A DNA stretch of 64,000 nucleotides. It comes from Pirellulales bacterium. GTDB lineage: Bacteria > Planctomycetota > Planctomycetia > Pirellulales > JAICIG01. The position numbers and the translations under genes were made by a program. The stretch spans positions 1 through 64,000 of the forward strand of contig JAICLL010000001.1 of NCBI GenBank assembly GCA_025927475.1, read 5' to 3'. Positions within the stretch are counted from its first letter, which is position 1; every line of letters begins with the position of its first letter. Below the pieces are notes generated by a model, which did not search any database, was not told the origin of the DNA, and worked only from the letters and a program-made list of their open reading frames with translations. Positions 1 through 64,000 of this stretch are shown here, one piece after another.

Positions 1-1077
1 ACCTTTGCCAACACGCAGGCGGTGATCGACTTCATCGAGCACAAGCAGCCGCGCGAAGAATATGGCCGCTACGGCAATCCCAGCGAAAAAGTGGTCGAGC
101 GCAAGCTGGCGGCCCTGGAAGGCGGCGAGGCGGCGCTGCTGTTCTCCACCGGCATGGCGGCCATTGTCGGGCTGCTGATGGCCAAGCTCAGCGCCGGCGA
201 CGAAGTGGTATTTTTCGACGAATGTTATCACCGCAGCCGCGAGTTTTGCGTGAAGCATCTTTCGCGGTTCGGCGTGGTCACCCGGCAAGTGCGGGCCTGC
301 GACTACGACGCCATGCAAGCGGCCATCACGCCCAAGACCCGGCTGCTGGTGAGCGAATCGCCCACCAACCCGCACCTGAGCGTGGTCGATCTGGAGCGGT
401 TCGCCGCCCTCGGTCGCCGCAGCGGCGTCGAGACGTTGATCGACGCCACGCTGGCCACGCCCTACAACGCCCGGCCCTTGGCTTCGGGCATCGACTACGT
501 GCTGCACTCGGCCACCAAGTACCTGGGCGGCCACAACGACCTGCTGGCCGGCGTGATCATCGGCAGCGAAGAAAAGATCGAGCCGGTGCGCAAGCTGCGC
601 GGCATCATGGGGGCGATCAACTCGCCGCACAACATTCAACTGCTGCTGCGCGGCTTGAAAACCTTCGAGTTGCGGATGCAGCGGCACAACGCCAATGGCC
701 TGGCCGTCGCGCGGTTTTTGGCGAAGCACCCGAAGATCGAAATAGTCTATTATCCCGGCCTCGAGACGCATCGGCACTTTGAAATCGCGAGGCAAACGAT
801 GCGCGGCTTTGGCGGCCTGGTGACCTTCCTGGTGCGCAACGCCGACTGGCGCAGCACGGCCAACGTGGTCGACGCTGTGCGCATTCCGCGGATCGGTCCC
901 AGTCTGGGGGGCGTCGAGTCTTTGATCGAGCAGCCGCTGGTGATGAGCTACTACGAATGCACGCCCGAAGACCGGCAGCGTTTCGGCATTCCCGACAACA
1001 TGGTCCGGTTGGCCTGCGGCATCGAGAACGCCGAAGACCTGATCGCCGATCTGGCGCAAGCGCTCGATCATGCTTGA
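1..1077 (+). CDS. Cystathionine gamma-synthase-like PLP enzyme (5' partial)
   Basis: The reading frame is open from base 1, so the N-terminus lies outside the window; the GTG at 22 is internal. The protein belongs to the Cys/Met metabolism PLP-dependent family (cystathionine gamma-synthase, cystathionine lyase, methionine gamma-lyase). It shows the EYGRYGNPS motif near the start, a STGMAA phosphate-binding turn, an SPTNPHLSVVD segment, the cofactor Asp in LIDATLATPYN, and the Schiff-base lysine in HSATKYLGGHNDLLAG. Members act in the cytoplasm in transsulfuration or methionine biosynthesis. The exact reaction cannot be told from the motifs alone. The gene stands alone at this edge; the next gene starts 280 bases downstream. 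Confidence 0.88.
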   Translation, partial: TFANTQAVIDFIEHKQPREEYGRYGNPSEKVVERKLAALEGGEAALLFSTGMAAIVGLLMAKLSAGDEVVFFDECYHRSREFCVKHLSRFGVVTRQVRACDYDAMQAAITPKTRLLVSESPTNPHLSVVDLERFAALGRRSGVETLIDATLATPYNARPLASGIDYVLHSATKYLGGHNDLLAGVIIGSEEKIEPVRKLRGIMGAINSPHNIQLLLRGLKTFELRMQRHNANGLAVARFLAKHPKIEIVYYPGLETHRHFEIARQTMRGFGGLVTFLVRNADWRSTANVVDAVRIPRIGPSLGGVESLIEQPLVMSYYECTPEDRQRFGIPDNMVRLACGIENAEDLIADLAQALDHA

Positions 1078-1192
1078 TTGTGGTCGTCTACTCGACCGCG
1101 AGGCTGCCGCCGGTGAGGAACGAACCCGCGTGTGGTGTCTCGTGTCTTTGATCGGATTTGACATTCAAACCAGGTCACCGTGCGCGAAACGT

Positions 1193-1223
1193 TGTAGGGT
1201 GGGCCGAGCGCAGCGAGTCCCAC
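1193..1223. repeat. Dispersed GTAGGGTGGGCC repeat, copy 1
   Basis: A 31-base stretch starting GTAGGGTGGGCCGAGC and ending in GTCCCACC is an imperfect inverted repeat (GGGTGGG against CCCACC). A near-identical copy lies at 38146-38176. It sits in the 280-base gap between the PLP enzyme and the next gene; nothing else was recognised in that gap. Confidence 0.6.
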
Positions 1224-1357
1224 CTTCAGGCGGCGAATTACATATCCCTCTCCCTCCAGGAGAGGCGGCGAACGAATGGCAATTACATTCGTATTGTGAT
1301 AATCTATAGGCGTGCGGCCGCTGGGAAATCGTTCAGTCAACCTCCGAGGGCCAGGTC

Positions 1358-2239
1358 ATGCGCTATTTCCAAATTGCCGTTTTTCTCGCCAGCGCTTTCG
1401 CGGCGGTCCCGCTGCTCGCCGTGGACTACGATCAGGTCGATCGTTCGATCGCCAGAGAGCCGAACTACCAATCGGATAAGCCGGGGTATGCCTTATTCCT
1501 ATTTGGTCAAAACGCCGAGCGACGGGCTTGGCTGGTCACCGATGGCGAAGTCGTCTATCTGGACCGCAACGGCGATGGCGATTTGAGCGCCGCAGACGAG
1601 CGATTTGCGAAGAGCGAGGATTGCAAGGACATCGAGATCGACGATCACGATGGTAACACGAAGTACGTGATTACGCAGTTGCGTATCCATCGCGACGAGA
1701 CGGGGAAGTATCCACCATCCGTGATGGCATACGTCACGATTCATGGCGCGACGGAATACAAGCAATACTGTGATGCCCAAATTGGCGCAAACGCGAAGGA
1801 CGCGGCCATCGCTCATTTCGGTGGGCCGCTGGCAATCGGTCCAAGAACCATTGATTGGAAAATTCCGCCAACCATGAAGCTCACGTCTGGGGATAAGCCG
1901 GCTGATTTGTACGTAATGATCGGCACGATGAGCGATCGTCACCATTGCTGGGTCGTCGTGGTCTCGCACGAGGGACAAACACAGTGCTCGTTCCCAGATG
2001 GCGTCCGTCCACTTGTCACCGTTGAATACTCTCCAAAAGACCCGGGCGGCGCAGCGATCACCCGGGAATACACGCTTGAGGGATTCTGCTGAGGCGCCTT
2101 GTTTCACGGCCCGGTGCGGGTCCCCGACGAAGCGGCGCTCGGCAAGGCGAAGGTCACGTTTTCCTTCGACGCTTGGTTGGAAGGCCGCGTCGCCCCAAGC
2201 ACGGTTGAGATCGATGTGGCGGCGCCCGACGGCGAATAG
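1358..2239 (+). CDS. Secreted protein with in-frame UGA; candidate selenoprotein
   Basis: The frame opens at ATG 1358 (GAGGGCCAGG just upstream) with a signal peptide (MRYFQIAVFLASAFA) and an EF-hand-like DRNGDGDLS loop around residue 70. A TGA at 2090-2092 ends a 244-residue product. The same frame then continues for 48 codons to TAG at 2237-2239 (293 residues if read through). The downstream part still looks like protein, with mostly G or C in third positions and a plausible beta-rich end (GPVRVPDEA, KVTFSFDAW). The UGA directly follows a Cys codon, giving Cys-Sec if decoded as selenocysteine. A hairpin follows at 2094-2138, and selA is at 4761-6164 on the other strand. The function is unknown. 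The alternatives are a true stop after residue 244 or a recent nonsense mutation, for example TGC to TGA. Confidence 0.55.
2093..2138 (+). promoter_or_regulatory. Possible bacterial SECIS hairpin after the UGA
   Basis: Immediately after the UGA, an outer stem pairs 2094-2098 with 2134-2138 (GCGCC against GGCGC). An inner stem of six pairs (2108-2113 with 2117-2122, including one G-U) closes a GUG loop at 2114-2116, so the apex reads GGUG about 22 bases past the UGA. Bacterial SECIS elements lie directly 3' of the UGA and carry a G-U in the apical loop, so position and shape fit. GC-rich DNA folds easily, so this is only suggestive. Confidence 0.35.
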
Positions 2240-2282
2240 CGAGGACGCTCATGCTACGGAGGATGTGCTAAGATGGATAGCG

Positions 2283-3659
2283 ATGCATCGACGACTGTCT
2301 CCAATCCGCTGGCATGCGCCGCTCCTGCTGGGCCTGCTTGTGTCGGCCCCTGCCGCGGCGGCGAACGACTTCAACGTGGCGGAAGCCCGCAAGGCGGTAG
2401 TTTTTGTGCGGCGGATCACGCCGGGACGCGAGACGGCGCTGGGCTCGGGCTTTTTGGTCAGCGGCGATGGCGTGATCTATACCAGTCGCCATGTGATCGA
2501 ACCGAACGACGCCACCGCCCGGGGCACCGTGATTCTGGTGGGGGTGCCGTCGGCGGCCGACCCCGACGATCTCGATTGGTTCCCCGCCGCGGTGGCCTAT
2601 CAGCCGCCCGAGGGCGAAAAACTCGATTTCGCCCTGCTGAAGATCACCGCCCGGCAGAGCTATGGGCCATTTCACGCCCTGCCGCTTTCCTATGAAAAGC
2701 TCGAACTAGGCGCCAGCGTGGCCGTGATTGGCTATCCCTACATCCGCGAGAACGACGCGGTGCTTTCGTTCAACAAGGGCAGCATCTCCAGCACCCGCGT
2801 GCGGTTCAGCGGCAAAACCTATTATCAAACCGATGCCGCCGTGAATCAGGGCAACTCGGGCGGCCCGCTGCTGAACGTCCGCGGCGAAGCGGTGGGCATC
2901 GTCACGCTCAAGGAAATGAACGCCGAGAACGTCGGCTTCGCCCTTTACCTGAGCGAGATTCGCTCGGTCGCGGCTTCGGCTGCTCAGCGTGTGGCCAGTT
3001 TGCAGGCCCCGATCGGGCCGGTCGATCCGCGGCACCTCGACCTGCCGACGGTCATCGCTCCGCGCGCGACCGAGTGGAAGCTGGGCGCGGGTCGCCCGCG
3101 AGAGCAAGGCCGCCGGTTGGTGATCGACAACCACGGCGGCGCCTATTGGCTGACCAGCCGGGTGAGCCTGCCCGAAACCTTTCAGCTTGTCGTGCCGTGC
3201 GGCGTTGAATATCTGCAAGGTTCCGAGCCGATCAGCAACACACAGCAGCGCAGCCTGCGCAATATCTATGTGCGGTTTGCCGCCGCCAACCCGCAAGCAC
3301 CGCTGCCGCGCGGAGGCGGCTATCTGGTGCGATTCAGCCATTCGTCGCTCACTCTCTACCGCGACGGCAAGCCGGTGAAAAGCGTCGCCCAGGGCAACAC
3401 GCAGCAAAAGCCGCTCACGCTTTCGATCACCAAGCAGGCCGGCGATTTTGAAGTGGCCGTCGACGGCCGCGTGCTCATCAAGTGGCGCGATCCGCAGCCT
3501 TTGCCCGTGCGGCGGCCGTTTTCGGTGGGAGGGTATCTGTCGCGGATGTCGCTGGGCGAGGTGGCGGTGGTTGATCTGTCGAAAGAAGGATTCGGCGTTC
3601 GGAACGAGGCTTCAGGTCTCAGGGTTCAGGGTTCAGCGGCGGAGATCAAGGGTCGGTAG
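2283..3659 (+). CDS. Secreted trypsin-like serine protease with C-terminal beta domain
   Basis: The start at 2283 was chosen because it begins a clean signal peptide (MHRRLSPIRWHAPLLLGLLV, cleavage near AAAA-ND); the frame is open further upstream but not coding-like. The chymotrypsin-fold domain (about residues 30-240) has a complete triad: His70 in TSRHVIE, Asp115 in LDFALLK and Ser192 in GNSGGPLL. The remaining part to about residue 430 resembles a concanavalin-type sugar/ligand-binding fold (RDGKPVKSV, FEVAVDGRVLIKW). No PDZ domain is visible. Likely exported, acting in the periplasm or on surface proteins. The last 20 or so residues are encoded by a repeat-like CAGGTCTCAGGGTTCAGG stretch, so the tail may be read-through into former intergenic DNA. 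43 bases separate it from the end of the UGA-interrupted frame upstream. Confidence 0.85.
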   Translation: MHRRLSPIRWHAPLLLGLLVSAPAAAANDFNVAEARKAVVFVRRITPGRETALGSGFLVSGDGVIYTSRHVIEPNDATARGTVILVGVPSAADPDDLDWFPAAVAYQPPEGEKLDFALLKITARQSYGPFHALPLSYEKLELGASVAVIGYPYIRENDAVLSFNKGSISSTRVRFSGKTYYQTDAAVNQGNSGGPLLNVRGEAVGIVTLKEMNAENVGFALYLSEIRSVAASAAQRVASLQAPIGPVDPRHLDLPTVIAPRATEWKLGAGRPREQGRRLVIDNHGGAYWLTSRVSLPETFQLVVPCGVEYLQGSEPISNTQQRSLRNIYVRFAAANPQAPLPRGGGYLVRFSHSSLTLYRDGKPVKSVAQGNTQQKPLTLSITKQAGDFEVAVDGRVLIKWRDPQPLPVRRPFSVGGYLSRMSLGEVAVVDLSKEGFGVRNEASGLRVQGSAAEIKGR

Positions 3660-3873
3660 TTTTCTCGGCCAAGGACAAACTCTCCCAATGAGAAAGGTCT
3701 CCGGCAAGACGGACTCCCAATGTGTCGCTCTTTAGGCGAGCGAACGAGATGAAATAGTTTCCACCGAATGGTGTGATGTCGAGGACCAGGTCATGTTGGT
3801 CTGGTTTGTCTACAAAAACCGTCCGCAGTTTTTCGCCTTCTTGCATGACATGGATCCCCGCCCCGTCTGCCAT
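3646..3873 (-). CDS. Small hypothetical protein (doubtful)
   Basis: A 75-residue frame with ATG start and a protein-like composition (DLVLDITPFGGNYFISFA). It overlaps the 3' end of the protease gene by 14 bases, tail to tail. No signal peptide, membrane segment or known motif is seen and no good ribosome site precedes it. It may be a remnant, like the broken gene just downstream. Confidence 0.3.
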   Translation of the reverse strand: MADGAGIHVMQEGEKLRTVFVDKPDQHDLVLDITPFGGNYFISFARLKSDTLGVRLAGDLSHWESLSLAEKTTDP

Positions 3874-3904
3874 GAGCCATTGGTTCGTCGGGGGAGGTTA
3901 TTAA

Positions 3905-4349
3905 ATCCTCGCCCCTTATTGGACGGCCACACGAGACCAGTCTAATGGCTTGCAATTGCAAACTGCGTCGTCCGACGAACGGGTGATTGTGGTCACACAG
4001 GCATGCGACGGCAAATACGAAGACGTCCAAGGTTCAGGTCGCCGTCGTTCACGCCACGGCCAAGCTCGTCAGCGCCGGAATCTTGAAAGCTCAGACGATC
4101 CGCGACCAGGTAAGGCGGCACCTTGTCTTCGGTTGGTATTTTCTTCCCGCTGCCGACGAAACCCCTGAGTCAATCGTCGATCTGCGCGATATTCATACGG
4201 TGCCGCGCGATCTCCTTGAGGAGCAAATCCGCCTCGGACATAGGCGCTTAGCCGTTTTGACTCCCTACCGCGAACACCTCGCACAGCACTTCGCCACCAC
4301 CTATTCGCGCATCGCACTGCCCGAACCCTACGAGACCGTTGCGGACTAA
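3905..4349 (+). pseudogene. Frameshifted gene remnant
   Basis: Two frames join into one plausible protein. Bases 3905-4027 encode a segment with SSDERVIVVTQACD and KYEDV; after a one-base shift near 4027, the frame continues as KVQVAVVHATAKLVSAGIL to a TAA-bounded end including YREHLAQHF and RIALP. Removing one C from the CC at 4027-4028 restores continuity. No ATG start is present upstream, where a stop lies at 3902, so the 5' end is missing too. The C-terminal YREHLAQ-type motif looks conserved, but I do not recognise a named family. Either decay or a sequencing error explains the shift. Confidence 0.45.
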
Positions 4350-4414
4350 AGAAGGAGAGCATACGACATCGATGTTCGGCTGATTGCGCTGCAGCGGCCA
4401 GAGAACGCGAGGCA

Positions 4415-4672
4415 TCAAGCAACTCTCCAGATCGATTGCACAGCTTCGTAGTCGAGCCCCGCCTCGATGCAGAACGTACGCTGCGGATCGGTTTCGACCT
4501 GCTCCAGCCGCTGCACGACGTCGTCCAGCGAGTCCGCCACAACGACCACTTGCCCATTGGCCAGCCCCACGAATTTTCCGGCGTAAACCGATTGCGGATT
4601 CGTGCGTGCCTCATCATTGACGCGCTCGGCCATTTCGCGATTGCGCTGCTGCACGACGCTAATGTTTTCCAT
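4415..4672 (-). CDS. DUF5678-like small protein
   Basis: 85 residues, preceded by a strong AGGAGG site seven bases or so from the ATG. The core YAGKFVGLANGQVVVVADSL followed by DDVVQRLE and a Phe-Cys-Ile-Glu end resembles DUF5678 proteins, short domains found near toxin/antitoxin-like or aspartyl-protease genes. It is cytoplasmic, with no membrane segment. The expected partner gene is not obvious here; the decayed gene immediately downstream (opposite strand) could be unrelated. The function is unknown. Confidence 0.72.
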   Translation of the reverse strand: MENISVVQQRNREMAERVNDEARTNPQSVYAGKFVGLANGQVVVVADSLDDVVQRLEQVETDPQRTFCIEAGLDYEAVQSIWRVA

Positions 4673-4760
4673 GGGTGCCTCCTATTCTTTCGTGCCCAAC
4701 ACCATTATTCTCGGCGGACAACGCCAGAGAATCAAGCTTTCACAGGGTTCTATTGGCTCC

Positions 4761-6164
4761 CTAGAGCGCCTCGCCATCGGCCAAGGCTCGCACCGCGGCG
4801 ACTAAATCCAAATCTTGCCGCGGAAACACGGTGCGAAGATCGAGATACAGCCGGTTCTCGTGTACCCGACCTACCACCGCGGGCCGGCCCGTTCGCAGCC
4901 GCGTGGCCAGTCGATCGACACTCATCTCGGCTGGCGTGAGGGCCACGCACCAGGTGGCCAGCTTTTGCGTGGGCAACGAGCCGCCGCCCAAGTAGGTGAT
5001 GTCTTCCAAAGGATCGGCCGAGGCGATCGCGCGGCAGTCGGCCATTTGCGGCGCCAACCGCTGCGCCCGCAAGCGCAGGTTTTCCAACGGCGTGCTGAGC
5101 AGATGCAATAGCGGCACCGCCTGCATCGCCTGCTCCGGATCGCGATAGAGCCGTAGCGTGGCGGCCAGGGCGGCCAACGTCAATTTGTCGACACGCAGGG
5201 CACGGGCGAGCGGATGCCGCAAAAGCTGCTCGACCAGCGACCGTTTGCCCACCGCAATGCCGCACTGCGGCCCGCCCAACAGCTTGTCGCCGCTGAACAG
5301 CACCAGGTCGGCCCCTTGCTTGACGCTTTCGCTCACCACCGGTTCGTCGCTGAAGCCGAAGCGGGCAAAATCAATCAACGCTCCGGAACCCACGTCGTGA
5401 ATCACCGGCAGCCCCTTGGCCCGCCCCAGCCGCACCAAGTCGGCCAGAGGTACGCTTTTGACGAAGCCCGACACTACATAGTTGCTCGGATGCACCAGCA
5501 GCAGGGCGGCGGTTCGGTCGCCAATGGCCTGCTCATAGTCCTCCAGCCGCGTCTTATTGGTGGTGCCGACCTCGCGCAGCACCGCCCCGCTGACCGTCAT
5601 GACTTCGGGCAGCCGGTAGCTGCCGCCGATCTCGATCAACTGCCCGCGGGAGACGATCACCTCGCGTCCGGTGGCCAGGGCGGCCAGGCTGAGCATGGTG
5701 GCGGCGGCGTTGTTGTTGAAAACCGCCGCGGCCTCGGCCCCGGTGGCCTCAGAAAGCAGTCCTTCGACGGCCAGCACCCGTTGCGAGCGGTGGCCGCTGA
5801 CCAGGTCCAGCTCGACACTGGCATAATCCTGGGCCACGGCGGCCATCTCGCCCAGGGCGGCCTCGGCCAGCGGCGCCCGGCCCAGCCCGGTGTGCAAGAG
5901 CACCCCGGTGGCGTTGATCACCGGGCGGAGCAGCGGCTTGTCGGTCTCCATAATTCGGGCGGCAATGCGCTCGGCCAGCTCGCGGACGTCGGGCAATTTG
6001 ACTTCGGCGGCCGCCGACTGCAGCTCGCTGCGCAGGTCGTCCAAAAACGACCGCACCCGCGTCACCACCACATGATGGCTGACCTTGGCCACCATGCCCT
6101 TCAGGGGCGGGCTTTCCAGGAGTTCGTTGACCGAGGGAAGATTACGAAAGAGGTTGGTTGCCAT
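4761..6164 (-). CDS. selA: L-seryl-tRNA(Sec) selenium transferase
   Basis: SelA is a cytoplasmic PLP enzyme that converts seryl-tRNA(Sec) to selenocysteyl-tRNA(Sec) using selenophosphate. The 467-residue length is normal for bacterial SelA. The N-terminal domain starts LFRNLPSVNELL (the LPSVDxLL-type motif). Also seen are NATGVLLHTGLGRAPL, the VFNNNAAA turn, EIGGSYRLPEVM, REVGTTNKT, HDVGSGALID and the Schiff-base lysine K294 in FSGDKLLGGPQCG. The gene is divergent from the ribosomal operon, with 115 bases between them. No selB, selD or tRNA-Sec gene was seen in the window. Its presence means the organism is expected to read some UGA codons as selenocysteine. Confidence 0.96.
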   Translation of the reverse strand: MATNLFRNLPSVNELLESPPLKGMVAKVSHHVVVTRVRSFLDDLRSELQSAAAEVKLPDVRELAERIAARIMETDKPLLRPVINATGVLLHTGLGRAPLAEAALGEMAAVAQDYASVELDLVSGHRSQRVLAVEGLLSEATGAEAAAVFNNNAAATMLSLAALATGREVIVSRGQLIEIGGSYRLPEVMTVSGAVLREVGTTNKTRLEDYEQAIGDRTAALLLVHPSNYVVSGFVKSVPLADLVRLGRAKGLPVIHDVGSGALIDFARFGFSDEPVVSESVKQGADLVLFSGDKLLGGPQCGIAVGKRSLVEQLLRHPLARALRVDKLTLAALAATLRLYRDPEQAMQAVPLLHLLSTPLENLRLRAQRLAPQMADCRAIASADPLEDITYLGGGSLPTQKLATWCVALTPAEMSVDRLATRLRTGRPAVVGRVHENRLYLDLRTVFPRQDLDLVAAVRALADGEAL

Positions 6165-6191
6165 GTTTCGATTTTTTTAAGTTCAAGGGGC

Positions 6192-6221
6192 TTGTAGACT
6201 TTGGCCGGCAATGTCTATACT
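6192..6221 (+). promoter_or_regulatory. Candidate promoter of the alpha ribosomal operon
   Basis: TATACT at 6216-6221 is a good -10 box; a weak -35 (TTGTAG, 6192-6197) lies 18 bases upstream. It is 58 bases before rpmJ in the selA-rpmJ divergent spacer, which is the natural place for an operon promoter. Confidence 0.35.
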
Positions 6222-6279
6222 TAGTCGCTTTCGATCAAACCACCAACGACCACGACCGCCCGACGGATAGCGAGCGACC

Positions 6280-6393
6280 ATGAAAGTCCGCGCCAGCGTA
6301 AAGCGCATCTGTGAGAACTGCAAGCTAGTCCGGCGCCGTGGGGTGGTGTATGTCGTGTGCAGCAACCCCCGCCACAAGCAGCGGCAGGGTTAA
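6280..6393 (+). CDS. rpmJ: 50S ribosomal protein L36
   Basis: A 37-residue protein starting [15 protein letters not shown]. It has the zinc-binding pattern C11-x2-C14, C27 and H32 ([12 protein letters not shown] end), so it is the zinc-type L36. It is a small protein of the large ribosomal subunit, binding 23S rRNA. It opens the rpmJ-rpsM-rpsK-rpsD-rpoA-rplQ series with 38 bases to rpsM. Upstream there is selA on the other strand, not secY-adk-map-infA as in many bacteria. Confidence 0.95.
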
Positions 6394-6431
6394 ACCACGA
6401 AATAGCCAGTTCGCCACAGAGAGTAAAGAAT

Positions 6432-6815
6432 ATGCCGCGTCTGTTAGGAGTCGATATTCCCAACGACCGCCCCGCGGTGATTTCACTGCAATATCTGTAT
6501 GGGGTGGGGAAAAAGGTCGCCCGCGAGCTGTGCCACAAGGCGGGCGTCAATCCGCAGGCCCACGCGCGCGAGCTGGCCGAAGACGAGCTGGCCCGGCTGG
6601 CGGCCTTGCTCGACAAAGACTACACGGTCGAAGGCCAGTTGCGCCGGCAAACGGCTCAGAACATTTCGCGGCTGAAAGACATTAACTGCTATCGCGGCAT
6701 CCGCCACCGCCGCGGCCTGCCGGTGCGCGGCCAACGGACGCGGACCAATGCCCGCACCCGCAAGGGTCCCAAAAAGACGGTGGCCGGCAAGAAGGGCGTC
6801 AAAGACCTGAAGTAA
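6432..6815 (+). CDS. rpsM: 30S ribosomal protein S13
   Basis: 127 residues beginning MPRLLGVDIPNDRPAVISLQ. The helix-two turn-helix signature GVGKKVARELC and the basic tail (YRGIRHRRGLPVRGQRTRTN, ARTRKGPKKT) are those of S13, which lies in the small-subunit head and contacts the P-site tRNA and the L5 bridge. The frame is open upstream of the ATG, but homology starts at 6432. It is the second gene of the alpha operon. Confidence 0.97.
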   Translation: MPRLLGVDIPNDRPAVISLQYLYGVGKKVARELCHKAGVNPQAHARELAEDELARLAALLDKDYTVEGQLRRQTAQNISRLKDINCYRGIRHRRGLPVRGQRTRTNARTRKGPKKTVAGKKGVKDLK

Positions 6816-6854
6816 CAGGGACACTTGAAATAGCAGGGTCACCTGAAGTAGCAG
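6808..6854 (+). repeat. 18-base tandem repeat after rpsM
   Basis: TGAAGTAACAGGG, TGAAATAGCAGGG and TGAAGTAGCAG occur at 6808, 6826 and 6844, an exact 18-base period. The first copy includes the last codons and stop of rpsM, so the array looks like a small duplication of the gene end in the rpsM-rpsK spacer. Confidence 0.55.
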
Positions 6855-6882
6855 CGAAACACCAAGGTAGAAGACCAACCTC

Positions 6883-7263
6883 ATGGGCAAGAGCAAGCGA
6901 CGCAAGGTCCGCCGCAACGTAACGCTGGGCGTGGCCCATATCAAAGCCACGTTCAACAACACGACGGTCACCATCACTGACACTAAGGGCGACACGCTCT
7001 GCTGGGCCAGTGCCGGCACGTGCAACTTCAAGGGTAGCCGCAAGAGCACGCCCTTTGCCGGGCAATGCGCCGCCCAGCAAGCTGCCGAAAAGGCCTCGAA
7101 GTTTGGTGTGAAGGAAGTTGACGTGCGGGTCAAAGGTCCCGGCAGCGGACGCGAGAGCGCCATTACCGCCCTGCAGTCTGCCGGTCTGACGGTAAAGAGC
7201 ATCGAAGACGTTACGCCACTGCCGCACAACGGCTGCCGCCCGCCTCGCAAACGACGCGTTTAG
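6883..7263 (+). CDS. rpsK: 30S ribosomal protein S11
   Basis: 126 residues, with the S11 pattern from [16 protein letters not shown] through [17 protein letters not shown] and the C-terminal [18 protein letters not shown]. It binds 16S rRNA in the platform next to S6/S18 and helps form the mRNA exit. This is the third gene of the operon, and its position between rpsM and rpsD is standard. Confidence 0.98.
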
Positions 7264-7322
7264 CGCAAGGTTATCAGGCACGAAACCGAGAACAATCAGC
7301 AAGCTCCCAGCAATCACGTTTC

Positions 7323-7946
7323 ATGGCTCGACACACAGGACCGGTTTGCAGGCTTTGTCGCCGCGAAGGAATGAAGCTCTTTCTGAAGGGCACCCGTTGT
7401 GATACGCCCAAGTGCGGCATTGAGCGCCGCGACACCGTGCCGGGCATGCACACCCGCCGCGGCAAGGCCACCGACTACGGGCTTCACCTCCGCGAAAAGC
7501 AAAAGGTGAAGCATTACTACGGCGTGCTCGAGCGGCAGTTCCGCCGTTATTTTTCCGAGGCCCAGCGGTCGAAGGGCAATACCGGCGCCACGCTGATGAG
7601 CCTGCTCGAGCGGCGGCTGGACAACGTGGTGCATCGGCTTGGCTTCGGACAGAGCCGCGCTCAAGCCCGCCAGCTAGTGGCGCACGGGCATATCACGGTC
7701 AATGGTCGGCTGGTGAATGTTCCCAGTTATCTGGTCAGGCCGGGCGACGTGGTGCGGGCCAAAAACCGCAAAAAGAGCCTGCTCGCCATTCAGGCCAATC
7801 TGGCCGAGAACCAGCGGCAGTTGCCCGACTTTCTCTCGCTCGCCGAAGGTCCGATTCCCGAAGGGCGCGTCTCGCGGCTGCCCGAGGACTTCGACGTGTC
7901 GATTCCGGTTCAAACGCAATTAATTATCGAGTTGTGCTCGAAGTAG
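7323..7946 (+). CDS. rpsD: 30S ribosomal protein S4
   Basis: 207 residues. The N-terminal zinc-binding cysteine set is present (VCRLC, then RCDTPKC). The S4 RNA-binding domain follows (about residues 98-160: RLDNVVHRLGF, QARQLVAHGHITVNG). S4 is a primary 16S rRNA binder and, in E. coli, the translational repressor of the alpha operon. Whether that autoregulation applies here cannot be told from the sequence. 45 bases separate it from rpoA. Confidence 0.98.
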   Translation: MARHTGPVCRLCRREGMKLFLKGTRCDTPKCGIERRDTVPGMHTRRGKATDYGLHLREKQKVKHYYGVLERQFRRYFSEAQRSKGNTGATLMSLLERRLDNVVHRLGFGQSRAQARQLVAHGHITVNGRLVNVPSYLVRPGDVVRAKNRKKSLLAIQANLAENQRQLPDFLSLAEGPIPEGRVSRLPEDFDVSIPVQTQLIIELCSK

Positions 7947-7991
7947 GCGCGCAAGCGTCGCTGTCAGCGGTGTTTTTCGTGGAGGATTCTC

Positions 7992-8981
7992 ATGCGGATT
8001 CGATGGCGTGGGTTGGAGCTTCCCAGTCTGGTCACGTGCGATAAAAGCACGCTGACCTCCACCTACGGTAAATTCGTTGCGGAGCCGTTCGAGCGTGGTT
8101 TCGGCGCCACGATCGGCAACAGCTTGCGGCGCATCTTGCTTTCCAGCCTGGAAGGCAGCGCGGTCACGCAGGTCAAAATTCATGGCGCCCAGCACGAGTT
8201 CACCACGTTGCCCGGCGTCGTCGAAGACGTGACCGACGTGATCCTTAACATCAAGTCGCTGGTGGTCAAAAACTTCGGCGAAAGCACCAAGGTCATTCGC
8301 ATCGACAAGCGGACCAAGGGGCTGGTGACCGGCGCCGACGTCAAGACCGACGACACGATCGAAGTGATCAACAAAAACCACGTGCTGGCTACGCTCACCG
8401 AAGACGTGCCGTTCGAGCTGGAGATGGTCGTCGAAAACGGCCGCGGCTACGTGCCTTCGACCGAACATAGCCCGAACGTCGAGATCGGCATCATTCCGGT
8501 CGATGCGGTGTTCAGCCCGGTGGTGCGCGTGCGGTACGAGATCGAAGAAACGCGCGTCGGCCAGAAGACCAACTATGACAAGCTGACCTTGGAGATCTGG
8601 ACGAACGGTTCGATCGGGCCCGAGATGGCGATGGTCGAGGCGGCGAAGATTCTGCGGAAGCACCTCAACCCGTTCATTCAGTATTCAGAGCTGGGACCCC
8701 AGGTATTTGCCGAAGCTCGCGCGGCGGCAAGCTACGGCGGCGAGATGCCGTCGGAAAGCAAGCTGAGCATGAGCGTGGCCGATCTGAAGCTGACGGCGCG
8801 GGCGATGAATTGCCTCCGCGAAGAAAACATTTTCTCGGTTCGCGACCTGGTGAGCCGCACGCCCGATCAGTTGCTCGATCTGCCGAAATTTGGCGAGACG
8901 ACGCTGGCCGAGATCAACGAGAAGCTCAGCGAAATGGGGCTGCGGTTGGGTATGCGTCTGCCGGCCACGGCCAGCGTATGA
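7992..8981 (+). CDS. rpoA: DNA-directed RNA polymerase subunit alpha
   Basis: 329 residues starting [11 protein letters not shown], with a GGAGGATTCTC ribosome site. The N-terminal assembly domain ([45 protein letters not shown]) is followed by a linker and a C-terminal domain (about 260-320: [30 protein letters not shown]) that contacts UP elements and activators. Size and domain order are normal. Confidence 0.98.
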
Positions 8982-9013
8982 GCCCCAGCGTGTAATCCAT
9001 CATGCAGCATGGT

Positions 9014-9064
9014 AGCCCGACGCGTAAGCGAGGGTGAACCGGTCCCTCGCTTACGCGTCGGGCT
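9014..9064. repeat. Perfect 21-bp palindrome between rpoA and rplQ
   Basis: The arm 9014-9034 (starting AGCCCGACGCGTAAGC) is the exact reverse complement of 9044-9064, around a 9-base loop. It is related to copies at 12640-12676 and to a fragment near 15624. It looks like a small dispersed hairpin element that landed inside the operon. There is no T-run, so it is not a classic terminator. Confidence 0.8.
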
Positions 9065-9096
9065 TCCACGGCGAGATCAATCAAAAGGTATCCATC

Positions 9097-9690
9097 ATGC
9101 GACATCGACGAAAAGGCCGAACGCTGGGGCGGGCGCCGAACCATCAGCGGGCCTTGCTGCGCAACCTGGCCAGCGCCCTGATCCTCACCGAGCGCGACGC
9201 CGAGCACGACGAAAACCCGCCCAAGGTGAAGGGCCGTATCATCACCACGCTGCCCAAGGCCAAAGAGGTTCGCCCGTTGGTCGAAAAGTGCATCACGCTG
9301 GCCTGCCGAGGTCTGGAGGCCGAGCAGGCCGCCGCCGAATTCGCCAGCGACGCCGAACGCGACACCGACGAATGGAAGCGCTGGCGCAGCAGCGACCGCT
9401 GGCGGCAATGGTCGGCGGCCCAGGCCCCCGCTGTGACCGCCCGGCGACGGGCGTTGATTTTGCTGGGCGACAAGCGAGCCGTGCGCGTCTTGTTCGAGCG
9501 GGTGGCGCCGCGCTTCCGCGATCGGCCCGGCGGATACACTCGCATTCTGAAGTTGTCGCAGCCCCGGCTCGGCGACGCCGGCGCACGCGCCATCTTGGAG
9601 TTCGTCGGCGTGCGCGACCGCGTGGTCCAACGGGCCGCGGCGCCTAAATTTGAAACCTCCAGCCCCGAGACCGCCGGCGCAGAGAGCTAG
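9097..9690 (+). CDS. rplQ: 50S ribosomal protein L17, long form
   Basis: The N-terminal MRHRRKGRTLGRAPNHQRAL and ALILTERDAEHDENPPKVKG regions are typical of L17, a large-subunit protein near the exit tunnel. The start at 9097 fits the family. At 197 residues it is longer than the usual 115-130. An extra segment of about 45 residues (around 80-125, rich in Trp, Arg and Ser) splits the usual VEKCITLA and RRALILLGDKRAVRVLFE parts, and a short low-complexity tail follows VGVRDR. The last gene of the operon, separated from rpoA by the palindrome. Confidence 0.93.
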   Translation: MRHRRKGRTLGRAPNHQRALLRNLASALILTERDAEHDENPPKVKGRIITTLPKAKEVRPLVEKCITLACRGLEAEQAAAEFASDAERDTDEWKRWRSSDRWRQWSAAQAPAVTARRRALILLGDKRAVRVLFERVAPRFRDRPGGYTRILKLSQPRLGDAGARAILEFVGVRDRVVQRAAAPKFETSSPETAGAES

Positions 9691-9704
9691 CCGGCCGATC
9701 GACC

Positions 9705-10301
9705 ATGGCTGTTCCCGCGGGCTTCGATTTCACGTTCCACGTCGGACGGCTTTGCAACGATCTCTGCGTCCGGCTGCCCGAGCTTGGCCACATCGACATG
9801 GCGCGCGTGGCGATTCGCTATTGTCAGGTCCGCAAGGCGGTATCGCACGGCGTGCAAGCCACCTTGACCCCGCTGCGGTTCGCCGGCGGCAGCCTTTCGA
9901 CGGTCCGTGGTGGGCGTCGCTACTCGATCGAGCGAATCTTCAGCCCCGCGGGCCAAGAGATGCTCTATTTGTTGAGCTTCTATCTGCCGCGGTTTTTGAA
10001 TCTGCCCTTCGCCGAAAAGCTGGCCACGGTCATCCACGAACTGTGGCACATTTCGCCCGACTTCGACGGCGACTTGCGGCGGTTTTCGGGCCGCTGCTAC
10101 GCCCACGGGCACCGCGAAGAGCATTACCATGCGGCGATGGGGCAATTGGCGGCGAAATGGTTGGCGCTGTCGCCGCCCGAGGAACTGTATGAGTTTCTAC
10201 AAGATGATTTCCGGCAGTTGCGCGCGCGATTTGGGGCGGTCTATGGCACGCGCATCGCCACGCCCAAGCTGATCGCCGAGCCGTCGGCCAAATGCGGCTA
10301 A
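9705..10301 (+). CDS. Putative metallopeptidase-like HExxH protein
   Basis: 198 residues, 14 bases after rplQ. The motif HELWH (His111, Glu112, His115) is a zincin-type zinc motif, followed by ISPDFDGDLRRF and a C-terminal helical region. No signal peptide is seen, so it is probably cytoplasmic. It resembles putative metallopeptidases of unknown substrate found near ribosomal operons in planctomycetes; that link is inference. A third zinc ligand cannot be assigned with confidence (His128 or His133 in the CYAHGHREEHYH segment are candidates). Confidence 0.75.
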   Translation: MAVPAGFDFTFHVGRLCNDLCVRLPELGHIDMARVAIRYCQVRKAVSHGVQATLTPLRFAGGSLSTVRGGRRYSIERIFSPAGQEMLYLLSFYLPRFLNLPFAEKLATVIHELWHISPDFDGDLRRFSGRCYAHGHREEHYHAAMGQLAAKWLALSPPEELYEFLQDDFRQLRARFGAVYGTRIATPKLIAEPSAKCG

Positions 10302-10344
10302 CGAGTGGTGAGTGTAGAATGGTGAGCGTCCGGCTCCACACCAG

Positions 10345-10469
10345 CCACTCACCACTCACCACTCACCACTCACCACTCACCACTCACCACTCACCACTCA
10401 CCACTCACCACTCACCACTCACCACTCACCACTCACCACTCACCACTCACCACTCACCACTCACCACTC
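10345..10469 (+). repeat. Heptanucleotide tandem repeat (CACTCAC), about 18 copies
   Basis: An uninterrupted array of CACTCAC units runs to three bases before the lutB ATG at 10472. An inverted piece of the same motif (GAGTGGTGAGTG) lies at 10303-10314, before the array. The frame of lutB is open through the whole array from an ATG at 10319, where it would encode an SPLTTHH heptapeptide repeat. Confidence 0.95.
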
Positions 10470-10471
10470 CC

Positions 10472-11836
10472 ATGCCCCACGCCCCTGCCGCCGCCAAATT
10501 CGTCGCCAATGACGCGCGAGCGCATTGGCACGACCAGGCGCTCTGGTTCGTGCGGGCAAAGCGCGACAAGGCGGCCCAGACCCTGCCCGAGTGGGAAATA
10601 CTCCGCGAGACGGCCTCGCACATCAAGGCCCACACCATCTCGCGGCTGGCCGACTATCTGGAACAATTCGCCGAGCAGGCGACGCGTCTGGGGGCGCACG
10701 TCCATTGGGCGCGGCACGCCGCCGAGCACAACGAGACGGTGCTCGGCATCTTGCAGCGACACGGGGTGCGGCGGGTCGTGAAAAGCAAGTCGATGCTTAC
10801 CGAAGAATGCCACCTGAACCCGTTTCTTGAGCGGCACGGCATCGACGTGGTCGACACCGACCTGGGCGAGTGGATTGTGCAACTCCGCGGCGAATCGCCC
10901 AGCCACATTGTTCTGCCGGCGATCCACATCAAAAAGGAAGAGGTCGGGCAGTTGTTCCACGAGCGGCTGGGCACCGACGCCGGGGCGAGCGAACCCAAAT
11001 ACCTGGCCGAAGCCGCCCGTCGCCGGCTGCGCGAATGCTTCATGCGGGCCGACGCCGGCATCACGGGCGTCAACTTTGCCGTGGCCGAAACGGGCGGCTT
11101 TGTGGTCTGCACCAACGAAGGCAACGCCGACCTGGGCGTTTCGCTGCCCAAGTTGCACATCGCCTGCCTGGGCATCGAAAAGATCATCCCTCGGGCCAAA
11201 GACCTGGGCGTGTTTCTGCGGTTGTTGGCCCGCTCGGCCACCGGGCAACCCATCACCACCTATTCTTCGCACTTTCACGGACCGCGATCGGGCGGCGAGC
11301 TGCACATTGTGCTGGTCGACAACGGCCGCACCGACATTCTGGCCAGCGACGAATTTCGTCGCTCGCTGTCGTGCATTCGGTGCGGCGCCTGCATGAACAC
11401 GTGCCCGGTCTATCGCCGCAGCGGTGGACACAGTTACGCCACCACGGTGCCTGGGCCGATCGGGTCGATTCTGGCGCCGGCGCGTGACGCTCGGTCGCAC
11501 TACAGCCTGCCGCATGCCTGCAGTCTGTGCGGGTCGTGTACCGATGTCTGCCCGGTGAAGATCGACTTGCATCATCAGTTGCTCACCTGGCGGCGCGAGC
11601 TGGCCGTGCGCGGGCTGCTGCCCTGGTACAAGCGGTGGTCAATGCGGCTGGCCGGCTTCGTGCTGCGGCATGGTTGGCTCTACCGGCTGTCGGGCAAGCT
11701 GGCGCGGGCCATGGCGCCCCGGCTGCCCCGCTGGCTGGTCTACCATCGTTTCAATGCCTGGGGAAAGCAGCGCGAGCTGCCGCCCGTTCCCCGTCACAGC
11801 TTCCGCGAGCTTTATCGGCGGCGCCATGGAAAATAG
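10472..11836 (+). CDS. lutB: LutB-type iron-sulfur protein (L-lactate utilisation)
   Basis: 454 residues from ATG 10472, where homology begins. LutB/LldF works with LutA and LutC to oxidise L-lactate to pyruvate in the cytoplasm. An N-terminal LUD domain (SKSMLTEECHLNPFLERHG, GITGVNFAVAETGGFVVC) is followed by two 4Fe-4S motifs: CIRCGACMNTCPVYRR and CSLCGSCTDVCPVKID. The C-terminus (WYKRWSMRLAGFVLRHG) is the usual LutB tail. It overlaps lutC by 11 bases. No ordinary ribosome site is visible, because the CACTCAC array occupies that place. lutA is not next door. Confidence 0.93.
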   Translation: MPHAPAAAKFVANDARAHWHDQALWFVRAKRDKAAQTLPEWEILRETASHIKAHTISRLADYLEQFAEQATRLGAHVHWARHAAEHNETVLGILQRHGVRRVVKSKSMLTEECHLNPFLERHGIDVVDTDLGEWIVQLRGESPSHIVLPAIHIKKEEVGQLFHERLGTDAGASEPKYLAEAARRRLRECFMRADAGITGVNFAVAETGGFVVCTNEGNADLGVSLPKLHIACLGIEKIIPRAKDLGVFLRLLARSATGQPITTYSSHFHGPRSGGELHIVLVDNGRTDILASDEFRRSLSCIRCGACMNTCPVYRRSGGHSYATTVPGPIGSILAPARDARSHYSLPHACSLCGSCTDVCPVKIDLHHQLLTWRRELAVRGLLPWYKRWSMRLAGFVLRHGWLYRLSGKLARAMAPRLPRWLVYHRFNAWGKQRELPPVPRHSFRELYRRRHGK

Positions 11837-12446
11837 CCAGGCGAACCTCGCCGAATCTCGGGCCGCGATCTTGGCGGCCATCCGTCGTCAGCCGTTGGCC
11901 GCCCAGCCGCTGCCCGACTTGGACCAGGCGTGGATCCGGTATGACGATCCGGCGGTGCAGTTCGCCGAGGTGCTGAGGTCGGTCGGCGGACGTTGCCTTG
12001 TGGTCGCCGATGTTGAGCATCTGCGACGTGAATTGTCGGACCTGCCCGAGTATGCATCGGCCCGGCAGATTTGCTCGCAGGCGCCGGGCGTCGGCGCGTC
12101 GAACGTCGATTTGGACGCGGTGGACGATCCGCACCTGCTGGAGACCGTCGATTTCGCAATTCTGCCCGGCGAATTTGGCGTGGCTGAGAACGGCGCCGTG
12201 TGGGTCAGCGACTCGGCCGTGCGGCAGCGGGCGATCTATTTTATCGCCCAGCACCTGGCCTTGGTCGTGCCGGCCAGCGCGGTGGTGAACAACTTGCAGG
12301 AAGCGTACGAGCGATTGTCGTTTCCTCAGCCGGGATTCGGCGTCTTCATTTCTGGTCCCTCGAAGACCGCCGACATCGAACAATCGCTGGTCATCGGCGC
12401 GCATGGGCCGCGCTCGCTCACGGTGTTCTTGCTGCTGAATGACTAG
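11826..12446 (+). CDS. lutC: LutC-type LUD domain protein
   Basis: 206 residues from ATG 11826, overlapping the end of lutB. The LUD domain is complete: ILPGEFGVAENGAVWVSD, the conserved VNNLQEAYERL region and the signature GFGVFISGPSKTADIEQSL, then VIGAHGPRSLTVFLL. LutC is the third component of the lactate oxidation complex. The overlap implies translational coupling with lutB. Confidence 0.93.
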   Translation: MENSQANLAESRAAILAAIRRQPLAAQPLPDLDQAWIRYDDPAVQFAEVLRSVGGRCLVVADVEHLRRELSDLPEYASARQICSQAPGVGASNVDLDAVDDPHLLETVDFAILPGEFGVAENGAVWVSDSAVRQRAIYFIAQHLALVVPASAVVNNLQEAYERLSFPQPGFGVFISGPSKTADIEQSLVIGAHGPRSLTVFLLLND

Positions 12447-12485
12447 TGGTCTGTCAATCCTGATTGAGGGCCGAAGCGAGCGTCA

Positions 12486-12567
12486 GGGTGCCGCGGCGTC
12501 TGCCGCGGCGAATGAAGCCGCGCATCGGCAAATACGGTAACGCGCCGCGGCGGATGCCGTGGCACCC
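12486..12567. repeat. Imperfect inverted repeat (GGGTGCCGCGGCG type)
   Basis: Arms of 25 bases (12486-12510 and 12543-12567) match as reverse complements with three mismatches around a 32-base centre. A related half (GGATGCCGTGGCAC) recurs near 53262. It is probably a dispersed non-autonomous element in the lutC downstream spacer. Confidence 0.65.
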
Positions 12568-12639
12568 GTGATGATTTCGAGCAGCAGTTACCGTCAGTTC
12601 ACGCTTGACACTGCGCTAGCAGAGTTAGGAAGCCGAGGC

Positions 12640-12676
12640 GTAAGCGAGGGAAAGCCAAGGTTCGTCCCTGGCTTAC
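12640..12676. repeat. Hairpin related to the rpoA-rplQ palindrome
   Basis: GTAAGCGAGGG at 12640-12650 faces CCCTGGCTTAC at 12666-12676 with one mismatch. The arm sequence GCGTAAGCGAGGG is shared with 9014-9064. Same element family, more diverged. Confidence 0.6.
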
Positions 12677-12683
12677 ACGGTGC

Positions 12684-13274
12684 TCAATCTTCGTCGAAGT
12701 ATTGCCACCGCTCGTCCAGCGCCATGCTGTACCACTCGTTTCCTTTGTAGCGCGGCTGCCGTGCGCTCTGCCGGCGCACGAAACCGAGAAATTCGCCCGT
12801 AGCGCGATCGATCGATAAGCGAATGTAGCGGCCGTCGCGCGAATCGGCCCAGTAAACCATAAACAATCCGCTGCGCCGCGGAAGGTCGATGGAATCGCCG
12901 CTTTCGATCTGATCGGCCAGCCGTTCGAGTGATGCTCGCGAGAGCGCAAACCGAAGTCGAAAGGGCGCTTGATCAGCGAACGTGGCGGTCAGCACCGAAA
13001 CCGACGTGATCGCCACAAACATTCGGCGAAGCGACCACTGCGGCGGCCAGTGCACGGGCGGCTGCGGATAGAATGCCCGCACCAGGAGACTTATCCACGC
13101 CAGAAGGTAGGCGGCAATGAAGTCGAGAACCGGGTCGCCACATAACCATGAGGCGAACCCGACGAGTACGGTCACGATGACCAGCAGCCCCGTCAGCGAG
13201 GATGCTTCTCTCGCAAGCTTTGAGATCCAGGGTGCCGCGCTCGCTATAGTCCCCATTGTTGTGTTCATTCCCAT
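12684..13274 (-). CDS. Hypothetical membrane protein
   Basis: 196 residues. Hydrophobic segments are seen at about 28-48 (LTGLLVIVTVLVGFASWLC), 52-68 (FIAAYLLAWISLLVRAF) and a short one near 88-98 (MFVAITSVSVLTATF). A soluble C-terminal half follows, with an IRLSIDRATGEFLGFV segment that resembles a small beta domain. No family was recognised. It faces the next gene across a 184-base spacer. Confidence 0.65.
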   Translation of the reverse strand: MGMNTTMGTIASAAPWISKLAREASSLTGLLVIVTVLVGFASWLCGDPVLDFIAAYLLAWISLLVRAFYPQPPVHWPPQWSLRRMFVAITSVSVLTATFADQAPFRLRFALSRASLERLADQIESGDSIDLPRRSGLFMVYWADSRDGRYIRLSIDRATGEFLGFVRRQSARQPRYKGNEWYSMALDERWQYFDED

Positions 13275-13458
13275 GAATGGCAGACCTCGGAGGGCGGCAG
13301 CTACATCTTAGCAGCCACCACGGCGATTGATATGCAGCGCTGGCGGAAGAACTTTAGTTCTATGTCGACAACAGGCGCCGCAGCAAAATGTGCATCCGCC
13401 AAATGGACCGTTAGGCGACGAGCGCCACGGCAACGATCTTTCGATTACAATGGTCGGC

Positions 13459-13944
13459 ATGAGAGCATTTCGATTTTCGCTGATGGCGATGTTGTGCTTT
13501 GTGGCCGTTGCCGCGATTGCGTGCCGCGCGTTTTTCCATCCGAGCGCCATTTGGCGGGCGGTCATCCAATCGGCTGGAATCTCGCTGCTTTTCTATGCGG
13601 TCTTTGCGGCGGTCCTTTACCGGCGCCGCCACGCTCGGGCGTTTTGGATTGGTTTCGCAATCGTCGGATGGGGCCTGCTCGCTGCCGATCGATTGGCGAC
13701 AGCCGATGTGTCGCTCAGCAAGGTCACAAGCAGCTTGACGGAAAGACTTCATCCCCAGCGGTATACGACCGAGGGCGGGATGGGCCATATGATTCTCGTG
13801 AATCAACCTGTCAGAGATTTCTTTTCTCGAACGGCCTTTTGGCTTCTGTTGATCATTTTCGAAGCAGCCGGTGGTCTGCTGGCGCGTTGGATGTCGCTGC
13901 GCGAAGAGCGGCTCGCGAGGAAGCGGGACAACCAAGCGCGGTAG
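13459..13944 (+). CDS. Hypothetical membrane protein
   Basis: 161 residues from ATG 13459 (an ATG at 13450 in frame is also possible). The start MRAFRFSLMAMLCFVAVAA is typical of planctomycete inner-membrane proteins. Four hydrophobic helices are likely: near residues 6-24, 36-50, 58-74 and 130-145 (FWLLLIIFEAAGGLLARW). The loop between the last two is soluble. No family was recognised. Confidence 0.6.
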   Translation: MRAFRFSLMAMLCFVAVAAIACRAFFHPSAIWRAVIQSAGISLLFYAVFAAVLYRRRHARAFWIGFAIVGWGLLAADRLATADVSLSKVTSSLTERLHPQRYTTEGGMGHMILVNQPVRDFFSRTAFWLLLIIFEAAGGLLARWMSLREERLARKRDNQAR

Positions 13945-14196
13945 TCACCAAACAGCCGCCTGGCGACGCTTGCCGCCAGAGGTCGTGCGAGAACCCTCAC
14001 TCCAACCACCGTAATACACGCCGGCGGTATGCGCTGGGCATTGAGGGAAACGATGCTGGGCCGCATCGATGCCGCCCTGACGCGCCGTGGGACACCGCTT
14101 TCGCGGGCGGCCGTTTGTTGACCGCCGTTTGACCTGGGCCAACCGCGCGGTATGTTTTCTGGGCGATTGCGCGCCCGTGGAACACGGGAAAAAAGC

Positions 14197-15591
14197 ATGC
14201 AGTGGTTGAAGCAGAGGCGACTGGCGTGCGCCAGTTGGATGATTCTGGGCATGTGGTGCTCGCTCGCCGCGGCGCAGATGCCCATGCGGCCGGAAGAATC
14301 GCTTTTTGCGGCGCCAGACGATCAAGCGGTGCGATCGTCGCCGATGGGCGCCGATGATTCGCCGTTGGCGGAGGCCGAGCGGCCCCGATCTTTGGACGAG
14401 CGAGAGCACTTATCCGCTGAAGGCGGCTGGCAAATTCTGACGCGCAGCGTCGAGCAGCGCGTGATCGAATACCGGCAGTTCGGTCGCGGTGAGGCGCACA
14501 TTCTGGTGGTCGGGCCGCTGGAAGGCGACGAGTCCGCCGGCGTCGAATTGCTCGAACGGCTGGTCGATCACTTGGAGCGATTTCCGCGACGATTGCAGGA
14601 CGCCACCGTTACGGTGGTGCGCGATCCGAACCCTGACGGCCGATTACGCGGCTCACGGACCAACGCGCGCGGCGTGCGGCTCGATATGAATTTCCCCACG
14701 AGGCAGTGGCGCAAAGTGCCCATCGCCGATCATTGGCTGAGCGGTCGCACGCCGGAAAGCGAGCCTGAAACGCGGGCCTTGATCGAGCTGCTCGACGACC
14801 TGAAACCGGATCGCTTGGTGCTTTTGGAGGCGACGCGGCGCGAGGCTGAGCTGCGCTATAGCCAGTCGGCCGAGCCAATGGCTCGGCGGCTGGCGCGCGA
14901 GAGCCAACTGGCCGCCATCGCCTGGGATTCGGCCGAATCGCCGGCCAGCCTGGCCACCTATGCCGGCAACCATCGCCGACTGCCTACTTTGGTGCTGCGC
15001 ATTCGCGCCGCGGCCGGCGCGGAATACAACTGGGAACAACACAAACGTGCATTGCTGGCGGCGGTCGATGGCGATGCGGCCGAGCCGGCGGCTGCGCCGG
15101 CACACCGGCTGGCGTCGCTGACGCGCACGGGCGGAGAGGCCAATCCGCCGACCGCCACCGAGCAATCGCCCAGCGAAGTGAGCCCGCCACGCGGCGTCGT
15201 TCTGGCGGCCAAAGAATTGGAATTGGGGGGCGTGCTGGCCCCGGTGGTCGTGCCAAGCCGCCGCCCGCCGCTACCTGCGCCGCGCCTTTCCACGGCGGCG
15301 CCACGTCAAGCGATGGGCAAGCCTACCGCCAGTAAGCCACAGCGATGGATGGTGCCGTATCGCGGCCCTGCGAGCGGGGGTTTATCGAATCAGCGCATGC
15401 CCGGCGTGCCGGGCAAGCCAGTGCCTTATGGCGCGGCGAATCGTTTCTCGCCTCCTTCAGCCGCACGAACCACCCAAAGGCCGACGGTCGCGACGCCGAG
15501 AGTCGAGCGGCTGCCACCCGTCGCTCCGAATTCGCCGGCGCAGCGCCTGCTGCCCCAGCCGATTCCGCTGTACCCGGAAACCGGCTATTGA
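14197..15591 (+). CDS. Secreted M14 carboxypeptidase-like protein, catalytic residues changed
   Basis: The start at 14197 gives a signal peptide (LACASWMILGMWCSLAAAQ) and a GGAAAAAAGC leader; an in-frame ATG at 14152 is less likely. Residues about 70-300 resemble the M14 zinc carboxypeptidase/MpaA fold: ILVVGPLEGDESAGVELL, then DPNPDGRLRGSRTNARGV and DMNFPTRQW. Compared with the family, GGIHGDE becomes GPLEGDE (zinc His lost, Glu kept), LNRNFP becomes LDMNFP (substrate Arg lost), and the later zinc His is replaced in LVLLEATRRE. A Pro/Ala-rich tail (about 300-464) follows. It is probably a non-catalytic, peptide-binding or structural exported protein. Confidence 0.7.
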   Translation: MQWLKQRRLACASWMILGMWCSLAAAQMPMRPEESLFAAPDDQAVRSSPMGADDSPLAEAERPRSLDEREHLSAEGGWQILTRSVEQRVIEYRQFGRGEAHILVVGPLEGDESAGVELLERLVDHLERFPRRLQDATVTVVRDPNPDGRLRGSRTNARGVRLDMNFPTRQWRKVPIADHWLSGRTPESEPETRALIELLDDLKPDRLVLLEATRREAELRYSQSAEPMARRLARESQLAAIAWDSAESPASLATYAGNHRRLPTLVLRIRAAAGAEYNWEQHKRALLAAVDGDAAEPAAAPAHRLASLTRTGGEANPPTATEQSPSEVSPPRGVVLAAKELELGGVLAPVVVPSRRPPLPAPRLSTAAPRQAMGKPTASKPQRWMVPYRGPASGGLSNQRMPGVPGKPVPYGAANRFSPPSAARTTQRPTVATPRVERLPPVAPNSPAQRLLPQPIPLYPETGY

Positions 15592-15644
15592 TTTTCGGCT
15601 CGCTGCGGTGCTCTTCGAGTTGATGCCCGACGCGTAAGCCAGAA

Positions 15645-15812
15645 CTACGGTGCGCGCGGAGCGCGTCCGAAGATCAGCGACACGATGAACAAGATCAGGA
15701 ACACGCCAAACAGCACGCGGGCGAACCACATGGCCAGCCCTTCGACGCCCCAGAAGCCAAACAGCCCCGCGATCAGGGCGATCACCAGGAACAGTAACGA
15801 CCAGCGCAGCAT
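15645..15812 (-). CDS. DUF1328 small membrane protein
   Basis: 55 residues starting MLRWSLLFLVIALIAGLFGF, with a GGGAGAAAG ribosome site. Two transmembrane helices flank a short turn (GVEGLAMWFARVL), as in the YtjA/DUF1328 family, inner-membrane proteins of unknown role often linked to stress. The frame is open further upstream but the family starts at this Met. It lies 43 bases downstream of csbD-like and on the same strand, so the two may be co-transcribed. Confidence 0.88.
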   Translation of the reverse strand: MLRWSLLFLVIALIAGLFGFWGVEGLAMWFARVLFGVFLILFIVSLIFGRAPRAP

Positions 15813-15855
15813 AACACTTTCTCCCACCAGAATGTGAACATGAGTTAAGCGTGAA

Positions 15856-16038
15856 TCAGGTATTGCGATTGGCGCCTTGCACGGCGTCTTTGGCTTTGTC
15901 GATGACTTTCTCGGCGGTTTGCTTGACTTTGCCCGTCGTCTGATCGACCTTCCCTTCGCGGCGCAATTGATCGTCGTCGGTAATGGCGCCGGCGGCTTCC
16001 TTGACACGCCCTTTCACTTCGTCGGCTTTGCCTGACAT
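15856..16038 (-). CDS. CsbD-like stress protein
   Basis: 60 residues: MSGKADEVKGRVKEAAGAIT, then DDQLRREGKVDQ and KVKQTAEKV. This is the CsbD pattern, a small acidic-basic helical protein induced by general stress in other bacteria. It is cytoplasmic. It pairs with the DUF1328 gene downstream, a common combination of stress-associated small genes. Confidence 0.9.
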   Translation of the reverse strand: MSGKADEVKGRVKEAAGAITDDDQLRREGKVDQTTGKVKQTAEKVIDKAKDAVQGANRNT

Positions 16039-16148
16039 GACAGAATCTCCACTGGTTCGGTGATGGTGTAACTCGTGCGGTGCGGACGCAAACCGTGGGC
16101 CATCAAGACAAAAAATGCGATTCTGCCGTTTGATTTGCCGGCAATCGC

Positions 16149-17156
16149 CTAGGGCGCTCCCTTTGAGAGCACGGCAGGGCCGTAAAGATGCGCCAGCGCC
16201 CGAGCCACATGGCGGGCAAGCAACTCATTGCCACGCGCGTTGGGATGCAAACCATCTTCGCTCAGATAGGGGCCGCCGGTCCACATGCCCGGCGGCGCGT
16301 ATGGGCTGTAGAGCACCAACTCGCGGATGGCGGTATCCGCGACCAGTTCGAGGTCAAACTCCCGCGCTAGCTCGCGTTCGAGTCCCGCGAAGGGATCGCT
16401 GAAGAACGCGCGCGGGATTTCGATGATCACCACTTCGGCATTCAGCTTCTGGGCCGCCGTGATGAATTGAACAAGGTTCTGTTTGGTTGCGGCGCGACTG
16501 CGTGTTTTCAATAGCGAAGAATCTTTCAAAAAGTCGTGGCCGCCCAGCTCAATCACCACGGCCTGCGGCCGCGCGGCGCGCAACGCCGGCAGTTGCTTGA
16601 GAGCTACTGCCGAGGTAATGCCGGGCTGCCCCAGGTTGACCACGGGTGCGGAGATCATCGTTGCCAGCACTTCCGGATAACCGCCCGCTCGACCAAACGA
16701 GGTAAGGCTGTCGCCAATGCAAACGATCGGACGATCGTCGAGCGGCGCGATTGCGTGGTTGGCGTGGGCGGCACGATGGCACTGATAAGCCCAGGCCGTC
16801 CAGGCCAGCCAGACGGCGGCGATGACCATCCACCGCCGAGTCGTGTGACGGCCTTCGCGGCGCGCCAGGCGCACCGTGATGGCCGCGGCCATCACGGCAA
16901 CGAGCAGCCACATCGCCGACGGCCAGTCTACCCGTTTGATTACTAGCACGAAAATCGGCGTCGCCAGAAACCATACGCCGCTTCGCCGCAGCCCTACGGA
17001 GCAAGTGAACGCCAGCAGCCAGCCAGCCACCATCCAGGGTATTCCGGCGGGAAATGTCAGCAGCGAAGTGACGAGGGCCGCCATCACCGCCACCAAGCGG
17101 AGAATGCGTGCCGCCGCATCTGTCCATCGCCGCGCTGCCGGACTGGCCGACTTCAT
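16149..17156 (-). CDS. Membrane-anchored SGNH/GDSL hydrolase
   Basis: 335 residues from ATG 17156. The N-terminal 130 residues hold several transmembrane helices (LVAVMAALVTSLLTFPAG, GIPWMVAGWLLAFTC, AMWLLVAVMAAAI, WMVIAAVWLAWTAWAY). The C-terminal SGNH domain has block I GDSLTSFG, Gly in NLGQPG, block III GGHDFL (Asp/His in place of Asn) and block V DGLHPNARG. It is an ester or lipid hydrolase acting at the membrane; the substrate is unknown. Divergent from the DUF4112 gene with 51 bases between. Confidence 0.85.
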   Translation of the reverse strand: MKSASPAARRWTDAAARILRLVAVMAALVTSLLTFPAGIPWMVAGWLLAFTCSVGLRRSGVWFLATPIFVLVIKRVDWPSAMWLLVAVMAAAITVRLARREGRHTTRRWMVIAAVWLAWTAWAYQCHRAAHANHAIAPLDDRPIVCIGDSLTSFGRAGGYPEVLATMISAPVVNLGQPGITSAVALKQLPALRAARPQAVVIELGGHDFLKDSSLLKTRSRAATKQNLVQFITAAQKLNAEVVIIEIPRAFFSDPFAGLERELAREFDLELVADTAIRELVLYSPYAPPGMWTGGPYLSEDGLHPNARGNELLARHVARALAHLYGPAVLSKGAP

Positions 17157-17207
17157 AGTAAGCTCTAGTTTCGCTTCATTGTACGAACCGGCGCGCCACT
17201 TGCGAGC

Positions 17208-17738
17208 ATGCCTGACATGCCGAACGAACTTATCAAGCCCGAGGTGCAGCCCAGGTATCGTCGCGAGTTGGATCCCGACTTGGACCTGCTCGCCCAATGG
17301 ATGGACAGCGTATTCGAGATACCCGGCCTGGGCATTCGCTTCGGTCTGGATGCCCTGATCGGGCTGATTCCCGGCCTGGGCGATACACTGACGACCTTGG
17401 CCTCACTTTACATTCTTGGGGCGGCGCGGCGCTACGGAGTGCCGCGGATTACGATGGTGCGGATGGCGGCCAACATCGCGGTCGATTACGCGCTAGGCGC
17501 CGTTCCGCTGGTGGGCGACGTGTTCGACGTCTACTGGAAAGCCAATCTGCGCAATGTCGCTTTGCTGCGCAGGCACCTGCTGGCCACGCCCGCCGAAGAG
17601 CGCCGCGCGCGTTCCGGCGATTGGCTGTTTGTCGCCGGGCTGATGGTGTTGCTCGTCACCTTGGCCATCGGCGCGGTGACGATTGCCTGGCTGATCATCG
17701 CTGGCCTGGTCCACCTCATCTTCGGGCCGACGCGTTAA
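17208..17738 (+). CDS. DUF4112 membrane protein
   Basis: 176 residues. The core (LDALIGLIPGLGDTLTTLAS, YGVPRITMVRMAANIAVDY and VPLVGDVFDVYWKAN) is the DUF4112 domain. A final transmembrane helix (about 140-170: LFVAGLMVLLVTLAIGAVT) follows. The start at 17208 was taken; a second Met is three codons later. The function is unknown. Its 3' end overlaps the next gene by four bases, tail to tail. Confidence 0.88.
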   Translation: MPDMPNELIKPEVQPRYRRELDPDLDLLAQWMDSVFEIPGLGIRFGLDALIGLIPGLGDTLTTLASLYILGAARRYGVPRITMVRMAANIAVDYALGAVPLVGDVFDVYWKANLRNVALLRRHLLATPAEERRARSGDWLFVAGLMVLLVTLAIGAVTIAWLIIAGLVHLIFGPTR

Positions 17739-18880
17739 GTGATCGGGTTGCCCACCGCGCGGTTGTAGAATTCGTCGGTGTCGAGCAGCGTTTCGGTGTT
17801 GGCTTCTGTGCCGTAGCCGAAGGCGATGTTGAACAAGAAGTTTTGCAGTCCTACCGGGTCTGCCGGCCGGCCGAGATAGCGCTCATAGAGACTGTTGATC
17901 GAGCGCACGCTGAACTCGTGGCTGTTGAGCACGGTGGTGGCAAATTCGATGTGCGAAAGGCCGTGCGTTAGCGCGTAGCCAAAGTAGGCCAGGTCGTTGG
18001 CGTCGGGCGGGCGCTTCAAAGCGTCCTCGAACACCGCCGTGATGAAACCATCAACGGTGCCGCCCGCTCGTTGGTAATAGTACTCGTTGGAATTGATCAG
18101 CAGGGCGCTGGTGCGCTTTTCGGTGCCGGGACCGCTGCGCACACCTTTGCTCAGCCCCACCTGCGCCAAGAAATAGTCTTCCCCCTGCTGATCGGCCGGG
18201 CGATGCAAATAGGTCTGGTAGGCGCTGTCGATTTCATCGCGGCGATACTCAAACGGCGGCGTGAATTCGATGATCATCTGAACCAGTGTCTGGCGATCCT
18301 CGTGGTTCTTTTCATATTGCCCCACCCAGTAGTTGATTTCATCCATGCTCACCGGCCGCTGCAATAGATCGATCAGCTCTTCGTGAACAAAGCGCTGCGC
18401 CGGCGTGCCTTGCGTTCCATCGGGCAAGATGGCCGCAATCGTCGCCTGGCTGTTCACAAACGTCGCCGGGTCAGTGCCGTCTTGGATGCCGACGATGACG
18501 GTGTAGCTCTTGTCAAAAATGTAGGTATGGCTGCCGCTCACCGTGTACGTGGTGCCCGACTCAGACACGGTGCCGGTGGTGGTCGTGCCATCGCCCCAAT
18601 TGATGACTCCCAAGAAGTTGCCGGACGGCTGGCTGCCATCGCCCGCCGTAAAGTTGGCCACGGGAATGTTGTTGAGCGCAAAGCCTTCAAAGCCGCTCAC
18701 CGGCAAGCCGACCGCCGCGATCGGCGTCGCCGCGGGAACGGCCCGCACCTCAAGGGCTTCAATGGAAACCATCCGATCCAGCGAATTCCAAGACCGCCCT
18801 ACCCGACACGCCGCCGGGCGTCGGCGATTCGGTTTGCTTTGCTGGCGTAATCCAAAAACTCGCCTGATCAACTCGAACAT
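17735..18880 (-). CDS. Secreted PKD-like and DUF4214 domain protein
   Basis: 381 residues from ATG 18880, with a GAGGGACTAACGAG leader. The IEALEVRAVPA motif near residue 45 is a planctomycete LExR.VP-type N-terminal signal. A PKD/cadherin-like domain follows (NWGDGTTTTGTVSESG, GSHTY), then two DUF4214 repeats (about 140-260 and 280-370: HEELIDLLQRPVS, YQTYLHRPADQQGE; FEDALKRPPD, YERYLGRPADPVG). Such proteins are exported and probably belong to the cell surface or matrix. No enzyme motif is seen. Confidence 0.88.
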   Translation of the reverse strand: MFELIRRVFGLRQQSKPNRRRPAACRVGRSWNSLDRMVSIEALEVRAVPAATPIAAVGLPVSGFEGFALNNIPVANFTAGDGSQPSGNFLGVINWGDGTTTTGTVSESGTTYTVSGSHTYIFDKSYTVIVGIQDGTDPATFVNSQATIAAILPDGTQGTPAQRFVHEELIDLLQRPVSMDEINYWVGQYEKNHEDRQTLVQMIIEFTPPFEYRRDEIDSAYQTYLHRPADQQGEDYFLAQVGLSKGVRSGPGTEKRTSALLINSNEYYYQRAGGTVDGFITAVFEDALKRPPDANDLAYFGYALTHGLSHIEFATTVLNSHEFSVRSINSLYERYLGRPADPVGLQNFLFNIAFGYGTEANTETLLDTDEFYNRAVGNPIT

Positions 18881-18927
18881 CTCGTTAGTCCCTCGTAGAA
18901 ACCCGCCATTCGTCTGCTCGATGCCAG

Positions 18928-18955
18928 AATAGATAGAATGGGCTATCTGCGTCAA
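18928..18955 (-). promoter_or_regulatory. Candidate promoter of the DUF4214 gene
   Basis: On the minus strand, TTGACG (18950-18955) and TCTATT (18928-18933) are separated by 16 bases, five and four matches to the sigma-70 boxes. It lies about 48 bases before the start of the DUF4214 gene. Confidence 0.4.
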
Positions 18956-19082
18956 ATATTTTGGGCGGCGGGAACGTTGCCCGTCCGCTCGTTCTCTTCG
19001 TCACGCGCGGCGGCGTGGCTGCAACCGTTAGAGTTTGGCCGTTAGGCCCAACCAGTCTTAGCAGCTTAACGGGCTTTTCAGC

Positions 19083-21254
19083 CTAACGGGCGAGGTCGTT
19101 CTCGTGCGTCAGAAAGAGCAAGGCCAGGCTGGTGGCGATGCGCGGGTTGTTTTCGGCATGGCCGGCGCCCTGCCAATAACCGTCGGGGACCGTTTGCTGC
19201 GAGATCAGCGATTTCGCGCCCTCGGCAAACCAATCGTGGTCGCCAAAGGTCTGCTGACGGGTAAGCTGGCCCGCGCGGCGCAGGGCGTGCAGATAATAAA
19301 GCAGCCATCCGCGGCTTCCCGCCCCACCGGGATTCGATACCACGGAAAAATGGCTGCCCAGCCATTGCGACGCCTTTTGAACGGCTCGCGGACCGGCTTG
19401 ATTGGGCTGGCGTTCGTCGAGTACCTCACAGGCGGCGGCCAAGCAGGCCATGCCTTGGCACGTCATGCTGCCGCTGGCAGGCGCCACCGGCTTGTAACCC
19501 CATGCTCCGTTCGCGGTTTGTGTGTTCGTCCAATAGTTGAGTGCTCGGCGCCACACATCCTTTCCCACTTGGACGCCCGCGCGATCGGCCTCATAGAGGG
19601 CCATCAGCGCAAAGCCGCTGTTTGAGTTGTCGCCCTCTGCCTGCGGATAACCCCAAGCGCCGGCCAGCGGCCCCGCTTGTTTTTGCCCATCGGCCAGCCA
19701 CGTCGCATAGCGTTGAATGAGCTTCTGATCGCGGTGCGGCTCGGCGGCGCACAGAACCATCGTTGTGAGCGATGCGGCATAAGTCGTCTCCGGCTTGAGG
19801 TCCCGCAGATACGCTAAGGCGCGCTGCACGTCGTCGTCGTCGGGGGCAAGGCCAGATTCCAACAGCGCCAGGGTGCAAAGCGCGGTGATCCCGCCGACAT
19901 AGCCCGGCGGATCGTCCCAACTGCCGTCGTCGTCCTGCTGGGCCTTGAGATATGCGACGCCGCGGTCGATGGCGCGGCGAATTTCGGCCATGTCTTCAGT
20001 AGATCGCTTTCGATCGGCCGGCTTGTCGCCGCTTTGGTCCTTCGCAGGAGGCTCGTCGTTGCTCGGGACGGCGACAGGCGAACGATCGGACGGTTCGGTT
20101 TCCGCTGCATCGCTCGACGGGCCAGCGGCAGAGTCATGGCGCTCGTCGTTGGCGGCCACTTGCGCGCGCAACCGCAACTCGCCGCCGGGCGCCAACGCCA
20201 GCAGCGCCACCCCTGCGAACAGCCAATAAGCCCGCGGGGTGCGCGCCTGCGACGCCGCGCCGCGCTCGACAATGTGCGCAAGCCGCCGCCGCGTGATATC
20301 GACGGGGCGCATGCCCACCCAGGCCGGCGAGCCGCTCCATCTCCGCCGCGTCTTGAGCACGTCGAGCAGGCTCTGGGCATATTGGGCGGCTTCGCAGCGC
20401 AGGGCGGCCACGACTTCTTCATCGCAGCAACTTTCCCGTTGGCGTACCAGCTCGCGGCCCGTCCACCAGACCAACGGGTGAAACCACCAAGCCACTTGCG
20501 TCAGCCATTGGAAAAGCCCCACCGCCACATCGCCTCGCCGCACGTGAGCCAGCTCGTGCGCCACCACCACGCGAAGTTGCTCGCTCTCACCGCCGGCAAC
20601 GATGAAGTCCGGCACGACCAATGTCGGCCGCCACAGTCCATACACCGCCGGACCGATCGGCAGCGCGGTGACGATCGCGCGAGGCACGCGGCGAAGCCCG
20701 ATTTTTTCGGCGATTTCGGCCAGCAGCGATTCCACGTGCGGCGGTGTCTGTAGCGCACTGGCTCGCGCTCTTCGCCGCCATCGCCCGCCGCGGATGATCG
20801 TCAGCCCCGATACCAGCGCTGCTCCGCCCAGCCAGGCCGCGAACAGCAACCACGCCAGCCGCGAGCCTGACGATTGCATAAACGAGTCACTATCATTATC
20901 CGCGGGCGGCGAACTCGGCGGCGCCGCCTGCCGCGGCGCGCCTGCATCGGCTGACTGGTCTGGCGCCACGCCGTGCTTCAACGCGGGCATCGCAAAATCT
21001 ACTCGGCGGCGCGATCCAGCCCCGTCCGCGACAGGCGGCCGACGGGTTTGAGCCCAAGAAAAAACGCCGGTGGGACTGCTCCACACCGGCGGTATCCAGC
21101 ATTTCACCAGCACGACCAGCCAAAGCAGGTGTGCCAGGTGCGGTCTCGCCCGGCAGCACAGCCGCGTCGCCACGGCCGCCAGCCCAATCGCCGCCGTGAC
21201 CTGCCAAAGTTGTGCCCACACGAGAGTGCCCAAAGACGTGACATCGAGCGTCAT
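19083..21254 (-). CDS. BlaR1-like M56 peptidase fused to a squalene cyclase-like domain
   Basis: 723 residues. N-terminal membrane helices (LVWAQLWQVTAAIGLAA, LLWLVVLVKCWI, LAWLLFAAWLGGAALVSGL) surround an M56 zinc-protease domain with HELAHVRRGD (His233, Glu234, His237), as in the BlaR1/MecR1 sensors that cleave a BlaI repressor. After a linker rich in Pro/Ser/Asp, residues 400-720 form an alpha/alpha toroid of prenyltransferase/squalene-hopene-cyclase type (AIDRGVAYLKAQQDDDGSWD, YWTNTQTANGAWGY, DGYWQGAGHAEN). No penicillin-binding sensor domain is present, so a beta-lactam signal is not implied. ATGA overlap with blaI. Confidence 0.9.
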   Translation of the reverse strand: MTLDVTSLGTLVWAQLWQVTAAIGLAAVATRLCCRARPHLAHLLWLVVLVKCWIPPVWSSPTGVFSWAQTRRPPVADGAGSRRRVDFAMPALKHGVAPDQSADAGAPRQAAPPSSPPADNDSDSFMQSSGSRLAWLLFAAWLGGAALVSGLTIIRGGRWRRRARASALQTPPHVESLLAEIAEKIGLRRVPRAIVTALPIGPAVYGLWRPTLVVPDFIVAGGESEQLRVVVAHELAHVRRGDVAVGLFQWLTQVAWWFHPLVWWTGRELVRQRESCCDEEVVAALRCEAAQYAQSLLDVLKTRRRWSGSPAWVGMRPVDITRRRLAHIVERGAASQARTPRAYWLFAGVALLALAPGGELRLRAQVAANDERHDSAAGPSSDAAETEPSDRSPVAVPSNDEPPAKDQSGDKPADRKRSTEDMAEIRRAIDRGVAYLKAQQDDDGSWDDPPGYVGGITALCTLALLESGLAPDDDDVQRALAYLRDLKPETTYAASLTTMVLCAAEPHRDQKLIQRYATWLADGQKQAGPLAGAWGYPQAEGDNSNSGFALMALYEADRAGVQVGKDVWRRALNYWTNTQTANGAWGYKPVAPASGSMTCQGMACLAAACEVLDERQPNQAGPRAVQKASQWLGSHFSVVSNPGGAGSRGWLLYYLHALRRAGQLTRQQTFGDHDWFAEGAKSLISQQTVPDGYWQGAGHAENNPRIATSLALLFLTHENDLAR

Positions 21255-21634
21255 GGTTTGCGCTCCTTGAGTTGGTTGAGCATGGATTGCAACTGGCCGA
21301 TTTCCTCGTCCGAGAGGCCGCGATCTTCAATCAGGTGTTCGACCAACGGCAGCGGCTGGCCGTCGAACAGCCGATCGACAAAGTCGCGCACGACCTCGCT
21401 GACCACGCGGTCGGGCGGGATGCGCGATGAATAGAGATTCGCCCGGCCTCGCTGCCGGACGCGCAAATACCCTTTGGTCGTCAGCCGGCGGAGATACGTT
21501 TGCACGGTGGCGAAGTCCAGGCCGCGGTCGGCTGGCAGCTCCTGCAAGACCTGCCGCACGGTGGCTTCGCCCAGCCGCCAAACGACGCGGGCCAATTCCA
21601 ATTCCGATTTTGCCAGCGGCGGGCGTTTGGGCAT
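21251..21634 (-). CDS. BlaI/MecI-family transcriptional repressor
   Basis: 127 residues from ATG 21634 (homology starts MPKRPPLAKSELELARVVW). It has a winged helix-turn-helix: VRQVLQELPADRG, then DFATVQTYLRRLTTKGYL and the wing VRQRGRANLY. A C-terminal dimerisation region follows. The family is inactivated by cleavage from BlaR1-type proteases. It is the first gene of the pair, overlapping the protease gene by ATGA. It probably binds the palindromes at 21681-21718. Confidence 0.93.
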   Translation of the reverse strand: MPKRPPLAKSELELARVVWRLGEATVRQVLQELPADRGLDFATVQTYLRRLTTKGYLRVRQRGRANLYSSRIPPDRVVSEVVRDFVDRLFDGQPLPLVEHLIEDRGLSDEEIGQLQSMLNQLKERKP

Positions 21635-21680
21635 CTTGGCTCGGTTTTCAAGAATTGCTGGCGACGCTGTCCACACCATC

Positions 21681-21718
21681 ACGTTCAATTGAACGTAATC
21701 ATAGCGTTCAAACGAACG
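21681..21718. promoter_or_regulatory. Two palindromic operators before blaI
   Basis: ACGTTCAATTGAACGT (21681-21696) is a perfect 16-base palindrome. CGTTCAAACGAACG (21705-21718) repeats the same half-sites CGTTC/GAACG, centre to centre about 23 bases away. They lie 47 bases upstream of blaI and 80 bases upstream of the divergent nagA-like gene. Such paired dyads fit BlaI-type dimers; binding is inferred. Confidence 0.65.
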
Positions 21719-21797
21719 TGGTCAAGAGGGTGGAAGAATCGGCTCAAAGACGCTAAGGTAATAGCGAACGCGATGTGAAGCTTCCGAGGAATCCGTG

Positions 21798-22955
21798 ATG
21801 CAATTTTCGGCGCGAAGGTACGACACCTGCGATGCGGTGCGCGTTGAGCTGGCCGAGCAACGCTTGGCGCGTGCGACATTGCTGCCGGCGGCAGACGAAC
21901 CGCTGCCTTGGCTGGCGCCGGGCTTTGTCGATTTGCAAGTGAACGGCTATGGCGGCCAGGAATTCAGTTCGCCGCAGCTTACGCCCGAAAAGGTGGCCGT
22001 CATCGTTCGCGAGCACTGGGCATTTGGCGTCACAAGCCTTTGCCCCACGTTGACGACACAGAGCTTCGAGTGCCTGGTGCATGGCCTGGGGGCGATCGAC
22101 TTCGCTTGCCAGTCGATGCCCGACATTGCCCGGTCGGTGCCCGGCATTCATCTGGAAGGGCCCTATTTTGCGACGGAAGACGGTCCGCGGGGCGCCCATC
22201 CGATCGAGCATTGCCGGCGGCCCGACTGGGACGAGTTCCGCCATCTGCAGGAGGCGGCGGGCGGGCGGATTCGCCTGCTGACTATGTCGCCGCACTTCGA
22301 CGAAGCGCCGGAGTTTATCGCGCGCGTGGCAGCCAGCGGCGTGCTCGTGGCCATTGGCCATACCGGCGCCAGCGGCGCGCAAATTCGCGCGGCAGTCGAT
22401 GCCGGGGCCCGGCTGAGCACGCACTTGGGCAACGGCGCACACCGCATGCTCCGCCGGCATCCGAATTATCTTTGGCATCAACTGGCCGAAGACCGCTTGA
22501 TGGCCAGCCTGATCGTCGATGGCCAGCACCTGCCGCCCGAAGTGGTCAAAACGTTTGTCCGCGCCAAAACGCCGCAGCGGTGCATTCTGGTGAGCGACGT
22601 GTCGGGCCTGGCGGGGCTGCCGCCTGGACGGCATGCCAGCAGTGGCGGCGATGTGGAAATCTTGGCCGATGGCCGGTTGGTCATCGCCGGGCAGGATCAG
22701 CTTCTGGCAGGCGCCTCGCAACCGATCGGCGTGGCGGTCGCCAACGTCATGCAGTTTGCCGGAGTCGATTTGCCGACGGCCGTGGCCATGGCCAGCGCGC
22801 ATCCGAATCTCTTGCTAGGCCGGCCGGCCGGCACCCTGCGGCCCGGCGACGCCGCCGATCTGGTGCTCTTCGATCTGGTGGAACGGCCGGCGCCGCGGCT
22901 AGAGATTCGGGCGACCATCGTCGCCGGCGAGCTTGTTTATGGCCGGCTGGCGTAA
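21798..22955 (+). CDS. nagA: N-acetylglucosamine-6-phosphate deacetylase-like amidohydrolase
   Basis: 385 residues from ATG 21798 with a GAGGAA site. NagA deacetylates GlcNAc-6-phosphate in amino sugar use and cell wall recycling. The amidohydrolase fold shows GFVDLQVNGYGGQEFSS, the metal-ligand Glu in GIHLEGPYF, His in AIGHTGAS, STHLGNGAHRM, and Asp in LVSDVSGLAG. The first His-x-His metal site is DLQVNG, as in many NagA proteins (one-metal type). The C-terminal AHPNLLLGRPAG and GDAADLVLFDL complete it. Divergent from blaI. Confidence 0.85.
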   Translation: MQFSARRYDTCDAVRVELAEQRLARATLLPAADEPLPWLAPGFVDLQVNGYGGQEFSSPQLTPEKVAVIVREHWAFGVTSLCPTLTTQSFECLVHGLGAIDFACQSMPDIARSVPGIHLEGPYFATEDGPRGAHPIEHCRRPDWDEFRHLQEAAGGRIRLLTMSPHFDEAPEFIARVAASGVLVAIGHTGASGAQIRAAVDAGARLSTHLGNGAHRMLRRHPNYLWHQLAEDRLMASLIVDGQHLPPEVVKTFVRAKTPQRCILVSDVSGLAGLPPGRHASSGGDVEILADGRLVIAGQDQLLAGASQPIGVAVANVMQFAGVDLPTAVAMASAHPNLLLGRPAGTLRPGDAADLVLFDLVERPAPRLEIRATIVAGELVYGRLA

Positions 22956-22964
22956 CCCGCGTTT

Positions 22965-23264
22965 TCAGATGCCCATTTGGGCCAGCGCGTCGATGACGCT
23001 GCCCAGCGTTCCGGCAAGCGTCGGGTGCGTGACTTCGAACTGCTTGGCGGCCTGCGACAGCCGAGCGGCGAGCGAGCCGCGCCTGCTCGGCGCCGCCCTG
23101 GCGACGATGCTTGTGCTGGCATTCTCGCTCGCCAAAATCGGCGCAACGTCGGCAATCACGCGCTCGATCAACGCTCGCGAGGTGGGATCGATGCTCGAGG
23201 CGGCTTCGAGTTGCCGCTGAAGTTCGGCCAGGTCAGCATGCAATCGGTCGTGAATCTCCGCCAT
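22965..23264 (-). CDS. DUF4404 protein
   Basis: 99 residues, GAGG eight bases before ATG. It begins MAEIHDRLHADLAELQRQLE and ends TLAGTLGSVIDALAQMGI, typical of DUF4404, small helical proteins of unknown function. A central Ser/Ala/Arg-rich stretch is variable. It faces nagA tail to tail with a 9-base gap. Confidence 0.82.
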   Translation of the reverse strand: MAEIHDRLHADLAELQRQLEAASSIDPTSRALIERVIADVAPILASENASTSIVARAAPSRRGSLAARLSQAAKQFEVTHPTLAGTLGSVIDALAQMGI

Positions 23265-23473
23265 AGGCGCACCTCGCTGTGGGAATGCCCCACATTGTAG
23301 CCGCGCACAACGTCAAGGCAAAAGGAGAGGCAAACGATTGAATCGTGACGAAATGGCCCAAAGATTGCTCGCGTGCCGCATCCTATTGCACATCCTCTCA
23401 CTCGGGTACAATGACGCGTCGCCGCAACGGTGGCTGTTCAAGGAACCAATCGTTTTTTCGTGAAGGAGCGAAC

Positions 23474-23689
23474 ATGCGAAACACGATGCTTTCCGCGCCC
23501 ATCCGTCCCCGCGTCAAGCGGCTCGACGCCGTCGAGGCCCCTGGAGTGGCGGAAGCCATGATTGCCGATGCCCGCGGACATCTAACTCCGGCAGAGTTCG
23601 TGGAGCAAAAAATCGCCTCGACCTTGAAAACCAGTCCATTGCCGATCAGCTCGCTGCGCACCCGAACCACTATGCGGCGGCCGAAATGA
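23474..23689 (+). CDS. Small hypothetical protein, possibly frameshifted
   Basis: 71 residues from ATG 23474, behind a good GAAGGAG site. The first 50 residues (RVKRLDAVEAPGVAEAMIAD, then HLTPAEFVEQKIAS) look coding. After base 23625 the minus-one frame reads more naturally (ENQSIADQLAAHPNHYAAAE), so one base may be missing and the real product longer. No family was recognised. Confidence 0.4.
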   Translation: MRNTMLSAPIRPRVKRLDAVEAPGVAEAMIADARGHLTPAEFVEQKIASTLKTSPLPISSLRTRTTMRRPK

Positions 23690-23726
23690 TTTCTCGCGCT
23701 TCGTCTGCGGAGACCGAGAACCACCA

Positions 23727-24827
23727 CTATCGAACCGCCAGGCGGCGCAACACCGCCAGGCCGCGGTCGATCGTGTCGTCGCTGGCGGCGTACGAAAGGC
23801 GAAAGTGCGTGTCGCGGCGGCTGAAGATGTTGCCGGGAATGATCAGCAACTCGTGGCGAATGGCCTCGGCCACAAACTCGCTGGCCGTGCCCCAGGGCGC
23901 GCGCGGAAAGGCGTAAAACGCTCCGCCGGGCGTCGCGACTTCGTAAGCGCCGGCCAGTCCGCCCAGCAGCCGGTCGCGCTTGCCGCGATACGCCGCAATC
24001 TGCTCGCTCATGTCTACCTCGAGTGCCGCCGCGCCTGCCCACTGCGCCGGCTGCGGGGCGCACACAAAGGTATATTGCTGCAACTTGATCATCGCCTCGA
24101 TCACCTGCCGCGGACCGTGAGCAAAGCCCAGCCGCCAGCCCGTCACTCCATAGGTCTTGCTGAAACCGTCGATGACCAGCGTTTGGGAATTCACTCGGGC
24201 GGGCGAAACCAACGGCCCGTCGTAGCAAAACTCGCGATAGATCTCGTCGCTGACCAGTGCAATATCTCGCTCGGCGGCCAGCTCGGCCAGCGCGCGGGTC
24301 TCGTCATCGCCGGCCACCACGCCCGTCGGGTTCGCGGGGCTGTTGAAGAGAATCAGCCGCGTGCGCGGCGTGATGGCCGCCCGCACCCGCTCGGGGTCGA
24401 TGCGGAAGTCGGGATACGTATCGACCCACACGCAGCGGCCGCCGGCCAGCTTGACCAACGAGGGGTAAATGACGAAACACGGATCGAAGACAATCACCTC
24501 ATCGCCGGGGTTGACCAGCGCCAAGATGGCCAGCACCAGCCCGCCGCTGGTGCCGCAGGTGACGACCACGTCGCGCTCGCCGCGGCCATACTCGGCGTCG
24601 AGCCGGGCTTGCAGCTTATCGCGCAACACCGGCATGCCTTGCGAAACGGCGTACCCGTTCTTGTTCGACTCGATGGCCTCGATGGCGGCGCGTTTGATTC
24701 CCGCCGGCACCTCGAAGTCGGGCTGGCCGATCGAGAGGTTGATGGGATTGGCCATTCGGCTCGCCAAGTCGAACACCTTGCGGATGCCCGAGCTGTCGAA
24801 ATCGGCCATGCGATCGGCGAGTTGCAT
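23727..24827 (-). CDS. Class I/II aminotransferase (AspB-like)
   Basis: 366 residues. PLP fold type I: LSIGQPDFEVP, the substrate Tyr in NKNGYAVSQG, CGTSGGLVLAI, the FNSPANPTGVV segment, SDEIYREFCYDG, the Schiff-base Lys in DGFSKTYGVTGWRLG, and the substrate-binding Arg in FRLSYAAS. It is a cytoplasmic amino acid or keto acid aminotransferase; the specific substrate cannot be told. It is 31 bases downstream of the peroxidase gene on the same strand and may share its transcript. Confidence 0.93.
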   Translation of the reverse strand: MQLADRMADFDSSGIRKVFDLASRMANPINLSIGQPDFEVPAGIKRAAIEAIESNKNGYAVSQGMPVLRDKLQARLDAEYGRGERDVVVTCGTSGGLVLAILALVNPGDEVIVFDPCFVIYPSLVKLAGGRCVWVDTYPDFRIDPERVRAAITPRTRLILFNSPANPTGVVAGDDETRALAELAAERDIALVSDEIYREFCYDGPLVSPARVNSQTLVIDGFSKTYGVTGWRLGFAHGPRQVIEAMIKLQQYTFVCAPQPAQWAGAAALEVDMSEQIAAYRGKRDRLLGGLAGAYEVATPGGAFYAFPRAPWGTASEFVAEAIRHELLIIPGNIFSRRDTHFRLSYAASDDTIDRGLAVLRRLAVR

Positions 24828-24858
24828 CCGAAAGCCCGTTTCTCGTCCGTAATCTCTG

Positions 24859-25896
24859 CTAAGGAAGCTGCTGCTTCGTGGGCGGCTTGATGTTCTGCCA
24901 GCCTTCGCCGCTGAGGGCCTTGAGAAACGCCACCAGGTCTTGCTTGTCGGTCTTCGACAATTTGAGCGGCTTCATCCGCTGGTCGAGCCACTCGTTTTTG
25001 ATGCCGCCGCGGTCGTAGTGCTCGACCACTTCTTCGAGCGTCTTAAACCGCCCGTCGTGCATGTACGGCCCGGTGTGCTCGATCTCACGCAGCGTGGGCG
25101 TCTTGAACGCGCCGCGCTCTTCGTCGCGGCCCGTGATGAGAAAGCGGCCTAGGTCCGGATCTTTTTTGTCCATGCCGATGCCGATGTTGGCGTACGAGCC
25201 GTCGGTGAAATTAAAGCCGATGTGGCAACTATCGCAAGCGGCCTTGTTGTAGAAGACGTCCATCCCGCGCGCCTGTGCGGCGGTCATGGCCTTTTTGTCG
25301 CCGGCCTGATAACGGTCGAAGGGGGCATTGCCCGATAGCACCGTCCGCTCGAACGTGGCAATGGCCTTGGCCACGTCGTCGATGGTGAACTTGTCGGTCT
25401 CGAAGACTTTCTTAAACCGCTTGACATAGCCGGGCACGGCCCGCAGCGCGGCCATGCTGGCCTCGTGCGCTTGGTTGGCCTCTTTTTCGAGCGTCATTTC
25501 CAGCGGGTTGGCAATCGGGCCTTTGGCTTGCTCTTCGAGCGACTCGGCCCGGCCATCCCAAAACTGCAGCGTGCTGTAGGCTCGGTTGATGACCGTCGGA
25601 GCGCTGCGGGCGCCTTTTTGGCCCTTGATGCCGATCGACACGGCCTGCCCGTCGGTAAACGCTTTCTTCGGCGAGTGACAGCTTGCGCACGAGACCGTCT
25701 GATCGCCCGACAGCCGGTTGTCGAAGTACAGCAACCAGCCCAGCTCGGCCTTGTCCTTGCTGTAGGGATTGTCTTCGGGCCAGTGGACCTTGGCCAGGCC
25801 CAGCGGCGGCTTGGGCGGCTTTTCGGGGAAATTCTGGGCACGGGCGACGCCGGCCAGCGGCGCCAGTGCGGCAAACAACACGAAGATGCGAATCAT
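24859..25896 (-). CDS. Di-haem cytochrome c peroxidase (MauG/CcpA family)
   Basis: 345 residues with signal peptide (MIRIFVLFAALAPLAGVARA). Two c-type haem sites are present: CASCH (70-74) and CDSCH (221-225). Family features include LFFD-type YFDNRLSGD, RSAPTVINRAYS, FWDGRAESLEEQ and GAFKTPTLREIEHTGPYMHD. Periplasmic; it reduces hydrogen peroxide with electrons from small cytochromes, or oxidises a protein partner as MauG does. No obvious electron donor is in the window. Confidence 0.94.
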   Translation of the reverse strand: MIRIFVLFAALAPLAGVARAQNFPEKPPKPPLGLAKVHWPEDNPYSKDKAELGWLLYFDNRLSGDQTVSCASCHSPKKAFTDGQAVSIGIKGQKGARSAPTVINRAYSTLQFWDGRAESLEEQAKGPIANPLEMTLEKEANQAHEASMAALRAVPGYVKRFKKVFETDKFTIDDVAKAIATFERTVLSGNAPFDRYQAGDKKAMTAAQARGMDVFYNKAACDSCHIGFNFTDGSYANIGIGMDKKDPDLGRFLITGRDEERGAFKTPTLREIEHTGPYMHDGRFKTLEEVVEHYDRGGIKNEWLDQRMKPLKLSKTDKQDLVAFLKALSGEGWQNIKPPTKQQLP

Positions 25897-26008
25897 GGTG
25901 CGAACTCAAATGGAAATCTTGGTGATCGTCGGGGGGGCGTCGCCCACCACGTGGTTGGTCCGCAGCGCCTCATGGACATCGAGCTAAGCGGGCCACGGCC
26001 TCTTTCCT

Positions 26009-26098
26009 CTGTAGGGAACGCCCTCCGTGGCGTTCCGGGTGCTGCGACTCGACACCGCGCCGCCTCTCACGGAACGCCACAGAGGGCGTTCTCTACAG
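26009..26098. repeat. 90-bp inverted repeat element
   Basis: Arms of 29 bases (26009-26037, starting CTGTAGGGAACGCCC, and 26070-26098) are reverse complements with two mismatches, around 32 bases. No coding capacity. It looks like a MITE-type dispersed element in the spacer between the peroxidase and the next gene. Confidence 0.8.
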
Positions 26099-26134
26099 AC
26101 GTTTCGCGGTGAGTTTACCATTGCAATGCCAGAC

Positions 26135-26692
26135 TTACTTTTTGGCGGTCTTTTTGGCGGTGCCGGTCACGTAGATCGCCTTCTGGCCATCGACATCGGT
26201 GTAGGTGCCGTGAACGCGGACCACGTAGGCCATGTTGTCGATGGCCTGTTTGCGGAACTCGGTGTCTCCGTCGCGGCGCGGATCGTGTTCTTCGTCGATC
26301 AGCATATACACGGCGCCGTCTTCGGTGAGCAATCCGATCGGCTGGCCGTTGCGGGCGCATTTCTGGCCGCAGTCGCGGTGCTTATCGCCGTGCTTGCCCA
26401 CTTGTAGATAGCACGAGAGGTCGATGATCTCGCCGACCACGGAGATCGGCTTGCCTTCGACCGGCTGGCCCATGATCGACGACGTGACGGTGGTCACGCT
26501 CCAGGGTTCATCGGCGGCCACCTTTTTGCCGATTTCGGCGGCGGGCTTTTTGAAATCTCCCTTGCTCGGCTGCGAGAAAGTGGGAAACAGAATGCCCTTT
26601 CCCTTGGCGGCGGCCAGGCCGGCGATGAGCAGCAAGGCCACGGCGGCGGTCGCGGTGGTACGGGGGTAACGTCGAATCGAGAGGCGCGTCAT
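26135..26692 (-). CDS. Secreted hypothetical protein
   Basis: 185 residues from ATG 26692 (AAGGAG seven bases before). A signal peptide (TTATAAVALLLIAGLAAAKG) is followed by a mature domain with VVGEIIDLSCYLQVGKHG, KHRDCGQKCARNG and IGLLTEDGAVYMLIDEEHD. The small beta domain with Cys-x3-Cys and C-terminal VRVHGTYTDVDG resembles OB-fold-type periplasmic proteins of planctomycetes; no function is known. It lies upstream of the peroxidase gene on the same strand, across the 90-bp element. Confidence 0.75.
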   Translation of the reverse strand: MTRLSIRRYPRTTATAAVALLLIAGLAAAKGKGILFPTFSQPSKGDFKKPAAEIGKKVAADEPWSVTTVTSSIMGQPVEGKPISVVGEIIDLSCYLQVGKHGDKHRDCGQKCARNGQPIGLLTEDGAVYMLIDEEHDPRRDGDTEFRKQAIDNMAYVVRVHGTYTDVDGQKAIYVTGTAKKTAKK

Positions 26693-26810
26693 AGTCAATC
26701 TCCTTCGGGGGGGCTAGGGAGGCGGAACGTCACAATGCCACGATTCTAGTCGCTGAAAACCTGATGGGAAGGGGGCGGGCAGGGGTCCGCAGGGGACGGG
26801 GGTCAGGATT

Positions 26811-26848
26811 CGGGGCTCAGGATTCGGGGCTCAGGATTCGGCGGTCAG
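26811..26848 (+). repeat. 14-base tandem repeat (GGCTCAGGATTCGG)
   Basis: Almost three copies of GGCTCAGGATTCGG follow each other, the first and last slightly changed. They are in a non-coding spacer of about 300 bases (26693-27007), which also holds a GGTGGCTGGGGCAGAGCC element (26878-26895) shared with 34668-34685. Confidence 0.7.
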
Positions 26849-27007
26849 GGAAGCGCGGAATACGGTGTGCGCGCGGCGGTGGCTGGGGCAGAGCCTTGGC
26901 GATGCCCCGGAGGGAAGCGAGTGCCATGGTCGCGCCGGCGTTCGTCGCGAGCAGTAGCCATTGAACGCTATATTTAGGCTAATTATCTTGCTTGAGGAGC
27001 ACACATC

Positions 27008-27271
27008 ATGCGAGTCGACATCATTAAATCTGAAGTTCAGCGTCTGCTCCGACAAGTGCCGTTTCAGGAATTCGCGCTGAACTTGGAGAACGGCGACCGC
27101 GTGATCATCGAACATCCAGAGAACATCGCTTTTGATCCGGTCGGCAAAAATGGCTCATCAGGGTCGCCTGAATTCCATGTGATTTCCAGCAGCTTGCGCT
27201 ACGTTAGCAGCTTTGAGGCCGTGACCAGTGTGGCGATGCTCGATCGTGGCGATGCTCGAAACGGCGCCTGA
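27008..27271 (+). CDS. Small conserved hypothetical protein
   Basis: 87 residues behind a clear GAGGAG site. It starts MRVDIIKSEVQRLLRQVPFQ, then FALNLENGDRVIIEHPENIA and FHVISSSLRYVSSFEAVTSV. It resembles short planctomycete proteins of one beta-rich domain, with no known function. It has no signal peptide. Confidence 0.7.
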   Translation: MRVDIIKSEVQRLLRQVPFQEFALNLENGDRVIIEHPENIAFDPVGKNGSSGSPEFHVISSSLRYVSSFEAVTSVAMLDRGDARNGA

Positions 27272-27284
27272 AACCACCGCTGGG

Positions 27285-27503
27285 TCATTTCGAAGATGCT
27301 CGCGCACGTCGCTCCCGCGTGGTGGCAGCCCGCAAGCCATCGCGAACCAACTTGAGCGTTTCAATCTCGGCCTTATTCCGCGGTTTGGTGCGATTGGCCT
27401 TGCTGATTTCTTCCTCGATCCAAACCGTCGGGTCAACGCCGGCTTTCGCGCACGCTTTCGCGACGCTGGCTCGAATCTCACTTAGCTTCTTCTTTCCCAT
27501 CAT
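27285..27503 (-). CDS. Small hypothetical protein in ImmA-like pair
   Basis: 72 residues, basic and helical (MMGKKKLSEIRASVAKACAK, then GVDPTVWIEEEISKANR). The start overlaps the end of the zincin-type gene upstream, so the two are translationally coupled. It may be a partner protein of that gene. No family was recognised. Confidence 0.62.
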   Translation of the reverse strand: MMGKKKLSEIRASVAKACAKAGVDPTVWIEEEISKANRTKPRNKAEIETLKLVRDGLRAATTRERRARASSK

Positions 27504-27991
27504 CGAACATGCTCCATTAAAGCGCGGAGCTCCTTAATGAGCCCAGTTGCTTCCTGTACCGTCAACCCGCATTGTAACGTTTCGTCAAGCGCCTTGAGAA
27601 CCAGCGATTGCCTGTCCTGGTCGCCTGCGACAAGCCAGGATCCGGCGAGCGAGGCTAGAACTTCCTCGGTGGCGAGCGCGATTTTCCCTCCAAGGAATGC
27701 TTGAAGTTGTTCGTTGCGGCAGACAATCTGGTGGCCGCGCTCATGAGCAATTATAGCTTCCAACGAAAAATCGTCGGGATTCGCATCACGCAAAAATGCT
27801 TCTGCGTCGACCGTCAGCAAGTCTTGCTCTGGATCCGACGCCAAGCCAAATTGCGCTCCGCCGCTCTCGCTGAGAAGATGTCGGTACTCGATCCGGCCGC
27901 GAAATCCGAAGTTCCGCGCAATCCGGCGGACGCGGCGAAGTCGCAACTGGTGCTCGGCCGGCGTTATAGCGGGAGGTTCTTTGGATGGCAT
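27500..27991 (-). CDS. HExxH zincin-like protein
   Basis: 163 residues. The HERGH motif (His83, Glu84, His87) in EAIIAHERGHQIV is a zinc-protease signature in an ImmA/IrrE-like setting. The N-terminal 35 residues are basic and helical (AEHQLRLRRVRRIARNFGF). The middle has a small beta sheet (GLASDPEQDLLTVDAEAF). A third ligand may be Glu108 or Glu109 in ATEEVLASLAGSW. It could be the protease half of a regulatory pair with the small gene overlapping its end; this is inference. Confidence 0.65.
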   Translation of the reverse strand: MPSKEPPAITPAEHQLRLRRVRRIARNFGFRGRIEYRHLLSESGGAQFGLASDPEQDLLTVDAEAFLRDANPDDFSLEAIIAHERGHQIVCRNEQLQAFLGGKIALATEEVLASLAGSWLVAGDQDRQSLVLKALDETLQCGLTVQEATGLIKELRALMEHVR

Positions 27992-28069
27992 CCGACTTTC
28001 TCAAGCGCGCAAGCGAGGATGTTTACGCTTTGTACCTGACCCCCGGCCCCTGAATCCCGATCTCTGCCT

Positions 28070-31000
28070 TCATTCTCCCGCTTGCGGGGCTGCGGGGCCG
28101 GCGGTCATGGGGGCGAAGCCGCGACGCATGGTGTTCTCGGTGATCGTGCGAGGAATCAGAAACTGTAAGAGGTAATCGTGGCCGCCGGCCTTGCTGCCAA
28201 TGCCCGACATTTTGAAACCGCCAAACGGCTGCCGGCCCACCAGCGCGCCGGTGATGCCGCGGTTGAGATAAAGATTGCCGACCAGCAGCTCGCGGCGGGC
28301 GCGCTCTAGTGTGGCGGGGCTGCGCGAAAAGATACCGCCGGTCAAAGCATATTGCGTGCTGTTGAACACCCGGAACGCTTCGTCGAGATCTTTGACGCGA
28401 ATGACGGCCAACACGGGGCCGAAAACCTCTTCCTGCGCCAGCCGCGAATCGGGCGAGACGTTGGCAAACACGTGCGGGCCAATAAAAAACCCCTCTTTGG
28501 CCAGCGGGCCTGCGTCGACGGCCAACGCCTCGCGCCCCTCGCGCCGGCCCAGTTCAATATAGTTATGCACGCGATCGAACGCCTCGGCGTCGATCACCGG
28601 GCCGACGCTGGTGGCCGGGTCGTCCGCCGGGCCAAGCTCGAGGCTGCGGGCAGCTTCGACCAACCGCTGAAGAAAGACCTCGTACACCCGATCGAGCACG
28701 ATCGCCCGAGAACAGGCCGAGCATTTTTGCCCTTGATAGCCGAAGGCGCTTTTGACGACCGCCAGCACGGCTTCGTCCAGGTCGGCGTCGTCGTCGACGA
28801 CGATGGCGTTTTTGCCGCCCATCTCGGCAATCACGCGCTTCACCTGGCCAATGCCCGCGGCCGACACTTCGGCGGCCCGCTGGTTGATGGCCAGGCCCAC
28901 CGCGCGCGAGCCGGTGAAGGCGATCACCGCGGTATCGGGATGCTCGACCAGGGCGGCGCCGGCGGTTTCGCCTTTGCCGGGCAGAAAGTTGAGCACGCCC
29001 GGCGGCAAATCGAGCGATTGAAAAATCTCCATCAGCCGGGCGGCGATGATCGGCGATTGTTCGGCCGGCTTCATCACCACGGCGTTGCCGGTAACCAGGG
29101 CGGCGGTGGTCATGCCGGTGAGAATGGCCAGCGGAAAATTCCAAGGGGCGATGACCACCGTCACGCCGCGCGGCAGGTAGACAAAGCGGTTCTCTTCGCC
29201 CGGCACATCGACGCCTTGCGGCGAGAGCAACGCACGGGCTTGACGGGCGTAAAACTCGCAGAAGTCGATGGCTTCGCAAACATCGGCGTCGGCCTCGCGC
29301 CAGCCTTTGCCGCATTCGAAGACTTCCCAGGCGGCCAACTCGAAGCGGCGGCGGCGCATTTCGGCGGCGGCCCGCAACAAAAACTCGCAGCGCGCTTCAA
29401 CGCCCAGCGCGTTCCACGCCGGCAGCGCCCGCTTCGCCGCCGCAACCGCTTGTTGGGCATGTTCGACGCTGGCCGAGGCGGCGGCGCCCACCAGCCGATC
29501 GTGCCGTGAGGGATCGTGCGATTCCAACCGCTCGCCGCTCTCGACCGCCTGGCCATCGATCCAGAGCGGATCGTATCGGCCCAATTGCCCGCGCACCTGC
29601 TCAAGCGCCTCGTGCATCGCCTGGCGGTTCTCTGCCCGAGCGAAATCGGCGATCGGCTCGTTCGTAAACGGTGGCAAGGCACCGCCGTGGGCGGCTGTGC
29701 TCGGGGTTACGCCACAGCGGGGGGCGGCTGGGGCACCTCCGGCGGCGGGCTCGCCCGCGGCAACGCCGGCATTTGGCAAAGGGCGAGCCGAGGGGGCTTG
29801 GTCGTCGTAGCGGCGGTCGAGCGGATTCATTAGCAGCGTCTCCGGCGAAACAGACTCGGTAAAACTGGCTCGCAAGAACGAGTCGTTCGAAGTGTTTTCC
29901 AGCAACCGGCGCACCAGGTAGGCCATGCCCGGTATCAGCTCGCCATAGGGCATGTAGATCCGCATCCGGCAGCCAAGATCGACCAGGGCCTGTTTTTCGG
30001 GGTCGCCCATGCCATAGAGCATTTGCAGCTCATAGGCGGTGCTGGCCAGCCCGAGATGCCGTGCGGCGGCTATGCCGTGCGCCAGCGAGCGAATGTTGTG
30101 GCTGCCCAGCGCGGGCCGCAGCACGTCATGCTGGCGCATCAAATAGCGGCTGAGGTGCTCGAAGTTGGCGTCGGACTGCCATTTTTGTTGATAGACCGGA
30201 ATGGGCCAGCCCTGCGACTGGGCATGGATGGTTTCGTAATCCCAATAGGCGCCTTTGACCAACCGCACCCAGACGGGCGTGCCGCGGCGCCGCGCCCAAT
30301 GAGCCAGCGCGGCCAGGTCGCCCGCCGAGTCGCGCAGGTACGCCTGAATGACAATGCCCACATCGGGCCAGTCGCGAAACTCCGGCTCCATCAGAATCTC
30401 GCGGAAGATGTGCAGCGTGAGCGACTTGGCCTGATACGATTCCATGTCGACGTGTACGTGGGCCTGGTGCCAGCGCGCTGTACGCAGCAGGCGCCGCAGC
30501 CGCTCGCCGACGCGGCGCGTGGTGCCCGCGGGGTCGATCGGGTCGAAGCGGCTATCGAGCGCCGACAGCTTGACCGAGACATTAACGCGGGGCAACTCGA
30601 CGAGTCCTGCGCGATCGATCTGCGGCACTTCGGGCCAGCGGTTGACGGTGGGGGCGATGCTCTCGATCAGATCGAGATAAAGCTGCAAGTAGCGGTCGGC
30701 CTCGACTTCGCTGGTGACGGCCTCGCCCAAAATGTCGAGCGTGAAGGCTCGCCGCAGCTTGCGTTCGCGCATGGCGGCGGCCAGCACTTCGGCGGTGTTC
30801 GTGCCGGCGATGAACCGCCGAGCGTGGCCCATGGCGTTGCGCCGCGCGGCGATGGCCAACGCTCTGCCGGCGATCGAGTGGGGAGTGGCCACGGCCAGCC
30901 CCAGCCGGGCAGCCCGCGGCAAGTGCCGCTGCACGTCGTGAAAATACTCTTGCAGATGGCCTACGGTCGCTTCGGTGTCGGCCAGCATCGGCAACACGTC

Positions 31001-31207
31001 GATGAAGCGGAACATCTGCACCTTGACCGACTCGTCTTGCATGGCCCAGGCCATGATGCGGTCGTCCCACCAGCGGCGTTCGAAGACGCTCGGCTGGCGA
31101 TGGGCCAGGTGATCGAACAGATAGCGGCCGACTTCGCGCGTGGTGCGTTCGATGGCGTCCAGCTCGCGCGGGCTGAAATCGTCGAGTTGATGGAAATCGT
31201 CAAGCAC
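28070..31207 (-). CDS. putA: Bifunctional proline dehydrogenase / P5C dehydrogenase
   Basis: 1045 residues. PutA oxidises proline to glutamate in two steps. The proline dehydrogenase barrel (about 100-450) shows NVSVKLSALDSRFDPIDP, HVDMESYQAK and RLVKGAYWDYETI. The aldehyde dehydrogenase domain (about 560-1030) has VIAPWNFPLAILTGMT, VMKPAEQSP, FTGSRAVGLAINQ, EMGGKNAIVVDDDADL and the catalytic Cys in GYQGQKCSACSRAIV. It has no N-terminal ribbon-helix-helix DNA-binding domain, so it is a non-repressor form. The two domains are joined by an unusual linker of about 50 residues rich in Ala, Pro and Gly. Confidence 0.97.
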   Translation of the reverse strand: MLDDFHQLDDFSPRELDAIERTTREVGRYLFDHLAHRQPSVFERRWWDDRIMAWAMQDESVKVQMFRFIDVLPMLADTEATVGHLQEYFHDVQRHLPRAARLGLAVATPHSIAGRALAIAARRNAMGHARRFIAGTNTAEVLAAAMRERKLRRAFTLDILGEAVTSEVEADRYLQLYLDLIESIAPTVNRWPEVPQIDRAGLVELPRVNVSVKLSALDSRFDPIDPAGTTRRVGERLRRLLRTARWHQAHVHVDMESYQAKSLTLHIFREILMEPEFRDWPDVGIVIQAYLRDSAGDLAALAHWARRRGTPVWVRLVKGAYWDYETIHAQSQGWPIPVYQQKWQSDANFEHLSRYLMRQHDVLRPALGSHNIRSLAHGIAAARHLGLASTAYELQMLYGMGDPEKQALVDLGCRMRIYMPYGELIPGMAYLVRRLLENTSNDSFLRASFTESVSPETLLMNPLDRRYDDQAPSARPLPNAGVAAGEPAAGGAPAAPRCGVTPSTAAHGGALPPFTNEPIADFARAENRQAMHEALEQVRGQLGRYDPLWIDGQAVESGERLESHDPSRHDRLVGAAASASVEHAQQAVAAAKRALPAWNALGVEARCEFLLRAAAEMRRRRFELAAWEVFECGKGWREADADVCEAIDFCEFYARQARALLSPQGVDVPGEENRFVYLPRGVTVVIAPWNFPLAILTGMTTAALVTGNAVVMKPAEQSPIIAARLMEIFQSLDLPPGVLNFLPGKGETAGAALVEHPDTAVIAFTGSRAVGLAINQRAAEVSAAGIGQVKRVIAEMGGKNAIVVDDDADLDEAVLAVVKSAFGYQGQKCSACSRAIVLDRVYEVFLQRLVEAARSLELGPADDPATSVGPVIDAEAFDRVHNYIELGRREGREALAVDAGPLAKEGFFIGPHVFANVSPDSRLAQEEVFGPVLAVIRVKDLDEAFRVFNSTQYALTGGIFSRSPATLERARRELLVGNLYLNRGITGALVGRQPFGGFKMSGIGSKAGGHDYLLQFLIPRTITENTMRRGFAPMTAGPAAPQAGE

Positions 31208-31310
31208 CGGCGGTCAACAGAGACGATGGATAGAGCACCGCTGGCAGTATAGCGGATCGATCGCCGTGCGATGAAGAAGTTCTCTTGGGCCTAAATGAGC
31301 AGTTCAGCAA

Positions 31311-32165
31311 CTACTCGCCGCGCGGGGCGGTATCGCCGGGGCTGGGCTGGCGGTCTTGAGGCGGCTTTTCGGCGTCGGCCAACGATTGTTGCGCCGCCGC
31401 CATGCCCTGATGAAGCTCGTCGTCGGTGAAATACGGCTCGCTGCCGCCATCGACGTAGTCAATTTTCTTCTCGGCCAGCTCGTCCCAACTCATTTGGTTG
31501 TTCAGGTGCCAAGCGGCGGCCTGGGCGGCGCGCTGGTCGATCTCGCCCGAACCAAGCCGCGCGAGCAATTCGGCAATGCCCGGCTGCTTGGTGAACGACG
31601 TCACCGGTTTCACTTCGTAAGTCATCTTTGGACGCGGCTCGGGCTTGCCATGTTCGAGGCAGACACACGGTACACGGACGTTGAGCTCTTTCTCAGCAGG
31701 CACATTCATCATGCCCATTCCACCGCCGCCGCCACCGCCCATGCCTTGCCCACCGCCACCGCCGCCGCCCCCCATCTGAGCAAGAATCGGCGTGGCCGCG
31801 AAGGCTGCGGGCAGTTTGACGTTCAAGGGCTTGCGTGTCTTGTTGCGAATGAACACGCGCCCTTCGGTCGAGTCTTTGGGGATCAGCTTGACGGCGATTC
31901 GGCCGGCTTTAAGCGCCTCGAACAGTTCGACCGTTTCGTCCGCTGGATTGTATTCGCCCAATTTTTTCGAGCGGGGCGAAGCCATCGAGTCCGCCCGGCT
32001 GGCCTCGGCGGCCGGCACTGCTGCCTGGATTGGCTTGCGCGCCCGCCGCCCAGCCAGCGACGAGGCAGGGTCGCCAAGCAACGCGAGGGCCAAGGCCGCG
32101 ATGGCAGTCAAGCAAGTGAAACGACGGAGCCACAGAGACGGGCGTCGGCGACTGGCGGGCATCAT
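31311..32165 (-). CDS. Secreted Gly-rich protein, paralogue 1
   Basis: 284 residues with a signal peptide (FTCLTAIAALALALLGDPAS). The mature protein has GEYNPADETVELFEALKAG and VRVPCVCLEHGKPEPRPKM, separated by a poly-Gly/Met loop (about 130-155), then a helical C-terminus. A homologue (next gene upstream, 32364-33215) shares the same order of segments. It appears to be an exported protein of unknown role; the two conserved Cys in PCVCLE could be a redox or metal pair. Tandem duplication is likely. Confidence 0.78.
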   Translation of the reverse strand: MMPASRRRPSLWLRRFTCLTAIAALALALLGDPASSLAGRRARKPIQAAVPAAEASRADSMASPRSKKLGEYNPADETVELFEALKAGRIAVKLIPKDSTEGRVFIRNKTRKPLNVKLPAAFAATPILAQMGGGGGGGGQGMGGGGGGGMGMMNVPAEKELNVRVPCVCLEHGKPEPRPKMTYEVKPVTSFTKQPGIAELLARLGSGEIDQRAAQAAAWHLNNQMSWDELAEKKIDYVDGGSEPYFTDDELHQGMAAAQQSLADAEKPPQDRQPSPGDTAPRGE

Positions 32166-32363
32166 ATTCGAGTTTTCGATACGGAGGGACTGGAGCCGGA
32201 CGGGGCGCCAGTCGTTCAGCCTAACTCATGCGGCCCAACATGTCCAAGGAAATTTTTCAGAAAATGCGAAAATGAACACGGAGTCGCCCCCGGGCGCCCA
32301 TCCGCGGCTGGAAAACTTGGGCGATCGGACGAGAGGGAAGCGAAGGCCGCTATTCTCGCACAT

Positions 32364-33215
32364 TCATTGGCCGCTCTGAGCGGTTTCGCCGGGGCTGGGC
32401 CGGCGATCTTCGCCCGATCGCTTGGCCTCGGCCAACGACTGCTGCGCCGCCGCCATGCCCTGCTGGATCTCCAAGAGCGTGAAATAAGGCTCGCTCGTAC
32501 CGTTGAGATAGTCGATCCTTTTCTGCGCCAGTTCGTCCCAGCTCATGTCGTTGTTCATATGCCAGGCGGCGGCCTGGGCGGCGCGCTGGCCGATCTTGCC
32601 TTCGCCCAGACGCTTGAGCAGCTCGGCAATGCCCGGCTTTTCGGTGAACGATTTTACCGGCTTGACTTCATACGTCATCTGGGGTCGCGGTTCGGGCTTG
32701 CCGTGCTCCAGGCAGACGCAGGGCACGCGGACGTTGAGCTCCTTTTCGGCGGGAACATTCATCATGCCGCCGCGCATGCCGCCGCCTCCGCCGCCGCCCA
32801 TGCCTTGCCCCCCCATTTGCGCCAGGATGGGTGCGGCGGCAAACGCTTCGGGCAGCTTGACGTTCAAGGGCTTGCGCGTCTTGTTGCGGATGAAAATGCG
32901 CGCGTCGGTCGAATCTTGCGGAATGAGCTTCACCGCAATCTGGCCGGCTTCGAGAGCCTCGAACATTTCCACGGTCTCGTCGGCCGGATTGTATTCACCG
33001 AGCTTCTTTCGGGGGCCGGAATGCTGCGACGACATCGAGTCGGAATGACTGGCGGCACGCGCAGTCGCCGGCGATTTGGCGGCTTGGCGCGAGCGCCGTC
33101 CGGCCAGCGATGACGCTGGATCGCACACCAGCATCGTGACCGCCAACGCGGCGGGCACCAGCAGCCAGGCCTTCCGCATCGGCAGTAAACTCGATCGATG
33201 AATCTCGTCTTTCAT
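32364..33215 (-). CDS. Secreted Gly-rich protein, paralogue 2
   Basis: 283 residues from ATG 33215. Signal peptide MRKAWLLVPAALAVTMLVCD in the second half of the leader. It matches paralogue 1 in the segments YNPADETVEMFEAL, IRNKTRKPLNVKLP, NVPAEKELNVRVPCVCLEHG and AAAWHMNNDMSWDELAQK. The Gly loop is shorter (QGMGGGGGGGMRGG). About 200 bases of spacer separate the two, which might hold a shared promoter. Function unknown. Confidence 0.78.
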   Translation of the reverse strand: MKDEIHRSSLLPMRKAWLLVPAALAVTMLVCDPASSLAGRRSRQAAKSPATARAASHSDSMSSQHSGPRKKLGEYNPADETVEMFEALEAGQIAVKLIPQDSTDARIFIRNKTRKPLNVKLPEAFAAAPILAQMGGQGMGGGGGGGMRGGMMNVPAEKELNVRVPCVCLEHGKPEPRPQMTYEVKPVKSFTEKPGIAELLKRLGEGKIGQRAAQAAAWHMNNDMSWDELAQKRIDYLNGTSEPYFTLLEIQQGMAAAQQSLAEAKRSGEDRRPSPGETAQSGQ

Positions 33216-33442
33216 GGGGGCGATCCTCAAACGGACGTAATCAGCAGCACGCCTTCACCCTACAGCGTAATCAATCTGGGTCGGCAAGTCCAAGAAAAAC
33301 CCGGCAAATACCCCGTCGCGGCCCGTTGAAGCCGGCTCGCCGGGACCCCCGGTCGGTTTCGCCTCCCGAGGAAAAACGGTAGACTCCCCAGAGCAACTTG
33401 ACTCGGCCATCGAAAATCCAAGATCGAAAATCCAAAATCGAT

Positions 33443-34546
33443 ATGTTCGACGCGATCATCGTGGGGGGCGGTGTCATCGGCCTTTCGCTGGCCTATGAGC
33501 TGGCCGGCGGCGGTTGGCGCGTGCGAGTCGTCGAACGCGGACAGCCGGGACGCGAGGCGAGTTGGGCGGGGGCGGGCATTCTGCCGCCCGCCGGCCGAAA
33601 TCCCTCCACCGATGCCTATCACGAACTGGCCCGCCTCAGCGATGAACTCTACCCCGTCTGGTCGGCCCAGCTTCGCGAACAAACCGGCATCGACAACGGC
33701 TTTCGCCGCTGTGGAGGCATGTATCTAGCCCGCAACGACGCCGCTGCCGCCGAGCTTCACCGATCGGCTGACGAGTGGCGCCAGCGTGGCGTGGCCGCCG
33801 AACCGCTCGACGGGCGCGCAGCCGCCGAACGCGAACCGGCGCTGCGCGGCGATGCACTGCGGGCGGCCTATTGGCTGCCCGAAGAAGCTCAGCTTCGCAA
33901 TCCGCGGCATCTGAAGGCCCTGGCCGCGGGGTGTGCGCTGCGGGGAGTCGAAATCTGCGCCGGAATCTCAGTCGAAGGTTTTGTCGTCCATCAGGGCCGC
34001 GTCCGTGAGGTCATCACCTCCGCCGGCGCCATGCAATCGGCGCAGGTCTGTGCGACGACCGGTCCCTGGACAAAGGCGCTGTTGGCGCGGCTGGATGTCG
34101 AACTGGCGGTCCATCCCGTGCGCGGTCAGATGGTGCTGTTGAGTTCGCCGCGTCCATGCCTGCGGTCGGTGATCAACGAGGGGAAACGCTATCTCGTGCC
34201 GCGGCCCGATGGCCGGGTGCTCGTGGGTTCCACCGAAGAGGAAGCCGGTTTCGACAAGCGGACCACCGCCGAGGCGATCGCCGGGCTGCTGGCGTTCGCG
34301 GTGGGGCTGGCGCCCGCGCTGGGCGAGCTTTCGATCGAGCAATGTTGGGCCGGACTGCGGCCCGGCACGCGTGACAACTTGCCCTATCTGGGGCGGCTGC
34401 CCGGCCTGGAAAACGCGTTTGTCGCGGCCGGGCATTTTCGCGGCGGATTGCATCTTTCGCCCGCCACCGCCGTGGTCATGGCCCGGCTGATGCGCGGCGA
34501 TTCCCCCGGACTCGATCTGACGCCCTTCCGCGTCGACCGCGGCTAG
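33443..34546 (+). CDS. thiO: Glycine oxidase ThiO-like FAD enzyme
   Basis: 367 residues from ATG 33443. It belongs to the DAO family of FAD amine oxidases; ThiO makes iminoglycine for the thiazole of thiamine. The N-terminal dinucleotide fold IIVGGGVIGLSLAYELA, then VVERGQPGREASWAGAGIL, the substrate loop RCGGMYLARND, and at the end LGRLPGLENAFVAAGHFRGG, HLSPATAVVMA. The dinucleotide motif is intact. No thiG/thiS/thiE genes are adjacent, so a role in thiamine synthesis rests on family resemblance. A stretch of AAAATCC-type direct repeats precedes the start. Confidence 0.88.
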   Translation: MFDAIIVGGGVIGLSLAYELAGGGWRVRVVERGQPGREASWAGAGILPPAGRNPSTDAYHELARLSDELYPVWSAQLREQTGIDNGFRRCGGMYLARNDAAAAELHRSADEWRQRGVAAEPLDGRAAAEREPALRGDALRAAYWLPEEAQLRNPRHLKALAAGCALRGVEICAGISVEGFVVHQGRVREVITSAGAMQSAQVCATTGPWTKALLARLDVELAVHPVRGQMVLLSSPRPCLRSVINEGKRYLVPRPDGRVLVGSTEEEAGFDKRTTAEAIAGLLAFAVGLAPALGELSIEQCWAGLRPGTRDNLPYLGRLPGLENAFVAAGHFRGGLHLSPATAVVMARLMRGDSPGLDLTPFRVDRG

Positions 34547-34877
34547 CGATCGGATCTATCGTTCGGCCGGACCTGTTTTACGCTCGCGGCGCGGTGTGTC
34601 GCCGGCCGACGGTGTTATGCCAGCATCCCTCACGTTATACTTGCACGCGGCAGAAAGCCATCACGACGGTGGCTGGGGCAGAGCCGCGCGATTGGTGCTG
34701 GCTTTCGGGTAACGCCCAGCCGCGGCGATGCCCCGCTTGGCCGCCAGATAGCCCTTGACCGGGGCATCGCTGGCCGACTGCGCGTTCGAACTTTGCAGCG
34801 CCTAAGCCGGCCCGCTTCTGCCCCGGCCACCGAAATTCATTGCACCGAACATCAAGCATTAGTGCCAGGAAACGCCC
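34547..34877. other. Spacer with short dispersed repeat
   Basis: About 330 bases without a gene. It holds GGTGGCTGGGGCAGAGCC (34668-34685), the same as at 26878-26895, with GGCGATGCCCCG shortly after it in both places (inverted with CGGGGCATCGC further on). This looks like another dispersed hairpin element. No promoter was picked out. Confidence 0.5.
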
Positions 34878-36005
34878 ATGAAAAAAGACAAGGTCAACGT
34901 CGCCATCATTGGCCTCGGGTTTGGGGCCGAATTCATTCCCATCTATCAGCGGCACCCGCAGGCCAAGATGGCCGCCATCTGCCAGCGCAACCCAACCAAG
35001 CTAAACGAGGTCGGCGAGGCGTATGGCATCGAGCGGCGCTACACCAAATATGAAGACGTGCTGGCCGATCCGCAGGTCGATTTCGTCCACATCAATACGC
35101 CCATTCCCGACCACGCGCCGCAGGCCATCGCCGCGCTCAAGGCGGGCAAACATGTGATGTCGACCGTTCCGATGGCCACCACCATCGAAGAGTGCGAGCA
35201 GATCGTCAAGCTGGTGAAGCAGACCGGCCTGAAATACATGATGGCCGAGACGGTGGTTTATGCCCGCGAGTTTCTGTTTGTCAAAGAGCTCTACGAAAAA
35301 GGCGAGCTCGGCAAGATCCAATTTTTGCAAGCCAGTCACCAGCAAGACATGGATGGTTGGCCCAACTACTGGCCGGGCCTGCCGCCCATGCACTACGCCA
35401 CGCACTGCGTCGGGCCGTGCCTGGCGCTCACCAGGGCCGAGGCGGAGTACGTCTCGTGCTTTGGCTCGGGCACGATCCGCGAAGAACTGATCGGCAAGTA
35501 CAACTCGCCGTTCGCGGTCGAGACCACCCACATCAAGTTCCGCAACAGCGACCTCACGGCCCGCATCTATCGCTCGCTGTTCGACACCGCCCGGCAATAC
35601 CGCGAAAGCTTCGACGTGTTCGGCACGAAGAAGACCTTCGAATGGCCGTTGATCGAGGGCGAAGAGCCGGTGATCCACACGGCCAAAAAGCCCGAGCCGG
35701 AAATTCCGCAGCGGGTCAAAGTGCCCGATTATGCCCACTTGCTGCCCGAGCCTATCCGCCGCTTCACCACCGGCGGCGTGTACGACGCGGGCGAGCATCA
35801 GCATCTGTCGTTCGTGCAAGGCGGCGGGCATGGCGGCTCACATCCGCATCTGGCGCACGAATTTGTCTCGGCATTGATCGAAGACCGCGATCCGTATCCC
35901 AACGCGGTGCAATCGGCCAATTGGACCTGCGTGGGCATTTGCGCCCACGAGTCGGCGCTGAAGGGCGGCGAAATCGTGCGCTTGCCGCAATTCACGCTGG
36001 CATAA
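34878..36005 (+). CDS. Gfo/Idh/MocA family oxidoreductase
   Basis: 375 residues. N-terminal Rossmann domain (VAIIGLGFGAEFIPIYQRHP) for NAD(P), then IKR-type segment NTPIPDHAPQAIAALKAGKH. The usual EKP motif after HV is replaced by STVPMATT. The C-terminal barrel contains HYATHCVGPCLALT (with His) and LAHEFVSALIEDRDPYP. Such enzymes oxidise or reduce sugars and related carbons; the substrate is not known. Standing alone, the gene ends four bases before a convergent gene. Confidence 0.9.
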   Translation: MKKDKVNVAIIGLGFGAEFIPIYQRHPQAKMAAICQRNPTKLNEVGEAYGIERRYTKYEDVLADPQVDFVHINTPIPDHAPQAIAALKAGKHVMSTVPMATTIEECEQIVKLVKQTGLKYMMAETVVYAREFLFVKELYEKGELGKIQFLQASHQQDMDGWPNYWPGLPPMHYATHCVGPCLALTRAEAEYVSCFGSGTIREELIGKYNSPFAVETTHIKFRNSDLTARIYRSLFDTARQYRESFDVFGTKKTFEWPLIEGEEPVIHTAKKPEPEIPQRVKVPDYAHLLPEPIRRFTTGGVYDAGEHQHLSFVQGGGHGGSHPHLAHEFVSALIEDRDPYPNAVQSANWTCVGICAHESALKGGEIVRLPQFTLA

Positions 36006-36008
36006 GGC

Positions 36009-36464
36009 TCACTCGCCGAGCCGCTGGCGCACTTGCCGCCAGGCGTGGCGGATGGTCTGGTCGGCCGCGGCTTTCACCAGGCCCGGACTGACCGAACTGA
36101 GCAAGCCGGTCATTCGTTCCAGGCTGGCCGTCCAGCGGAGCCGCGAGCCGGTGTCCGCCGGCTCGACCTCGATCGACGAGCGGACCTGCATCGAGACGCC
36201 AATGCCCTGCGCAGCGATGGTCATGGCGGCGGTGCGCGGCGGCTGTACCTCCTCCACGGCGATCGCCAACCGCAACGTGCCCCGCAGAAACGAAAACCCC
36301 GGCTTAACGACGCAATGCAGCGTGTTGGCGTCCGGGCGATCGGCAGACACCAGGTCGGGAATACTGGCGGCGAGCGCATCGAGATCGGTGAGCATGGCGA
36401 ACAGCCGTTCGGGCGGCGCCAAAAACGTTTCTTCGCCGCCAAATTGCGCGGTGGGTGTGGTCAT
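36009..36464 (-). CDS. SRPBCC domain protein, CoxG-like
   Basis: 151 residues from ATG 36464, overlapping ppx by ATGA. The START-like SRPBCC fold shows GGEETFLAPPERLFAMLTDL, ALAASIPDLVS, and C-terminal LRWTASLERMTGLLSSV with a terminal helix. The family includes CO dehydrogenase subunit G, but no CO dehydrogenase is here, so a general lipid- or ligand-binding role is more likely. Confidence 0.82.
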   Translation of the reverse strand: MTTPTAQFGGEETFLAPPERLFAMLTDLDALAASIPDLVSADRPDANTLHCVVKPGFSFLRGTLRLAIAVEEVQPPRTAAMTIAAQGIGVSMQVRSSIEVEPADTGSRLRWTASLERMTGLLSSVSPGLVKAAADQTIRHAWRQVRQRLGE

Positions 36465-38062
36465 GTTGAAATCACCGATCGCGGTTTCGATCGCTCCAGC
36501 CGGGCGTCCAGCCATTCGATCGCCAGCCGCCGCCCAAAAGCCTTTTCAAAAGGTTCGGCCCGCCGCCGTGCCGCCCAGAGATCGACTTCCGGCGGTTCGT
36601 CGGCCACCGCACGCATCGTGATTTCGTGCGGCGCGATCGAGACCACAATTTCTTGCACCTGCTGCGTGTTGCTGCGGTCAAAGCCGCCGGCCAGCCGCAA
36701 AATGGCCGCCAGCTTGCGCACCCGCTGCTGGTCTTTGCCCGACAGCCGCTTGAAATTGTCGTGTTTGTTTTTCGGTTCTCGGCCGCGATGATAGCGGGCG
36801 ATGTTGGCGATCAGCTCCAACTGCTGCGGCTGAAAACCATCGAGCCGGCTGTTGAGAATCAGATGATAGCTGTGCTTGTGGTGCTTTTCGTAATTGATCA
36901 GATAGCCGACGTCTTGCAGCCGCGCGGCGGCGTCGAGCAACAACCGATCGCCGCTGGTCAAGTTGCCCTCGTCGGCCAGTTGCGAAAAAATCTGGCAGGC
37001 AAGCCTGGCAACCTGCCGGGCGTGCTTCAAATCGACGCCGCAATTGGCGGCAAATCGATCGATCGAGGCGTCCTGATCCGAGGCATCGACCTCAGCCCGC
37101 CCGAGCGATTGATCGAGCATCGTCAGCAACAGGCCGTCGCGCACGCCGCGATCGTGGACTTGCAGCCGGTTGACTTTGAACCGCCGCATGAGACCGTCGA
37201 CAATCGCCACGCCGGCCACAATGATGTCGGCCCGGTCGGGGCTAAGCCCGGCCACGTTGCGGCGGGCCTTGGGCGGCAGCTTGCGCAGCCGGTCGAGCAG
37301 ATGGCCCACCTCGGCGTGCGTGACTTCGTAGCCTCGCAAGGGCAGGTCGGTCTGGCCTTTGGCGGCCATCACCATCTCGGCCAGGCTCGTAAACGTTCCG
37401 CCCGAGCCGATCAGCACGTGCGGCCAGAGAATCAGTTTCTTGGCAAAGCGGCGCAGCTCATGGTCGATGCCGCCGACCAGCCGGGCAAAGCCGCCGTTGG
37501 CCAGGTCTTGGCCGTTCACATACAGATCGGTCATGCGCACCGCGCCCAGCGGCGTGGCGTAGACGTCTTCGATCATCTTGCCCGAAGCCAGAATGATTTC
37601 GGTGCTGCCGCCGCCGATGTCGGCCACGGCGACGTTCTTGCCTTCGAGATGGAAGCTGCGGGCGACGCTGAAGAACGCCAGGTGGGCCTCTTGCTGGGCG
37701 CTGATCACCTGGATCTCCAGCCCGGTTTCTTGCCTGGCTCGGCGGCAGAACTCGGGACCATCGGCGGCCTCGCGCAAGGCGCAGGTGCCAATCACGCGCA
37801 GCTCGCGCACCTGGTATCCGGTGGCAATCTGCTTCATCCGGCGCAAGGCCTCCAGCGAGCGGTCGATGGCGGCGGGATTCAAATGCCCGCTCGTGGCCAG
37901 GTCTTTGCCCAGCCGGGCGGTCTCTTTTTCTTCGGTGAGCACGCGGTAGTTGCCGGCCCGCAGCGCCTCGGCCACCACCAGCCGAATACTATTGGTGCCC
38001 ACGTCGATCGCGGCCAGCCGGTGGGCCAGATCGGGCGAAAGATAGATTTGTTTCTGATCCAT
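36461..38062 (-). CDS. ppx: Ppx/GppA exopolyphosphatase-type phosphatase
   Basis: 533 residues from ATG 38062. Ppx/GppA hydrolyses polyphosphate or pppGpp. The actin-like ATPase fold shows AAIDVGTNSIRLVVAEAL, RVIGTCALREAADGPEF, the loop VADIGGGSTEIILASG and LIGSGGTFTSLAEMV. The C-terminal half (about 310-480) carries an HD-type helical domain (DAAARLQDVGYLINYEKHHK, IARYHRGREP), as in long bacterial Ppx proteins. The CoxG-like gene is coupled to its end. Exopolyphosphatase or guanosine pentaphosphatase cannot be separated from sequence alone. Confidence 0.93.
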   Translation of the reverse strand: MDQKQIYLSPDLAHRLAAIDVGTNSIRLVVAEALRAGNYRVLTEEKETARLGKDLATSGHLNPAAIDRSLEALRRMKQIATGYQVRELRVIGTCALREAADGPEFCRRARQETGLEIQVISAQQEAHLAFFSVARSFHLEGKNVAVADIGGGSTEIILASGKMIEDVYATPLGAVRMTDLYVNGQDLANGGFARLVGGIDHELRRFAKKLILWPHVLIGSGGTFTSLAEMVMAAKGQTDLPLRGYEVTHAEVGHLLDRLRKLPPKARRNVAGLSPDRADIIVAGVAIVDGLMRRFKVNRLQVHDRGVRDGLLLTMLDQSLGRAEVDASDQDASIDRFAANCGVDLKHARQVARLACQIFSQLADEGNLTSGDRLLLDAAARLQDVGYLINYEKHHKHSYHLILNSRLDGFQPQQLELIANIARYHRGREPKNKHDNFKRLSGKDQQRVRKLAAILRLAGGFDRSNTQQVQEIVVSIAPHEITMRAVADEPPEVDLWAARRRAEPFEKAFGRRLAIEWLDARLERSKPRSVIST

Positions 38063-38145
38063 GCGCTCGCACAACGTGCCGCGAACTGTTCACTACGGTA
38101 TCTAACCATACCATACGTCATCCGCCGCGGGCGAGCCGAAACGCC

Positions 38146-38176
38146 GTAGGGTGGGCCGAGTGGAGCGAATCCCACC
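38146..38176. repeat. Dispersed GTAGGGTGGGCC repeat, copy 2
   Basis: It matches 1193-1223 in 28 of 31 positions or so (GTAGGGTGGGCCGAG, then GAATCCCACC). It lies in the 135-base spacer between ppx and the next gene on the same strand. Confidence 0.6.
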
Positions 38177-38197
38177 ATTGCGCGGAGAGACGGCGTT

Positions 38198-39703
38198 TTA
38201 CTTCCGCTCCCGGTCATCGCGTTGCCGTCCGACACGCACTTGCAGCGTGCCCGCGTTGTCAGAGAGCTCGGAGGGATGATCGTTGATGCGAAGATACAGA
38301 ACGCCGGATTGCACCGGAGCGAGCGTCGCGCCCAACCCCACCGCAACCGGCGACAAGAACCCCTGGGTGGAGTCGTGGTCGAAGTCATCGGGCACGATTG
38401 CGGCCAGCAACATGCCCAGCGGGCGGCCATGAATGTAGCGAATGGTCACGCCGCCCGGCTCGCACCACCAGGGCCGCGGCTGGCTGGCGACCTGGTATCG
38501 CCCGCTTGCCGCCAGACGATAGGTCTGGCCCGCCGCCAGCCAAACGCCACTCGATTGCCAACCGCGATCGGCCCGCACGGCGAGCTCCTGCTCGCCTTCC
38601 AGCGGCTGGCCCGGCGCAAAATCGATCGCTGAGCGCACGAGATCATCGCCAAAGTCGAGATCGTAAATAAACACGCGCCACTCGGCCTGCAACTGGCGCC
38701 AGTCGTCGGCGAAAATCTCTCGCACGCGCGGGTTGAAATCGCCGGCTGCCAACTCGTTTGGCAGACGGCGAAAGCGGTCGTGATAGCGCGGATGCCCGTC
38801 GAGAAACGCCGCTAGCGCCCAACACCAGGCATAGGGTTCGTTGCGCAAATAGGCGTCGTCGGTGAAAGCCAGAATTTCTTCGACGCTGAGCGGGCGGCCG
38901 GCCGCCGCGGCTTCGCGCACCATGCGAATCCGTCCCCAGCCAGGCACGTCGTCGGGGCCGGCGGGAAACGCGCCGAGCGTCAGCCGGTTGTCATCGAGCG
39001 CATGCGTGCCCAGGAATTCGGCCATTGCCTCCATATACCAGGGCGGCCCGCAGGTGCCGAACGCTGCGAACATGAAGGCATGCGTCGCTTCGTGCAGCAG
39101 CAAGTGCCGCCGGTAGTAGGCGGTCGTCTGCTCGCGGCACCAGATTTCCATGCCGCGCGTATAACCGTTTTTGAAGGCGGGCAGATCGTCGGGCAACAAG
39201 CCCGCCGCGGTGAACTTCGCCGCGTCGCTCATCAAGCAGCCGCGTAGCGGCCAAGCACGTTCCGCCAGGTCGTCGCGCTGGAAATACGCGCACCACTGGG
39301 GGTAGGCCTGATCGAAAAGCTCGGGCAGGCGCGCGATTTCGGCGTCAGCAGGCAGGTCGGTGTAAAGCGTGAGATGCTCCCCCGCAAACTTCCGAATGCC
39401 GTGCGCGGCCACGCGGTCTTCGTCGACCGGCGCCAGCAATTTGGGCTGGGCGAAATCTTCGTCCGGACGAGTCTCTGCCAAAGCCGGCGGATCGGCGTCC
39501 GCCGTTGGCGGGCCGCCGGATAGCTGTGAAGACGCCTTTTCGCCCGCCGCCCTGACCGCGCTAGCGGGCCGGCGCAGGCTCGTGCGGGCCGGCTGCGCGG
39601 CGGCTGACCCAGGTTTGGAGGGTTCGGGCGCAGCGCCCTCGGCGCATCCCGACGCCAGCGCCGCCAGCGCCAGAAGCCCGAAAGCTTCATAGGAGGTTGT
39701 CAT
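38198..39703 (-). CDS. Lipoprotein with HExxH domain and lectin-like end
   Basis: 501 residues. The N-terminal lipobox is LASGC. After a Ser/Ala/Pro-rich linker, the central domain has a zinc motif HEATH in RRHLLLHEATHAFMFAAFG, with a downstream Glu in WYMEAMAEFLGTHAL as a possible third ligand (gluzincin-type). The last 120 residues (SSGVWLAAGQTYRLAASGRY, then VQSGVLYLRINDHPSELSDN) resemble the LecA-type/PA-IL galactose-binding fold. It is a probable outer-surface peptidase or peptidase-like protein with sugar-binding end. Confidence 0.75.
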   Translation of the reverse strand: MTTSYEAFGLLALAALASGCAEGAAPEPSKPGSAAAQPARTSLRRPASAVRAAGEKASSQLSGGPPTADADPPALAETRPDEDFAQPKLLAPVDEDRVAAHGIRKFAGEHLTLYTDLPADAEIARLPELFDQAYPQWCAYFQRDDLAERAWPLRGCLMSDAAKFTAAGLLPDDLPAFKNGYTRGMEIWCREQTTAYYRRHLLLHEATHAFMFAAFGTCGPPWYMEAMAEFLGTHALDDNRLTLGAFPAGPDDVPGWGRIRMVREAAAAGRPLSVEEILAFTDDAYLRNEPYAWCWALAAFLDGHPRYHDRFRRLPNELAAGDFNPRVREIFADDWRQLQAEWRVFIYDLDFGDDLVRSAIDFAPGQPLEGEQELAVRADRGWQSSGVWLAAGQTYRLAASGRYQVASQPRPWWCEPGGVTIRYIHGRPLGMLLAAIVPDDFDHDSTQGFLSPVAVGLGATLAPVQSGVLYLRINDHPSELSDNAGTLQVRVGRQRDDRERK

Positions 39704-39848
39704 GCATCAAGTATAGATCGGCGGCAGCAGCAGGCGCGCAACACCCAGACATGGTCGGGCTAGTGTCGCCCGTCGATCAAACCGACGATGAGCTCACAGG
39801 CGCGGGCCCTTCGGAGGTCCAGGAATTAGCGGCAGCGCGCGTCGTCTT

Positions 39849-40076
39849 CTATGGCTTTGGCGCGTTTGCAGGCGGCGCACCGCCGCCGGGCGCGTTTCCA
39901 GGCGGCCCGCCCGGTCCGGTGGACCCGGGCGGTGGCGGCAGGGTGACCTTCGATGGATCGGTGGTGTCGATGAAATCAGGCCGAGACCTGGGATCAGGCT
40001 TGCTCTTGCCCCCGCACCCGGACAATCCGGCGCAAGCGATTCCGGCCAAGACAAGCACGGATCGGTACTTTTTCAT
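39849..40076 (-). CDS. Small Pro/Gly-rich lipoprotein
   Basis: 75 residues from ATG 40076 with a lipobox (LVLAGIACAGLSGCG). The rest is low complexity (PPPPGSTGPGGPPGNAPGGG). It lies 27 bases after the DUF1559 gene on the same strand; this pairing is common in planctomycetes. It is probably exported and anchored in a membrane; function unknown. Confidence 0.75.
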   Translation of the reverse strand: MKKYRSVLVLAGIACAGLSGCGGKSKPDPRSRPDFIDTTDPSKVTLPPPPGSTGPGGPPGNAPGGGAPPANAPKP

Positions 40077-40103
40077 AGTGTGTCTCCTCACAGGCGTGTT
40101 TGC

Positions 40104-41132
40104 TTAGAAGGGAACGTCCGCGGTGCCATCTTGACGCGCATTGACCGCAATCCAGATGTTCCAGTCAAGATTGTAGTCCACCGCTCTGCAAGAGCCGTCC
40201 GCCAACATGCAAACCATCACCGTTGGATGAGCGGAGCTTGCGCCAGGCCACTCGACATTGGGACCCCACGCCGTGAGATAGCTGGGACCATAAGAATACG
40301 GTCCCGATCGGAACCACTGCCCCCCGGTCCACGCCGCCGATCCGTCCGGCAGCATGAAATAAGGCCGCTGGCAACATTCTCCCTGCTCACCGAGTGCCAA
40401 AAATGCGGATCGGAACACTCCTTCACCAGCACCGGTGGCCAGCCGCGGGGTGCCGGTACCGCTGGTATGAAACGCTCCCCACTTGTAACCCGCCGCGGTG
40501 CATTCAGCGCCCGCGACTGTGTTCGACGTTCCGTCCTTGATGTCGGCAATCCGGTTCCACTGCAGCTCGGAAAAGACTCCGCTGTACTCTCTGGTTACGT
40601 TGCCCCCAGCGACAAAATTGGCATTGCAACTGCTCCACCAATGGTATCCCTCGCTGCCGGCGTAGTTGGTGACGGCGATTTGCCAGGTCTGACTGATGTC
40701 GCGGTAGTCGCTGTCGCTCGGACACCTCAGGTTGGGAAGCTGCGTGCTCACCACCGGTTGCCCCCACATCGGCAGATTTTTGTTCGTCATGTTGTACAGG
40801 GTCTGCTGCTCCATGTAGGGCAGAACGCAAAACAACCAGGAGTAATGATAGGGACCCTGGGGACCCGTGTAGCCGGGCTTCGGGTTGCCAAACCCATTAC
40901 CCCAATTGCCTACCGTCGGAAACGACTTGTTGACGTCATGATAATTGTGCAGCGCAATGCCGATTTGTTTGAAATTGTCGTTGCACTGCGTGCGGCGCGC
41001 CGACTCGCGCGCCGCCTGAACGGCAGGCAACAACAGTGCCACAAGAATCCCGATAATGGCAATGACGACCAGCAACTCAACGAGCGTGAACCCCGAACGA
41101 CTTCGACTGCAACGACTTCGACTGCGGTGCAT
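40104..41132 (-). CDS. DUF1559 prepilin-like protein
   Basis: 342 residues, GGGAG before the ATG. N-terminal type IV pilin-like prepilin signal ([20 protein letters not shown]), then [17 protein letters not shown] and [14 protein letters not shown], the standard DUF1559 start. A long middle domain with Trp/Tyr/Gly follows, and an end around [13 protein letters not shown]. It is processed by a prepilin peptidase and likely assembled in pseudopili or attached to the cell surface. An arginine/serine-rich leader ([12 protein letters not shown]) is encoded by a short direct repeat. Confidence 0.95.
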
Positions 41133-41242
41133 TTGAGAGCTCCCACGAGAAAAGAAAGGTATGAGGGTTGCCTCTTGACGGGGCTTCTGAAAAGCCGCCG
41201 GTCATTGTATCGACTAACTGCCAAATGTCAAGAAAAAACGAC

Positions 41243-43612
41243 TCAGGGCCTGGGCGGCGGCCCGTGCTTGTGCCCGTCCGATGGGCCGGGCATGGGCCAA
41301 TCGAGTCCCTCCACCCTTGGCCCGGTGAGCGCCTGCCAGCGATCCAATTGCGTGTCGGTCAGAAGCGAAGTCGCCTTGTCCATCGCCTCTCGAAAAACCT
41401 CGCGGTGCCAGCGGAACCGCTCTTCGCGGTCGCGATGCTTTTCGCGCGGACCGCGACCGCGTTCATGCTCGGGTCCAAATGCTCGGGCGAACGCCTCGCG
41501 CTCGATTTTGCGGATCGCCACCCGCTGTTGCGGCGTCAACTCCAGTTCGTTGGCGATATCGGGCTCTTTCAACGCAAACAGCCCTTGCGACTGCGCGCCA
41601 AGCTGCCTGAACCGCGCCCGCTGCCGCGGAGCAAGCACTTCGGCCAGCGCTTGCTCGCGCTGTTCGGCCAACTCAATTAGCCGCCGCCGGCGGGTTTCAT
41701 CGTCGGTCTTCTCCGATTGAGACCAAAGCTGCTTGAGATCGTCCCACTGCGCCAGCAAGCCCGCGAGCTGCCGCCGCTGGCCGTCGTCGACCTTCAACTC
41801 ATCGAGCACCAGCGGGTTGGCCAATAGCGCGGTTTGCGCATCGCGCTGCAGCAGATTCAGTTCGCGGAGAATGCCCTTCACGCGTTGTTCGACGCGGGCC
41901 AAATCTGCTTGCGAAGCTTCGTTGCCGCGGTGCTGCTCGATCAAGTCTTGATAGAAGTTGAGCGCCGATTGCAGCATCCGCTTTCGGGTGGATTCGACCA
42001 TGGGGTTGTCGGCCAGATCGACTTCGCTGACCTCAACCAGCACGTCGATGGCCTGCTTGGCTTGCCCGAACAGCTCTTCCGCCTCGTTGGCCCGCAGCTT
42101 TTCGCGGTCCAGTGCGTCCGCCGTTTTTTGTTGCTCGGCGGCGATCAGCCAATTGCTCACCGCCAGGCCAATCATGCTGAAGGCGAACAGCACCACCGCG
42201 GCGATCACCGCCGAGGGATGGCGGCGCGACCATTTGCGCGCCCGGTCGAGCGGCGACGGGCGCCGCGCCAGAATCGGCCGATCTTGTAAAAACCGTTTCA
42301 AGTCTTCGGCAAATTCAGCGGCGGTGGCATAGCGCTCGGTGGGCAGTTTGCGAAGGGCTTTCAGAACAATCGTTTCCAGCTCGACCGGGATGGCGCGATT
42401 CACCGCGCGCGGCGCCCGCGGCTCGGTGTTGAGGATCTGATAGAGCAGCTCTTGCCGGGTTTCGCCGGCAAATACCGGCTCTAGCGTCAGCAGCTCGTAG
42501 AACGTGGCGCCCAGCGAATAGATGTCGGTGCGGTGGTCGACCGCCGTCCGCTGGCCCGAGGCCAGCTCGGGGCTCATATAGCGGAAGGTGCCAAGCATGT
42601 CGCCGGTGCGCGTCAGGCCGGTATCGGTCTGGAATTGGGCCAGCCCGAAGTCGGCCACCCACAGCGTGCCCGCGGTGTTCACCAGCAGGTTGGCGGGCTT
42701 GATGTCGCGGTGTACGATGCCGAGCTGATGGGCGTGGTCGAGTGCTTCGGCCGCCTGCAAGACCAGCCGAGCCGCCTTTTGAAAAAAGTTTTCGCCGCCG
42801 CGAGGCGTGCGGGCGGTGATGTTCAGCGAAGCGCCCGCGGTTGAGCGGGAAGTGCTGATGGCGACAGGCTTTTCCGCGGGAACGATTCCGCCCAGATAGG
42901 CGTCGGTGGCGCCCACGTCAGTCCGCGACAGCTCCTCTGCCGCCTCTGCCGCGCCGCTTTTCGATCGGCCGTCCGCCGCGGCGGTGGCCGGCAGTCCCGC
43001 TTGCTCGCGCAATTGCCGCAGCAGCAACGCCAGCGACTGGCCTTCGATCAACTGCATGGCGTAAAAATGCACGCCCCGTTCCGAGCCGACCGCGTAGACC
43101 GGCACGATGTTCGTATGGTGCAGCAAGGCCGCCGCCTGAGCTTCGTTCTTGAAACGCTGCAGTTGCCGAGCGTCGAAGGTGGCGGCAAACGGCAGCACTT
43201 TGAGGGCCACGCGGCGGCCCAGCGAGAGCTGCACGGCTTCGTATACGACGCCCATGCCGCCGCGGCCAAGCTCGCGGACGATCTGGAAATCACCCAATGC
43301 GCGCGGCGCGAATTCACGCGCCGGCTCTGCCTCGAGCCGGCTGCCCACCGAAAAATCGAGATCGGGTGGCTTTACGCGCGGCGAGACGGCATGGACCAGC
43401 TCCAGCCCATCGAGACACTGCGCAATGGCCGACGCCAGCTCGGGGTGACGGCTCAGATACACATGGCGATCGGGCGTATGCCCCGCCTCGAGTTGGCACA
43501 AATACTCTTGAACGGTGGCGGCCACGCGCGGATCGTCGAGCAGGTCGCCGGCGCCGGCATTGGCGGAGTGTGAAACTCCCGCGCGGATCTGGCTGCTATC
43601 GTTGCCGTTCAT
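41243..43612 (-). CDS. Transmembrane Ser/Thr protein kinase
   Basis: 789 residues. The kinase domain (about 107-450) has the P-loop GRGGMGVVYEA, Lys in RVALKVLP, HRDIKPANLL and DFGLAQ, and the P+1 region GTFRYMSPELASG. An insertion of about 60 residues sits between LREQAGLP and GENFFQKAARL. A transmembrane helix (VIAAVVLFAFSMIGLAV) at about 475 leads to an extracytoplasmic coiled-coil part with LTPQQ and LTDTQ motifs, similar to LTxxQ stress sensors. The first gene upstream (ECF sigma factor) overlaps it by four bases. Confidence 0.95.
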   Translation of the reverse strand: MNGNDSSQIRAGVSHSANAGAGDLLDDPRVAATVQEYLCQLEAGHTPDRHVYLSRHPELASAIAQCLDGLELVHAVSPRVKPPDLDFSVGSRLEAEPAREFAPRALGDFQIVRELGRGGMGVVYEAVQLSLGRRVALKVLPFAATFDARQLQRFKNEAQAAALLHHTNIVPVYAVGSERGVHFYAMQLIEGQSLALLLRQLREQAGLPATAAADGRSKSGAAEAAEELSRTDVGATDAYLGGIVPAEKPVAISTSRSTAGASLNITARTPRGGENFFQKAARLVLQAAEALDHAHQLGIVHRDIKPANLLVNTAGTLWVADFGLAQFQTDTGLTRTGDMLGTFRYMSPELASGQRTAVDHRTDIYSLGATFYELLTLEPVFAGETRQELLYQILNTEPRAPRAVNRAIPVELETIVLKALRKLPTERYATAAEFAEDLKRFLQDRPILARRPSPLDRARKWSRRHPSAVIAAVVLFAFSMIGLAVSNWLIAAEQQKTADALDREKLRANEAEELFGQAKQAIDVLVEVSEVDLADNPMVESTRKRMLQSALNFYQDLIEQHRGNEASQADLARVEQRVKGILRELNLLQRDAQTALLANPLVLDELKVDDGQRRQLAGLLAQWDDLKQLWSQSEKTDDETRRRRLIELAEQREQALAEVLAPRQRARFRQLGAQSQGLFALKEPDIANELELTPQQRVAIRKIEREAFARAFGPEHERGRGPREKHRDREERFRWHREVFREAMDKATSLLTDTQLDRWQALTGPRVEGLDWPMPGPSDGHKHGPPPRP

Positions 43613-44214
43613 GCGACCTCCTGCATCGCCTGCCGCAGATTCGCCAGGGCGCGCACCCAGAGTTTTTGCACGCTATCGACGCTACGGGCCATGCGGCTGG
43701 CGACTTCGGGAAACGAGAGCTCTTCAAAGTGACGCAAAATAACGACCTCTCGATAATCTGCCGGCAGCCGCGTCAGCGCTTCGGCCAACAGCACGCCTTG
43801 CTCGCGCTCGGCGACGTGCTGGCTGGGTGTGCTTTGCAGCGCGAGGAACCCCTGGTCAATTGCCCGCGACGAGTGATCGAGGTCGATGTTCAGTCCCTGT
43901 TCGCGCCGCAGGTCGCGGCCCTGCGTGCCCAGGTAATGGCGCACCAGATTGGCGATTCGGCCCGAGAGAATGCTTCGCAGCCAGCCGGTGAATTCCGCCT
44001 CGCTGCCGCCGCGAAACAGGGCAAAATGGCGATGCGCCTCTAAAAAGGTTTCTTGCACGACGTCGGCGGCATCGACCTTGGTCTGCAACCGCCGGCCAAG
44101 TTCCACGCGGGCGAGCAACTCGAGATACGCTCGATAACTTTCCAGCAACTCGCCTTTGGCCGATTCGGAGCCGCGCTGGGCGTCGCAAAGCAATTGGGCG
44201 GGTTCGGTGTGCAT
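43609..44214 (-). CDS. ECF RNA polymerase sigma factor
   Basis: 201 residues from ATG 44214. Sigma region 2 (AYLELLARVELGRRLQTKVD, ADVVQETFLEAHRHF) and region 4 (LTRLPADYREVVILRHFEEL, SFPEVASRMARSVDSVQKLW) are clear. It overlaps the kinase gene start (43612), so the pair is translationally coupled, a typical planctomycete ECF/kinase arrangement. The kinase likely adjusts sigma activity; this is inferred from context. Confidence 0.94.
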   Translation of the reverse strand: MHTEPAQLLCDAQRGSESAKGELLESYRAYLELLARVELGRRLQTKVDAADVVQETFLEAHRHFALFRGGSEAEFTGWLRSILSGRIANLVRHYLGTQGRDLRREQGLNIDLDHSSRAIDQGFLALQSTPSQHVAEREQGVLLAEALTRLPADYREVVILRHFEELSFPEVASRMARSVDSVQKLWVRALANLRQAMQEVA

Positions 44215-44290
44215 CGTAGGTTCGCTTGGCCTAATAATATAGTAGCAGCCCACGGCGGAATACCGCCGCGCGAACGATCCTGCCCTGGGA

Positions 44291-45229
44291 TTATGGTCCC
44301 GCGAAGGGTGTTTCCGCCTCAGGCGGCACGACGACACGCATCGCCCGCGGCGCGACCTCGATCTCAATGGGGGCGAAATCGGCCGCCTCTCCGTCGATCT
44401 CCAGCGGCACCGGTTCAGCCGCCGCCAGCCGAATCTGCCTGGCCTGCCCGTGGTGGACGTCGGCGCGCTGGCGATGCCGCCGCAGCCAGACCGCCAAAGC
44501 GTAGCGAGCCAAGGGCAGACTGCCTGGCCGCTCGAAGACCACCCAGTCCAAAAGCCCGTCGCTGGGATCGGCGTCGGGGGCGAGCATGAGGTTGCTGGCG
44601 TACCGCGGCACATTGAACACCATGCACAGGGCGCCGCGCACCCGCCGGCCGTCGGCGTCGATGTCGAGCAGCGGATAGCGGTAGCCGAAGGCCGCCGCAA
44701 CGATGGGCGCGGCATAGCTGAAGCTGCGCACGCGGCGCAGACCGTTGGCCTGCCGCCGCCAACGTGCCAGCCGATGCGCCGTGTCGCCATCGAAGCCGGC
44801 GCTGGCCACGATGGCGAACAGCCGTTCGCCGGCCCGGCCCAGGTCGATGGCCCGCGTGCCGCCGGTCGTCAGAATCTCCGCGGCGCGGCGCGGGTCGCGG
44901 CAGCCCTCGAATTGCCGGGCGAAAAGATTCTCGTTGCCCAGCGGAAACATGAACACCGGCAGCCCTGTTTGCAGATTAATGACATGGTTGAGTGTGCCGT
45001 CGCCGCCCGCCGCCACCACGGCGCGGTATTGCTGCGGGGCCGACGGGTCAGCAGCCACCTCGGCCAACTCGGGCAGTTGCCAAATGACGCGGCACGCCAG
45101 CCCCTGGTCGCTGATGGCGGCCGCCAGGGCCTCGACGCACGAGCGGTTTTCACGCCGACCGCTGTAAGGATTGGCGACCACAATCACCTGGCGCACGTCG
45201 GGGGCGAATTTGTCCACGGTTTGGGTCAT
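44291..45229 (-). CDS. Diacylglycerol kinase catalytic-domain protein
   Basis: 312 residues from ATG 45229. Lipid kinase family: VIVVANPYSGRRENRS, the GGDGTLNHVIN nucleotide motif, PLGNENLFARQF, then VASAGFDGDTAHRLARW and DGLLDWVVFERPGSL. Such proteins phosphorylate diacylglycerol, ceramide or sphingoid lipids at the membrane. The lipid is not identified. Confidence 0.92.
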   Translation of the reverse strand: MTQTVDKFAPDVRQVIVVANPYSGRRENRSCVEALAAAISDQGLACRVIWQLPELAEVAADPSAPQQYRAVVAAGGDGTLNHVINLQTGLPVFMFPLGNENLFARQFEGCRDPRRAAEILTTGGTRAIDLGRAGERLFAIVASAGFDGDTAHRLARWRRQANGLRRVRSFSYAAPIVAAAFGYRYPLLDIDADGRRVRGALCMVFNVPRYASNLMLAPDADPSDGLLDWVVFERPGSLPLARYALAVWLRRHRQRADVHHGQARQIRLAAAEPVPLEIDGEAADFAPIEIEVAPRAMRVVVPPEAETPFAGP

Positions 45230-45421
45230 TTTGGACCGCCAAAATTCTGCTAAAATCACCCGGTTCACGGACCGGCGCCCGCTGGGAGAAAAATTGTCAA
45301 GGAAGCCTCTTGCTTGAATATGTATACGTCGATACACTAATCAAGCGTATACTGTTCGGGTGGTTTCCCCTGGGTCGGGGCCGCCATGCCGAGCCTCGAA
45401 TTTCAAGCAAAGGATTCGCCC

Positions 45422-46567
45422 ATGGTCACCGCCGTCCGCTCTAATCACCGCGTCGCCAAGAAAGACCTTCCTATGGCCAAGACTACCGCCAAAAGCAGCG
45501 AAAAGAAATCGGCCGCCGACCACGCCGGGCTGAAGCTCGACGAACACCCACAGCTTCGCAACACGCTGGCCCAGATCGAAAAGCAGTTCGGCGAAGGCGC
45601 CATCATGCCGCTGGGCAGTGACGCCGATGTGCGCATCGAAGGGCTTTCGACCGGCAGCTTGTCGCTCGATTTGGCGCTGGGCGGGCGGGGCATTCCCAAG
45701 GGGCGAATTATCGAGATTTTCGGCCCGGAATCGAGCGGCAAAACCACGCTGGCCTTGCACGTGGTGGCCTGGGCGCAGCGAACCGGCGGTATTGCCGCCT
45801 TTATCGACGCCGAGCACGCGCTCGACCCCAGTTGGGCCAAAAAACTGGGCGTCGAGCTGGAAAGCCTGCTCGTCAGCCAGCCCAGCAGCGGTGAAGAGGC
45901 CATGAACATCACGGAGATGCTGATCAAATCGAACGCGGTGGATGTCATTGTGGTCGACTCGGTGGCGGCCCTGGTGCCCCAGAAAGAGTTGGACGGCGAA
46001 ATGGGTGATTCGCACGTCGGTTTGCAGGCCCGGCTCATGAGCCAAGCCCTGCGTAAGCTCACCGGCGCGATCTCAAAAAGCAAAACCTGCGTGATCTTTA
46101 TCAACCAAATCCGCGAAAAAATCGGCGTGATGTTCGGCAGCCCTGAAACCACGCCCGGCGGACGCGCCCTAAAATTCTATAGCTCCTGCCGCATCGATGT
46201 CCGGCGGATTGGACAGCTCAAAGAGGGCGAAGAGGTGGTCGGCCAGCGCGTGCGGGCCAAAGTGGTCAAAAACAAGGTGGCCCCCCCGTTCCGGGTTGCC
46301 GAATTTGATATGATGCATAACAAGGGCATTAGCTACGAAGGAGACGTGCTCGACCTGGCGATGGCCCAGAAGCTGATCGTGCGATCGGGCACGTGGTTCC
46401 GTTATGGCGAGTTGCAGTTGGGCCAGGGGCGCGAACGGGCTCGCGCCTTCCTGGAAGAAAACCCCGCCATGGTCGCCGAATTGCGGGAAAAAGTGTTGGC
46501 CGCCGGCGCACCCACCGGGCCCACGGCGGCACCCGCCGGAGATTCCGACGGGCAACCAGACGAATAG
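45422..46567 (+). CDS. recA: Recombinase RecA
   Basis: 381 residues from ATG 45422 (AAGGA seven bases before); an in-frame ATG at 45473 gives the shorter, conventional start. Walker [11 protein letters not shown] (101-110), [32 protein letters not shown], the loop 1/L2 region ([40 protein letters not shown]) and [10 protein letters not shown] are all standard. It carries out DNA strand exchange and promotes LexA cleavage. The 190-base upstream spacer has two GTATAC sites (45323, 45347) and a TATACT box (45348-45353) that could be a promoter, with no clear SOS box recognised. Confidence 0.98.
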
Positions 46568-46595
46568 TGGGCACCACGAGAAAAGGCACATTCCG

Positions 46596-48158
46596 ATGAG
46601 GCCAGTCGCGCTGTCGCTGCTCGCGTTCTTGAGTGTCTGTGTCGTATTCGTGGCGCGGGCAGTGGCTCAGCCGCCGGCGAGTGATGAGCGGCAGGCGGCG
46701 GCCGATTTGGAGCTGATCTCGGCCCTGGAGCGAGTCGTCGCCCGCGCGATCGAGCGCAGCGAGCGCTCGGTCGTGAGCATCGCCCGCAAAGCGAAGACGC
46801 CCGACTATACGGGCGATTCGCATCCGGGCATGTTTCCCAACCTGCTCTCGGAGCGCGGGCAGATCAGCCACGATCCGCGCAGCCCCGATTTTGTGGCCAG
46901 TGGTTTCGCCACCGGCGTGGTGATCGACCGCTCGGGTTTGGTGCTGACCAACCACCATGTGCTGGGTGATGAGCCGGAGGAGAACGAGATCTTCGTCACG
47001 ACTTCCTCTCGTAACGTCTTCAGAATGCGGGTGAAGGCCAGCGACGAGCGCAGCGATTTGGCCGTGCTCGCGCCGCTTCAGCCGGGCGCCGCGCGCGGCG
47101 GTGATTTCATTCCCATTGAATTTGGCGACGCGGCCGGGCTGCATAAGGGACAGATTGTGATTGCCTTGGGCAATCCGTACTCAATTGCCCGCGATGGCCA
47201 GGTGAGTGCAAGCTGGGGAATCGTCTCCAACTTGGGGCGCAAGGCGGTTGGCCCCCGCCCGGTCACGATGACCCAGAAGGAGAAGACACTCCATGAACTT
47301 GGCACATTGATCCAAACCGATGCTAAGTTGAACCTGGGCACCAGCGGCGGTGCGCTCATTAATGTGCGGGGCGAAATGGTCGGGCTAACCACTTCGCTGG
47401 CGGCGACGGCGGGTTTTGAGCAGGCCGCCGGCTACGCCATACCCATCGACAAGGCTTTTCGGCGCATCATCGAAACGTTAAAACAGGGCCGCGAGGTTGA
47501 GTATGGCCTGCTCGGCGTCGTTCCGGGCGACTTGCCGCTCAGTTCGCTGCATGGCGCGGCGGCGCGAACCAAGGTCGACCAGGTTTCGGCCTTCTCGCCC
47601 GCGGCCAAGGCGCGAATCCAAAGAGACGACCTGGTGACGCACGTCGATGGGCAACCGATTTTTGATGCCGATGGTCTGCGGCTGCACGTGGGCAAGTTGC
47701 CTCCCGACGCCGCCACAACCTTGACCATTGTGCGCAATGGTCAGAAATCGCAGCGGCGGGTCGTGTTGACCAAATTCCCCACTTCGCTAACGCAAGTTGT
47801 CACCGAGCGACCGGCCGGCTGGCGCGGCCTGCACGTCGACTATCTCTCGGCGGTGCTGCTGAAGCAAGGCCGGGAACTATTGCCTTTTGGAGCGGCGCCG
47901 GATTATCGAGCGTTTGCCAATGGCGGAGTAGCCGCGCGTGACGTCGACGAAGGATCGCCCGCCTGGGAGGCCGGTCTTCGCCGCGGCAGCATCATCAGCC
48001 ATGTGGGAAAGACGCCGCTGGAAACCCCCGACGACTTCCGCCGAGCGGTGGCCGAGAAACATGGCCCCATCGAGCTGCGACTCATCGACGACCAGGGCCG
48101 GGCTCAAACGGTCACCATTCCAGTGGCGTCGGACGATCCGCAAGAGCTAGCGCCGTGA
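46596..48158 (+). CDS. HtrA/DegP-like serine protease with PDZ domains
   Basis: 520 residues from ATG 46596, signal peptide (MRPVALSLLAFLSVCVVFVA). Trypsin-like domain with His121 (LTNHHVLGD), Asp154 (RSDLAVL) and Ser250 in NLGTSGGAL. An unusual stretch SHDPRSPDFVASGFATGVVI precedes it. Two PDZ regions follow (about 315-410 and 410-515), with LLGVVPGDLPL, ARIQRDDLVTHVDGQP and SPAWEAGLRRGSIISHVGKT. It lies 28 bases after recA. Probably a periplasmic protein-quality protease. Confidence 0.93.
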   Translation: MRPVALSLLAFLSVCVVFVARAVAQPPASDERQAAADLELISALERVVARAIERSERSVVSIARKAKTPDYTGDSHPGMFPNLLSERGQISHDPRSPDFVASGFATGVVIDRSGLVLTNHHVLGDEPEENEIFVTTSSRNVFRMRVKASDERSDLAVLAPLQPGAARGGDFIPIEFGDAAGLHKGQIVIALGNPYSIARDGQVSASWGIVSNLGRKAVGPRPVTMTQKEKTLHELGTLIQTDAKLNLGTSGGALINVRGEMVGLTTSLAATAGFEQAAGYAIPIDKAFRRIIETLKQGREVEYGLLGVVPGDLPLSSLHGAAARTKVDQVSAFSPAAKARIQRDDLVTHVDGQPIFDADGLRLHVGKLPPDAATTLTIVRNGQKSQRRVVLTKFPTSLTQVVTERPAGWRGLHVDYLSAVLLKQGRELLPFGAAPDYRAFANGGVAARDVDEGSPAWEAGLRRGSIISHVGKTPLETPDDFRRAVAEKHGPIELRLIDDQGRAQTVTIPVASDDPQELAP

Positions 48159-48334
48159 GTGCAAGCTTCCGCGGCTCCGGTGACGATTGAAATCCGCGGT
48201 GGTTTCTGATCGGTGCACACAGGCGGCTTACCCGCTTAAGGTGGTCCAGTCGTTCTAGCCGGCGCGGCGGTTGCGGGCTATCATCAGCGGCTTGAAATCC
48301 CGACCATTCTCGCGCCAGCGATGGCCAGCGTTCC

Positions 48335-50944
48335 ATGAAAACCGACGAACTACGCGAAAAATACCTCAGCTTCTTCGAGTCGAAAGGTTGCACCCGCCGG
48401 CCCAGCGACGTGCTGGTGCCCAAGTGGGATCCCTCGGTGCTGTTCACGCCGGCGGGCATGAACCAGTTCAAAGACCATTTCCTCGGCAAGTGCAAGCTGG
48501 ACTTCACCCGCGCCACCACCTGCCAGAAATGCCTCCGCACCGGCGATATCGACAACGTGGGCCGCACCGCCTATCACCACACATTTTTCGAGATGCTGGG
48601 CAACTTCAGCTTCGGCGACTATTTCAAACGTGACGCCATTCATTGGGCCTGGGAGTTTCTGACCAGCAAAAAGTGGCTTGGCCTGGCCCCCGGTCGCCTG
48701 AGCGTCTCGGTCTACCACGACGACGAGGAGGCGGCCGATATCTGGTCGCGCGAGATCAAGCTTCCGCCCGAACGGATTGAGCGGATGGGCGAGGACGACA
48801 ACTTCTGGCCGGCCGGAGCGCCCAGCCAGGGACCCGACGGCGTCTGCGGCCCGTGCAGCGAAATCTTCTTTCATCCCGACGTGGGCGGCGCCGTCGAAAT
48901 CTGGAACCTGGTGTTCACGCAGTTCAACCGCGTGGGCGACCCGCCCAACAATTTGCGCCCGCTGCCCAGCAAAAACATCGACACCGGCATGGGGCTGGAA
49001 CGCACCGCCGCCGTGCTCCAGAAGGTCGACAGCAACTTTCACATCGACATTCTGCGGCCGCTGGTGGAGGCCGCCGCCGAAGTCTGTGGTCAGAAATACG
49101 ACCCGGCCAGCGACAACGGCCGCCGCCTCCGCCGCATTACCGACCACGTGCGGGCTTGCGCCTTCGCCATTCACGAAGAAGTGATTCCCGGCCCCAAGGG
49201 CGAAAAATATGTGATCAAGCGGCTCTTGCGCCGCGCGGTGCTCGATGGGCGGCAAATGGGCATGCACGAGCCGTTTTTGTTCCGGCTGGCGCCCGTCGTC
49301 GCCCAAATGATGCGGCAGCCCTACCCCGAACTTTCGCAAACGGTCGAGCGCGTGACCCAGGTGATCGAAAAGGAAGAAGACAACTTCTTCTCGACCATCG
49401 ATGGCGGGCTGGACCGCATCGAACGCACGTTTGCCAGCATGCAGCGCGAGGGGCGCATGATGGTTTCCGGCCACGAGGCCGCCGACATGTATACCACGCA
49501 CGGTTTTCCCCCCGAGCTGTTCGAAACCCTGGCCGCCGAACACAATTTTACGTTCGATTGGGATGGCTACCGCCAAGCCATGGACGAGCACGGCAAGATC
49601 TCGGGCCTCGATCGCAAGCAAGAACTCTTCAAGTCGGGACCGCTCGATGGCTTGAAAAAGGCGATGCACGGCAGCGAGTTTCTGGGCTATGAACAGACGG
49701 AATCGCCGGCCAAAGTGGTCGGCCTGATCGCCCACGACCGGCTCTGCGACCAGATCGACGAGATCAACCACAAAGATCCCATCGTCGTGGTGCTCGAAAA
49801 AACGCCCTTTTATGGCGAGAGCGGCGGACAAGTGGGCGACACCGGCGAGATCGTCGGCGAGGGCATGCGGTTCGAGGTCATCGATACGCAAAAAGAGAGC
49901 AACTTTATTCTGCATCGCGGGCATTTGCGCGAGGGCGTCATTCGCCAGGGCGCGACGGTCACGGCCCGCGTCGATGCCACGCGGCGGCAGGCCATCCGCC
50001 GGGCGCATTCAGCCACGCACATTTTGCATTACGCCTTGCAAAAGCATTTGGGCAAGCACGCTCAGCAGCAGGGATCGAAGGTCGACGCCGACTGGCTGCG
50101 GTTCGACTTCGCCAATCCCCACAGCGTCTCGCGCGACGAGCTGGTCAAGATCGAAGATGAAGTAAACGCCCGGATCATTGCCGCCGAGCCGGTGCATTGG
50201 ACCACACTGCCCATTGCCGAAGCGCGGCAGGCCGGCGCCATGATGCTTTTCGGCGAAAAGTATCCCGACGTAGTGCGAATGGTCTCGATGGGCAAGTTCA
50301 GCAAGGAGCTGTGCGGCGGCACGCATTTGGACAACACCGGGCAAATCGGGCTTTGCCGGATCATCGGCGAAGAAAGCGTGGCGGCAGGCACGCGGCGCAT
50401 CACCGCGCTGACCGGCAAGCACGCGCTCGACCGATTGCGCACGAGCGAAACGGCCTTGGCCGAAGCCGCCGCGGCGCTGCGCGTGCCGCCGGCCGAAGTG
50501 CCACAGCGGGTAACTGCGCTCGTCAGGGAGGCGCGCGAACTGAAAAAGCAATTGGCCTCGGGCGGCAAGGTTGCCGGCGCGTCGGCCGATGAGCTGCTCG
50601 CGGCAGCCCAAGATGTAAACGGGGCAAAACTGATCGTGGCCGAAGTGCCCGAAGCCACCGCCGACGGCCTGCGACAGTTGATTGACCAACTCCGCCGCAA
50701 GGCGGCTTCGGCCGCGGTGCTGTTGGCCAGTTGCGCGGAAGACAAGGTGGTGTTGGTGGCTGGTGTCACGCATGACCTGGAAACTAAGGGAATGAATGCC
50801 GGGCAGTGGGTGCGCGAGGTGGCCAAGGTGGTTGGCGGCAGCGGCGGCGGCCGAGCCGACATGGCCCAAGCCGGCGGCAAAGATCCCGCCAAGCTGCCGG
50901 CGGCGCTGGAGCTGGCGCGCACGAAAGCAAAAGAGCAATTGTGA
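48335..50944 (+). CDS. alaS: Alanyl-tRNA synthetase
   Basis: 869 residues. The class II catalytic core (DVLVPKWDPSVLFTPAGMNQ, TGDIDNVGRTAYHHTFFEML, NFSFGDYFKRDAI), CGPCSEIFF, then the editing domain (RRAHSATHILHYALQKH and CGGTHLDNTGQIG), and the C-Ala DHH-like part ending GGSGGGRADMAQAGGKDPAK. It charges tRNA-Ala and clears Ser and Gly misacylation. It is 176 bases after the HtrA-like gene. Confidence 0.98.
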   Translation: MKTDELREKYLSFFESKGCTRRPSDVLVPKWDPSVLFTPAGMNQFKDHFLGKCKLDFTRATTCQKCLRTGDIDNVGRTAYHHTFFEMLGNFSFGDYFKRDAIHWAWEFLTSKKWLGLAPGRLSVSVYHDDEEAADIWSREIKLPPERIERMGEDDNFWPAGAPSQGPDGVCGPCSEIFFHPDVGGAVEIWNLVFTQFNRVGDPPNNLRPLPSKNIDTGMGLERTAAVLQKVDSNFHIDILRPLVEAAAEVCGQKYDPASDNGRRLRRITDHVRACAFAIHEEVIPGPKGEKYVIKRLLRRAVLDGRQMGMHEPFLFRLAPVVAQMMRQPYPELSQTVERVTQVIEKEEDNFFSTIDGGLDRIERTFASMQREGRMMVSGHEAADMYTTHGFPPELFETLAAEHNFTFDWDGYRQAMDEHGKISGLDRKQELFKSGPLDGLKKAMHGSEFLGYEQTESPAKVVGLIAHDRLCDQIDEINHKDPIVVVLEKTPFYGESGGQVGDTGEIVGEGMRFEVIDTQKESNFILHRGHLREGVIRQGATVTARVDATRRQAIRRAHSATHILHYALQKHLGKHAQQQGSKVDADWLRFDFANPHSVSRDELVKIEDEVNARIIAAEPVHWTTLPIAEARQAGAMMLFGEKYPDVVRMVSMGKFSKELCGGTHLDNTGQIGLCRIIGEESVAAGTRRITALTGKHALDRLRTSETALAEAAAALRVPPAEVPQRVTALVREARELKKQLASGGKVAGASADELLAAAQDVNGAKLIVAEVPEATADGLRQLIDQLRRKAASAAVLLASCAEDKVVLVAGVTHDLETKGMNAGQWVREVAKVVGGSGGGRADMAQAGGKDPAKLPAALELARTKAKEQL

Positions 50945-50960
50945 GCACGCGGGGACACGA

Positions 50961-53294
50961 TTACTCGGCGGCTAGCGCGGCCAGGCGTTGGCGGGCGCGG
51001 GGCACTTCGGCACTGTCGGGAAATTGGTCGATCAGCTCCTGATACGACTTTGCCGCCTCACGACGTTTGCCCAGCGCCTCGAAGGCGCGCCCTGCCTCGT
51101 AATGTGCCCGTGCTTGCCAACGAGCGGCGCTGTAGCCATACGCCACCTTCACAAAATTCTTGATCGCCTCGTTGTATTGTTTTTGGTCGAAATACATCTG
51201 ACCGATGAGAAACCGCGCCTGCGCCGCGATTTCGCCATCGGTTTTGGCGGTCACCTCGTCATACAGCGCCTGGGCTTCGTTCAAGCTGCCGACGTTTTGC
51301 TTGGCCCAACCCTGCGCGAAGCGAATCTCGGCCAGATAGGGTGAATCGCCGAATTGCTCCGCCGCCTGGTTGAGCATCGTCATGCTCTTGTCCCATTGCT
51401 TCAGTTTCGCAGCCGCCTGAGCCGAGTGCAGCAGCCGCAGGGCCGCGGCGTCTTCGCCCGAAGGTTTGTGCGAGCGAGCATACGCCACCAGCGCGTCGGC
51501 GTGCTTGCCGAGGTTGAAGAGCGATTCTCCCTCCATAAAAGCCGCGTCGTCGGCCAGGGCGCCCTGCGGAAAGGTCTGACGTTGATAGGCGAACGCCTGC
51601 CTCGCTTTTTCAAAATCGTCTTGCCGAAAGTGCGCCATGCCAAGTTGATAGGCCGCCCGCTCGCCCAGGGATCGCTTGCCCGACTTTTGCATCGCCTGAT
51701 AAAAACCCGCCGCGGCCGCGGCAAAATCGCCCTGCTCAGATTGCTGCTCGGCCAGTTGATAGAGGCTGTCGGCGGCCAGGGGGCTTTTGGGGTGTTCCTT
51801 GGCAAGCCGCCGCCACACATCAGCCGCCGTGGCGGAGTCGTCAAGCGATCTCAGCGCCCAGGCCAGCTCATAGAGCGCCTTGTCGGCGCCGACATAATTC
51901 GGATCTTCCCTCAGCAGCTCGCGAAACGTGGCTGCCGCCTCCTTGGGCCGATCGAGCCGCGCCTGGCAAAGACCGATCAGATAGCGCGCGTCCGATCGCG
52001 CTTCGGCCATCGGGCCCGATTGCAAGTAGGCCTGGGCGTCTTCCAGCGCGGGGGCATATTGCTTGAGCTGTTCGCGAGCCAGCGCCCGCGCGTAGTGCGC
52101 CCGCGGCGCGAGTTGGTCAGTCGCGTGTCTGGCCAGCAGTTCATCGAATGCCTGGGCCGCGGCGTCATAATCCTGCCTGGTAAGCTGCATCCAGCCCAAA
52201 GCATATCTCGCCCGTGCCGCGGTTTCGCCTTGCGGAAATTGTTCGAGCAGCGATTGATAGCGCGCGGCGGCTTCGTCCAGATTCCCGGCGAGTTCGGTGC
52301 AGCGGGCGGAATCGAAGAGAGCCTGCTCGCGGTGTTTCGACTGGGGAAATTGTGCCGTAAGCGTCGAATAGATTCCCGCCGCGCGCCGGTATTCGCGCCG
52401 CTGCTCCAGGCAGGCGGCCTGGCGGAGCAACGCCAGGCCGGCCAACTCAAAGCCTGGCCGAGCGGCAGCCGACGCAAACCATTTTTCGGCCGGCTCGGTT
52501 TTGCCCTGGGCCAGCAGCGTCTCGCCGCGGCGAAAGATGACTTCGGCGGCTTGCGGGCGGTCGGAAAACTGTTTTAACCAAGCGTCGTAACTGGCGCCCG
52601 CGGCCGCTTGCGAGCCGATTTCTTGCAGCGCGACCCCCTGGGCGTACAAGGCGTCGGCCAGGAGTGGATCTTGCGGGTACTTTTTGACGAAGTCGGCATA
52701 GAGTTTGGCAGCCTCGGCGTTCTTGCCTTGAGCATAGAGCGATTCTGCCCGGTAAAACACAGCTCGCGGAACTTCACCGGCGCGCGGGAATTTTTCCAGC
52801 AGCGTGGCGAAGGTCTCGGCGGCCTCGGCGTAGAGATCGTCTTGTCCCGCGGCGGCCTGATCGTATTGGCTCAACCCCAGATTGAGCCAGGCCGAGCTGG
52901 CCAGCGCCGTCTTCGGATGCTCGGCAATCAGCCGCTCGAAGGCCGCCCGCGCTTCGGCGTACTGCCTGTTTTTGAGCCGGCAGACGCCCAGGTGGTGCCA
53001 CGCGCGGTCGGCGCGCGGGTCACTGGGATGCTCTTTCAAGAAGCCTTGCCAGGCGTCGGCGGCCTTGTCGAGCTGCTCTTGGTTTTGCAACGCCGTGGCG
53101 GCCGCGAATTGCCGCGCCGCGGCGACGGCGTCAGAAGCGGCTTGTTGCGCATGGACGACGCGATCGTCGCCAGGCCGATCGAAGGTCATGATAACGAGCG
53201 CGAGCAGAATCACCGCGCGGCGATTACCGCAGAAGACCGATTCGTCGCTCTGCACCCCGCGACGGATGCCGTGGCACGCTCGGACAGTCTTCAT
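50961..53294 (-). CDS. Secreted TPR-repeat protein
   Basis: 777 residues from ATG 53294 (two other Met codons lie just upstream). A signal anchor (AVILLALVIMTFDRPGDD) is followed by about 18 tetratricopeptide-type repeats (for example AWHHLGVCRLKNRQYAEARA, YELAWALRSLDDSATAADVW, YEAGRAFEALGKRREAAKSY). No catalytic domain was found. It likely acts as a protein interaction scaffold in the periplasm, like YbgF/BamD-type TPR proteins. It follows the frameshifted small gene and ECF sigma factor on the same strand. Confidence 0.9.
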   Translation of the reverse strand: MKTVRACHGIRRGVQSDESVFCGNRRAVILLALVIMTFDRPGDDRVVHAQQAASDAVAAARQFAAATALQNQEQLDKAADAWQGFLKEHPSDPRADRAWHHLGVCRLKNRQYAEARAAFERLIAEHPKTALASSAWLNLGLSQYDQAAAGQDDLYAEAAETFATLLEKFPRAGEVPRAVFYRAESLYAQGKNAEAAKLYADFVKKYPQDPLLADALYAQGVALQEIGSQAAAGASYDAWLKQFSDRPQAAEVIFRRGETLLAQGKTEPAEKWFASAAARPGFELAGLALLRQAACLEQRREYRRAAGIYSTLTAQFPQSKHREQALFDSARCTELAGNLDEAAARYQSLLEQFPQGETAARARYALGWMQLTRQDYDAAAQAFDELLARHATDQLAPRAHYARALAREQLKQYAPALEDAQAYLQSGPMAEARSDARYLIGLCQARLDRPKEAAATFRELLREDPNYVGADKALYELAWALRSLDDSATAADVWRRLAKEHPKSPLAADSLYQLAEQQSEQGDFAAAAAGFYQAMQKSGKRSLGERAAYQLGMAHFRQDDFEKARQAFAYQRQTFPQGALADDAAFMEGESLFNLGKHADALVAYARSHKPSGEDAAALRLLHSAQAAAKLKQWDKSMTMLNQAAEQFGDSPYLAEIRFAQGWAKQNVGSLNEAQALYDEVTAKTDGEIAAQARFLIGQMYFDQKQYNEAIKNFVKVAYGYSAARWQARAHYEAGRAFEALGKRREAAKSYQELIDQFPDSAEVPRARQRLAALAAE

Positions 53295-53327
53295 TGAGCA
53301 GAGCATCCTCGAATACGTCACTGGGGC

Positions 53328-53637
53328 TCAACTTTGCTTTTGTTCATTGGCGGCGCGCAGCGCCGTCAAACGTCGGAATGCTTCAGAACTGTCCGTAGCT
53401 TCGCACAGCGAAGTCAATTCGTCCTCGATCTGCCTCCAATCGAGTACGTCGAACCGGCGAGACACAATCCCTTCGACGGCATACCGGCGCCAACGACAAC
53501 ACCGCCTCGATGGCGCGACGCCGCTCGGCGTCGGTCATCGCGCGCAGCTCTTCGCGCTCGATGGCGGCCAGCGCCGGACCCGCTTTGCGCCAGGTTTCGA
53601 CCCAACGTTTGATTTGCGATCGCTCCGATTCGTCCAT
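53328..53637 (-). pseudogene. Frameshifted small gene after ECF sigma factor
   Basis: The start MDESERSQIKRWVETWRKAG, with GGAGGAG ten bases before ATG 53637, runs to AIEAVLSLA. From there the in-phase frame runs on with odd content, while a one-base shift near 53488 gives RYAVEGIVSRRFDVLDW, then EDELTSLCEATDSSEAFRRL, ending at 53328. Dropping one C in GCGCCGG restores a 102-residue protein. The genomic order is sigma factor, this gene, TPR gene. It could be decay, a sequencing error or programmed frameshifting. The function is unknown. Confidence 0.6.
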
Positions 53638-53642
53638 CGCCG

Positions 53643-54290
53643 TCACTCCTCCGATTGCGAATCATTCTGCAAGGAAGTTTCGTTGAGCAAGGCCCGCAGG
53701 CGGCGGACGGCGCGCAGATAACGCATGCCCGCCGCCGGCTCGCTCAGACCCAGGGCTTGAGCGGTCTCTTGATTCGAAAGCTGCTCAAAGTGTCGCAGCA
53801 GAATCACCTCGCGGTCGTGTTCTTCGAGCTGGTCGAGCGAAGCTTGAAAGCGCTGGGCCAATTCGTGCCGCGTGGCGGCGGCGGCCGGCGTCAACTGCCG
53901 GTCGCAAAGCTGGGCCGCCAGATCGAGCGTCGAATGATCGAGCGCCGCCTTGGCCACTAGCGGCTGCTCGCGGTCGACGCTCCTGCGCGCCGCCACCCGG
54001 TGCCGCCGATGGGCGTCGATCAAGCGGTCTTTGGCGATCTGCCGCAACCAAAGCTGAAACGGCATCTGCGGGTGTTCCAAATAATCGGGCAGCCGGCGGT
54101 TCGCCTCGACCAGGGCGTCTTGCACGATGTCGCTGGCATCGACCCGCTGCCGCAGCGCCCGATCCATGCGCAGATCGACCATCCGCCGCAGCGCCTCGCG
54201 GTGCCGATCGAGCAATTCGTTGACGGCCGCCGCTTGGCCCGCTCGTGCGTCAGCCAACAGTTCCTGAGTTTGTTCGGCGTCGGGCCACAT
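53643..54290 (-). CDS. ECF RNA polymerase sigma factor
   Basis: 215 residues from ATG 54290 (a GTG at 54338 is an alternative). Region 2 (DASDIVQDALVEANRRLPDY, FQLWLRQIAKDRLIDAHRRH) and region 4 (LDQLEEHDREVILLRHFEQL, SNQETAQALGLSEPAAGMRY) are clear. Its stop lies five bases before the small frameshifted gene. This series probably forms one operon with the TPR gene. Partner regulation is unknown. Confidence 0.92.
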   Translation of the reverse strand: MWPDAEQTQELLADARAGQAAAVNELLDRHREALRRMVDLRMDRALRQRVDASDIVQDALVEANRRLPDYLEHPQMPFQLWLRQIAKDRLIDAHRRHRVAARRSVDREQPLVAKAALDHSTLDLAAQLCDRQLTPAAAATRHELAQRFQASLDQLEEHDREVILLRHFEQLSNQETAQALGLSEPAAGMRYLRAVRRLRALLNETSLQNDSQSEE

Positions 54291-54491
54291 GGCAATGCAA
54301 GATGCGGAGTTGGACGGCGGCGGTCGATCGGCGCTCACCTGAGCTTCACTATTCTAACAGGTGGCGGTGATTTCTCCACCCGCGTCTCCGGCCTGCAAGG
54401 CGGGTATGAGACTTGCAACCCTTGGCTGATCGTAGCGCATCATCAACGAAAGTTCGCCTGTCTGGAAACGCTCGAAGGGGAGGAAGTTGCA

Positions 54492-54830
54492 ATGTCTCAT
54501 GAACAATTTTCGTCGTGTATCGAAGCATGTGTCCGTTGCGCCCAGGAGTGCGAGCATTGTGCGACTGCTTGCTTGGAGGAACACGATGTTGGCATGCTGG
54601 CCGAATGCATTCGGCTCGACCGCGATTGTGCCGACGTTTGCTTTAGCGCGTCGGCCTTTATGAGCCGGGGGTCACGTTTTGCCGCCGAAGTCTGCCGCGT
54701 CTGCGCCGAGATCTGCGACGCCTGTGGCGAGGAATGCGCCAAGCACACGCACGAACATTGCCAGCGCTGCGCCGAGGAATGCCGCCGCTGCGCCGAAGAA
54801 TGTCGTCAGATGGCGGGTGCCGCCGCTTGA
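54492..54830 (+). CDS. Cys-rich four-helix-bundle copper-binding-type protein
   Basis: 112 residues from ATG 54492, AGGAAG upstream. It has about 19 cysteines in CxxC/CxxxC steps (CIEACVRCAQECEHCATAC, VCRVCAEICDACGEECAKH, CQRCAEECRRCAEECRQM), with His between. This is the DUF326/Csp-like four-helix bundle that stores Cu(I). No signal peptide, so it would be a cytoplasmic copper store. Confidence 0.9.
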   Translation: MSHEQFSSCIEACVRCAQECEHCATACLEEHDVGMLAECIRLDRDCADVCFSASAFMSRGSRFAAEVCRVCAEICDACGEECAKHTHEHCQRCAEECRRCAEECRQMAGAAA

Positions 54831-54897
54831 CGGGGCGGAAAGCCGGGCCGCGGTTCGGCCAGCACCCTTGGCCCCAACACCATTAACCAACGTGCGG

Positions 54898-55791
54898 CTA
54901 ACCATCGTCCAGCGCTGTCTCTTGGCCGAGCAGCAGCGGGAAATATTTTCCCGCCATCGGCTCACCGGCGGAAATCGGCGGCACGCCGGCGAGCAGCGAT
55001 TCATTCGAGGCGGAGCAAACGCCGTCGCGGAAAACGTTGATCACCGTTGCGCGACGCGGGCCGTTGGTGCGGTTCTCGTAGGAACCGTGCACCATCAGCG
55101 GATGGTGAAACGAGCATTCGCCCCGCTTCAGCTCGATGGCCACCGGCTTGAAGGCGGCCCGCTGTCCGTCATCGAGCACCGTTTGTATGGCATCCATATC
55201 TCCGGCCAGGCCGACGACCGGCAACAGCGGCCAGCGATGACTGCCGGGCACATACTGCAAGCAGCCATTGTCGCGCGTGGCGTCGTCCAACGCAATCCAG
55301 CAGGTGAGATGGGCCATGGGCTGCGTGCGCGTCCAATACGAATAGTCTTGATGCCAGGCCACCACGCCGCCGTCGCGCGCCGGCTTGCAAAACAACTGGT
55401 CATGCCAGAACCGCACGCCGCCGCCCAAAAGCTGCGAAGCCGGCACGGTAAAGGCCGGATGCCAGAGAACATCATGAAAGCCCGGCGTGATCCGCCACGC
55501 GCCCAAGGCGTGAAACAGCACGCGGCTGGTGTCGGGCGATTCGTTCGAGTGATATTCGTAAAACAAGCCGTGGCCCGGATGCGAGGCGTCGGTCAACTCG
55601 CTGAGTTCGTGGCGCAGCCGCTCGACCTGCCGGTCATCGAGCAGGCGCACGCCGGCCACGTAACCGTCGCGGTGGAACGAAGCGATTTGTTCGTCGGTCA
55701 AGCGATAGCGATTCCATTCATCACGGCGGGTGGGCATCGAGAAAAGCTCGCCCAGCGGTTCGTGCCGTTCGGCCAGATCGGCGGCAATCAA
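54898..55791 (-). CDS. Phytanoyl-CoA dioxygenase-like protein
   Basis: 297 residues. A TTG start at 55791 has AGGAGG nine bases upstream; an ATG at 55737 ([20 protein letters not shown]) is possible. PhyH family: the iron ligands in [11 protein letters not shown] (His-x-Asp) and the distal His in [14 protein letters not shown] with an Arg nearby. It is a 2-oxoglutarate/Fe(II) oxygenase. It lies 27 bases after the DUF1501 gene, on the same strand, and is likely co-transcribed; the substrate is unknown. Confidence 0.88.
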
Positions 55792-55818
55792 AATTCAGAG
55801 CCTCCTGAGTAGGTATTA

Positions 55819-57153
55819 TCAGCCATTTTTCGTTCCCTTGCGCGCCAGAATCGCCTCAATCGGCGCGCCTTCGGCCAGGCGAATCGGGCGGCCCTCTTCC
55901 GAGATGTTTTCGCTATCCGGGTCGACGCCCAGCGCGGCACACAGGGTGGCCAGCACGTCGCCCTCGTTCACTTTGCCATCGACCACTTGCAGGCCGTCGT
56001 CGCTGGTGCGGCCGTGGGCCTGGCCACCGTGAATGCCGCCGCCGGCAAACGCACAGCTCCAGGCGGCGGGAAAGTGGTCGCGGCCCGCCGTGCGATTGAT
56101 GCCCGGCGTCCGACCAAATTCGCCCATCCAGAGCATGGTGGTCGTTTCGAGCAGGCCGCGCTCGGCCAGCTCGCCGATGAGCGTGCCCCAACCGGCATCG
56201 AGTTCTCGCGAAAGGTTGGTCACCATCGGAAAATTGTTCTGGTGTGTGTCCCAGGCGATGCCGTCGCCCAACACCACTTCCACGAAAGGCACGCCGCTTT
56301 CGATCAGCCGCCGCGCCATCAGACAGCTCTGCCCAAACCGGCCGCGGCCATAGGTCTCGCGCACCTTGTCGGGCTCTTGCGAGAGATCGAAGGCTTTAGC
56401 GGCGTCGCTTTGCATCATGCGCTCGGCCCGCTGATAAACCGTCTGATGGGCCAAGGCCGACGCCGTGCGATGCCGCGAGACAAAGTTGCTTTGCAGCGTT
56501 CGCCACAGCTCCAGCCGCCCGGCCGCTTGCGGTGCGCTGATGCGCCCAGGCGGCAGCAAATCGTCGACGCCCAGTTCGGCGTAACGCGATGCAGCCTGGC
56601 CTTCGGCCGGCCCGCGCACGCCCACCGTCAACGGTGCATAGCGCGCCCCTAAAAAGCCCGGACCGAAAGCGTCGGCATTGAACTGCACGGTGGGGGCGAT
56701 GCTCACGTAGTTGGGTACCTCGGCCTCTTCCGAGCCGACTGCTTTGGCCAACGAAGCGCCGATGGCCGGGTATTTGATCGGCCCGCCCTGCTGATGTCCG
56801 GTGCGCATCAGGTAGGTGCCGCGGCCGTGATCGCCCTCCTTGGTGCTCAGGCTGCGAACGATCGCCAGGTGCTCAGCCAGCGAGGCCAGTTTCGGCAGAT
56901 GTTCGCTGATGCCCAGTCCCGGCACGCTGGTGGCGATTTCTTTGAACGGTCCGCCGTTGGCGTGCTGCGGCTTCAGGTCAAACGTGTCGATTTGGCTCGG
57001 CCCGCCGGGCATCCACAATAGGACACATTGACGCCGGCGATTGGGATGTCTTGCCACCTCGTCGGCCAGCAACGGCAACCAGCCGCTGGCACTGACGCCC
57101 CACAGGCCCAAGCCTGTGGCACGCAGCAATTCGCGGCGCGAAAATGCAGTCAT
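55819..57153 (-). CDS. DUF1501 secreted protein
   Basis: 444 residues from ATG 57153, GGGAGGG upstream. A twin-arginine-like start (SRRELLRATGLGLWGVSASG) is followed by the DUF1501 body: LLWMPGGPSQIDTFDLKPQH, VPGLGISEHLPKLASLAEHL, HGRGTYLMRTGHQQGGP, TTMLWMGEFGRTPGINRTAG, GRDHFPAAWSCAFAGGGIHG. It belongs to the alkaline phosphatase-like superfamily, so export through Tat to the periplasm or surface is likely. The substrate is unknown. It usually pairs with DUF1549 genes; none is here. Confidence 0.93.
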   Translation of the reverse strand: MTAFSRRELLRATGLGLWGVSASGWLPLLADEVARHPNRRRQCVLLWMPGGPSQIDTFDLKPQHANGGPFKEIATSVPGLGISEHLPKLASLAEHLAIVRSLSTKEGDHGRGTYLMRTGHQQGGPIKYPAIGASLAKAVGSEEAEVPNYVSIAPTVQFNADAFGPGFLGARYAPLTVGVRGPAEGQAASRYAELGVDDLLPPGRISAPQAAGRLELWRTLQSNFVSRHRTASALAHQTVYQRAERMMQSDAAKAFDLSQEPDKVRETYGRGRFGQSCLMARRLIESGVPFVEVVLGDGIAWDTHQNNFPMVTNLSRELDAGWGTLIGELAERGLLETTTMLWMGEFGRTPGINRTAGRDHFPAAWSCAFAGGGIHGGQAHGRTSDDGLQVVDGKVNEGDVLATLCAALGVDPDSENISEEGRPIRLAEGAPIEAILARKGTKNG

Positions 57154-57778
57154 CGTCGCCCTCCCGGTTGATGAATTCGTCCCGCCCCGCACACGGTAGC
57201 CCCGGCCCCTGTGGCCGGCCAGAAGTTTTTTCACCATCTTCTTTTGTACCTGCATGTCTCGAAGCAGCCAAGCCGGCGGGTGTCGCAAACTCGCAAACCC
57301 ATCCGGATTCAGCCGCCACAACCACAGCCTCGTGCGGCGACTCGACATTGCCTCGGCGTTGACGGATGCAAGCGCGCCGTTGTCGCTCCATGTCGCCCGC
57401 TCCGACTTTTATTCATGGTGTTGCGGCGCGAACCATTTACCCTTGACAAAAAATAAAACTTGCGTCGCCACCGCATTTACTTAAGTCTTTGCGTGCACTG
57501 CACTTGAGGTGCCACGCTCGCCCGACTTGAAAAGCCCCCCGCAACCATAGCTTTGGGGGGTGCGGCCTTTCTGGGCGCGAAATCCGGTCCTCTCCCTGTT
57601 TTGTACCGGACCAGTGGCTTGGGTAGTTTTCAGCCTGTTTTTCGCCCTTTTTTTCTCCCCCCGCGCGGCGGCTCGCACCAAGCGGGCGGAACGCGCTGAA
57701 CCAATGCCGCGCCGGCCCCGCCAAGGCATGCTGTTTTCGGTTCCCAGGCGGTTGAAGGCTAGGAGTCGACATTCGCCT
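57154..57778. other. Spacer with long direct repeat
   Basis: About 625 bases without a convincing gene. The second half holds the 50-base repeat 57586-57635 followed by a T-rich stretch. The first half has a few weak frames that look non-coding. No promoter was identified. Confidence 0.5.
57586..57635. repeat. 50-base direct repeat, copy 1
   Basis: It begins GGTCCTCTCCCTGTTTTG and ends in TAGTTTTCAGCC. The same sequence occurs at 58404-58453 with one change (CCGGA versus CCAGA), and its CCTCTCCCTGTTTTGTACCAG core again at 58546-58566. T-rich sequence follows both long copies. It contains the partly palindromic GGTCC/GGACC core. Its meaning is unknown. Confidence 0.85.
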
Positions 57779-58126
57779 TCATTTGTTTTCCCTGGCAAGC
57801 TCTCGCCCAAATTCAACTGCCGGAAATGTGCTCAGAAGCTCGCTCGCGTCAGCCACGGCCCGCCATTTGGTGAACTCATCTGGCCGGCCATCTGTTTTTC
57901 TTTCATATTCGATGATTTCTTCGTTAGAAGTGATGAGCACACCAAATTCATTCCCATCACTATCCTCGAAAAATCCTGCAAGAACCAGGTTCTCGGGAGA
58001 CAGATTCTTGCTCGCCAACGCTGCCCTTAAGTCGGCCCAACCTGCCTCATTTCGCAACAATTCGGTCAATTCCCTAACTTCCTGACGAAGTCGGTGTGGG
58101 TTAAACGCGGGCATAGCATCGTTCAT
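57779..58126 (-). CDS. Hypothetical acidic protein
   Basis: 115 residues, starting MNDAMPAFNPHRLRQEVREL; an inner Met is at 58114. It has NLVLAGFFEDSDGNEFGVLI and SNEEIIEYERKTDGRPDEFT, a compact alpha/beta domain without signal peptide. No family was recognised. It is flanked by spacers carrying the 50-base repeat on both sides. Confidence 0.7.
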   Translation of the reverse strand: MNDAMPAFNPHRLRQEVRELTELLRNEAGWADLRAALASKNLSPENLVLAGFFEDSDGNEFGVLITSNEEIIEYERKTDGRPDEFTKWRAVADASELLSTFPAVEFGRELARENK

Positions 58127-58403
58127 TGGTTAATCGGCAATTGCAGTAAACGGCGCCGGAAAAGCTGTGGTAGGGAAAGGATACTCCTCTGGTAGAAAAA
58201 TGGTGAGACGGCCGGATTTCGTTTCGGACGCCATCTGGGGGTTGATCGGAAGCGCGCTGCCGATGGAATGACCGAAAAATTGATGACAGAAAAATGACAC
58301 GGGCGGAACAAACCAATTAGCGCCCGATCCCAAGCCTCCCGTTTTTCTGTCAGCCATCTTTCTGTCATTCTGGGACTGCGTGGCACCTAAACGGGACAGG
58401 TCT

Positions 58404-58453
58404 GGTCCTCTCCCTGTTTTGTACCAGACCAGTGGCTTGGGTAGTTTTCAGCC
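58404..58453. repeat. 50-base direct repeat, copy 2
   Basis: It is identical to 57586-57635 apart from one base. It is followed by a similar T-rich tail (GCTTTTTGGCCAGTTTT versus TGTTTTTCGCCCTTTTTTT), so the repeated unit may be somewhat longer than 50 bases. Confidence 0.85.
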
Positions 58454-58545
58454 GCTTTTTGGCCAGTTTTCCGCCCCAGGCGCGGCAGTCCGCACGCCGG
58501 GGTTCGAACCAAAACAGGATGAGCGGCGACATCACGATTACCGAG

Positions 58546-58566
58546 CCTCTCCCTGTTTTGTACCAG
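58546..58566. repeat. Short copy of the 50-base repeat
   Basis: CCTCTCCCTGTTTTGTACCA at 58546 matches the start of the two long copies; the match ends after CAG. It could be a partial duplication. Confidence 0.7.
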
Positions 58567-58604
58567 CCAGGAGGAAGTTGCGTTGTCGGGTTGTTGCCGG
58601 CGTT

Positions 58605-59522
58605 TCATCCGCCCCGACCATCAGGCGTTTCTCCATCGTAAAAGCACCTTAGCGAGGGAGTGCCGGTGACCGTGACGACGCGTTGAGCTGTGTCGACGCG
58701 CGATTCGGAAGGTGGCCCGGGCGAAGCTGGACTGCGGCCCGCGCCGCGCACGAAAACCCAACGGAATTTCACCGTTTCATTGCCGGCGGCCGCGAGCGTG
58801 GCGGGGTTGTCGTACCGCGCCACGGGCATCGCCCGCCCGCTGGCGTTGAGCACCACCTCGCGCGTCGCGCGGAACGGCCAGGGAGAAAGCGTCATTTGTC
58901 CTGACGGTTCGGGCCGCAACGCCAGGGGCGGCCCATCGGGCGCCTGGAAGTCGTGCGACTTGTCGCTGTGACCACGGCAAAGCCAAAGACTGAGTTCGTC
59001 AAACAGCCGCAGCCAGCGCGCGGCGCGTTCGGCGGCCTCGGTGGGACGCAGCGCCGGGGCGCCGGCTTGCCAACGCGAAAGCCATTCGGCCTGTCGTTGC
59101 TCTTGCTCGGCGGAGAATTCCGCGACCAGCGCCGTCTCGTCCGCGCGCGACTGCCAACGAAAGGAAAACATGGGCGCGATGTGCTCGGTGTGGTGCCGGC
59201 TGACCATATACCCGGCCAGCGGTCCCACGGCGGCCGCCGATGCGATGGACCGCCGCCAAGTGTCGAGCAATTGCGGGGTTGGCACGTGGGCGAAATCGAG
59301 CGGCTGGAAGCTTTGCATGCCGATTCGCACGCGCCGGTCGACGTCGGTCCAACCGTCTTCGTGCCGCTCGACGGCGGCGACCAACTGGTCTCGCGGTTCG
59401 AGGCCGGCCGGCGGTTCGGCCCACTCTTGCGCGATCGCGGCCGCCAGGCGCGCATGAACGACCTGCGAAATCAGCAAGAATTTCTTTTCGCCCGAGGCGT
59501 ATTGGACGGGACGGCAAATCAT
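58605..59522 (-). CDS. DUF3891 protein
   Basis: 305 residues from ATG 59522. The N-terminus FLLISQVVHARLAAAIAQEW and ERHEDGWTDVDRRV is the DUF3891 pattern. A large part resembles a His/Asp helical domain (MVSRHHTEHIAPMF). The C-terminus (WPFRATREVVLNASGRAMPV) has an all-beta look. Function is unknown; no signal peptide. Confidence 0.8.
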   Translation of the reverse strand: MICRPVQYASGEKKFLLISQVVHARLAAAIAQEWAEPPAGLEPRDQLVAAVERHEDGWTDVDRRVRIGMQSFQPLDFAHVPTPQLLDTWRRSIASAAAVGPLAGYMVSRHHTEHIAPMFSFRWQSRADETALVAEFSAEQEQRQAEWLSRWQAGAPALRPTEAAERAARWLRLFDELSLWLCRGHSDKSHDFQAPDGPPLALRPEPSGQMTLSPWPFRATREVVLNASGRAMPVARYDNPATLAAAGNETVKFRWVFVRGAGRSPASPGPPSESRVDTAQRVVTVTGTPSLRCFYDGETPDGRGG

Positions 59523-59955
59523 CGTTCTTTCCGGAGCGAGGATGACCAGACGCCGTGATTCTACACTGCCGGGCCAGAGGTCCATAGCACTAGGTTTCTT
59601 GCACCAATCAATCGTCGTAAGCCCCAGGGGGCGGGATTCTGGGCGCAAACGTCAAGGGCGAATTCGGGAATGACGCCCCTTTGGAGCTGACGACACGTCT
59701 CTTTGGACCATCCACCGAGGGCTGCGCCCTTGTTGGTCTACACATCTCTGGAGCGGACTGCCCCCTCGCCGGCTTGCCCGGCAGGCGCGCCACTTAGCGC
59801 CCAACCTCCTTCACCTGCCAGGCGAGGGCTGCGCCCTGGGGCTATTATTTTCAAGAATTCGCTCGCGGAGCAGGCCGCGGAATCGCTACACACCGCTCCG
59901 GCCGCCCAATCACGCGGCCCTGCCACGTGGCCGCCCCCGCCCGAAGACCAATGGA
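59523..59955. other. Gene-free spacer
   Basis: About 430 bases, GC-rich, with GAGGGCTGCGCCC repeated (near 59720 and 59823). No promoter, terminator or frame of interest was found. Confidence 0.4.
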
Positions 59956-62900
59956 TCAGGACCGGCGGCCGTTGAGCTCATGGACGAACAACGCGCCGGC
60001 CTCGACATGGCGCCGGGCAAGCTCGACCAGGTGCTCGTGATGCGTAAAGAAGATTACCTGAGTGCGGCAAGAGAGCTCGGCCAGGGCGCGCAGGGTGGCG
60101 ACAGAGCGCTGGTTGTCAAATTGAATCAAGATGTCGTCCACGATCAGCGGCAGCGGCTCCTTGCCCTCCAGCCAGGTCTCGAGGCTGGCCAGCCGCAACG
60201 CCAGGTAAAGCTGGTCGGCGGTGCCGTCGCTCATGCCCTCGACCGGCACCACGCGATCGTCGGCGGACCGCACACCGACCAACACCGCCTCGCCGCGCTC
60301 GTCGTAATCGACCCGCAGACCCGAGAACGAACCGACGGTCAGTTCGGCGAACAGCCGGCTGGCCCGTTCGAGCACCGGCCCCTGATGCCTGGCGCGATAG
60401 CGTTCAATCGCCTCGCGCAGCACGGTGGTGGCCAGCCGCAGGCGGGCGTAGTGCTCGACGTCGGCGGCAATCTCGGCCGCCAGGCTCTGCGTCCGCTCTT
60501 CAGCTTCGGCCGCGGCGGCGCTGGTATCCATGTCGGCCAGGGCTTTTTGCTCCAGCGTGACGAGGCTCGACAGCTCCTTGCCGCGAGCCGAGAACGCGGC
60601 AATTTGCTCGGCCAGTTGCTCGGCGCGAGCGGGCAAGGCGTCGGGATCGGCCTGACCCACTTCCTCGATGAACTCCGCCAGCGGCGCTCCGGCACTCAAC
60701 AGCACCAAGGTGTCGTTGGTCCGCCGCTCGTCGTCGGCCAACTCTTTGGCCAACGCCGACCGTTGCTCCAGATCGGGCAATAATTCGTGGCGTTCGCACT
60801 TCGCCTCTTGGCAGAGCGTGTGCAACGCCGCACGCGCGGCCTCCGCCGACTGCCGCGACCGCTCGCATTGCGCCGCCTGTTTATCGCGTTGTTTGCGTAG
60901 CGCGTCGAGCCGAGCCTGGTGAGCCATTGCTTGCCGATAGTCGGTCAGCATCCGTTCCGCCGCGCGGTCGGGCGGCAAGCCGGCCAAGAGCTCCTGCCGA
61001 TCGAGTGACGCGGCTAACCCGCGAATCTGCTCTTCGAACTGCTTCGATTCGCCGGCGATGCCGTCGATGCGCTCGCGAAATCCCTCGGCGGTTAAAAGCT
61101 TGGTGAACAAATCGTCGACCTGGGCCAACACTTCGTGAGCTTGGGCCGGCGTGGCCTCGGCCGCCAGGCCCAGCGGCTCGACGGCGGCCGTCCAGCTTGC
61201 CGTCCAGGCCGATAGCTCGTGCTGGGCGGCGTCGGCCTTTGCCCGCTCGGCGTCGAGTTGCCGTTGGAAAGCCTGCAACTCGTCCGCCAGCCGGTCGCGC
61301 GTTTGGGCGGTCGCGGTGATCTGGTCGGCCAGCGATTGCCCGCGTTCGAGCTGAGCGGCCAGTGTCTCGTCGCCCCTTCGAGTCGGTTCGCCGAGCGATT
61401 GAAAGACCCGCTCCAGTTCGGCGCGGCAGCGGCCGATGCGCGCCTGAAACTCGTCGATCGCGGCGACTTGTCTACGGATGGCTTCGGCCTGTTCGATCAG
61501 CGTTTGATGCCGGCGCTGCCAGGCGCGCATTTCGCGCGGCGCGGCTGGTTCGATGCCGGCGGGCTGCCATTGCTTGTGCCACTGATCGATCGTCTGCTGG
61601 CGACGCTGGCTCACCCGCCCGCGTGCCTCACCCAGCTTTTCGAGTTCTTGCCGAATGGCCTGCCGCTGCGCCAGCAAGGTGGCCTGGGCGGCCACGCGAT
61701 CGGCCTCGCGCCGCAGGCGGTCGCCCAACTCGTCGGCCTTTCGCAGGGCCGATTCAAACTGCCCGGCCAGATCGGAGTCGGCAGCGATCGTCTCGGTGAT
61801 GGCTTTCGCGGGCGCGTCGCTGGCGTCTCGCTGCCAGGCGCGGCGGATGATTTGCCAGAGCTGATCGCGTTGGTCACGAGCCGCGGCCAGATCGAGTTCG
61901 GTGGGCACCTCGCCCGACAGCCGCACTTGCTCGAGTTTTTCGAGACATTCGGCGTGCCGCGCCTCGGCCTGGGCGACTTGCTCATCGGCCCGCGCCAGCC
62001 CGGCATCGCTTTCGGCGAGCCGCTGCTCGTAGGCGTCGATGGTTTCGAGAGCGGGAACGGGCGATTTTTCCAACTCGTCGAGCGTGCCCGACCACAGCGG
62101 CAACCGAGCCAGCCCGGCGGCCGCTTGCTCGACGAGCCGCTTCGATTCGCTTTGTGCGGCGGCCAGTTCTTCTTCGATGCGCGCGATACTTTGTGCGCGG
62201 CGGAGCACGCTTTTGAGCGGCTCGGCGTCTCGCGGCTGGGCTAATGCCGTCAACCGCGTTTGGGTCGTCTGCACCTTTTCCGCAAGCGATTCGACCTGGG
62301 CGCGCGATTGCCGCAGCCGGCCAACGAGCGCCTCATGCCGGTTGCCCAAATTTTGAATTTCGACTTGCTGCCGCTTGCTGAGCCGCAGTTGTTCGACTCG
62401 TTCGAGCGACAAATCGGGCCGCAACTGGCGCAGCCGCGCGGCGACTTCCGCGAGCAACTGCTGGCGGTTAGCCACCAGGCCGGGCAGATCGCGTTGCGCT
62501 TTGCGGTAGCTGCCCAAGGCGTCGGAGAGCGGCTCGATGGCGTGCCGCTGTGCCAGCAATGGCTCGGGCGCCGCAAGTTGCTCCATCTGCGCGTCGAGTT
62601 CTTCGATGGCCTGCCGCACCACGCGGGCCTCGCTCTCGGCGGCGGCCAATTGGGTGGCCGCCTCGCGCCGCCGCTCGCTGAAGCCCTCGGGCAGCAGCGT
62701 GACCGGACCCAACTCGGTCTTACGCGCCGAGATTTCCTTCAGCTTGGCCACCAAAGCGACCGCCTGCGACACGCGCTCCAACCGGCTCTTCTCGGCCCGC
62801 GCGGCTTCCAACCGCCGCTCGACTTCGGCCAGCTCTTCACGCGATTGCCGCAACAACTTGTCGTGACGCTCCCAGTCGGCGGTCGAAAGCTGCGCGGCGG

Positions 62901-63492
62901 CGGTCGCCTTGCGGGCAGCTTCCCACTCGGAAAGCTTGCTGTTGATGCGCGGGTTTTTCGCGCCCGACTTGAATAGCTCGCCGGCGTCTTTTTCAAGCTG
63001 GGCATGCACGCCTTTCAGATCGGCGATGCCGGCGCCCGCCGCGAACAAGATCTGGCCCAGGCTGCCTTTGCCCTCGACCAGATCTTTGCCGCCTTGCACC
63101 AGCCCGGCATGATCGATGCCGAACATCGTCTCGAACGTTTCACGATCGACGCCGCCCAGATACTTGCTCAAAGCGGCGGGCGCCATCGGCGTATTGTCGT
63201 CGGGGCCGCGCAGGTCGTTGCGGGCGGCCTTGCGGCGAACGCATTCCAGCCGCGAGCCGTCGCCGTTGCTCAACACGCCGGCGATGCGCAGGTTGCCATA
63301 CGGATGAATAAAATCGTCACTGGTGCGCGGCGGAATGCCATACAGGAACTGCTTGAGGGCGCGAAGCGTCGAGCTCTTGCCGGCCTCGTTCGCTCCATAC
63401 ACCACGTGCAGCCCGTACTGCCCGGCGTCGAAATCGAGCGCCACATCGGTGAACGGCCCAAAGGCCCGCAGCTCCAATCGCGCGATCTTCAC
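59956..63492 (-). CDS. YhaN-type AAA/SMC-like ATPase
   Basis: 1178 residues. N-terminal AAA domain with Walker A in VVYGANEAGKSSTLRALKQF (RecF/SbcC/YhaN class), then MFGIDHAGLVQGGKDL. A very long coiled-coil (about 180-1000) rich in Glu, Arg, Ala and Gln follows, and the C-terminal part has the ABC signature MSDGTADQLYLALRLASLE and Walker B LPLIVDDILIQFD. It forms a pair with the gene that overlaps its start, as in YhaO/YhaN or SbcD/SbcC, for DNA-end processing. Confidence 0.93.
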   Translation of the reverse strand: MKIARLELRAFGPFTDVALDFDAGQYGLHVVYGANEAGKSSTLRALKQFLYGIPPRTSDDFIHPYGNLRIAGVLSNGDGSRLECVRRKAARNDLRGPDDNTPMAPAALSKYLGGVDRETFETMFGIDHAGLVQGGKDLVEGKGSLGQILFAAGAGIADLKGVHAQLEKDAGELFKSGAKNPRINSKLSEWEAARKATAAAQLSTADWERHDKLLRQSREELAEVERRLEAARAEKSRLERVSQAVALVAKLKEISARKTELGPVTLLPEGFSERRREAATQLAAAESEARVVRQAIEELDAQMEQLAAPEPLLAQRHAIEPLSDALGSYRKAQRDLPGLVANRQQLLAEVAARLRQLRPDLSLERVEQLRLSKRQQVEIQNLGNRHEALVGRLRQSRAQVESLAEKVQTTQTRLTALAQPRDAEPLKSVLRRAQSIARIEEELAAAQSESKRLVEQAAAGLARLPLWSGTLDELEKSPVPALETIDAYEQRLAESDAGLARADEQVAQAEARHAECLEKLEQVRLSGEVPTELDLAAARDQRDQLWQIIRRAWQRDASDAPAKAITETIAADSDLAGQFESALRKADELGDRLRREADRVAAQATLLAQRQAIRQELEKLGEARGRVSQRRQQTIDQWHKQWQPAGIEPAAPREMRAWQRRHQTLIEQAEAIRRQVAAIDEFQARIGRCRAELERVFQSLGEPTRRGDETLAAQLERGQSLADQITATAQTRDRLADELQAFQRQLDAERAKADAAQHELSAWTASWTAAVEPLGLAAEATPAQAHEVLAQVDDLFTKLLTAEGFRERIDGIAGESKQFEEQIRGLAASLDRQELLAGLPPDRAAERMLTDYRQAMAHQARLDALRKQRDKQAAQCERSRQSAEAARAALHTLCQEAKCERHELLPDLEQRSALAKELADDERRTNDTLVLLSAGAPLAEFIEEVGQADPDALPARAEQLAEQIAAFSARGKELSSLVTLEQKALADMDTSAAAAEAEERTQSLAAEIAADVEHYARLRLATTVLREAIERYRARHQGPVLERASRLFAELTVGSFSGLRVDYDERGEAVLVGVRSADDRVVPVEGMSDGTADQLYLALRLASLETWLEGKEPLPLIVDDILIQFDNQRSVATLRALAELSCRTQVIFFTHHEHLVELARRHVEAGALFVHELNGRRS

Positions 63493-64000
63493 GGCGCCGC
63501 CCTCTCGAAAAGCCGCGAAACCAGCAGCGGCTGAATCTGATCGAGCAACCGACCGAAGTTCGCGGCATCGTCGAGCCGCAGCGCGTCGTCGCCTTCCTTA
63601 AAGTCGGCGGGCAGCTTGCGCCACAGGTCGGCCAGTTCGTCGGCCAATTTCGACGTCGCCGCGGCGTCGTTCCGCAATTCCGCGATGTAATGAAACAACT
63701 CGCCGAGCGGGCCGTCTTCCAGCGCCCCTTCCTCGAGGGCCCGCGGCAGCGACGTCTGGAAACGGACCTTTTCAATCCAGAGCGATCCTTGTCCCACGTC
63801 GCGAGCCAGCGAGCGGATTTCGTTCAGCCAGCGCTGCGGCTCGGCGGCGAGTTTTTCATGGGCCGGGCATGCCCCGAGCACCTCAATGCGCACGGCCAGC
63901 GGACGGCCTTCGCCGGCGGCCAGCAAGCGACCCAGCGATTCCGACGCGCGGTCGAGCACGTCGTAGCCGCTCTCGCAAAGGCTGGCGTCCAGCTCGCACC
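63489..64000 (-). CDS. SbcD/YhaO-type nuclease partner (C-terminal part only)
   Basis: This gene runs out of the window at the right edge: its frame is open from the last bases (CELDASLCESGYDVLD) to the stop at 63489, which overlaps the start of the YhaN-type gene by four bases. The visible region (about 170 residues) shows SLWIEKVRFQTSL and a helical end LLDQIQPLLVSRLFERAA, as in the C-terminal cap of bacterial YhaO/SbcD metallophosphoesterases. The catalytic phosphoesterase domain is not in the window, so the assignment rests largely on its coupling to the ATPase. Confidence 0.72.
   Translation of the reverse strand, partial: CELDASLCESGYDVLDRASESLGRLLAAGEGRPLAVRIEVLGACPAHEKLAAEPQRWLNEIRSLARDVGQGSLWIEKVRFQTSLPRALEEGALEDGPLGELFHYIAELRNDAAATSKLADELADLWRKLPADFKEGDDALRLDDAANFGRLLDQIQPLLVSRLFERAAP

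Follow-up and report, generated by a model that had tools for sequence, protein, structure and literature searches.

A candidate family of SECIS-directed selenoproteins with a neighbouring Cys-Sec site in Planctomycetota

A gene in the window, which is the whole stretch of 64,000 nucleotides of DNA that was analysed, appears to encode a selenoprotein and to represent an apparently new family among the SECIS-directed bacterial selenoproteins. From the comparison of related sequences, we put the probability that its UGA at residue 245 is read as selenocysteine at about 0.93. The initial annotation had proposed a single undescribed selenoprotein here; the proposal is supported, and the finding is larger than was claimed, as it concerns a family and adds a SECIS hairpin with compensatory changes. 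From its ATG at 1358 the frame runs to the Cys codon TGC at 2087-2089 and the TGA directly behind it at 2090-2092, and then goes on for 48 sense codons to the TAG at 2237-2239, as had been described, and the third-position G/C bias reported for the part after the UGA is likewise present (GC3 0.81 3' of the UGA, 0.65 5' of it). In the proposed mechanism, SelB together with Sec-tRNA(UCA) would bind a hairpin located 18-33 nt downstream of the UGA in the message, selenocysteine would be inserted at position 245 beside Cys244, and translation would resume to the TAG (Table 1). The window protein is an unfused form of the family with a probable signal peptide, by which it would be exported.

Table 1. 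Features of the candidate selenoprotein gene and the nearby selA in the window.
Feature	Position	Strand	Basis
Candidate selenoprotein gene, complete, 293 residues, predicted Sec at residue 245	1358..2239	+	ORF read with TGA as U; full-length homologue alignment; AlphaFold2
Probable Sec-type signal peptide, residues 1-22, MRYFQIAVFLASAFAAVPLLAV	1358..1423	+	Hydrophobic N-terminus; low pLDDT
EF-hand-like loop D69-R-N-G-D-G-D-L-S-A-A-D80, possible Ca2+ site	1562..1597	+	Pattern spotted by eye
Cys244-Sec245 pair (TGC TGA), proposed reactive centre	2087..2092	+	Cys-Cys or Cys-Sec in 12/12 first homologues
48 codons 3' of the UGA, predicted closing strands of the second beta-sandwich	2093..2236	+	Identity higher than in the part before the UGA; pLDDT
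bSECIS hairpin with GGCCC/GGGUC stem and GGUGC loop, separated from the UGA by 20 unpaired nt	2108..2122	+	Pairing, covariation, RNAalifold
selA, L-seryl-tRNA(Sec) selenium transferase	4761..6164	-	TIGR00474, 546 bits (cut-off 268)

Homologues carry UGA or Cys at the site in most cases. In the column aligned with the UGA, 81 distinct Planctomycetota homologues have UGA in 31, Cys in 38, other residues in 11 and a gap in one, and TAA or TAG in none, so that both the Cys homologues sought by the initial annotation and further UGA forms are found and ordinary stops are not. Similarity does not end by residue 244; it crosses the UGA and reaches the last codons of the window gene, and conservation is higher downstream of the UGA than upstream of it (79 homologues share on average 39% identity with the window protein in the downstream part and 27% in the upstream part). 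When the readthrough product was searched against all contigs of the genome, it yielded a paralogue on another contig that has UGA at the matching aligned position (37% identity) and, in addition, a Cys-Cys copy. An assembly slip is rejected because the UGA recurs at one column in many genomes. In the profile search, 66 of the 398 genomes of the class had family matches; named carriers include Gemmata, Fimbriiglobus and many Planctomycetota MAGs, the family also reaches outside the class, and no match was found in phage records. Cys stands at the UGA column in the sequences most closely related to the window protein (L005, L030, L085, L087), and on the family tree the Sec label needs 10 changes, at least six of them forced by well supported branches.

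The UGA form is accompanied by a remarkably regular RNA element. In 27 of 27 Cys-UGA members, positions +19 to +23 (with the U of UGA as 1) pair with +29 to +33 in a stem of 5 bp around a loop of 5 nt, xGUxx, of which the GU is invariant. With 10 more UGA sequences added from in and outside the class, pairing holds in all 37, that is in 185/185 cells; 13 cells are altered on both sides with pairing kept, and pair 22:30 is CG in 26, UA in 7 and AU in 4 sequences. The covariation score was reached by none of 500 shuffles, and slid controls were 12-66% paired. Without aid, RNAalifold predicts the same 5-bp stem, with a consensus core of -7.8 kcal/mol including the covariation term; the window hairpin gives -16.5 with its extended stem. 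A possible lower stem (columns 13-18 with 34-39) was also examined, and its pairing found no support. The published bSECIS model has a stem of 4-16 bp, a loop of 3-9 nt with G in one of its first two places, a spacing of 16-37 nt and an MFE of -7.5 or lower (PMC13188914), and the family hairpin fits it with 5 bp, 5 nt with G second, and 20 nt. None of the 31 Cys-Cys members has the hairpin, and pairing occurs in just 8-15 of these sequences per position.

The uniform 5-bp hairpin emerged once the sequences were aligned at the UGA. A generic search for local hairpins gave a mixed result because free folding chooses differing long stems: UGA members reached -11.4 kcal/mol against -8.7 for shuffled sequences, and Cys members showed no difference. 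As a pattern (TGA-N15-stem-loop) the element has one match in the window, where 0.01 would be expected, and four across the 6.88 Mb of the genome, against none in the reversed control. Two of the four matches are the family's two UGA members; the other two lie at G000:C150:41735-41767 (L180) and G000:C223:12017-12049 (L181). An Rfam scan of the window gave no match at gathering scores. In UGA members the hairpin encodes the peptide (H)GPVRVP, whose conservation is probably due largely to the RNA, since Cys members have mostly lost it.

The genome also has the machinery needed for selenocysteine insertion. The gene that the initial annotation had named selA, 2.5 kb from the window gene, is well above the cut-off of its model (Table 1), selB is likewise over cut-off, selD scores 289 bits, and a tRNA-Sec is found with 69 bits and the anticodon tca (tRNA-Sec(UCA)). 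This genome is a draft, 88.7% complete with 5.3% contamination, and the contig carries rps13, rps11, rpsD, rpoA and selA. selA and/or selB exceed the cut-off in 24/24 genomes with the UGA form, against 15/28 with other forms only (Fisher p = 6e-5, a guide only, as the genomes are related); class-wide, selA exceeds it in 159 of 298 genomes.

Were the UGA an ordinary stop, the product would have 244 residues and the downstream frame would be the remnant of a longer ancestor or a matter of chance. UGA does work as a stop elsewhere in the window, for example in rpoA, and the frame after it is only 48 codons long, but a stop fits poorly with a following part that is more conserved than the preceding one, with a column that holds UGA so often and never TAA or TAG, with compensatory changes in the hairpin, and with a structural model in which core strands would be lost if the protein ended at residue 244. 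Moreover, at least 10 UGA members have an open frame of 385-486 codons after the UGA, and WD40-type repeats are found in this part of the long members scanned (L032, L050, L052, L092), so these frames are not due to chance. The conservation after the UGA, the covarying hairpin and the WD40-type continuations lead us to reject the ordinary stop, which we consider extremely improbable. The same holds for decoding of the UGA as another amino acid, be it by reassignment to Trp or Gly or by simple readthrough: an open frame and the reassignment of UGA in some lineages would allow it, but the homologous site has Cys and not Trp or Gly, and the hairpin and the Sec machinery co-occur with the UGA form. 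Since rpoA and the first gene of the window end in TGA, the code is not reassigned in this genome, and paralogue L002 (G000:C236:70395-71249) uses one UGA in frame, as Sec, and a second one, 44 codons later, as its stop. On the strength of TGA-ended rpoA and this dual use, genome-wide reassignment is rejected, and any such decoding has very little left to recommend it.

Reading the UGA as selenocysteine also agrees with the predicted structure. The AlphaFold2 model based on 28 family sequences is all-beta, with a mean pLDDT of 88.9 and a pTM of 0.84, and pLDDT is about 93-98 across residues 241-290. The predicted fold consists of two tandem Ig/FN3-like beta-sandwiches and an EF-hand-like loop, and residues 246-293 supply core strands in the model, in which Cys244 closes a short strand and Sec245 opens the turn toward the next one. 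Across the 28 aligned members, D69, N71, G74, D75 and L76 of the loop do not vary and the pattern D-x-N-x-D-G-D-L is nearly invariant; the loop may bind Ca2+. No thioredoxin fold is seen in the all-beta model. Foldseek returned only weak multi-domain beta-sandwich matches in the PDB (Ig/FN3/macroglobulin type, TM about 0.2), and a PDB profile search with the family gave no match. Among the 28 domain members scanned against Pfam and NCBIfam, no family exceeded the cut-off, stray weak matches occurred in at most three members each, and none of the NCBIfam selenoprotein models was matched. The claim of the initial annotation that the protein is undescribed thus stands within the scope of the search, with no Pfam or NCBIfam family and no name in the catalogue of prokaryotic selenoproteins (PMC13188914). 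The family is apparently not included in this catalogue of May 2026, and an earlier listing elsewhere without a name is possible. An earlier study of planctomycetes reports selenoproteins from two Planctomycetes (PMC4807772).

As for the function of the site, the neighbouring pair suggests that it most likely works in the periplasm as a redox switch or a thiol/selenol site, at about even odds, in which Cys and Sec would make and break a selenenylsulfide. Neighbouring thiol/selenol pairs are also good binders of soft metals, and the inserted Sec might instead serve with Cys to bind Hg, Cu or Cd in a sensor or scavenger that does not switch. Related motifs in the family (CU, UxCC, UxUC) and the lack of any enzyme-like fold or family found would suit such a role, as would the catalogued metal-binding CU selenoprotein MbdU and the CU proteins SaoL and HgcA, which are tied to mercury or organometal chemistry (PMC13188914), and the CorE-type ECF sigma factors, which detect metals through Cys-rich extensions (PMC8999054). 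On the other hand, no third ligand near the pair is conserved in the alignment and no recurrent neighbours suggesting metal resistance stood out, the neighbour families not having been identified, and metal binding seems rather doubtful. Still less probable is an enzyme, either a peroxidase or a thiol oxidoreductase of exported proteins: such a role would be in line with the majority of characterised selenoproteins, which are oxidoreductases (PMC13188914), and with the strand-turn boundary at which the modelled pair lies, but neither a thioredoxin or peroxidase fold or family nor a conserved partner enzyme nearby was seen. Among the loci examined, no conserved neighbour genes of the family were found that include the neighbours of the window gene. 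Directly downstream of the window gene, on the same strand, lies a gene for an HtrA/DegP-like trypsin-type protease (2283-3659, +), which is not conserved beside the family members in these loci.

The C-terminal GCUG of mammalian thioredoxin reductase contains an adjacent Cys-Sec-Gly that is able to form a selenenylsulfide. The planctomycete family shares the neighbouring Cys-Sec-Gly, but its pair is embedded in a predicted beta-sandwich some 50 residues before the C-terminus, and the family has neither FAD/NADPH domains nor a sequence relation to that enzyme. With the bacterial SECIS-directed selenoproteins, for which E. coli fdhF serves as the model, it has in common the UGA, a hairpin close behind it with a small loop and an early G, a spacing within the 16-37 nt of the bSECIS model (PMC13188914), Cys homologues, and selA, selB, selD and tRNA-Sec. 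It differs from them in having no Pfam or NCBIfam model, in an unusually uniform hairpin (5-nt xGUxx at 20 nt) and in the coincidence of this hairpin with the peptide motif GPVRVP. Catalogued bacterial selenoproteins with a CU motif include SaoC, SaoL, HgcA, MbdU, KCU-star and the CopZ-like 2Fe-2S form 2 (PMC13188914, Table 1); the adjacent Cys-Sec is shared with these, whereas fold and architecture differ. If the reading as selenocysteine is correct, a widespread family would be added to the prokaryotic selenoproteome, in a phylum whose use of selenium is little studied, and gene models shortened or split at the UGA would be corrected. The tight hairpin that coincides with GPVRVP would offer a simple signature for finding further members, and relatives that differ in having Sec, Cys or another residue at this position would be a good natural test of the advantage of Sec over Cys.

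In several members the domain is part of a larger protein. Pfam Sigma70_r2 and r4_2 are found over cut-off upstream of the domain in L041, L050, L056, L058 and L060, and in all five a hydrophobic span lies between the sigma regions and this domain. L050:3110-6166, from a Fimbriiglobus sp. MAG (the same gene as L091), combines in a single frame the ECF sigma70 r2/r4 regions, the hydrophobic span, the Cys-UGA domain and WD40-type repeats; its Cys-UGA domain carries a perfect SECIS (GGCUCGGUCCGAGCC), so that it may be a selenocysteine-containing sigma factor. In L041, L056, L058 and L060 (mostly Gemmata), ECF sigma-70 r2 and r4 are fused to the domain, and the site has Cys-Cys, T-C, G-S or G in place of Sec. 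Like the ECF sigma system taken for comparison, several members have the domain behind sigma-70 regions 2/4 and a hydrophobic span and before WD40-type repeats; the middle Cys-Cys/Cys-Sec domain is not described for that system, and the window gene encodes the unfused form with the probable signal peptide. In the fused relatives, the domain would hang outside the membrane on the ECF sigma factor and act as a sensor. As a tentative suggestion, the family could serve Planctomycetota as a selenium-based module for extracytoplasmic sensing, in which secreted and membrane-bound ECF sigma forms would detect oxidants or soft metals on the outer side of the membrane through their Cys-Sec pair. If this were true, the fused form would be a transcription initiation factor that contains selenocysteine, and the fusion would link selenium directly to gene regulation.

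The site itself varies among members. Some members lack a Cys at the first position, with R-C in Gemmata as well as G-U, D-U and U-S forms, so the Cys-Sec pair is not needed in every member. Replacement of this first Cys in several members contrasts with a second position at which Sec or Cys is more often retained, and the second position is therefore probably the essential one. UGA without a preceding Cys (U-S, D-U, G-U and others) is found in L040, L042, L115, L117, L129, L130 and L162, several of which have one extra codon ahead of the hairpin. L047 (=L125) has a U-S-U-C motif with two UGA codons two apart and the hairpin downstream of the last one, and L043 (=L108) has U-S-C-C with the hairpin downstream of its UGA. 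In distant relatives elsewhere in the phylum (L164, L166, L167, L174, L176, L177), a GGCxCGG-type motif (such as GGCGCGG or GGCACGG) lies near the place equivalent to the UGA and is perhaps a Cys-rich cousin of the Cys-Sec site.
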